DNA of 27,168 bases from a virus. The notes under the pieces are model-generated. The model ran no database searches. It was given only the letters and a program-made list of their open reading frames with translations, and was not told the origin of the DNA. This document shows, piece after piece, positions 1 through 27,168 of the stretch. A program made the translations under genes and the position numbers. The stretch spans positions 1-27,168 of the IMG/VR virus record IMGVR_UViG_3300025080_000001; one strand, given 5' to 3'. Numbering within the stretch: position 1 is the stretch's first letter; every line of letters starts with the position of its first letter.

Positions 1-2351
1 GGCATAGCGGCGGGCGCAGCAGCCTGGGCGGACATAGCGGCGGGCATAGCGGCGGGCATAGCGGCGGGCATAGCGGCGGGCACCCGAACAGCGAAACCCC
101 CAGGTACTTCGACGGCTTCCCCGCCTTCAAAAGTTGCACGCTCTCGCGCAGCCCAAACTGTCTTGAACGGCCTGCCATTTTTGGCCATCACCAAAGGCGC
201 GGGCACGTGCGTAGCGGCGGGCATAGCGGCGGGCACGGGCGTAGCGGCAGGGGCAGGGGTTGCTCCGAGTACAAACCCGCTGACGGCCTGCTGCGCTGTC
301 GCCAGCTCCGTCCGCTTGCGGTCAATCACCGCTCGGCGCGTCGCATACTCTTGCGGGGAAAGCAGGTCTGAACCATCAGAAACTTTGCGGTCGAGGGTAG
401 CCAAGCTCTTATCGAGCGCCGCAGTTTGCTGCTGGAAATACTGCTCCAGCCGCAGGTTAATTGGCTCCGCCACTGCGGCGTCAGTGGGCTGCGGCACAAC
501 GAGGGCCGCCAAGTCAAGCGACAGCTTGGTGCCGTAGCTGTCCACCCGTGCGCCGCCCCGGCCCAGCGCAGCCCGTATCTGTTCACCTACAGCCCCGCGA
601 GTAGGCCCTGGGCGGGGTGTTCTAGGCGCGCTTGCGTCGTAAGTATTCCCGAACAGGTCGGGCTGCCCATCAACCCGTTGGGCTTCTATGGCGGACGCCT
701 GGCGTTCGAGGGTCGCTACCTGTTCCTGGAGCCCGTGCGCCAGCGGCGTCAGCTCGTAGAACCGGCGCCAGTCGCCAGCCTCTTGCGCACTCGCAAGCCC
801 AGACTGCACCTGCGCCAGTTGGCGCTGCGCCTCACGATACCGCCCCAAGATCGCCGCGTCATCCGCGCCCGGCACCGGGTCGGCAGGTAGCTCGGACATG
901 CGCCCGTAGTCCCCTAGGTCACCGAACAAGTCCACGCCAGGCGTGATGATCCCGGGTGCAGCCGGTGTGCGCGGGGCAAAAGGGTCGGGCGTAGCAGCGC
1001 GCCTTTGCGCGTTTTGCGCCGCCATCTGCTGCTGTATGAGAGCCAGACGCACCCGCAAAGCCTCTGCCTCTGCGGCCATCCGCTGAAACCCGGGAGTGCT
1101 TTCCGCGCCCCGCTCCATCACCATCGCAGTTTCCAGGCCCGCCAGGCGCTGGCGCAACTCTCGGTACTGCGCTGGCGCAAGGCCCTCTACAGGGGCAACC
1201 GGCTGCAAAGATTCCTCTACCGCAGCGGCATCTGCTGGTGCCACTACCGGCGCGGCCATTGCGTCGTCTGCGGGCGGCTCTGGCACTCGCGGCTGCAAGA
1301 TGTCCACCGGATCCGTACCTATTGGGGCCGCCGGAGGCGCGGGCAGCGGAGTGTCGCCCGACGCGGGTGTAGGGTCGTTCAAGTGGGCGAGGCGCTGGCC
1401 GCTGGGGATGCCGCCGAGAGTCCCGTAGGTTCCACCGACAAGCGCGCCCAGCGCCAGCGCGTTGATGCGCCGGTCGGCCACTTCTTCAGGGGACAAACCC
1501 CCGGCGTGCATCGCCATTTCCAGCTCGTTCTGGAAACCTTCAGTGAGCCCTTCCCCACCAGCCGCCACTGTCCCGGCCGTGAGCGTCCGGCGCAGCAGCC
1601 CGCCAGTGTACGCGGCCCCAGGAACGCGAAACGGGGCCTGTAGTGCCGACGGTATTGCCGCGTTAGCAAAGCCGTGCAGGGGGGCCAACAGGGCGGCCCG
1701 GTAGGGGTCGGGCGCCCCTGCGTTGACCGACTCCTGGTACAGCGAGCCGAAGCCCATGCCGGTACCTACCATCGTAGCCGTAGCCAGCGCACGTCCTTGG
1801 TTCATCGCCGCTTGGCGGACGGCTTCCGTGGCCCCGGCGCGCAGGCCCGCACCACCAACAAAGGTAGGCGCCGCAGCGGCTAGCCGGGTCAACCCCGTAG
1901 CGGCTGCGGCCTTCCCCAGACCGGGGACGAACTGCGCACCAACCATCGCCGCAACAGTCGGGGCGTTGACTAGCGCCTGGTACGCCACAAACGACGGCGC
2001 ATTGTCCCAGCTCAAGTCCTGAATGCGCGACAGCTCGGGGCGCCCGCTCAGCGCCGCTTCCGCCTGGTTCCTCGCTGCACCCCGGTTGGCCCAGTCTTGG
2101 GTGCGCTCCCTGCCAAGCGCATCGGCGGCCCCGGCTACGGCGCTGTAGCCTATGCTCTGGAGCTGGTTCAACCCCGTCGAAAGCCCGGAACGCAGAATCC
2201 CCCGGTCGCGCCCAGACTGCACACCGAACGCCGTGGCCACGTCTTGCATCGGCATCTGCGCCCGCGAAGAAATCTCCTGTATCAGTTCGGCGTCGCCTAT
2301 CTGGGCAGCCCAAGGGTGCCGCTGGCGGAATGTGTCGAGGGTTACGGCCAT
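1..2351 (-). CDS. Large internal-virion / DNA-ejection-type protein (partial, runs off left edge)
   Basis: An uninterrupted minus-strand frame runs from an ATG at 2351 to the window edge, giving 783 complete codons without a stop; the C-terminus is missing. The start follows an AGGAG ribosome binding site about 8 bases upstream and lies just after the preceding late gene. The N-terminal ~110 residues are polar and helical. Residues ~120-200 are Ala/Gly-rich and hydrophobic, as in podovirus proteins ejected through the envelope. A Pro/Ala-rich linker and coiled-coil-like stretches with many Glu, Arg and Gln follow. Near residue ~722 is the segment MAKNGRPFKTVWAARERA, which resembles short modules seen in large phage polyvalent or internal proteins. 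The visible end is low complexity, with PAAM repeats. No transglycosylase motif is visible; such a domain could lie beyond the edge. The role is inferred from position as the last of three ejection-type genes. Confidence 0.72.
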   Translation of the reverse strand, partial: MAVTLDTFRQRHPWAAQIGDAELIQEISSRAQMPMQDVATAFGVQSGRDRGILRSGLSTGLNQLQSIGYSAVAGAADALGRERTQDWANRGAARNQAEAALSGRPELSRIQDLSWDNAPSFVAYQALVNAPTVAAMVGAQFVPGLGKAAAATGLTRLAAAAPTFVGGAGLRAGATEAVRQAAMNQGRALATATMVGTGMGFGSLYQESVNAGAPDPYRAALLAPLHGFANAAIPSALQAPFRVPGAAYTGGLLRRTLTAGTVAAGGEGLTEGFQNELEMAMHAGGLSPEEVADRRINALALGALVGGTYGTLGGIPSGQRLAHLNDPTPASGDTPLPAPPAAPIGTDPVDILQPRVPEPPADDAMAAPVVAPADAAAVEESLQPVAPVEGLAPAQYRELRQRLAGLETAMVMERGAESTPGFQRMAAEAEALRVRLALIQQQMAAQNAQRRAATPDPFAPRTPAAPGIITPGVDLFGDLGDYGRMSELPADPVPGADDAAILGRYREAQRQLAQVQSGLASAQEAGDWRRFYELTPLAHGLQEQVATLERQASAIEAQRVDGQPDLFGNTYDASAPRTPRPGPTRGAVGEQIRAALGRGGARVDSYGTKLSLDLAALVVPQPTDAAVAEPINLRLEQYFQQQTAALDKSLATLDRKVSDGSDLLSPQEYATRRAVIDRKRTELATAQQAVSGFVLGATPAPAATPVPAAMPAATHVPAPLVMAKNGRPFKTVWAARERATFEGGEAVEVPGGFAVRVPAAMPAAMPAAMPAAMSAQAAAPAAM
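3..80. repeat. 12-bp tandem repeat encoding PAAM
   Basis: Four perfect copies of CATAGCGGCGGG lie at 33-80 and one separate copy at 3-14. In the minus-strand reading frame each encodes Pro-Ala-Ala-Met. The period is a multiple of three, so copy number can change without breaking the frame. A related block lies at 210-233. Confidence 0.85.
210..233. repeat. Second short block of the same 12-bp PAAM-type repeat
   Basis: Two tandem 12-bp units, one with CGT instead of CAT at its start (giving PAAT instead of PAAM), are followed by degenerate Pro/Ala/Val codons. The block sits ~130 bp from the larger block in the same gene, which suggests local duplication and drift. Confidence 0.6.
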
Positions 2352-2376
2352 GCAAGGCTCCTAGATGTTTTGCAGA

Positions 2377-3909
2377 TTACCAGGCACGGGTAGCTTCGGG
2401 GTTGGGCACCAGGCGATGCGCTGGTACCCCGGCGCCCGGTGGAGCGGGGGCGCTGTAAGGGTCAGCGACACTTCGCCAGAACGGGTTGTCTGGGCCAGCG
2501 CCCAGCACCCGACTCTGCACAGTAGGAGCGGGAGCCGCAGGCGGGGCGGGAGCGCGGGGTTTAGGCGGGGCTGCCATCCCAGGCGCCGTTAGTAGTCGTT
2601 CAGCCAGTGAAGGCGGCCCAGCAGGAATGACCCCGTCGATACCCAGCCGTTGCTGCAGCGCTCGCATTTGCTCGGGCGTCATGTTGGGGTTGTCCTCCAG
2701 CGCTTTGAAGTACGCTCTGACCCCCGCTTGCTGCACAAAAGTCAACGGCGCGTCGCCCGGCCCGCTACCGGCGCCTCTAGATGCCGCCGCGATATTCGCT
2801 ACCCGAAGCCGGTTGGCGTGGTCCGCTTGCTGCGCCAGCGTGGCCTGCTCAATCTTCAACTGGTCTGCCATAAAGCCAACCAGAGTATCTGTGTCGGCAA
2901 AACCGCCCATAGTAGCTGCCAAGGCCGCACGGTTCGCAAAAAACTCTGGGGTGACGGGGCGCCCGCTGGCGTCCACACGGTCAACCTGAATCCTGCCGTC
3001 CGGCAGCGCGGTCATGCCCCGCATACGCGGGCCGACAGGTACGAAGCGGTTAAAAATCTCGACCGCAGGGCCGAAGTTCCCTGCTGCCGCAGCGACGATA
3101 GCCGGGTTCACTGCTTCCGTGCGCTCTGCCGCTTCCGACCTCGCAACTCTTTCCGCTAGCACCAGCTTGTCGTTCATTGCGCCCATTGCAAGTGTTAATT
3201 CCCCATTCGCCACGAACTGACCGACGGTGAAGTTCAAGGCGTTCAGCGCGTCTTGGGGCGTCGCGTCCCGCAAGGTTCCGTCCGGGTTTGTGCGCAACCG
3301 TGTGAAGTGCGCCGCCGTCGCTTGGTGTACCCCGTCGAGCACTTTTTTCCGTGCGGCTGCTTCCTGCGCCGCCGTCTGCTCGTTTCCAAACCGCCAGTCC
3401 TGTTGGCGCGCAACTACGCCCTCGCGCTCAAATCGCTGTGCGTCGCGCTCGTCCCGCGAGGCGTCCCGCCGCATCTGCATACCCAGAACCGGGTCGTGCC
3501 TGCCGACCACATCCGCCTTGGCGCGGTAGCGCATACCCTCGATGCGCTCCGGGCTCAACGCCCCTTCGACGCGCTGGCCCAAGAACTCCGTAACCGGGCG
3601 CGGGGCCAGTCCCACAACGGAACCGGGTGCTACCTGCTCGCCGGTCGGGCCTGCGAAACTGAAGTTGTTGCGCACCTGCAACCCGCCGCGCTGGTTGTCC
3701 TCGATGGTGTAGAACGGGTTGCCGTCTGCATCCCGCGCTTCGGCCATCGCCCGGAGTTGATCCCCGTCTTGGGCGGTGTAGCCCTCGAACGTCTGTGGTT
3801 GGGCGTCGGCCACGCGCCCAAGGTCGCGCTTCATACGCGCCTGCTGAAACGCCTGGAGCGCCGTCTGCGCCATCTGCTGACCGGTAGCGAAGTTCTGTGC
3901 GAAGCTCAT
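2377..3909 (-). CDS. Internal-virion / ejection-type structural protein
   Basis: This 510-residue protein starts at an ATG overlapping the stop of the upstream S74-domain gene (ATGA, 3906-3909), with GGGAG about 7 bases before it. It is soluble-looking and mostly helical. It begins MSFAQNFATGQQMAQTALQA and is rich in Ala, Arg and Gln. Residues ~130-260 hold long charged helices. The C-terminal ~70 residues are Pro/Ala-rich and disordered-looking, with APAPPAAPAP-type runs. I recognise no enzyme motif. Its place between the S74-domain protein and the very large edge protein matches the three-gene internal-virion clusters of podoviruses, whose products line the portal and are ejected with DNA. 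That role is inferred from position and composition only. Confidence 0.7.
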   Translation of the reverse strand: MSFAQNFATGQQMAQTALQAFQQARMKRDLGRVADAQPQTFEGYTAQDGDQLRAMAEARDADGNPFYTIEDNQRGGLQVRNNFSFAGPTGEQVAPGSVVGLAPRPVTEFLGQRVEGALSPERIEGMRYRAKADVVGRHDPVLGMQMRRDASRDERDAQRFEREGVVARQQDWRFGNEQTAAQEAAARKKVLDGVHQATAAHFTRLRTNPDGTLRDATPQDALNALNFTVGQFVANGELTLAMGAMNDKLVLAERVARSEAAERTEAVNPAIVAAAAGNFGPAVEIFNRFVPVGPRMRGMTALPDGRIQVDRVDASGRPVTPEFFANRAALAATMGGFADTDTLVGFMADQLKIEQATLAQQADHANRLRVANIAAASRGAGSGPGDAPLTFVQQAGVRAYFKALEDNPNMTPEQMRALQQRLGIDGVIPAGPPSLAERLLTAPGMAAPPKPRAPAPPAAPAPTVQSRVLGAGPDNPFWRSVADPYSAPAPPGAGVPAHRLVPNPEATRAW

Positions 3910-5066
3910 GCGGTTTCTCCCTGTACCGGCGACATTTCAATGCCCAAAGCGCGGTAATCCACCAACTTATACCCCAAGGCATCTTCGTACACCGCGTCAG
4001 GGCGCAGCGCCTCAACCTCGTCAGCCATGACCCCGCGATAGCGCGCCGCGCCAGTGCGGTAGCGAAACTCGTACAAGTTCAAGCCCGTTGTTTCATCTAC
4101 GCCTACCTGCACGATGTCCGCCTTCAGTCGGCGGTCAGACCACCCCGCACCAATCGCGGACGCACCCAACTGCGCCCCGGCGCCCAGCAGCGCCGCGAAC
4201 GGGTTGTTGGCGTTATTGGTTCTCGTGGCGTTCTGCTGCAATTCGTTGAACCGCCCCAAGTTGCCAATGCCCGCGTTCATGCCGTTCATCGTGGCGCCGA
4301 AGGTGTTGTTGTTCGCGCCCACTGTCGCAGTTCCGGCGTTCATCATGGAGCCGCCCGCGTTCAGGCCAGTGCCCATGAAGTTTCCAGCCAGCCCCGCACT
4401 GGTTGCGCCTAGGCCCGCCATGCCCAGCCGGGCTCCCACCCCTTGGAACCTGTTGGCCAGCCCCGCCTGCTCTGCGGCCATGCGGGTCTTGTTGGCGGCC
4501 CCGGCCATTGCTTGGGCCTGCTGGATCGTCATCGCGTTTTCTTGCGCAGCAAACGCGCCCGACGCCGGGTTGACGCCCATGCGAGCCATAGCCCGCAAGC
4601 CTTGCCCGCGTGCGTTGGAAGTCGCCGCGCCTACGTCTGCCAGCGAGCGGTCCACTTGGCGCTGGATACCCGCCGGGTTGAACATCTGCTCAACGTCGGC
4701 GTCCAGTCGATCTTGCATGGGCACGGTGCTGCCCCAGAACCGATTATCCTGGCGGCGCATCTGCGCTAGCTGGTAATCGCTCGTGGCGTTGGCGCGGTCA
4801 GCGGTCTCCCGCCCGATACCGATGGCCTCATTGGCAACGCCGCGTATCCACTCGCGTTCACCGCCTTCGGCAGTGTAGTCCGCCCACTGGCGTTCGGCCA
4901 ATTCAATCTGGCGTATCGCCGCTGCACCCATTTGTGGGTCGGGTGGCGGTGCCCGCCCGCCGCCGCCTTCGAGCGTCATGCCCGCAGAGAATTTCCCCCG
5001 CCCGCCGCGAGCGGTGAAAGCCCGCTCTGGGAGCCGGTCGAATTCGGTTGTGTGCCACCTAGACAT
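3906..5066 (-). CDS. Virion protein with C-terminal S74-type intramolecular chaperone domain
   Basis: This is a 386-residue protein. Residues 1-110 are polar. Residues ~110-300 are an Ala/Gly/Asn/Met-rich helical region, and residues ~309-386 carry a Peptidase_S74-like domain. That domain opens with WSDRRLKADI, where Ser310 followed by Asp, Arg and Lys matches the self-cleavage motif of endosialidase-type chaperones. It continues with YEFRYR, RGVMADEVEALRPDAV and YKLVDYRALG, all typical of the family. Such domains usually cap trimeric tail fibres or spikes and are released by autoproteolysis. Here the carrier looks like a helical internal or tail-tube-associated protein, not a beta-helix. The gene overlaps the upstream acetyltransferase by 8 bp and the next gene by ATGA. 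GAGGA lies ~8 bases before the start. Confidence 0.78.
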   Translation of the reverse strand: MSRWHTTEFDRLPERAFTARGGRGKFSAGMTLEGGGGRAPPPDPQMGAAAIRQIELAERQWADYTAEGGEREWIRGVANEAIGIGRETADRANATSDYQLAQMRRQDNRFWGSTVPMQDRLDADVEQMFNPAGIQRQVDRSLADVGAATSNARGQGLRAMARMGVNPASGAFAAQENAMTIQQAQAMAGAANKTRMAAEQAGLANRFQGVGARLGMAGLGATSAGLAGNFMGTGLNAGGSMMNAGTATVGANNNTFGATMNGMNAGIGNLGRFNELQQNATRTNNANNPFAALLGAGAQLGASAIGAGWSDRRLKADIVQVGVDETTGLNLYEFRYRTGAARYRGVMADEVEALRPDAVYEDALGYKLVDYRALGIEMSPVQGETA

Positions 5067-5469
5067 AACGGCAATCCTCTCGACGCATCACGTACAAAAT
5101 CACAGCCCCGCCGTCCGACGCCGCCCCGTGCAGCACCGCTTCTTGGCGGAACCCCAAGTGTTCAGTTAGTTGTCGGGAAGCCGTGTTGCTGGCCTCCACA
5201 CTCCCGCTGATCCTGCGGCACCCTAGCTCAACAAACGGGTAGTAAAACCCGTAGCGCAGGAACTCCCTGCAAACCATTCGGCGGCCCGGCGCTAGCGCGA
5301 TATGCGCCCATATGTTTACGCCGTTCCATTTTTCGTACAGCACCCCCGCCGTCAACTCGCCATCTTGCTCCAGCCCCAGCCCTTTCATGTGCTGCGCAAA
5401 GGGCACCGGCGTGAAGTTCCAAACGAACTCCCACACGCGCACCGGGTCGGAGACAATTCTGCGGGTCAT
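5059..5469 (-). CDS. GNAT-family N-acetyltransferase-like protein
   Basis: This 136-residue protein has the C-terminal half of a RimJ/Acetyltransf_3-type GNAT fold. The stretch RRISGSVEASNTASRQLTEH followed by LGFRQEAVLHG corresponds to the strand, the Asn-containing loop and helix, and the LGF motif that build the acetyl-CoA side of these enzymes. The substrate is unknown. GNAT genes occur among late genes of several podoviruses, where they may modify a host or virion protein. The gene overlaps the next gene by 8 bp. Its start lies directly at the edge of the inserted tnpB element and has only a weak GGA ~8 bases upstream, so its original leader may have been displaced. The ATG at 5469 is the only good start that keeps the full fold. 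Confidence 0.7.
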   Translation of the reverse strand: MTRRIVSDPVRVWEFVWNFTPVPFAQHMKGLGLEQDGELTAGVLYEKWNGVNIWAHIALAPGRRMVCREFLRYGFYYPFVELGCRRISGSVEASNTASRQLTEHLGFRQEAVLHGAASDGGAVILYVMRREDCRYV

Positions 5470-5487
5470 CGATTTTCCAGCGAGATA

Positions 5488-5508
5488 CCCCCGCCTTTAG
5501 GCGTGGGG
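5488..5508 (+). repeat. Left-end hairpin of the tnpB element
   Basis: CCCC pairs with GGGG outside a bulged T5504, and CGCC pairs with GGCG around a TTTA loop. It has the same design and orientation as the right-end hairpin at 6677-6697. Subterminal hairpins of this kind are recognised by TnpA in IS200/IS605 elements. Confidence 0.8.
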
Positions 5509-5519
5509 AGGGATAGCGG

Positions 5520-5542
5520 GCAGCCCGAAGGGCTGCTTTCTT
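5520..5542 (+). terminator. Perfect hairpin plus T-rich tail ahead of the tnpB promoter
   Basis: GCAGCCC and GGGCTGC form a perfect 7-bp stem around GAA (5520-5536), followed by TTTCTT. Read on the plus strand it resembles a weak intrinsic terminator, which would shield tnpB from outside transcription. The tail is imperfect, so the call is tentative. Confidence 0.45.
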
Positions 5543-5547
5543 GCCGC

Positions 5548-5576
5548 TTGACAAGCATACACGAAAACTCCATAAT
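5548..5576 (+). promoter_or_regulatory. Sigma70-type promoter of tnpB
   Basis: TTGACA at 5548-5553 and CATAAT at 5571-5576 are separated by exactly 17 bases. The predicted start site falls about 7 bases after the -10 box, essentially on the ATG at 5583, so the transcript could be leaderless. Confidence 0.7.
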
Positions 5577-5582
5577 GGAAGC

Positions 5583-6689
5583 ATGAAATTGGTTGCTAAC
5601 ATCAGATTGAAGCCGACGAAAGAGCAGGAGGTTGAGCTGCGCGCCACGCTTGAGCGCTGCAACGAGGCTTGCAACTGGTTGTCGCAGCAAGGTTTCGCAG
5701 CGAAAACGACACGTCAATTTGACATGCACAAAGCGTTCTATCGCGAACTGCGCGAACGCTTTGAGTTGACGGCGCAAGTGGCGGTTCGCTGCATCGCGAA
5801 AGTTGCCGATGCCTACAAGATCGACCAGAAAACGCAGCGCGTTTTTCGCAAACATGCTGCGCAGCCCTACGACGACCGAATCCTGTCGTTCAAGCCCAAC
5901 GACATCGTATCGCTGTGGGTGCTGTCCGGCCGCGCCAAGATCGCCCACGTCTGCGGCGACCACCAGCGCAAGCTGCTCGCGCATCGCAAAGGAGAAGTTG
6001 ATCTGATGCTCGTTCGCGGCAAGTGGTACTTGGCGGCCGTGTGCGACTTCGACGAACCTGACCTGCTCACGCCGGACGGCATGCTTGGTGTGGACTTCGG
6101 TATCGTGAACATAGCCACCGACAGCCTCGGCAAACAGCATTCCGGCGCTGCCGTCGAGGCATACCGCGAACGCTACGCCAGACGACGCGCGCTCTTGCAA
6201 CGTGTCGGCACTCGCGCCGCGAAGAAGCGACTGCGCAAGATGGGCGGCAAGCAACGGCGATTCCACAAACACGAGAACCATTGCATTTCGAAAAGCATCG
6301 TTTCCACTGCTGAACGCGCCGAACTCGGCATTGTGCTTGAAGACCTCACGCACATCCGGGCACGGGCCAAGGCCAACAAAGAGCAGAGGAAACGCTTGCA
6401 CAACTGGTCCTTCGGGCAGCTTCGCGCCTTTATCGAATACAAGGCCAAGCAAGCTGGGGTTCCGTGCGTTTCTATCGATCCACGCTACACGAGCCAGGAG
6501 TGCGGCGAGTGTGGGCACATCGACAAGCGCAACCGGAAAAGCCAGTCCGAGTTTCGGTGTAAGTCCTGCGGACACGAATCCAACGCAGACTTGAACGCCG
6601 CCAGCACCATTGCTGGGAGGGTCGCAGTAAACCGGCCTATGTTCGCGCATCTGTGTGTCCCAGGTGTAGTGGAAAGCCCCCGGCTTTAG
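5583..6689 (+). CDS. tnpB: TnpB, RNA-guided nuclease of IS200/IS605 type
   Basis: This 368-residue protein begins MKLVANIRLKPTKEQ, the usual TnpB N-terminus, which favours ATG 5583 over upstream starts. The RuvC-like triad appears intact: D171 in GVDFGIVNIATD, E253 in GIVLEDLTHIR, and D336 in NADLNAAS. A zinc finger with C307/C310 and C326/C329 lies between the second and third motifs. The length is within the usual 350-420 range. TnpB proteins are guided by an RNA from the element's right end and cut DNA next to a short adjacent motif. The stop codon TAG lies inside the right-end hairpin, as is common in this family. The gene is transcribed against the phage late genes and has its own promoter. 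No frameshift or missing key residue is visible, so it looks functional. Confidence 0.93.
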   Translation: MKLVANIRLKPTKEQEVELRATLERCNEACNWLSQQGFAAKTTRQFDMHKAFYRELRERFELTAQVAVRCIAKVADAYKIDQKTQRVFRKHAAQPYDDRILSFKPNDIVSLWVLSGRAKIAHVCGDHQRKLLAHRKGEVDLMLVRGKWYLAAVCDFDEPDLLTPDGMLGVDFGIVNIATDSLGKQHSGAAVEAYRERYARRRALLQRVGTRAAKKRLRKMGGKQRRFHKHENHCISKSIVSTAERAELGIVLEDLTHIRARAKANKEQRKRLHNWSFGQLRAFIEYKAKQAGVPCVSIDPRYTSQECGECGHIDKRNRKSQSEFRCKSCGHESNADLNAASTIAGRVAVNRPMFAHLCVPGVVESPRL

Positions 6690-6720
6690 CCGTGGGGTCG
6701 TTTACTCATCGCCTAGCAAA
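6560..6720 (+). ncRNA. Candidate omega RNA (reRNA) with guide, approximate bounds
   Basis: In characterised TnpB systems the guide RNA scaffold overlaps the 3' end of tnpB and the right-end hairpin, and the guide is the sequence just beyond the element. Here the scaffold would end near 6697-6705. The guide would be the following ~16-20 bases, which are the tail of the flanking phage gene. The bounds are inferred from family architecture; I see no independent RNA signal beyond the hairpin. Confidence 0.45.
6677..6697 (+). repeat. Right-end hairpin of the tnpB element
   Basis: CCCC pairs with GGGG outside a bulged T6693, and CGGC pairs with GCCG around a TTTA loop. The TAG stop of tnpB (6687-6689) sits in this hairpin. 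It matches the left-end hairpin except for one compensating base-pair swap. Confidence 0.82.
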
Positions 6721-7031
6721 TCGTGAACGTCAGGGTTCTGCACGGGTCGGGGCTTGGCCGCAATGACTTCGGGTTCCGGCGCGGCCACAACAACTTCGGG
6801 CTCCGGCTCGGGCCGGGGGCGGCGCGGTCTTAGACGCACTTCGGTCTTGACTACAGCGTCCTCGATGTCTTGCGCCAACAACGCCGAGCCTTCGTCGGTT
6901 GGTATGAACACGCCGTTGCGCACGCTGCCGAGAACCTTGTTCTTCCACATGATGTCGCCTGCTACCGAGTGGGCGCCGAGGGCGATGAGTTTGTCCGCGT
7001 CGTTCACGAGGGTTCCTTGAAGGTTTTGCAT
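6702..7031 (-). CDS. Hypothetical late protein with acidic Pro-Glu-rich tail
   Basis: This 109-residue protein is not recognised. Residues 1-60 look folded (MQNLQGTLVNDADKLIALGA and onward). Residues ~65-100 are a charged low-complexity linker with Arg-Pro then Glu-Pro repeats (PEPEPEVVVAAPEPEV), followed by an acidic end, DLLGDE. Its TAA stop lies at the right boundary of the tnpB element, so the final codon or stop may have been altered by the insertion. No Shine-Dalgarno precedes the ATG. Instead CATAAT lies 5 bases upstream with a poor -35 (TAGATT) at 17 bp spacing. It follows the tail-chaperone-like gene after a 31-base gap and may be a small tail or virion accessory protein. Confidence 0.6.
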   Translation of the reverse strand: MQNLQGTLVNDADKLIALGAHSVAGDIMWKNKVLGSVRNGVFIPTDEGSALLAQDIEDAVVKTEVRLRPRRPRPEPEPEVVVAAPEPEVIAAKPRPVQNPDVHDLLGDE

Positions 7032-7036
7032 ACCGT

Positions 7037-7065
7037 ATTATGCGTCATAGCCAGTTGAAAATCTA
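7037..7065 (-). promoter_or_regulatory. Possible weak promoter ahead of the 109-residue gene
   Basis: On the minus strand, TAGATT (7060-7065) and CATAAT (7037-7042) are 17 bases apart. The -10 box is good but the -35 box is poor. The ATG begins 5 bases after the -10 box, the same geometry as at the terminase promoter. Confidence 0.3.
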
Positions 7066-7485
7066 CCCCGGCACCTGCGGCCACACAATGTTCAGCGGGT
7101 CGGCCTGGCTCGTCACGTCCCGTAGCGCCTGCCTGTAGGCAGTCCATGCCGATTTTGTTTCCAGCGGCACGTCGGGTAGCTGCGTCCAGTCGCTGGCTAC
7201 CAGCAGGGTGTTGCGTTGCTGGCGCACCTCTTGCCAAGCACCAGTGGAATCGAACTCCCACGCCTTTGCCGTGTAGTTGAAAACGTGGTGCTGCGTAGGC
7301 CGTGGCGGCATCGGCACCAGCACACCGGCTTCGACGTAGTGCTCTCGAAATTTGCCGGGGCCTACAGCAACTACCGCCCCAGGGTAGGCTTGTTTGTCCG
7401 CGTCACAAGCAGGGCAGTAACCGCTTGCAACAATTTCGCCGTTAGGTTTGTAGGCGTAAAACGCGACAGTTGATGACTCAATCAT
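7063..7485 (-). CDS. Phage tail assembly chaperone-like protein (Phage_tail_APC type)
   Basis: This is a 140-residue protein. The C-terminal ~65 residues match the Phage_tail_APC pattern: RQQRNTLLVASDWTQLPDVP, then WTAYRQALRDVTSQADP and a WPQVPG ending. Family members act during assembly of tail or fibre proteins. The N-terminal ~70 residues include a CPAC motif, possibly a small metal-binding knuckle. ATG 7485 is chosen because it overlaps the stop of the upstream tail gene as ATGA and has GGGAG 8 bases before it; an alternative start at 7515 would add ten residues. Placement directly after the receptor-proximal tail protein fits a dedicated chaperone role. Confidence 0.78.
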   Translation of the reverse strand: MIESSTVAFYAYKPNGEIVASGYCPACDADKQAYPGAVVAVGPGKFREHYVEAGVLVPMPPRPTQHHVFNYTAKAWEFDSTGAWQEVRQQRNTLLVASDWTQLPDVPLETKSAWTAYRQALRDVTSQADPLNIVWPQVPG

Positions 7486-9386
7486 CGCTTGGCTCCCATT
7501 GCAGTGATTGCACATAGCGCCCGGCCGGATATGAAATCGGTGTGAATTCCAAAAGTGTGAGTCCCAGCGCCTACATGCACCACCCTAGACATCGCCCCTA
7601 AAGTCCCCTCCTGCGGGCCTTCGCGTTGCAATACGCCGCCGTTGTGCGTCAAAAACCAAGAAGCCCCACTCCGGTGGCTGCCTTGTGTAAAAGTTCCAAT
7701 AACCATAAAAGCTGTTTCTACGTCAGTAGAAACCGTAACGCTTACAGAGTATTCACCATGCGCCCCAGAAGCAACCGTCACTGCGTTGCCAGCAATTTTC
7801 AGGGTGCCAACTTCGGCGTTTCCTATGTGCGCACTTTGAATCGCGGCGTTTCCTATGAAGGCCGATCCGATGGCCGCCGAGTTCATGAACGTGCCGATGT
7901 TGCCGGCTGTTATGCGCGACAAGCGGTTCACAAAGTCCGCCGTACCCATCGTCGAGCCGTCCGGGAACCGCACCTCTGCTCCAATTCTGGCGTCGTTTCG
8001 GATAGCCAGCGCCCCAAGCCCGGTAACCTGTCCGGCGGTCACTCCGTTTTGCGTTGCCAGCGAACCAAGTCCAGCAACCCGGCTTGCGTTGAGGTTGGTT
8101 CCGGCGCTGAACACCACGTTCCCGGAAGCGTCTCGAATGTCTAGCCCTCGGGTGTCGATCTTGTGCGCAGCGAGCGATCCGTCAACAAGCAAATTCCCGT
8201 TGATAACTACGCCGGGGTTCGTCCAGCCCCACCCCATCCAGTGCCGGGTTTCAATAAAACTCGGCGGCGTTCCGGCGCTGCGCATTGTCACCGTGTCGCC
8301 AACCACCAGATGGTTGTTATCCCACGCCGATCCGGCTCTGCCAAGCGCAACCCAAACCGTCTGGCGCGCAGCCACATCACTCCAAGCTGACCCCGTGGCA
8401 GAAAGGTTGAGCGATCCACGCATCCCGTCGGACAACACCCTGCCGCCCGTGTCCACGCGCATGTTGCCGCGAATGTACACGTTGGTGTTCATGAAGATGC
8501 CGCTCGCATCCACCCCAAACGGAACGGTGCTGCTATCCGGCGTAGCTGTCAGGCCGCCGGTGTATGTCGGCGCAACGATGGCGAACCTGTCGGCGCGGAT
8601 GATGAACGCAGAACTCGGCACCCCGTTCACTTCTTGAGCCGCAAGGCCGAACCCCGCCAGTGCGCCGCCCGCCTGAACCTTCAGCGTGTACTGCGCCAGC
8701 AGCCCCTGCGTGTGGCTGGCCTGTGTCAGCATCTGCTGCTCTAGTCCAACCCGTCCGGGCCGACCGTCCTGATAGAAGTTGCCCAGGCTCACTTCGAGTT
8801 GCGTGACCTTGGTAGCAGTCGCACTCTGCTGGTTCACATACGTCGCTTGCAGCTCACGGATACCCGCAGAGTTTGCCCCCAGCGCGGCAGTGATCTCGCT
8901 CACCGCCATAGCCAGTGATCGGTTCGCGTCCTGTATCAGCGTTTCCGTGCGCCGAATGTCGGCCCCACGTATCGCCGCTTCGTCTGCAATGCTTCTGAGC
9001 AGCACCGTGCGTATCTCAGACGCCAGATGGTCAAACCGTGAAGGGTCGTCGAGGCGCTTTGCAAGATCGCGGTACAGCCGGGAGTTGCGTATCGCATCCA
9101 CGAACTGGTCGATTCTGGCAGAGGCCGTCAAACCGCCTCCAAGCTCAATCAGTATCTCGCCCGGCCCAGGCTCCCGCTTGTCAGAAAGGCTCAACAAACC
9201 CTTCGTGACTTCGTTCAGTTCTCGCAGCGTCACGGCGCGCTCGAACGGGTTGCCTCGCGCACCTTCGCGCACCTCAAGCCGTTCAGCTACACGCTGCGCC
9301 CACAAGGCCATAGAGCGCGCATCGCTTGGGTTGAAGTTCGGCAGCGCGGGTAGCGCCGCTTTGCCGGTGTCGCGTTGTGCGGTCAT
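7482..9386 (-). CDS. Tail tip / host-attachment protein with DUF1983-like (GpJ C-terminal) region
   Basis: This 634-residue protein starts at the ATG overlapping the upstream stop (ATGA, 9383-9386). Residues 1-170 are helical and charged. Residues ~170-260 contain QDANRSLAMAVSEITAALGA and a long coiled-coil segment. Residues ~240-330 (VQAGGALAGFGLAAQEVNGV, AFIIRADRFAIVAPT) match the DUF1983 region of phage host-specificity proteins. Beyond this lies a fibre-like region with NVYIRGNMRV, NGNLLVDGSLAAHKIDTRGL and AAIGSAFIGNAAIQSAHIGN repeats. The last ~90 residues form a beta-rich domain, probably for receptor binding or knob formation. The gene is followed by an assembly-chaperone-like gene. 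Confidence 0.8.
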   Translation of the reverse strand: MTAQRDTGKAALPALPNFNPSDARSMALWAQRVAERLEVREGARGNPFERAVTLRELNEVTKGLLSLSDKREPGPGEILIELGGGLTASARIDQFVDAIRNSRLYRDLAKRLDDPSRFDHLASEIRTVLLRSIADEAAIRGADIRRTETLIQDANRSLAMAVSEITAALGANSAGIRELQATYVNQQSATATKVTQLEVSLGNFYQDGRPGRVGLEQQMLTQASHTQGLLAQYTLKVQAGGALAGFGLAAQEVNGVPSSAFIIRADRFAIVAPTYTGGLTATPDSSTVPFGVDASGIFMNTNVYIRGNMRVDTGGRVLSDGMRGSLNLSATGSAWSDVAARQTVWVALGRAGSAWDNNHLVVGDTVTMRSAGTPPSFIETRHWMGWGWTNPGVVINGNLLVDGSLAAHKIDTRGLDIRDASGNVVFSAGTNLNASRVAGLGSLATQNGVTAGQVTGLGALAIRNDARIGAEVRFPDGSTMGTADFVNRLSRITAGNIGTFMNSAAIGSAFIGNAAIQSAHIGNAEVGTLKIAGNAVTVASGAHGEYSVSVTVSTDVETAFMVIGTFTQGSHRSGASWFLTHNGGVLQREGPQEGTLGAMSRVVHVGAGTHTFGIHTDFISGRALCAITAMGAKR

Positions 9387-11968
9387 AACTGCTGAAGCTC
9401 CGCTGTTGAACTCGCTAGCATCACGCTGGTAATCCTGGCGCGGGACTCTACTTCGACTTCGTGCTCCGCCCACCTACCAGATGGCAGGCGCTTCGGGCTG
9501 GTGTCTGTCAACACCGCTTCATGCCGAAGTTGGCCGTCTGCAATCCAGCGCACGATTGCCGGGTTGGCTGTCGTCTGCTCGCCAAACACATGAACCCAGG
9601 CGAACCCAACCGGCTCCGGGAAAACCCGGCGCGCTGTTCTCCACACCCCGGTGCGATGCGCGGCCCCGGCGAACGCCGCCAGTATCGACGCCCCACTTGC
9701 CACATAGAGCACGTCGTTTTGCTTATCGACGAACACCGCGCTGGCGGACAAATCAACCCGGCCCAGCTTGCCAGCCGCCAAGTTTATCGCCAAACACCCC
9801 GGCGAGCCGTTGTCAAAAAATACGAAGCACACCCCTTCGTGCTCAACAACTTGCATCGAGGCTGGGTTAAGCTGCTGCCAATCTTCCCGCGTGAAGTGCC
9901 GCTGCGTTATCAGGTTCACCCCGTTGGCCGACGCCAGGCACAAACCGTCAGGGGAGGCAAACAGCACCCCGCCCTGCACCGAGGCTATAGAACGGGCCGA
10001 CACGCACGCCTGGTTGCTGTCAACCTTTTGCGCCGACATGGTTGCCGAATCAGAGCCGGTTATGAAGTACGGGCTGCCGATGGTGCCAACGAACAACGTG
10101 TTGTCGAACACGCCGAGTCCGACGATTGGGTACTCGATCACCACCTGATATTCTGCTGGCCAAGCGTAGGGGACATAGGGTTCGCAGAACGCCACGGTGT
10201 TGTCCAGGAACCCCGCCATGATGCCGTTTGGCATCCCGGTCAACCCGCGCAAGAAGGGGTTGGTGCCCACAACAGGCTTCGGCCAACCATCTGCCTGGCC
10301 GTCCATGCGGTAAGGCGGCTCAGTCCATGTGAGCGTCGGGCACACCTCGCCAAGCTCTGCGCCTTTCTTGGCGTCCGTGTAGGCCAACGTGCCGACAAGC
10401 ATTTCATCGACAAGCCGGAACGTCGAGCTTTCGTTGCCGGCGCTGCTGCGGTACAGCCGCCACTTCACAATGTGCCTGGCTGCGTGCGCCTCTCCGGTTG
10501 TAAGCCCTGGCCTTGCGACTGAGCACAGGTCATTCTGGTCTGGTTCCAGCATTTCGCTCGGTTCAGAAGGTTCGGATTCTTCACCCCAATCGGTAACAAA
10601 CGTCACGATATAAAAGCGCGTGTCAATGATTCTGCTGGCTACGTTTGGCAGGAACTCGCCCACGCCGCCAAGCTCGTCAACCAGCGCAGACGCGGCTTGA
10701 GAAGTCCCAGTAATCCCGGCCCAGGCGCGCAACTGCGCCGCTTCAACGGCATGAGTGGCGATTCGCGCCCGGTTCTGAAGCTCTTGCAACTTCATGTTCA
10801 AACTGTTCGCGCCCGACGACGCAGCAAACAGCGCTTCGTTGTGGGTGTTTTGCGCACTCATGAACTGCGCGTGCGCGGTGTCGTATGCAACCCACTGCGG
10901 GTCGCGCGCACTAACACCATCAAACGAAAAAGGAAACTCCGGCACACTTGGCTTTGTCGGCTCAACAGGCGCTGGCGGAACGGCGATGGCAACTGCCGTG
11001 TTCAACAGCCGAGCAAACTCCCTTGTAACCGCTTCCAGTTCGTCGCGGTGTTCCTTGGCAATCAACGCCACGTCAACAGCCCGCGTGGCCGCTTCTATGA
11101 TCTTTCCAATCGCACCCTCGGAAAGCATTTGAGTGCCCGCCGTGGATTGACCCTCTGCGTTTGTTGACCCCACTGGCAGTTGCAGTGTGCGCAACCGGTT
11201 TGCAATCGCCGCGATGTCTAGCCGGTGCGCTGCCGGTAGTGCAGTGAGTGGCAGAAACAAATGCGTAGCCGTTGCCGCACTTCCCGCCGATGCGATTTCA
11301 AGGCCGAGCAGCCGTGCGCGGTCAATCGGCACTTGGCCGTACAAGTTCCAATGGCCCAACCTGAGATCCGATGGAACGGCGGGGTTGTTAGGGAACAGCA
11401 GCCCGTGGCTTGATGTTGGCCCAGCAAAGATCGTCGAACCCGAAAACCGCAGCCCCGGCTCTGAAACTTGTTGCACTGATTGCGCAACCGCCTGCCGAAT
11501 CTGCTCCGTCGCTTCGCCGTACAGGAACGTGTTGGCTTCTTCTGGCGTCAACTCGTCGGACACCGCAAGCGTAACTGCCGGACGCACCGGCCTGGGAACG
11601 CCTAGCCGCCTGTCTGCCCCATGCACGTCTATGGCGCGTGGTGGTTGCGACCCGTCATCAGCCGTAAAAAACGTGCGCTCTGTCCGCTCGTCGTTGATCT
11701 GACCTTTGACGTAGCTGCGGGGTTGACTCGACAGAATCCACCCGCTTGCAGGCTGCGTGTTGATCGCGCCATCGGGAGTGCGCGAAAACCTGTGCATTGT
11801 GCGCGTCCCGGTCGGCGCGTGTGCAGCAAACAAGTCGGCGCGCACCGGGCGAAACTCCGACACGGCGTTGACGAGGTTCACGTTTCGCTGCGCCGCGTTC
11901 GCGCCGAGTGCGCGGGGGGATAGGCTTGGCTGCTCGCCTCCGAAGTCCTCGATCTTGATAACGCTCAT
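9383..11968 (-). CDS. Large tail structural protein, probable beta-propeller / tail hub
   Basis: This 861-residue protein starts MSVIKIEDFGGEQPSLSPRA at an ATG overlapping the endolysin stop (ATGA) with GGGGAG 8 bases upstream. The N-terminus (residues ~1-110) contains NVNLVNAVSEFRPVRADLFA, common in podovirus tail proteins. Residues ~280-440 are helical. A fibronectin-like segment follows (FYIVTFVTDWGEESEPSEPS, then WRLYRSSAGNESSTF). After residue ~560, repeated beta strands with GxxDNTLFVG, VQGGVLFASPDGL and VCFVFFDNGSPG suggest a propeller. It ends ITSVMLASSTAELQQL, an ending that resembles other large phage tail proteins. No catalytic motif is seen. Its place beside the tail-tip gene suggests a nozzle or hub role. 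Confidence 0.72.
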   Translation of the reverse strand: MSVIKIEDFGGEQPSLSPRALGANAAQRNVNLVNAVSEFRPVRADLFAAHAPTGTRTMHRFSRTPDGAINTQPASGWILSSQPRSYVKGQINDERTERTFFTADDGSQPPRAIDVHGADRRLGVPRPVRPAVTLAVSDELTPEEANTFLYGEATEQIRQAVAQSVQQVSEPGLRFSGSTIFAGPTSSHGLLFPNNPAVPSDLRLGHWNLYGQVPIDRARLLGLEIASAGSAATATHLFLPLTALPAAHRLDIAAIANRLRTLQLPVGSTNAEGQSTAGTQMLSEGAIGKIIEAATRAVDVALIAKEHRDELEAVTREFARLLNTAVAIAVPPAPVEPTKPSVPEFPFSFDGVSARDPQWVAYDTAHAQFMSAQNTHNEALFAASSGANSLNMKLQELQNRARIATHAVEAAQLRAWAGITGTSQAASALVDELGGVGEFLPNVASRIIDTRFYIVTFVTDWGEESEPSEPSEMLEPDQNDLCSVARPGLTTGEAHAARHIVKWRLYRSSAGNESSTFRLVDEMLVGTLAYTDAKKGAELGEVCPTLTWTEPPYRMDGQADGWPKPVVGTNPFLRGLTGMPNGIMAGFLDNTVAFCEPYVPYAWPAEYQVVIEYPIVGLGVFDNTLFVGTIGSPYFITGSDSATMSAQKVDSNQACVSARSIASVQGGVLFASPDGLCLASANGVNLITQRHFTREDWQQLNPASMQVVEHEGVCFVFFDNGSPGCLAINLAAGKLGRVDLSASAVFVDKQNDVLYVASGASILAAFAGAAHRTGVWRTARRVFPEPVGFAWVHVFGEQTTANPAIVRWIADGQLRHEAVLTDTSPKRLPSGRWAEHEVEVESRARITSVMLASSTAELQQL

Positions 11969-12498
11969 GGGTTTTGCTCCCCAACTGCATCGGCAATCGC
12001 CGTAGCCACCAGCCAAAAGCGCTCACGGTAGCGGCCAAGCTCTGCCGGGTTGCTCTGGAAAAAGACTTCGACGATCAGGCCACCGGCGCGAACAAAGCCG
12101 GGCGTGAATTTACGCTCGCGCTTGAACTGCGCCAGCGGATACAGGCCGCCAGTACGCCGCACCGGAATCTCCAGCACCCGGCCAATGGCCTGCGCGATGC
12201 GCTGCGCCAGCGCCTTGTTTTTCGGCGCGGCGATGACCTCGACACCGGCAGACGTGGGAGTGTTGCTGGCGTTGGTGTGCAGCTCGATGGCGACATCGTG
12301 ACCGTGCGCGAGCCGGATGGCGTCGTTGAGCGTCAGGTTCACGCCGCGCCCGCCGTCCTCTGTCACCTCGTGCCCGGCCTGCCGCAGCTTGAGTGCAACG
12401 ATGTGCCGCAGCTCGAGCATGAGCGCCGCCTCGGTCGTGCCGCCCCACGTGTTGCCGGGGTCGTTGCCGCCGTGGCCTGCGCAGACGAGGATTTTCAT
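11965..12498 (-). CDS. Endolysin, N-acetylmuramoyl-L-alanine amidase (Amidase_3)
   Basis: This 177-residue single-domain enzyme should cleave the bond between muramic acid and the stem peptide. The Amidase_3 metal ligands are visible: H9 in CAGHGGNDPG, E23 in TTEAAL and H74 in IELHTNAS, with the catalytic E144 in GLIVEVFFQSNP. There is no signal peptide, so release depends on the holin. There is no separate wall-binding domain, as is usual for phages of Gram-negative hosts. The start at 12498 gives the natural family N-terminus MKILVCAGHGG and overlaps the stop of the 18-codon micro-ORF as ATGA; GGTGG precedes it. The gene overlaps the next tail gene by ATGA. Confidence 0.93.
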   Translation of the reverse strand: MKILVCAGHGGNDPGNTWGGTTEAALMLELRHIVALKLRQAGHEVTEDGGRGVNLTLNDAIRLAHGHDVAIELHTNASNTPTSAGVEVIAAPKNKALAQRIAQAIGRVLEIPVRRTGGLYPLAQFKRERKFTPGFVRAGGLIVEVFFQSNPAELGRYRERFWLVATAIADAVGEQNP

Positions 12499-12551
12499 AG
12501 CGCCCACCAGAAAAGGAAGATCGGCCAGAGCAGGAAAAAGAGTGGGTTCAT
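12495..12551 (-). CDS. 18-residue hydrophobic micro-ORF in the lysis cassette
   Basis: The frame encodes MNPLFFLLWPIFLFWWAL and stops. Its ATG overlaps the upstream stop as ATGA (12548-12551) and its TGA overlaps the endolysin ATG as ATGA (12495-12498), so it fills the gap between two lysis genes exactly. A GGGG purine stretch lies ~8 bases before the start. All residues except Asn2 are hydrophobic, aromatic or Pro, with no charges, so the peptide could insert in the inner membrane. It could be a minimal holin-like, pinholin-like or holin-modulating peptide, or a coupling leader needed only to carry ribosomes to the endolysin gene. I do not recognise a family. The exact double overlap makes chance less likely. 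Confidence 0.62.
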   Translation of the reverse strand: MNPLFFLLWPIFLFWWAL

Positions 12552-12853
12552 AGCAGCCCCACTTCTTTTGCGACATACGTCCCAAGAGCTACGACCAAGG
12601 CAATAATGAAACGCTCAACCCAAACAGACGTTTGCGAAAATGCTGGCAACCTTGCTTCGGTAGTTTGCAAGCGCACATCAAGCCGCTCAATTGCCTGAAA
12701 CGCACGATCTAGGCCGATGCTGATATTGGTCTGCCGCTCCTCAACTCGCGCCAGCAGTGTGAATGAATCACTGAGCTTGGCCAGTATCGCCCGCTGCTCA
12801 TCAAGATCAGAGCGCAGTGCGTCGAGCTTGGTGCCAAGTATTTCGATGTTCAT
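12548..12853 (-). CDS. Tail-anchored coiled-coil membrane protein, putative lysis (XhlA-like) protein
   Basis: This is a 101-residue protein. Residues ~5-70 form an amphipathic coiled coil (LGTKLDALRSDLDEQRAILA and onward, with regular Leu/Ile spacing). Residues ~80-101 form one transmembrane helix at the extreme C-terminus (ERFIIALVVALGTYVAKEVG). This layout resembles haemolysin XhlA-type proteins encoded beside holins and endolysins; the sequence match is by architecture only. The start overlaps the Rz stop as ATGA (12850-12853), with AAGGA 7 bases upstream, and the stop overlaps the micro-ORF start as ATGA. It is probably a holin partner or second holin. Confidence 0.68.
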   Translation of the reverse strand: MNIEILGTKLDALRSDLDEQRAILAKLSDSFTLLARVEERQTNISIGLDRAFQAIERLDVRLQTTEARLPAFSQTSVWVERFIIALVVALGTYVAKEVGLL

Positions 12854-13335
12854 TGCAGTTCCTTCAATTCTTTGACCCACTGGTGGCAGGTGCTGGCGTA
12901 TTCGGCGGCACGGTCTGCGTCGTAGGCGAATTCAAGAAGAAACTGCGAAGCCTCGTCTGAAAGTCTGCCGACGGTGGCGGCAGCAGCAGGATCGACGGTG
13001 CCGTCGGGAGCGGTGGACACGGGGCAGGCGGGGGCGGCAAAGGGGTCGCGCAGCCCGCCAGCAGCAGCAGCGAGGCGGCGATTGTCAGCGCGGATAGCCG
13101 CAAGTTGCCGGGTGGCTTTCTCATGTTGCACCTCAAGTTTGGTTGCCAATTCTGCGCGCGCACGCTCTATTGTAAGCGCTTGCTGCTGTGCGTCGGCGTA
13201 CCGCTGGGCCGCCTCGGCACGGATGGATTGCACCTCGGCTTCATGCTTCGCCCCGAGGTAGTTTGCTGTCAACAGCGCCATGCTGATGCCCGCAACTAGG
13301 GCAGACGCCAAAAGTTTGACTGGTAGTGTGATCAT
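12850..13335 (-). CDS. Rz: Rz-like inner-membrane spanin subunit
   Basis: This is a 161-residue protein. The N-terminal transmembrane anchor covers residues ~5-24 (PVKLLASALVAGISMALLTA), followed by a long periplasmic coiled coil with Ala, Gln, Arg and Glu (residues ~30-90) and a C-terminal region with two Cys. This is the i-spanin layout. Rz bridges to the outer-membrane lipoprotein Rz1 and fuses the membranes in the last lysis step. A complete Rz1 frame nested within it supports the call strongly. The start at 13335 has GGAG 8 bases upstream and lies inside the 3' end of the holin-candidate gene, a 95-bp overlap. The stop overlaps the next gene by ATGA. Confidence 0.88.
   Translation of the reverse strand: MITLPVKLLASALVAGISMALLTANYLGAKHEAEVQSIRAEAAQRYADAQQQALTIERARAELATKLEVQHEKATRQLAAIRADNRRLAAAAGGLRDPFAAPACPVSTAPDGTVDPAAAATVGRLSDEASQFLLEFAYDADRAAEYASTCHQWVKELKELQ
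12864..13124 (-). CDS. Rz1: Rz1-like outer-membrane spanin lipoprotein, nested in Rz
   Basis: This 86-residue frame lies wholly inside the Rz gene in another reading frame. It starts MRKPPGNLRLSALTIAASLL and reaches a lipobox LLAGC, giving lipidation at Cys25. A Pro-rich stretch follows (PLPPPPAPCPPLPTAP), typical of Rz1. The mature part would be 62 residues, slightly longer than in lambda. GAGG lies ~9 bases before the ATG at 13124. It would be exported and anchored to the inner leaflet of the outer membrane, where it pairs with Rz. An upstream start at 13163 would bury the signal peptide behind 13 extra residues and is less likely. Confidence 0.88.
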   Translation of the reverse strand: MRKPPGNLRLSALTIAASLLLLAGCATPLPPPPAPCPPLPTAPSILLLPPPSADFQTRLRSFFLNSPTTQTVPPNTPAPATSGSKN

Positions 13336-13555
13336 TTGCTTGCTCCGTTCTCCATTTATCATCCACGGTCGCGAAGCCGATGTACGCCCCAACCACCGCC
13401 CCGACGAATACATAAAACGGGCCGGCAATGGCCCCGAGTTGATCGGATTCGGTCACCAGCAACAGCATGGGGAACAGCAGGCCCGCAACCATTGCTGCCC
13501 AAGCCATCGCCCGACGATTGCGCCAGCGAATATGGGGGTTTGGGTGATCAGCCAT
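13241..13555 (-). CDS. Two-transmembrane-helix protein, holin candidate
   Basis: This 104-residue protein has a basic N-terminus (HIRWRNRR), TM1 at ~17-34 and TM2 at ~43-63 (IAGPFYVFVGAVVGAYIGFA), with a short linker between. The loop and charges suggest both ends are cytoplasmic, the class II holin layout. Its place just ahead of Rz/Rz1 and the endolysin fits a holin. The cytoplasmic tail carries CPSCGHQH, a possible metal-binding knuckle, which is unusual for a holin. That tail is encoded in the 95 bp shared with the Rz start region. ATG 13555 overlaps the upstream stop as TGATG, with AAGGA 6 bases before it; a GTG three bases upstream is an alternative. Confidence 0.7.
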   Translation of the reverse strand: MADHPNPHIRWRNRRAMAWAAMVAGLLFPMLLLVTESDQLGAIAGPFYVFVGAVVGAYIGFATVDDKWRTEQANDHTTSQTFGVCPSCGHQHGAVDSKLPRGEA

Positions 13556-13872
13556 CACTCATCCTTGTTAGCGTCGAGGCTGCTCTGAAACATGCCCTCT
13601 TTGGCGCGCACAAAGATTTCCCGCTTCGCCTCCAATCCCAAAAGTTTCATTGACCGCGCCACATCTGCCTCATGTGAATTGCGGCAATGGTCTTTCTCCC
13701 AAGGCCTGAAAATTGCGTCTATCCAACGCTCTGCACGCCAGCCGCAGCGGTGCGCCCGGCCTGAAATGGATTCGTTGGCCGTCGTCTCTTTGTGGCGCGG
13801 CAGCAACGCGACGTTCAGCAACTGGCTCATCGCGTCGCCGATCTTGATCCAGCGCGGCGTGTTGTCGATCAT
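13555..13872 (-). CDS. Conserved-looking hypothetical protein at the head of the lysis cassette
   Basis: This 105-residue soluble protein is rich in His, Arg, Trp and Cys. The central pattern ANESISGRAHRCGWRAERWI followed by DAIF and WEKDHC resembles small proteins encoded beside lysis genes in phages of proteobacteria. From memory of the family these have no proven function and are sometimes mislabelled. No transmembrane helix or signal peptide is seen. The ATG at 13872 overlaps the stop of the upstream fibre-assembly-type gene as ATGA; another ATG at 13881 would add three residues. The stop overlaps the holin-candidate start, so the gene is translationally part of the lysis block. Confidence 0.65.
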   Translation of the reverse strand: MIDNTPRWIKIGDAMSQLLNVALLPRHKETTANESISGRAHRCGWRAERWIDAIFRPWEKDHCRNSHEADVARSMKLLGLEAKREIFVRAKEGMFQSSLDANKDE

Positions 13873-14405
13873 GCGGGCCATGCGAGTGCGGGCAGCTTGG
13901 GCTCAATGTCGGCATAGCCGCTGGGCATAGGACGTGTACCACCCTCTACTTCAGCCAGCACCGCGTACAGCTTCGCCCACGTTGCGTCACGCGCTTCGAC
14001 GCCGTACTGTCCTTCGGCCTTGAACTTCGGCACCGTGCTGGTGGCGTAAGTGCAGAGGCTCAGAATCCCGTCATACAGCCGCGTCTTGGCAAAGTCATCG
14101 AGCCGCTTCTGGGTGGCGTCCACGATCTCTTGCTTCACCCGCAGCGCAGCGGCTTGCTGGTTGGCCGCGATGACTTCAGGCTCCAGCGAGTACACCTCAA
14201 AAGCCTGATACCACTTGCCATTGATCTGCGTGGGCGTGACCTCGCGGTAGCCCTGCGTGATCGGATCGTAGGTCGGCGTGGGCGACTGAAACAGCGCCGC
14301 GTAGCCCTCGGGAGGGCTGAACTGCGAAGGGAAGCTGGTGTTTGGGAAAGCTGCGCGGATCTCTTGCTCGGACACACGCTGGAGGGTTGCAATGTGGATA
14401 TACAT
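13869..14405 (-). CDS. Tail fibre assembly-type accessory protein
   Basis: This is a 178-residue protein. The N-terminal half has a PNTSFPSQFSPPEGYAALFQ segment and a Y/W-rich beta stretch, followed by KWYQAFEVYSLEPEVIAANQ. The C-terminal half (residues ~95-178) is helical and contains RLYDGILSLCTYATSTVPKF and WAKLYAVLAEVEGGTRP, a pattern common in small phage proteins that follow fibre genes and are thought to assist fibre folding. It sits directly after the large repeat-containing fibre gene, which supports that role. AAGGA lies ~7 bases before the ATG. It ends LPALAWPA, and its stop overlaps the next gene by ATGA. Confidence 0.7.
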   Translation of the reverse strand: MYIHIATLQRVSEQEIRAAFPNTSFPSQFSPPEGYAALFQSPTPTYDPITQGYREVTPTQINGKWYQAFEVYSLEPEVIAANQQAAALRVKQEIVDATQKRLDDFAKTRLYDGILSLCTYATSTVPKFKAEGQYGVEARDATWAKLYAVLAEVEGGTRPMPSGYADIEPKLPALAWPA

Positions 14406-14414
14406 GGTGATTCC

Positions 14415-16283
14415 TTAACTGATAGCCAGCCATATGTACACGGCCCCGTTCACGTTCACGTTGCTGGAGTCTTGGTTGACGATGAATCCGGTCGAGTTGG
14501 TGTCGATGGTGTCCAGCGTGGTCACTTCCGCCGCCGTGGTGTTCAGGCTCAAGCGTGGGTCATTGCCAGCAACAATACCTCGGGCTGTATCCCACACGAA
14601 CCAATCACCTGATAAGTCTGTACGCTTGATGAGGATGAACCTTGCACCAGTTGTAAAGCCGCAGTTGATTGTCTGGCTTGAACCGTTGCCGGTGTAAGAG
14701 CCGACTTTGCTGATTCCGGGGAGGGATGCGAAGAGGTAGGCGACGTAGTTGTGCGACGAACTGTTGTGATCTGAACCAACTGTAAATTGAGTTGCGGTAG
14801 GGCGCGTATCATTGAATGATGATGTCGCGTTAACTTCTGCAAAATCTGCATTCAATACCACAGCTTTGGTCGAGGCTAAATAGGCGCAAGCCACAGACCA
14901 GCCGCTTGAGTGGGCAAAGCTCCGGTTTTTTACAATCAAAAGCTCTGGTGTAGCCCCCAGACTGTGAGTTACAGTTTGTGGGCTGCTGTTGTTCCCCGTA
15001 TAGCAAACCACATCCATGAAGCCGGGGGCGCGGCGGAAGAAGTGGTTGATAAATGTCCAACTAGAATCATTTCCGTTTGCGCCAACGTACGATATACCGT
15101 TTTGATTTAGGGAGGACAAGTAATTTACGAAAGATGATTCTGCTGCCGTACTATTTGAAGCAAGACCTGACGCAGCACCTCTTAACCTATCTGTAAATAC
15201 CTGATGGTTTCCACCAACGCTACGCGTTTGACCAAGATGCAAATCCGGTGCAAACCCCACCCCAGTCACCGTAGCAGCAGCCCCCGTACCAGTCCTAGCA
15301 ATCGCGTTATAAACCTGCGTCCCCGTAGTAGGCGGCTTGTTGGGGCGGCGGATGGCGAGGTAGATGTAGGTGTCACCAGCAACATCTAACTGGCCGCGTG
15401 TAAAGCCTGTGGCGTTCACCCCCATGTTATCGTTGGCTTCGACGTTTGATGAGTTTGGCTGTAGGTGCGGCGCGGAAGACTGATCCCCGGACTTAGAAGC
15501 TAAAAAACCCCGCATACTGTCCACGACAATCCACGCCCCGGCACGAGTAGTATTTTTTAGTAATACATACTGTGGCTCCCAACCAAGAGTAGCTATAAGG
15601 TTACGACTACCATCACTCGTTGCACTCCCACACTGAATAACCCCATCTGCACTTGTGTCGTGTGCCCATGCGTAGATGACATACGTCCCGGTCGGTGCCG
15701 ATGCAGACAAAGTTGCAGTCGTACCAGAAACAGAAAGCCAAGCGTTCGTAGGCGTCTGCGCTACCGTGGTATTCAGCCGCAGGTTATTGCCAGCAGTCAG
15801 CGAACGATGCCAAACAATCCAGTCGCCGGTAGTGTTGGTTATCTTGGCGATAACCTTCCCGACAGTTCCGAGGCTCGACAGGTTGATGTTGGTTGCTGCG
15901 CCGTTGGTGTGGCTGACCGTGTGGACATCAAAAAACTTCGGCGCTTTGCGGAAGGTCCAGCCGACGATCTGATTTCCGCTCGCAAAGTTCAAGCCAGATG
16001 AGTAGCCATTTCCATTGAACGCGTAGCCCCCCCAAGGCGAACTAGGGGTGCCTATGGTGTTTGTCCGTAGTACGTCATTCAGCGGCCTCGCACTATCAAC
16101 TAAATAGTGGTCTTGTGCAGCACTTCTGTTTTTCTCCCAAACCAACCCCCCCTTACCCGCCAGATCAATCCCGTTGGTGATCGTCTGGGTGGAGCCGTTG
16201 CCGGTGTAGAGCCAAGTGCTGAATACGTCATCAACAAACAGCTTCTCCGCTACCATGGCTGATCGAAGTTTGTCAGCCAGCAT
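14415..16283 (-). CDS. Repeat-built tail fibre / receptor-binding protein (DUF7483-like units)
   Basis: This is a 622-residue protein made largely of related beta-rich units. Two clear ~100-residue repeats end it. Residues ~425-526 start VVCYTGNNSSPQTVTHSLGA and residues ~527-622 start VGSYTGNGSSQTINCGFTTG; each continues with LIVKNR or LIKRT and a Trp-containing strand. Earlier units begin near residues ~26 (YTGNGSTQTITNG) and ~117 (FFDVHTVSHTNG). Such units occur in phage fibre-type proteins of unknown fold. The middle is richer in Asn, Ser and Thr and its DNA is visibly more AT-rich than its neighbours, as in exchangeable host-range genes. ATG 16283 overlaps the upstream stop as TGATG after a GGGGGA binding site. 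Confidence 0.78.
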   Translation of the reverse strand: MLADKLRSAMVAEKLFVDDVFSTWLYTGNGSTQTITNGIDLAGKGGLVWEKNRSAAQDHYLVDSARPLNDVLRTNTIGTPSSPWGGYAFNGNGYSSGLNFASGNQIVGWTFRKAPKFFDVHTVSHTNGAATNINLSSLGTVGKVIAKITNTTGDWIVWHRSLTAGNNLRLNTTVAQTPTNAWLSVSGTTATLSASAPTGTYVIYAWAHDTSADGVIQCGSATSDGSRNLIATLGWEPQYVLLKNTTRAGAWIVVDSMRGFLASKSGDQSSAPHLQPNSSNVEANDNMGVNATGFTRGQLDVAGDTYIYLAIRRPNKPPTTGTQVYNAIARTGTGAAATVTGVGFAPDLHLGQTRSVGGNHQVFTDRLRGAASGLASNSTAAESSFVNYLSSLNQNGISYVGANGNDSSWTFINHFFRRAPGFMDVVCYTGNNSSPQTVTHSLGATPELLIVKNRSFAHSSGWSVACAYLASTKAVVLNADFAEVNATSSFNDTRPTATQFTVGSDHNSSSHNYVAYLFASLPGISKVGSYTGNGSSQTINCGFTTGARFILIKRTDLSGDWFVWDTARGIVAGNDPRLSLNTTAAEVTTLDTIDTNSTGFIVNQDSSNVNVNGAVYIWLAIS

Positions 16284-17818
16284 CACGCATCCCCCACTCG
16301 GGCACCGTAGATCACGTTACCCACTTCCCAAAGCTGAATCACGGTCAAGCCAGTGGTCAGCAAAGTCGGTGCATTGCCACCGTTGGTTTTCCAGACCACG
16401 CCCAGAGAAGACCAGTTGATGGTGTTCGCGGTGCCGTCGTCAATCAGCAGGGTGATCGACTGACCGTTGGCCCATGTGCCTTGGGTGGGTGTCGAAGCAC
16501 CACTGAGCGTCCATGTCTGGATGCTGCCGTTGGTGGGAGACAGTGCAGGAGTGGTGCCGGTGACGGCGAAGATTTCTTCTGTGTAGCCGTCGTTGATGGT
16601 CAGGCCAGATGCCGTGCCGCCTGTGATCGCGGGGCTGGTTAAAGTCTTGTTCGTCAGCGTCTGGGTGCCCGTTTCCGTGACGAAACTGCTGCCAATAATC
16701 GTCTGCACCTGCGCGGCTGTTAGCGGTTCTGACGGGCCGGTTCCTGCGCTGATTCTGCCAAGGATTGTTGCAGTTGGCATCGCCTGGATAGCCGTGGCGG
16801 TGGCTGCGTTGCCGGTTGTGCTTTGGTTCAACACAGGAACATCTGCTGCTACCATCGCTCGAAACACCGGCACTCCAGTGGCTCCGCTTGGCGCGGCGTA
16901 GAACTGGTTTGCGGCTTGCGGGACTTTGGTGATCGTCAGCGTCCCGGCGCCGACAACAGGAGAACCAGTTACAGTGAACTCGCCAGGCGCGGCAAGCCCT
17001 ACGCTGGTCACGGTGCCAGCATTAGCTGTAGCTCCTGATGCCACCCCGTCTAGCTTGGCCTTGTCTGCTGCGGACAAAAAACCACTGACACTAGCCGTTG
17101 CATTGGGGTGTGTTGCGCCTCCAGCGCCGAAGTGCCCGTTGATCTGCGCTTGCAGTTTGCCGAACGCGGCCAACACGCTGTCTGCTGCCGCAACTGCCGT
17201 GCCTGTCGCTGTTGAAAACCCGGTCAGCGCCGCAGCCCGAACATCTGTGGCCAGGTCGCGCCACGTCTTGTCACCGCGCCAGTATTGCGCCACGGTGCCT
17301 GCTGCAATCGTCGGCTCGCGTGTGCCTGTAGCCGCGTCCAGTTCGGCCTGTGTGGCCATGTCAACCGCAAAGCCTGGGTTGGGGTACGTGCCGCTTAAAA
17401 CCCCGCCTGCTCCGCCTGTAGGGGTTCTGGCGTTGGTCAGCCTTGCGTCTGTGTTTTGTGCGAAGTTGCCGTAGGAGCCCGCCGTTGCCCGCATTGCCAC
17501 CCGGTCACCGGCCACGTAGGATTTTGGCGTCGTCCCTTCCTGTCCGCGAAGCACGGTAATTCGGCACTCCCCAGGCACCGCGTTGTTCACGGCGGTGATA
17601 CGCAGAACTTCGTGGTCGGACTCCACTGTTCCGGCGCGCTTGAACGCCGTCACGACGTAAAAGCCGCCCCCGGTTGGGTTGAGAAGCACCGATGCAGCGC
17701 CGTCTGAGATTTGCAAAACCCCGAACCCAAGCTCAGTTGCCGGGGTGCCGGAGGTCGGCGTTGCCTGCACTGGCCCGATGAAGGTCGTCTCAAAGTTGTT
17801 GAAGAAAATCTGTGTCAT
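16283..17818 (-). CDS. Tail fibre protein
   Basis: This is a 511-residue protein. Residues 1-115 form a beta-rich head (MTQIFFNNFETTFIGPVQAT to GDRVAMRATAGSYGNF) that probably binds the virion. Short fibre motifs follow: AGGVLSGTYPNPGFAVDMAT, KTWRDLATDVRA, HPNATASVSGFLSAADKAKLDG and TQTLTNKTLTSPAITGGT. These are hallmarks of phage fibres and structural proteins across many families. The C-terminal ~100 residues form a compact beta domain ending VIQLWEVGNVIYGARVGDA. ATG 17818 is preferred to a TTG at 17824 because GAGG lies ~8 bases before it. It is coupled to the repeat-built fibre gene that follows, so the two probably form one fibre assembly. Confidence 0.85.
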   Translation of the reverse strand: MTQIFFNNFETTFIGPVQATPTSGTPATELGFGVLQISDGAASVLLNPTGGGFYVVTAFKRAGTVESDHEVLRITAVNNAVPGECRITVLRGQEGTTPKSYVAGDRVAMRATAGSYGNFAQNTDARLTNARTPTGGAGGVLSGTYPNPGFAVDMATQAELDAATGTREPTIAAGTVAQYWRGDKTWRDLATDVRAAALTGFSTATGTAVAAADSVLAAFGKLQAQINGHFGAGGATHPNATASVSGFLSAADKAKLDGVASGATANAGTVTSVGLAAPGEFTVTGSPVVGAGTLTITKVPQAANQFYAAPSGATGVPVFRAMVAADVPVLNQSTTGNAATATAIQAMPTATILGRISAGTGPSEPLTAAQVQTIIGSSFVTETGTQTLTNKTLTSPAITGGTASGLTINDGYTEEIFAVTGTTPALSPTNGSIQTWTLSGASTPTQGTWANGQSITLLIDDGTANTINWSSLGVVWKTNGGNAPTLLTTGLTVIQLWEVGNVIYGARVGDA

Positions 17819-17820
17819 CG

Positions 17821-18111
17821 TCAAACCTCACGTATTCTTACTTTTAGCTCGACCTCTTTGGCACGCCCGTCGTTGGTCGATGCCCTGATCGTGAGCTGAT
17901 ACGTCACTCCAGAAACACCGCCCTCATAGACCCACACCTTTAACGACCGTCGGTTAGGGCTTATGACCGAAGTGGCTGGAATCGGCATGATTGGCACCGA
18001 CGAAACGCTGGACTGAACAATGGTATCGCCAACGGGAAACCACTCATCGAAGTCGATGTCGTAATCTTGCACGTCACGCGGCTGCTGCCGCACGGTTCCG
18101 ATGATTGCCAT
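17821..18111 (-). CDS. Small Ig-like phage structural protein
   Basis: This 96-residue protein has an acidic N-terminal stretch (DVQDYDIDFDEWFPVGDTI) followed by alternating hydrophobic strands (LKVWVYEGGVSGVTYQLTIR, then KEVELKVRIREV). The pattern resembles the small Ig-like proteins found beside fibre and head-tail genes of many phages, where the acidic YDIDFDEWL-type lead is recurrent. It may link head or tail to fibre. The gene follows the repeat protein after 5 bases and precedes the fibre gene closely. An AAAGA purine stretch lies close before the ATG. Function is unproven. Confidence 0.65.
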   Translation of the reverse strand: MAIIGTVRQQPRDVQDYDIDFDEWFPVGDTIVQSSVSSVPIMPIPATSVISPNRRSLKVWVYEGGVSGVTYQLTIRASTNDGRAKEVELKVRIREV

Positions 18112-18116
18112 GTTCT

Positions 18117-18878
18117 TTAGTCCATCACCACGAAGGTAAAAGCGCCGGGAGCCACTTGGAACCGGCGTTCATCCGGCGCGGGTTCGTCCCACTTTGCAAC
18201 CCGCACAGCACTCCCGCCAACTGCTATCTGCGCACTCGCCGTTGTAGCACCCAGATGCCGCGCGAAAACCATGTGATGCGCGTTGATTGTCGCACGGCTT
18301 TCTGCAAAAACCGACAAGCGCCCGACTACCCGCCCTGCTACGGATGCGCCAGCAGCGGGAAACAAAACGAGCGGCACCGAGATATTGCGCCGGGGTATCA
18401 CAAACCCGCCAGCGACCGCAAAGGCCGCAGGCTCAACGCCCATCGGGGTGCGCACAAAAACGCGCCCGACAACCCCTGCATCTGCACGAGGGGTTGTTTG
18501 GATTCGCTCGCGGCGAAACACCCTGGCAGTCGCCTGTACGCCCGCCTGGCCGCTTACGTGGATATGATCTCGCGTGAAGCCGACTGCAATGCTAATTGCT
18601 GTTTTCGCCTCCGCCTGGACTGGCGCACGGCGCAGCACAACCCCGAGAGCACCCGTTACTTCCGCCTGCGCCGCACGTTCCAGTCGTTGGCGTGAATGCA
18701 CCCGGCCAACTAAGCCGCCTACCGTTGCCGTTGGCTCGATGTGGACAACCAGATGGCCAAAGACTCGCGGGCTCGGAATGATATGAGCCAGCAGCGTACC
18801 ATCAATGCGAACGCGAACAACGGGGTCAGAAACCGCCCCGTTGATGGCAAAGCCGTTGATCGCGCCGCCGTTGAGCAT
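18117..18878 (-). CDS. Hypothetical beta-repeat structural protein
   Basis: This 253-residue protein is not recognised. It starts MLNGGAINGFAINGAVSD and is built of imperfect units of about 19-24 residues, for example GRVFVRTPMGVEPAAFAVAG and RVFRRERIQTTPRADAGVV. Each has a short strand with an Arg pair, a polar turn and an Ala-rich strand. At least six units run from ~residue 50 to ~220. The last 30 residues (DEPAPDERRFQVAPGAFTFV) look like a separate beta cap similar to those on phage fibre-associated proteins. Basic residues alternate with Val and Ala, and no membrane helix is present. Its start overlaps the upstream stop as TAATG. A role in fibre or head decoration is inferred from position. 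Confidence 0.6.
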   Translation of the reverse strand: MLNGGAINGFAINGAVSDPVVRVRIDGTLLAHIIPSPRVFGHLVVHIEPTATVGGLVGRVHSRQRLERAAQAEVTGALGVVLRRAPVQAEAKTAISIAVGFTRDHIHVSGQAGVQATARVFRRERIQTTPRADAGVVGRVFVRTPMGVEPAAFAVAGGFVIPRRNISVPLVLFPAAGASVAGRVVGRLSVFAESRATINAHHMVFARHLGATTASAQIAVGGSAVRVAKWDEPAPDERRFQVAPGAFTFVVMD

Positions 18879-19294
18879 TACAGCAGCGTCAGGTTGAAGT
18901 CGCCAGAGGTGGTAGCAGAATCAATGACGTACACGTCGTTCACCTGCAACGTCCGGGCGTTCGGCAACGGCGCGCTGTAAAGGAGCGTGGTGGTTGGGTC
19001 TGTAGGGGTTGCACCCTCCACGATACCAATATGCGTCACGGTGACGGGTGCGCCAGTCACCGGCGGGAATGGGACGCGCACCGAGTTGAACGTCACGCCA
19101 TTCGCCGGGGCGTTGAACGCGCCCGCCGGTTGGCGCGCATACCACGGCGCAGCCACTTCTGTGCCCGCAGTAAAGGCGTCGGTCGGGTTGGCCGTGAACA
19201 GCGCAAAGTAGGCCGTTCGCAACGGCGGGAACGGCTGGCCGCGCAGTGTTGCGTTGATGACTGCGTTAGCCAACGAGGTTGAAAAACCGGACAT
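18878..19294 (-). CDS. Small phage structural protein (widespread fibre-adjacent family)
   Basis: This is a 138-residue protein. It shows the recurring phage pattern: N-terminal LANAVINATLRGQPF, then TAYFALFTANPTDAF, GTEVAAPWYARQPAGAFNAP, VTHIGIVEGA and a closing strand pair. Proteins of this pattern are common in phages of proteobacteria, usually near fibre or head-tail genes, and their exact place in the virion is not settled. AAGGAG lies ~7 bases before the ATG at 19294. The gene follows the adaptor-type gene after 12 bases and is coupled to the repeat protein. The length is normal for the family. Confidence 0.65.
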   Translation of the reverse strand: MSGFSTSLANAVINATLRGQPFPPLRTAYFALFTANPTDAFTAGTEVAAPWYARQPAGAFNAPANGVTFNSVRVPFPPVTGAPVTVTHIGIVEGATPTDPTTTLLYSAPLPNARTLQVNDVYVIDSATTSGDFNLTLL

Positions 19295-19306
19295 GACACA
19301 CTCCTT

Positions 19307-19957
19307 TTAAGATGTTGGCGCGACTGCCGCGCTCGATTGAACTTCGGTTGCAAGCAGGGCTTTAGCCCGCTGCAAGTACGCCGCTGAAAGCGCGGCGTTG
19401 CCGCCGTACTCGGCGTCTTTGGCGTAGGCGTAGTGCAGGATCAGCCACAACAAGACGGGAGCCCACTGCGGGCGGAAGCTGGTACCCCCCACGACAGTTT
19501 CGTGCCTCCGCCCGTCCCCCGTTGGGGGCGCTACATCTTCAGGTGGGGTAGCGTACTCCATTTCCACTACCGCCCCTTCAAGCGCGGGGGGGAACACGCG
19601 AAAATGCCTAGGCGTGCGCGGGTCGTACATAAAATGCCGAACTACCCTCGACCCCGCGCGGCTGCGCCAGTTTCCCGCCGAAGCGTCTAGCAACACTGGG
19701 TCAACTTTAGTAATGGGCTCGCCGCTGGCGTTGGCCGCAACATCAATCAAAACTGCCCCCGGCGGCAAATTCTGCAACACCCCCGGAGCTAGCGGGAACG
19801 GCGCTACCGCCGAAGATGTGTCCGGGCGGGCGGCGTGGACTTCGCGTTGGGCCAGGTTCAAAAATTGCACTAGCTCAGAGGCGGGCCAGCGGGTTCCGTC
19901 TGGGTCTTGCAGCATCGTCTGCGCATCGCGGACTATGGACTGAGCAGCTTGGTTCAT
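19307..19957 (-). CDS. Head-tail adaptor / tail-tube-type protein (DUF6682-like)
   Basis: This is a 216-residue protein. The N-terminal ~50 residues (VRDAQTMLQDPDGTRWPASE followed by LVQFLNLAQREVHAARPDTS) match the DUF6682-like pattern seen next to portal-capsid modules of podoviruses. A beta-rich core follows (VLIDVAANASGEPITKVDPV, YDPRTPRHFRVFPPALEG, VEMEYATPPED), and then a C-terminal helical pair (LLWLILHYAYAKDAEYGGN). The layout is like tail tubular protein A or other adaptor rings. The ATG overlaps the preceding stop as ATGA (19954-19957). It probably docks below the portal. Confidence 0.75.
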   Translation of the reverse strand: MNQAAQSIVRDAQTMLQDPDGTRWPASELVQFLNLAQREVHAARPDTSSAVAPFPLAPGVLQNLPPGAVLIDVAANASGEPITKVDPVLLDASAGNWRSRAGSRVVRHFMYDPRTPRHFRVFPPALEGAVVEMEYATPPEDVAPPTGDGRRHETVVGGTSFRPQWAPVLLWLILHYAYAKDAEYGGNAALSAAYLQRAKALLATEVQSSAAVAPTS

Positions 19958-20580
19958 GCAAAGGGCCTCCCCACGACTTGCAGGCTGGGGCGAACCCTCC
20001 CGATGCCCCCTTCAATGCGCGCCCGGCTTGCGGCTCGTAACGCCGTTGCCGTGTACGCCATAGCCCCGTGCGGGTCGCTAAACGGCTGCCCTGGAATAGC
20101 CATCGCTCTAGCGGTCGCCCCCGCAAGAACGGCGTCGACCCACAAATCGAACAAGTCGGGGTGCAGCGCAGTCGCGTTGCGCGCGGGTTGCAACGCAACA
20201 TTAACTGCCACAGGGTACACTTTGTCCGGGGGCGGATGCAGTCGTATCTGGAAGCCGTCATCACCCCACACAGCGGAGTACGCCAGCGGGGCTCCTGATG
20301 GCCGCCCCAGCGACTCAAAGTTATCCGCCGCCCTAGGAGACGCCCGGCGGCCCCCCACAACGACATCCAGCACCCGCGCAACTTGCTGCTGCGCTGGGGC
20401 CTCTAGGGAGTACACCGCCTCTCCCGGCACCGTGTTAAACGGCTCCAGCTCTAACCGCACGGACTGCGTACTCTCACAGAACGCGATAGCCGCGTCTAGA
20501 ATAACCTGCGCCGCCAGCGGCGCCGGGCACCCCGGCAAGTAGGGCAGCATCCTCGGAAAGAAGTCGCTGATGGGTTTCAT
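19954..20580 (-). CDS. Head-tail adaptor-type protein
   Basis: This is a 208-residue protein. The N-terminal helix (LAAQVILDAAIAFCESTQSV) and the beta core (FNTVPGEAVYSLEAPAQQQV, then VLDVVVGG) are typical of podovirus adaptor proteins found just after the capsid gene. The C-terminal half has a helical region (LFDLWVDAVLAGATARAMAI) that would fit a ring protein. It is coupled by ATGA to the next adaptor. Its ATG sits ~12 bases after the T-tract of the capsid terminator and has no clear ribosome binding site, so expression should be well below that of the capsid gene. Confidence 0.7.
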   Translation of the reverse strand: MKPISDFFPRMLPYLPGCPAPLAAQVILDAAIAFCESTQSVRLELEPFNTVPGEAVYSLEAPAQQQVARVLDVVVGGRRASPRAADNFESLGRPSGAPLAYSAVWGDDGFQIRLHPPPDKVYPVAVNVALQPARNATALHPDLFDLWVDAVLAGATARAMAIPGQPFSDPHGAMAYTATALRAASRARIEGGIGRVRPSLQVVGRPFA

Positions 20581-20591
20581 GTGGTTGATGT

Positions 20592-20618
20592 AAAAAGACC
20601 CGACACAGAGGCCGGGTC
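20592..20618 (-). terminator. Intrinsic terminator after the major capsid gene
   Basis: On the minus strand, GACCCGGC pairs with GTCGGGTC (one G-U pair) around CTCTGT, followed by TTTTT. The stem lies at 20597-20618. It probably lowers expression of downstream tail genes relative to the capsid protein. Confidence 0.88.
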
Positions 20619-20645
20619 ATTCTAACACTACTGCCGCGCACCAGA

Positions 20646-21650
20646 TCAGTTAACGATCATCAGTGCCAAGCCGCGAGGGTTCACCGCACGGTAGCCGTAC
20701 ACGTTCAGACTGCGGATGAAGTCCCCGAAGTCGTTTTGGTTACGCACGGTTTCCATCTTGGTGATCTGCGACGCGAAAGTGATTGCGCTCTTGTGCCCTG
20801 CGATGATCGCCCGGCGGCGCTGCACCGCCCCAGTCGAGACAATGCTGTTGGCAGTGCCGTCACCAGACACCCATGGCGTAGCCGTACCCGCCGCGCCGCG
20901 AGGGAGTTGATTGGTTACGTACACCGTGAAGCGGTCGATGAGGCCAATCCGCCCGTTACGCACCGGGCTGGTGGAGTCGCCGGTCGAGAAGGCCCGAGCC
21001 AAGTCACTCTGGAACAGCAGCGCCCGCGTAGCGGGGTCAACCAGCAGGTAACGGTCGCTGTCCGGGACGTTTTGCTCGTCGAGGATGGACGCCAGCTCCA
21101 AGACCTTCTGCATCACGTTGGCCGGGGTCAAGGTGATCGGCGCAGCGTCCGTCCCCATCGCGTAGGCAGTGGAGGTGACGCCCGCAGTCGGGCCTCGGTT
21201 GGCGGCGTGGGCCAGGTTGAACGTGCCGTAGAGCACGTCCGAGTCGATGGCGATGCGCATCTGCTCGGCGGCGTCCGTCGAAAACACGTCGATCAGGTTG
21301 GGCTTGGACTGGTAGTCCAAAACGTCGTTGATCTGGAAAGCAAAGTACTTGCCCTTGTCGATCAGCAGCTCCTGCATGTCCGGCGTCGGCACCTGGTAGG
21401 CCAGCGGCATACCAGCGGCGTAGTTGGCGATCTGAATGGTCGGGGCGGTGTTGATGAACACCTTGTCGCCCATAGACGACACCTCGCCCTGCCAGTCGGT
21501 GTTGGCGATTTCGCCGTACACAGACGCAGCGTAGAATTTGGCGTTCAGTTTGGCCGACCAGATGGACGGGATGAACCGCCCCGAGTAGGCGTTGGTGGTT
21601 GCGCCGTTGTTGGCGGCAAACGCACCGGAGACGGGAAAGACTGCGCTCAT
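20646..21650 (-). CDS. Major capsid protein
   Basis: This is a 334-residue protein, in the usual HK97-fold capsid size range. It starts MSAVFPVSGAFAANNGATTN. Recognisable stretches include RFIPSIWSAKLNAKFYAASV, YGEIANTDWQGEVSSMGDKV, FINTAPTIQIANYAAG and LLIDKGKYFAFQINDVLDYQ, a pattern typical of podovirus capsid subunits. Later come DRYLLVDPATRALLFQSDLA, VYVTNQLPRG and a closing YGYRAVNPRGLALMIV strand. AGGAG lies ~8 bases before the ATG. The gene sits between the scaffold gene and a strong terminator, the expected place for the most abundant virion protein. Confidence 0.93.
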   Translation of the reverse strand: MSAVFPVSGAFAANNGATTNAYSGRFIPSIWSAKLNAKFYAASVYGEIANTDWQGEVSSMGDKVFINTAPTIQIANYAAGMPLAYQVPTPDMQELLIDKGKYFAFQINDVLDYQSKPNLIDVFSTDAAEQMRIAIDSDVLYGTFNLAHAANRGPTAGVTSTAYAMGTDAAPITLTPANVMQKVLELASILDEQNVPDSDRYLLVDPATRALLFQSDLARAFSTGDSTSPVRNGRIGLIDRFTVYVTNQLPRGAAGTATPWVSGDGTANSIVSTGAVQRRRAIIAGHKSAITFASQITKMETVRNQNDFGDFIRSLNVYGYRAVNPRGLALMIVN

Positions 21651-21684
21651 GAAAAGCTCCTGGAAATTTTAGGCCGCCGGGGTA

Positions 21685-22656
21685 TCACTGGATACGACCT
21701 TCGGCAAGGGCCTCGTTAATCATCTGCTCCGCACGCTGCATTTCCGCGTCCCGGCCACGGTACTTGCCGGTAGCAACTTCGTGGTAGAAGTTCCGTACCT
21801 GCTGCTGCGTAATCGTGGGTTTATCCACGGACACCGGGGGGGCGGAAGCGCTGCCTTTGGGGCTCACTTGTTTCGCCAAGGGGTCGGCTTTCGGCGGGGT
21901 TTGTTTTGGAAGGGTGTCTTTGAACGCTTTGAACACGCTGACGACTCGGCTGACATCCATCGCGCTATGCGCGGCAGAGAGCGCGGCCTGCCGAGGTTGC
22001 CCATACACCGGGTCAACTTCACCAAGCCAAGCCAAGAAGCGGGTATCAGTGTTGACCTGCTCCCAGTCTGGGACGAGAGCAGCCAGCTTGCTGAAGAACA
22101 CTTCCTCGGCGGTCGTCGATACGGTCTGTGCGGTGCCCTTGAGCGCACTTTCCAAATTGGCAATGCGTTTCTCAAGGCTCGACACCGTTGCGTCCATGTG
22201 CTTTGCAATCACAGAGAACGCGCCCTGTGCTTGCCGCTGCACCATTTCCACCAAATCCTGCCCGAAGGACTCAACATCCTTGGAGTTTGCCGCTGGCGGC
22301 TGCGCAGTTTCCTGTGGCCGAGGCTGCTGGGCCAGTTTCTCCATGCGCTCGATGGCGTCTTGGAGTCTGCTTTGAAGCTCTTTGTTCTGCTGCTGCAATT
22401 TGGGCACTTCGGCGTGGAAGATGCCTTGCAGCGTGCGGAACTTGTGCTCCCAGTTGGCGTCTTGGGACGCGGCGTTGCTCGTATGGGCCGGGGACTGCGC
22501 AGTTTCCTGCGGCGGCTGAACTTGCGTACCCGCTCCAGCGGAAAGATCAGTAGCAGCAGGCTCCTGTGGCAGTGAGGCTCCTTGCTGGTTGGCCTCCGCT
22601 AGAAGCGCGTCTGCGGCTTCCACTTGACGCTGAACGGATTGGGGCAAATTTGCCAT
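21685..22656 (-). CDS. Capsid scaffolding protein
   Basis: This is a 323-residue, highly charged, Gln/Glu/Ala-rich protein. Residues 1-65 are disordered-looking. A coiled coil spans ~70-115 (FHAEVPKLQQQNKELQSRLQ and onward) and another ~140-190 (MDATVSSLEKRIANLESALK). A helical region containing FFSKLAALVPDWEQVNTDTR follows, and the end is a short basic helix bundle (KYRGRDAEMQRAEQMINEAL) that may touch the capsid protein. This composition and the place directly before the major capsid gene are typical of scaffolds, which guide prohead assembly and then leave. AGGAG lies ~8 bases before the ATG. Confidence 0.87.
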   Translation of the reverse strand: MANLPQSVQRQVEAADALLAEANQQGASLPQEPAATDLSAGAGTQVQPPQETAQSPAHTSNAASQDANWEHKFRTLQGIFHAEVPKLQQQNKELQSRLQDAIERMEKLAQQPRPQETAQPPAANSKDVESFGQDLVEMVQRQAQGAFSVIAKHMDATVSSLEKRIANLESALKGTAQTVSTTAEEVFFSKLAALVPDWEQVNTDTRFLAWLGEVDPVYGQPRQAALSAAHSAMDVSRVVSVFKAFKDTLPKQTPPKADPLAKQVSPKGSASAPPVSVDKPTITQQQVRNFYHEVATGKYRGRDAEMQRAEQMINEALAEGRIQ

Positions 22657-22670
22657 GACTGTGCTCCTGT

Positions 22671-22684
22671 ACGGCTATTGCCGT
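22671..22684. other. Short hairpin near the scaffold ribosome binding site
   Basis: ACGGC and GCCGT pair around a 4-base loop just upstream of the AGGAG site of the scaffold gene. It could tune translation, but a 5-bp stem is weak evidence. Confidence 0.3.
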
Positions 22685-22702
22685 TTCTCAGGTTGATAGG
22701 AT

Positions 22703-22725
22703 GCTACCATATTTTTTATGGTAGC
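22703..22725. other. Perfect 9-bp inverted repeat between the small gene and the scaffold gene
   Basis: GCTACCATA and TATGGTAGC form a perfect stem around five T (plus strand). The stop of the 70-residue gene lies just outside it. There is no T-run after the stem in the direction of late transcription, so it is not a standard intrinsic terminator; an operator or an RNA-processing or stability hairpin is possible. Confidence 0.6.
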
Positions 22726-22729
22726 GCAA

Positions 22730-22942
22730 CTACTGCCGATTTGCGACAGATTCAGCGGCGGTCAACTTTTCCGTCATGAGCTTAATGAACCCCGCTGCGC
22801 CCTGCGCCCGCTGGAGTGCCCCATGATCCGGGTTAACCAACAAAATTTCTACTTGCCGGGCCATCTGCACGGCCAGCCACTCTTTGAACGGCTTGTGCCT
22901 GCACAAGTAGTCGAACAACTGGGCCTCTTTGTCGCGTGTCAT
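22730..22942 (-). CDS. Small hypothetical protein between portal and scaffold
   Basis: This 70-residue, mostly helical protein starts MTRDKEAQLFDYLCRHKPFK and ends EKLTAAESVANRQ, with a central EILLVNPDHGALQRAQGAAG. It is not recognised. Its ATG overlaps the portal stop as ATGA (22939-22942), so it is translated with the portal. A perfect inverted repeat follows its stop. Small proteins in this slot occur in many podovirus head modules; a portal-assembly or head-accessory role is possible but unproven. Confidence 0.6.
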   Translation of the reverse strand: MTRDKEAQLFDYLCRHKPFKEWLAVQMARQVEILLVNPDHGALQRAQGAAGFIKLMTEKLTAAESVANRQ

Positions 22943-25038
22943 GGGGCCGCCGCAGGCTGGAACGTGTCAGTCACTGCGGCCCCATCCATCAACTCCTGCC
23001 CGCTGCCCGCTTGTGGGGCCTGCTGGGCCTGTTGCTGGGCCATCTGCATCTGTTGCTGCTGGGCGCGCTCCCGGATCACGCTTGTCGAGGGCACCACCTT
23101 GTCCGGGTTCGGAATGTCGAGGCGTTTAACAGCGTGCCGCAGCAATTCCGCCCGCCCGTCGAGCCCAACGATTTGCATATCAATCGGGTTCGCCGTGCCA
23201 ATCAAGAACTCATTGAGCCGCACCTGCGCCGACTCTTTAGCCACCATGCTCGTAGCCCCCCGCGCCCGCACCTGCAAGTCGCCCATAAGGCCCAGCTCCG
23301 GGTTGAACATCATCAGGTGCTGGTAAGTGCGCTCGACCACCGGCCCGATGACGTGGGTATCGAGCGAAGTAACGACGCTTTTTATCTGCCGCGAGGCGTT
23401 GTTGATCATCATCGACATGCCCGAAGCCGTGCGCCCCGCGCCGCCCGCGCCGCCGCCCAAACCGGCCATGTACTTCGGAATCCCCGCGTACTCGTCCGCC
23501 ATGTGGCTGAACTGCGTGAACACGCCCATCAACTCGTTCGCGTTGCTGTTGGGCTGGAAAAACGAGACCGCCGCCGAGTTCGACCCCATCGGGTCGTTCG
23601 TCGTCTGCCAGATTTTCCACGGGTACATCTCCGTCATTTCCGCCCCTTGAGGCAGCCGGTCAATGTTGATGTTCGCCTGTGGGCCACTAGCGATGCCTAA
23701 ATTATTGGCCAGCGCCCGCGCCGCGCTGTTGCACATATCCTGGCAGTCGCGCACCACATCGAACAGGCTGCTGTGCCAGAACGCACCCGGCACCCGGCTG
23801 AACCCGTCTGTGAAGTACGGCCTGCGGTCGAGCGGGTCGGGGTTGATCGTGGCCTTGATAACCCAGTTACCGACCAACCAAACCTCGACGCCGTACTCCT
23901 TGGCCTCATCAGGCACCTCGTCCTCGTCCATCCCCCACTCGCGCAGCATCTTGCCCGATACCGACCCCCAGTACTGGAGCGCGTCGATGGTGTCTGAGGA
24001 CATCGTCGTGTCGGCGTTAACCGTCCGGCCTTCGGCCTCGATGCGGGACGTGTCCACGGTAAGCCACTCGTTGAGCCCGCCGGTGCCATGCTCGTTGAGC
24101 ACCGCCCGCAGCGCGTCCTCGTTGTAGCTCTCCACGCCGATCATCGCGCTCAGGTCGCCCCGCGTGAGCTTGTGCCGCTCAAACAGGTAGGCATCATGCA
24201 CCGACGTAGCGTGCGGTGCTGGGTAGATCATGAACGGGTCAACCCGCTCAAACACCCGCTTGGTCACCTGGGACACCTGGGCAACATGCCGCCCGTCCGG
24301 GCCGGGAACCCACCGCAGCGCCCGCCCCTGGCGCACCACCGGGCCTTTGAAGATGGCCGTCTTGAACACCGCGAGGTCATCCACGAACTGATCCAGCGCG
24401 TCGATGAACCCGCCTTCGACCAGCACGTCCTCAACCTCCAGCTCCGCTTGCTCAGCGTCCGCCTGCGCCTGCTCCTGCACCCGCTTGTGCATCTGGGACT
24501 TCATGTCCACCATGCGTTGGCGCATTTCCTCCACACTCAGCGGCGTGCCCGACATTTCTGACTGCATCGCCTCGTCGTACACCGATCTCATGATCTGGTC
24601 TGCCAGCTCCGGCGGCAGGTCGGGGCTCGGTGTGGGCGTCAGCGTCCACGGTTTCTCTGACCCGTTGCCTGCGAGGATGTCCACCAGCAGGGCCTTGAGC
24701 TGCCGCGCTTTGGTAGCGAACACCATCATGTAGATTTCAGACCCGCCCTGACGGCGGATATGCACCAACTTGTCCGGGTCGTACTCTCCCCGGCGCGACC
24801 GCACAGCGCTCAGCATTTCGCACTCGATAGGGTCCTTGGCCTTTTTAGCCTGCGCCCAGTGGCGCCGCACGTACTCGACCAGCGAACTAACCACCGGTTG
24901 ATTACGGGCCTGCTCCGCCCGCGCCGTAGCCTGCGCGGCTTCCTCGCGCTGCAGCGACCCCAGCGACCGCGCCGAAAGCACCCCGTTAAAGGTCACCTGC
25001 TGCGGGCGGGCCGTGGGTGTTGGTAGTCCAAGTTGCAT
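22939..25038 (-). CDS. Portal protein
   Basis: This 699-residue protein is in the usual size range of large podovirus portals. It forms the dodecameric ring through which DNA enters and leaves the head. Visible stretches include VSSLVEYVRRHWAQAKKAKD, VFATKARQLKALLVDILAGN, KGPVVRQGRALRWVPGPDGR and RVDPFMIYPAPHATSVHDAY. Others are PYFTDGFSRVPGAFWHSSLF, DMCNSAARALANNLGIASGP and YAGIPKYMAGLGGGAGGAGR, then TASGMSMMINNASRQIKSVV, all typical of podovirus portal families. Residues ~165-205 form a coiled coil and the last ~60 residues are a Gln/Ala-rich tail. ATG 25038 is preferred to a TTG at 25053 since GAGG lies ~11 bases before it. It follows the large terminase after 41 bases. Confidence 0.9.
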   Translation of the reverse strand: MQLGLPTPTARPQQVTFNGVLSARSLGSLQREEAAQATARAEQARNQPVVSSLVEYVRRHWAQAKKAKDPIECEMLSAVRSRRGEYDPDKLVHIRRQGGSEIYMMVFATKARQLKALLVDILAGNGSEKPWTLTPTPSPDLPPELADQIMRSVYDEAMQSEMSGTPLSVEEMRQRMVDMKSQMHKRVQEQAQADAEQAELEVEDVLVEGGFIDALDQFVDDLAVFKTAIFKGPVVRQGRALRWVPGPDGRHVAQVSQVTKRVFERVDPFMIYPAPHATSVHDAYLFERHKLTRGDLSAMIGVESYNEDALRAVLNEHGTGGLNEWLTVDTSRIEAEGRTVNADTTMSSDTIDALQYWGSVSGKMLREWGMDEDEVPDEAKEYGVEVWLVGNWVIKATINPDPLDRRPYFTDGFSRVPGAFWHSSLFDVVRDCQDMCNSAARALANNLGIASGPQANINIDRLPQGAEMTEMYPWKIWQTTNDPMGSNSAAVSFFQPNSNANELMGVFTQFSHMADEYAGIPKYMAGLGGGAGGAGRTASGMSMMINNASRQIKSVVTSLDTHVIGPVVERTYQHLMMFNPELGLMGDLQVRARGATSMVAKESAQVRLNEFLIGTANPIDMQIVGLDGRAELLRHAVKRLDIPNPDKVVPSTSVIRERAQQQQMQMAQQQAQQAPQAGSGQELMDGAAVTDTFQPAAAP

Positions 25039-25079
25039 TTTATGCAGCCTCAAATTTAGGTCACCCCATTGTACGCCAG

Positions 25080-26519
25080 TCAGGCATACATATACGCCGC
25101 CTTAGCAACGTCGCGCACCCGGCTGCGCATTGGGTAGTTCTGCCCCGGAGACAGCAGGTTGTAATGCAGCGCCAGATACTGAAGCGCGTCCCCGATGTGG
25201 CTGTGGTGGTTCTTTTCCGCCGTGGTGCTGGTAAGCCCGCTGGAGGTTTTCTTCCAGCGATGGCCCCACTCCAGCGCATTTACGATGTGCCCGCAGCGAG
25301 CATCAATGAGCAGCCCCGGCCCCGCGTCGATCTGCCGCGCCAGCAGCCCCTCTACCGCTTGCACCCGGCGTTCCGGGTCGTTGGTGCCCGCCTTGACCGC
25401 CACGAACCCGCGCTGCTGCACCGCCTGAGCTATCGTCCGCTCGTCCACCTGACTGCGAGCGAAGCACGCCGGGTCGAGCACGAACACGATCTTGCTGCGC
25501 GGCACCGTCGCAAACTTGTTGGCCAGCAGTGGCATGAGCAGCTTGTCCAGAAACGACTCCACGCCCATCGTCTCATCTTCGGGGACGTAGCACTCCGCAA
25601 GCACATTCACCCGGCCCCGTGCATCCTGCTGTCCGATTGCCGCAGCGGCTTGCAGCCCGTTGTCCATCCCCACAATAAGCGGGTTGTTTGACCCCAGCAC
25701 GGGCTCCAGCGGCTTTTGCGCCACATGGAACGCCTTGCGAAAACTGGCCCGGTAGATCGGCTGCCCCAAATCTCCCGCGCCAAAGTTGTTCTTCAGGTAA
25801 ACCGAAACCCAAGCTTCCGAATTGCCTGCTATCAGATTCGCGTAATAGTCGTAGCGCAGGTTGTCAAGATTCTCCGCGTTTGGGTTAATCGAGCCGTCCT
25901 CCAATACCACTGGAGGTTGAATGAACACCTCGGTGTTCGACGGCGGCGACGTAATCAAGTCGTGCCAGAAGCCCCCAACGGGCGGCGGGTTCGTGGAGCA
26001 TATTACTCCGGGGTACGTCACGCCCCCAGCGTCCACGTTCGGATAGCGCGCCACGCGCCCTTGCAGGCCCCGGAACACTTCCGGCGCCACTTCTCGGGCT
26101 TCTTCAACCCATGCGGCCGAGCACTCCACCGACAGCAGCCGCCGCACATCATCCGGCGTATCGGCCGCCATCATCATGATTTCCGAGTGCATGATCGTGC
26201 CATCAGGCAACCGGGTGTGAATCTCGTAGGTGTTGTCTGTCAGGCGCCACTGGCCAAACGTGCTGTCGGTCTTGACGATGCACCAGTGGTCGATCAATGG
26301 CTTGACCGTCGTTTTCATTTGCTGCATCGTGTTGCGCAAGATGATGAACTTGGTGCGGCGCACGTTTTTGTACGGCGCCTGGTTCATGCCGCGCACCAGC
26401 AAGTCAAACAGCGCGGCGGTTGATTTGCCCCCGCCTACCGGCCCCATTATTATCTTGATGTACGCCTGGCTTTTAATGAAGTCCCGGCCCGTCGGCGTGG
26501 GTTTGTAGTTAATCGACAT
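25080..26519 (-). CDS. terL: Terminase large subunit
   Basis: This is the 479-residue packaging motor. The ATPase domain has Walker A GPVGGGKST at 26-34 and a Walker B segment ending in E139/E140 (VECSAAWVEEARE). The coupling motif region is near CSTNPPP (174-180). The RuvC-like nuclease domain shows acidic residues at D286 (VGMDNG), D349 (FVLDPA) and D444 (HIGDALQY). Length and order of motifs are normal. It overlaps the small subunit gene by 11 bp, which suggests coupled translation. With the small subunit it would recognise and cut phage DNA and drive it through the portal. Confidence 0.95.
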   Translation of the reverse strand: MSINYKPTPTGRDFIKSQAYIKIIMGPVGGGKSTAALFDLLVRGMNQAPYKNVRRTKFIILRNTMQQMKTTVKPLIDHWCIVKTDSTFGQWRLTDNTYEIHTRLPDGTIMHSEIMMMAADTPDDVRRLLSVECSAAWVEEAREVAPEVFRGLQGRVARYPNVDAGGVTYPGVICSTNPPPVGGFWHDLITSPPSNTEVFIQPPVVLEDGSINPNAENLDNLRYDYYANLIAGNSEAWVSVYLKNNFGAGDLGQPIYRASFRKAFHVAQKPLEPVLGSNNPLIVGMDNGLQAAAAIGQQDARGRVNVLAECYVPEDETMGVESFLDKLLMPLLANKFATVPRSKIVFVLDPACFARSQVDERTIAQAVQQRGFVAVKAGTNDPERRVQAVEGLLARQIDAGPGLLIDARCGHIVNALEWGHRWKKTSSGLTSTTAEKNHHSHIGDALQYLALHYNLLSPGQNYPMRSRVRDVAKAAYMYA

Positions 26520-26835
26520 CCACTATGTCCCCGTTGACGCCAACATACGGCTGCATTGCCGGAGTGGGGTTGAGTGATACCTGAAGGCTTCGCGGGCTAT
26601 CGCCACCGAGGTCGATGGTGATGTTGGCGACGGGCATGTTGGCCGTGGGGTCTTTCGGTGGCGGCTCTTTCCAGCCCACCCAATCTAGCAGGAGCGACAC
26701 GGCTTTGCGCTTGTCCTCGATTTCACCATCGGTGCGCAGCTCCATCATCCACTCATCGAGCAGCCCGCTGAGATACGTCTCCGCTTTTTGGCGGGTGAGT
26801 TTCTTGAGTTCCTTATGGTCGAGCGTGGTTTCCAT
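26509..26835 (-). CDS. Terminase small subunit-type protein
   Basis: This 108-residue protein lies immediately before the large terminase, which is the basis for the call. Residues 1-60 are helical and charged (HKELKKLTRQKAETYLSGLL, then DEWMMELRTDGEIEDKRKAV) and could form the DNA-binding and oligomer core. The rest (PPKDPTANMPVANITIDLGG) is strand-rich. No classic helix-turn-helix is obvious. The ATG is only 5 bases downstream of the -10 box of a near-consensus promoter and has no Shine-Dalgarno, and an in-frame TAA lies three codons upstream. Either the mRNA is leaderless or a downstream start is used. Confidence 0.75.
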   Translation of the reverse strand: METTLDHKELKKLTRQKAETYLSGLLDEWMMELRTDGEIEDKRKAVSLLLDWVGWKEPPPKDPTANMPVANITIDLGGDSPRSLQVSLNPTPAMQPYVGVNGDIVDVD

Positions 26836-26840
26836 AGTGC

Positions 26841-26869
26841 ATTATGGCGCACACTTACGCGCGTGTCAA
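26841..26869 (-). promoter_or_regulatory. Late (terminase operon) promoter
   Basis: TTGACA at 26864-26869 and CATAAT at 26841-26846 (minus strand) are spaced by 17 bases, close to the sigma70 optimum. The predicted start site falls at the small terminase ATG. The -35 box shares bases with the T-tract of the upstream terminator. Confidence 0.75.
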
Positions 26870-26892
26870 AAAAATCCCCGCACCAGGCGGGG
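26868..26892 (-). terminator. Intrinsic terminator upstream of the terminase promoter
   Basis: On the minus strand, CCCCGC pairs with GCGGGG around CTGGT, followed by A and seven T. It would stop minus-strand transcripts coming from the right of the window just before the terminase promoter starts a new one. Confidence 0.87.
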
Positions 26893-26910
26893 AAAACACA
26901 CCAAAGGAGA

Positions 26911-26928
26911 CCGCCCATCCCGGGGCGG
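26911..26928. other. GC hairpin between repeats and terminator
   Basis: CCGCCC and GGGCGG form a 6-bp stem around a 6-base loop. No T-tract follows on either strand. It may be structural or regulatory, or chance in GC-rich DNA. Confidence 0.35.
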
Positions 26929-26950
26929 CATTTGATTGTAGCACGGCACT

Positions 26951-27131
26951 CGGCCCGGTCAGCTTGTTGCGGCCCGGTCAGCCTGTTGTGGCCCGGTCAG
27001 CTTGTTGCGGCCCGGTCAGCTTGTTGCGGCCCGGTCAGCTTGTTGTGGCCCGGTCAGCGTGTTGCGGCCCGGTCAGCTTGTTGCGGCCCGGTCAGCTTGT
27101 TGCGGCCCGGTCAGCTTGTTGCGGCCCGGTG
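26951..27131. repeat. 19-bp tandem repeat array, nine units plus a partial tenth
   Basis: The unit is CGGCCCGGTCAGCTTGTTG. Units start at 26951, 26970, 26989, 27008, 27027, 27046, 27065, 27084 and 27103, and a partial copy begins at 27122. They are nearly identical. Changes are C to T at the first base in units 3 and 6, and T to C or G at one base in units 2 and 6. The period is not a multiple of three, so this is probably not coding. Its position upstream of the terminase genes suggests a packaging (pac/cos-type) or replication site. Confidence 0.9.
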
Positions 27132-27168
27132 CCGGGGGTTAGGTAAAAGATGTTACACGGCTTTTGGT

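What the first reader, a model, noticed from the sequence alone, without database searches (positions are those of the whole stretch)
5470..6705. Intact solo tnpB inserted antisense in a phage late operon
All RuvC and zinc-finger residues are present, the element has its own promoter, and both end hairpins remain with a compensating base-pair change. There is no tnpA. By known TnpB biology the guide would be the phage sequence beyond 6697-6705, so the nuclease would target the same site in co-infecting relatives lacking the element. It could thus act as a homing or phage-competition device.
Basis: partly seen in the sequence, partly recalled or inferred. Interest (0 to 1): 0.68.

Follow-up and report, generated by a model that had tools for sequence, protein, structure and literature searches.

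The report
Phage tnpB inserted at start codon
A small "jumping" gene for an RNA-guided DNA cutter (TnpB) sits between two genes of a phage, exactly at the start codon of the second one and without changing either protein, and its relatives show a repeated habit of landing on start codons with a ribosome-binding-like sequence at their edge.

Summary
Window 5470-6705 (1236 bp) is a tnpB-only IS200/IS605-type element, antisense in the tail/late operon of an environmental phage fragment. TnpB (5583-6689) has all RuvC and zinc residues, a strong consensus promoter (probably leaderless) and both hairpin ends; no tnpA is in the record. Joining the flanks recreates a 4-base ATGA stop/start overlap, the arrangement found in relatives lacking the element (ATGA in L004, GTGA in L011). 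The element follows GTCAT, the antisense of the GNAT start codon; its right tip supplies a new in-frame stop, so both proteins are unchanged. The guide would begin at 6706. The homing reading is sound in principle (shown elsewhere for plasmids), but no collected relative carries a matching target, so phage competition is unproven. Relatives show a wider pattern: TCAT insertions sit at start codons in 13 of 22 cellular and 14 of 26 independent viral elements (null 10-16%; 20-29% for tolerated sites), and left tips are Shine-Dalgarno-like at start-codon spacing (mean -4.9 versus -2.4 kcal/mol shuffled). This looks like translation-neutral insertion, which I have not seen described.

The parts
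5470..6705 (+). whole tnpB-only IS200/IS605-type element, 1236 bp
   Evidence: end comparison with more than 60 relatives and rejoined flanks
5465..5469 (+). target-adjacent motif GTCAT (TCAT core), antisense of GNAT start ATGAC
   Evidence: TCAT/TCAC precedes the left end throughout the family at a fixed distance of about 18-19 nt from the hairpin
5470..5487 (+). left tip; read outward it is TGGAAAATCG directly before the GNAT ATG, a weak Shine-Dalgarno-like match
   Evidence: duplex -3.3 kcal/mol in the window (32% of shuffles as good); stronger in many relatives
5488..5508 (+). left-end hairpin CCCCCGCCTTTAGGCGTGGGG, bulged T
5520..5536 (+). second left hairpin GCAGCCCGAAGGGCTGC
   Evidence: sequence; similar second hairpins at this place in L025 and L031
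5548..5576 (+). sigma70-like promoter TTGACA-17-CATAAT, 6 nt before the ATG (leaderless mRNA expected)
   Evidence: same layout in L002, L003, L025 and many viral relatives
5583..6689 (+). tnpB, 368 aa, intact RNA-guided nuclease
6677..6697 (+). right-end hairpin CCCCCGGCTTTAGCCGTGGGG, bulged T; expected 3' part of the guide-RNA scaffold
6698..6705 (+). right tip TCGTTTAC; its reverse complement gives the stop codon TAA (6702-6704) of the 109-aa gene
6706..6725 (+). predicted guide TCATCGCCTAGCAAATCGTG (first about 16-20 nt used)
   Evidence: position by analogy with ISDra2 reRNA (PMC8612924); not observed as RNA
5059..5469 (-). GNAT acyltransferase gene whose start codon is the target motif
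   Evidence: full-length relatives begin at the same residue
6702..7031 (-). 109-aa gene upstream in the operon; ends DE-stop with or without the element

Best explanation
A tnpB-only IS200/IS605-family element (IS1341-like) landed antisense in a phage late operon. It inserted 3' of GTCAT, the complement of the ATGA shared by the stop of the 109-aa gene and the start of the GNAT gene. The right tip gives the upstream gene a new stop in the same place; the left tip sits where the GNAT ribosome-binding site would be, so coding is unharmed (shown from sequence). TnpB is transcribed from its own promoter, and the transcript would run through the right-end hairpin into phage DNA, giving a guide RNA for 6706 onward (inferred). 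The complex would cut DNA with GTCAT next to that guide, i.e. the same junction without the element, and repair would copy the element in: retention after excision, or drive into a near-identical co-infecting phage (inferred). The element's own copy is safe because TTTAC, not GTCAT, precedes the guide. Movement would need a TnpA from elsewhere.
For: Intact TnpB with active site; fold and profile matches to Cas12f and TnpB nucleases (model pLDDT 85, pTM 0.51); promoter; covarying end hairpins; rejoined flanks give a 4-base ATGA overlap as in L004 and comparable to the GTGA overlap of L011; motif TCAT/TCAC fixed by multicopy subfamilies in one genome; no tnpA in the record but tnpA present in four relatives' genomes; cutting of the empty site known for ISDra2 (PMC8612924) and plasmid drive (PMC11870625).
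Against: No RNA, cleavage or transposition data. No close relative with a matching empty target is held. Closest TnpB is 71% identical (L168), so nothing shows recent movement of this copy. Rfam has no match. The late operon would make antisense RNA across tnpB, which could keep it low late in infection.
Confidence: 0.75

Rival explanations
1. Immobile passenger: the element arrived by TnpA supplied in trans, is intact only because the insertion is recent or harmless, and TnpB has no present role in phage fitness.
For: No tnpA in the record; some relatives carry stops in tnpB (L113; L163); no matching target in any known relative.
Against: All catalytic and zinc residues, the promoter and both hairpins are intact in the window; long matches are common among 80 viral relatives.
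Confidence: 0.3
2. Domesticated TldR-like repressor: a TnpB that binds its guided site and blocks a gene without cutting.
For: The guide would cover sequence just upstream of a start codon, where binding could block expression.
Against: RuvC D171, E253 and D336 are all present, whereas TldRs have lost them (own knowledge); the only perfect target has the element in it.
Confidence: 0.04
3. Start-codon placement in the family is only survivorship: insertions inside genes are lost, and TCAT happens to be common at gene edges.
For: TCAC insertions are not enriched at starts (2 of 19).
Against: Enrichment remains against TCAT sites outside ORF interiors: cellular 13 of 22 against 20%, viral 14 of 26 against 29%, p=0.006; left tips are Shine-Dalgarno-like at the right distance.
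Confidence: 0.35

Closest known systems
ISDra2 (IS200/IS605 family) TnpB
   Same: TnpB with RuvC triad, right-end RNA with guide from the flank, motif on the left side only, subterminal hairpins
   Different: ISDra2 carries tnpA and uses TTGAT; this element has no tnpA and uses GTCAT, a start-codon complement; sequence only distantly alike
IS1341-type solo tnpB elements
   Same: tnpB alone between two hairpin ends
   Different: here in a phage late operon, exactly at a stop/start overlap
IS200/605 gene drive in plasmids (PMC11870625)
   Same: same logic: cut copies lacking the element
   Different: shown for plasmids; here only inferred for a phage
AsCas12f1 (Cas12f)
   Same: best PDB fold hits and among the best sequence hits
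   Different: CRISPR effector with separate guide array; no array here

Membership tests
IS200/IS605 family, tnpB-only (IS1341-like) | TnpB/OrfB protein | tested here: met
   NF040570 179.8 bits, cut-off 100; PF07282 over cut-off
IS200/IS605 family, tnpB-only (IS1341-like) | subterminal imperfect hairpins at both ends, no terminal inverted repeats | tested here: met
   5488-5508 and 6677-6697, covarying across relatives
IS200/IS605 family, tnpB-only (IS1341-like) | insertion 3' of a short fixed motif, no target duplication | tested here: met
   TCAT/TCAC rule in relatives; rejoined flanks restore the gene overlap with no bases left over
IS200/IS605 family, tnpB-only (IS1341-like) | mobilised by Y1 TnpA | not testable with these tools
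   no tnpA in the record; trans-acting TnpA possible
RNA-guided nuclease TnpB (OMEGA) | RuvC D/E/D and zinc cysteines | tested here: met
RNA-guided nuclease TnpB (OMEGA) | right-end RNA guides DNA cleavage | not testable with these tools
   needs RNA sequencing and cleavage assay; fold z-score -2.07 only
TldR (nuclease-dead TnpB repressor) | loss of RuvC catalytic residues | tested here: not met
   triad present
Phage homing / competition device | relatives with a matching, cuttable empty site | tested here: inconclusive
   empty-site relatives exist but are diverged at the target; near relatives may be missing from the collection

The most novel reading that the evidence does not exclude
A TnpB element lineage that uses the start codon as its target motif and carries, at its two tips, an outward ribosome-binding site and (in the TTAC-ended group) a stop codon, so that it can enter operons, including phage structural operons, without altering proteins, and then drives into copies lacking it.
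Probability: 0.45. Interest if true: 0.72.

Novelty: new variant of a known kind. Interest (0 to 1): 0.52.

Why it matters
It explains how a selfish cutter can sit in compact phage operons without cost, and gives a simple rule (TCAT = antisense ATGA) for predicting its targets. Because the guide then reads the sequence just upstream of a start codon, loss of the nuclease would at once give a repressor aimed at a gene's control region, a possible route to TldR-like regulators. It also makes RNA-guided drive in phages directly testable.

Tried and rejected
Rfam on 5300-6900: no match. Exact 17-base guide scan in viral contigs: two hits (L111, L112), neither preceded by the motif, about what chance gives. 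No near DNA match of the phage among known phages; the 109-aa protein finds no relative by pattern scan, though its homologues are visible next to GNAT genes. A left boundary nearer the hairpin was considered, because the left tip looks like a natural RBS; rejected because multicopy subfamilies and the fixed motif-hairpin distance put it at TCAT, and because rejoined flanks often bring back a good RBS. TCAC insertions are not enriched at starts, so the claim is limited to TCAT. Four further cellular TCAT copies were 2 of 4 at starts, too few to decide. A search of 299 genomes of the phylum of Paracraurococcus found no new copy. Searches failed on input errors and were repeated or dropped.

Full report
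What is there. The window is a 27,168-base IMG/VR virus record holding late genes of a short-tailed-phage-like genome on the minus strand: terminase, SU10-type portal, major head protein, endolysin, tail tip, tail assembly chaperone, a 109-aa gene, a GNAT acyltransferase and virion proteins. The GNAT gene has relatives in Bcep22-like and similar phages. On the plus strand between the 109-aa gene and the GNAT gene lies one tnpB.

The nuclease. The 368-aa product scores 179.8 bits for NCBIfam guided_TnpB (cut-off 100). D171, E253, D336 and the four zinc cysteines are conserved in 11- and 22-member alignments. The AlphaFold model (pLDDT 85, pTM 0.51) finds Cas12f and TnpB complexes (8dzj, 8j3r, 8iaz, 8h1j); whole-chain TM scores are only about 0.4, so the domain arrangement is not certain, but the sequence profile agrees. 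The promoter TTGACA-17-CATAAT ends 6 nt before the ATG; the same spacing recurs in relatives, so leaderless mRNA is likely.

The ends. Both ends have an 8-pair hairpin with TTTA loop and a bulged T (the hairpins were picked for pairing, so the covariation counts lean that way). Right ends of relatives share AAGC-hairpin-...T(T/G)AC, which puts the window's right end at 6705. On the left, the family is preceded by TCAT or TCAC at a fixed distance (about 18-19 nt) from the hairpin; one MAG with 27 copies has several subfamilies whose shared sequence stops exactly there. This gives GTCAT|CGATTTTCC, i.e. the element starts at 5470.

The empty site. Joining 5469 to 6706 gives, on the operon strand, GGCGATGA|ATGACCCGC: the 109-aa gene reads GAA TGA and the GNAT gene starts at the overlapping ATGA. 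Relatives without the element have the same two genes with a 4-base overlap in L004 (ATGA) and L011 (GTGA), TGATG in L005, L006 and L007, and short gaps in L010 and L012. With the element in place the 109-aa gene reads GAG TAA, the TAA coming from the right tip GTTTAC read backwards. So both proteins are exactly preserved, while translational coupling is broken and the sequence before the GNAT ATG is now the left tip, TGGAAAATCG.

Target and drive. By analogy with ISDra2 (PMC8612924), the guide is the first 16-20 nt after 6705. The empty junction has the motif GTCAT directly before it; the occupied site has TTTAC, so it should be spared. In plasmids, TnpB of this IS family has been shown to act as a gene drive by cutting element-free copies (PMC11870625). 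For this phage that step is inference: the best empty-site relative has 6 of 20 mismatches and a different motif, and the guide is absent elsewhere in the viral collection except for two chance hits.

A family habit. While fixing the ends I saw that TCAT is often the complement of a real start codon: TsaD, ketoacyl synthase, an RND pump, response regulators, an NTP transferase, a protein kinase and an SU10-type phage adaptor all begin right at the junction. Domain profiles for most of these start within the first 1-9 residues (for TsaD the profile starts at residue 25, but the rest is the usual TsaD N-terminus). Among cellular TCAT insertions, 13 of 22 are start-like against 10% of all TCAT sites in the same flanks and 20% of TCAT sites outside ORF interiors. 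That set suggested the idea, so I tested 80 viral relatives fetched afterwards. Of the 32 that an automatic rule resolved, 26 had TCAT; 14 of these are start-like against 15.7% of all and 28.7% of tolerated sites (p=8e-6 and 0.006). The other 46 loci were unresolved, mostly because the left end was not recognised. TCAC insertions show no enrichment.

Outward ribosome-binding site. Read outward, left tips of viral TCAT elements pair with anti-Shine-Dalgarno at -4.9 kcal/mol on average against -2.4 for shuffles (p=3e-4), with the optimum about 4 nt before the start codon; 16 of 26 beat 90% of shuffles. Examples: L175 CGGAGGAAACCT|ATG, L220 GGAGGGAAGTCG|ATG, L241 AGGAGATCTT|ATG. In the cellular set, TCAT tips average -4.2 against -2.3 shuffled, and TCAC tips -2.0 against -1.8. 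The window's own tip is weak (-3.3, 32% of shuffles as good). Part of this stretch could instead belong to an outer stem of the left end, so the RBS role needs a reporter test. The TTAC right tip, which restores a stop at ATGA overlaps, goes with 18 of 26 viral TCAT elements.

Verdict. The element is a member of a known kind. The start-codon landing with translation-neutral tips is, as far as the held literature shows, not described; subscription papers could not be checked.

Noticed in passing
window 26951-27130: 19-bp tandem repeat CGGCCCGGTCAGCTTGTTG, 9.5 copies at 95%, just upstream (5') of the 108-aa gene that precedes the terminase gene; could be a packaging or control site.
   Followed up: no
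window 27-82: 12-bp tandem repeat GGCGGGCATAGC, 4.7 copies at 97%.
   Followed up: no
G007 (genome of L063), contigs listed: One proteobacterial MAG with 27 tnpB copies of this lineage and 20 Y1 tnpA matches: a good natural system for mapping targets of different subfamilies.
   Followed up: partly
L051, L059, L062, L065, L081, L084, L090-L096 and similar actinobacterial loci: The actinobacterial sister group appears to use TTCAG before the left end instead of TCAT; some loci appear to carry a divergent tnpA upstream (read by eye from translated flank).
   Followed up: no
L055 and L060: Two copies in one genome share about 25 extra bases left of the assumed junction, up to the ATG of two different genes, including GGAGACC before the ATG; the boundary there may differ.
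   Followed up: partly
L195: A viral cousin inserted at the start codon of an SU10-type adaptor gene, so late structural genes of phages are hit more than once.
   Followed up: partly
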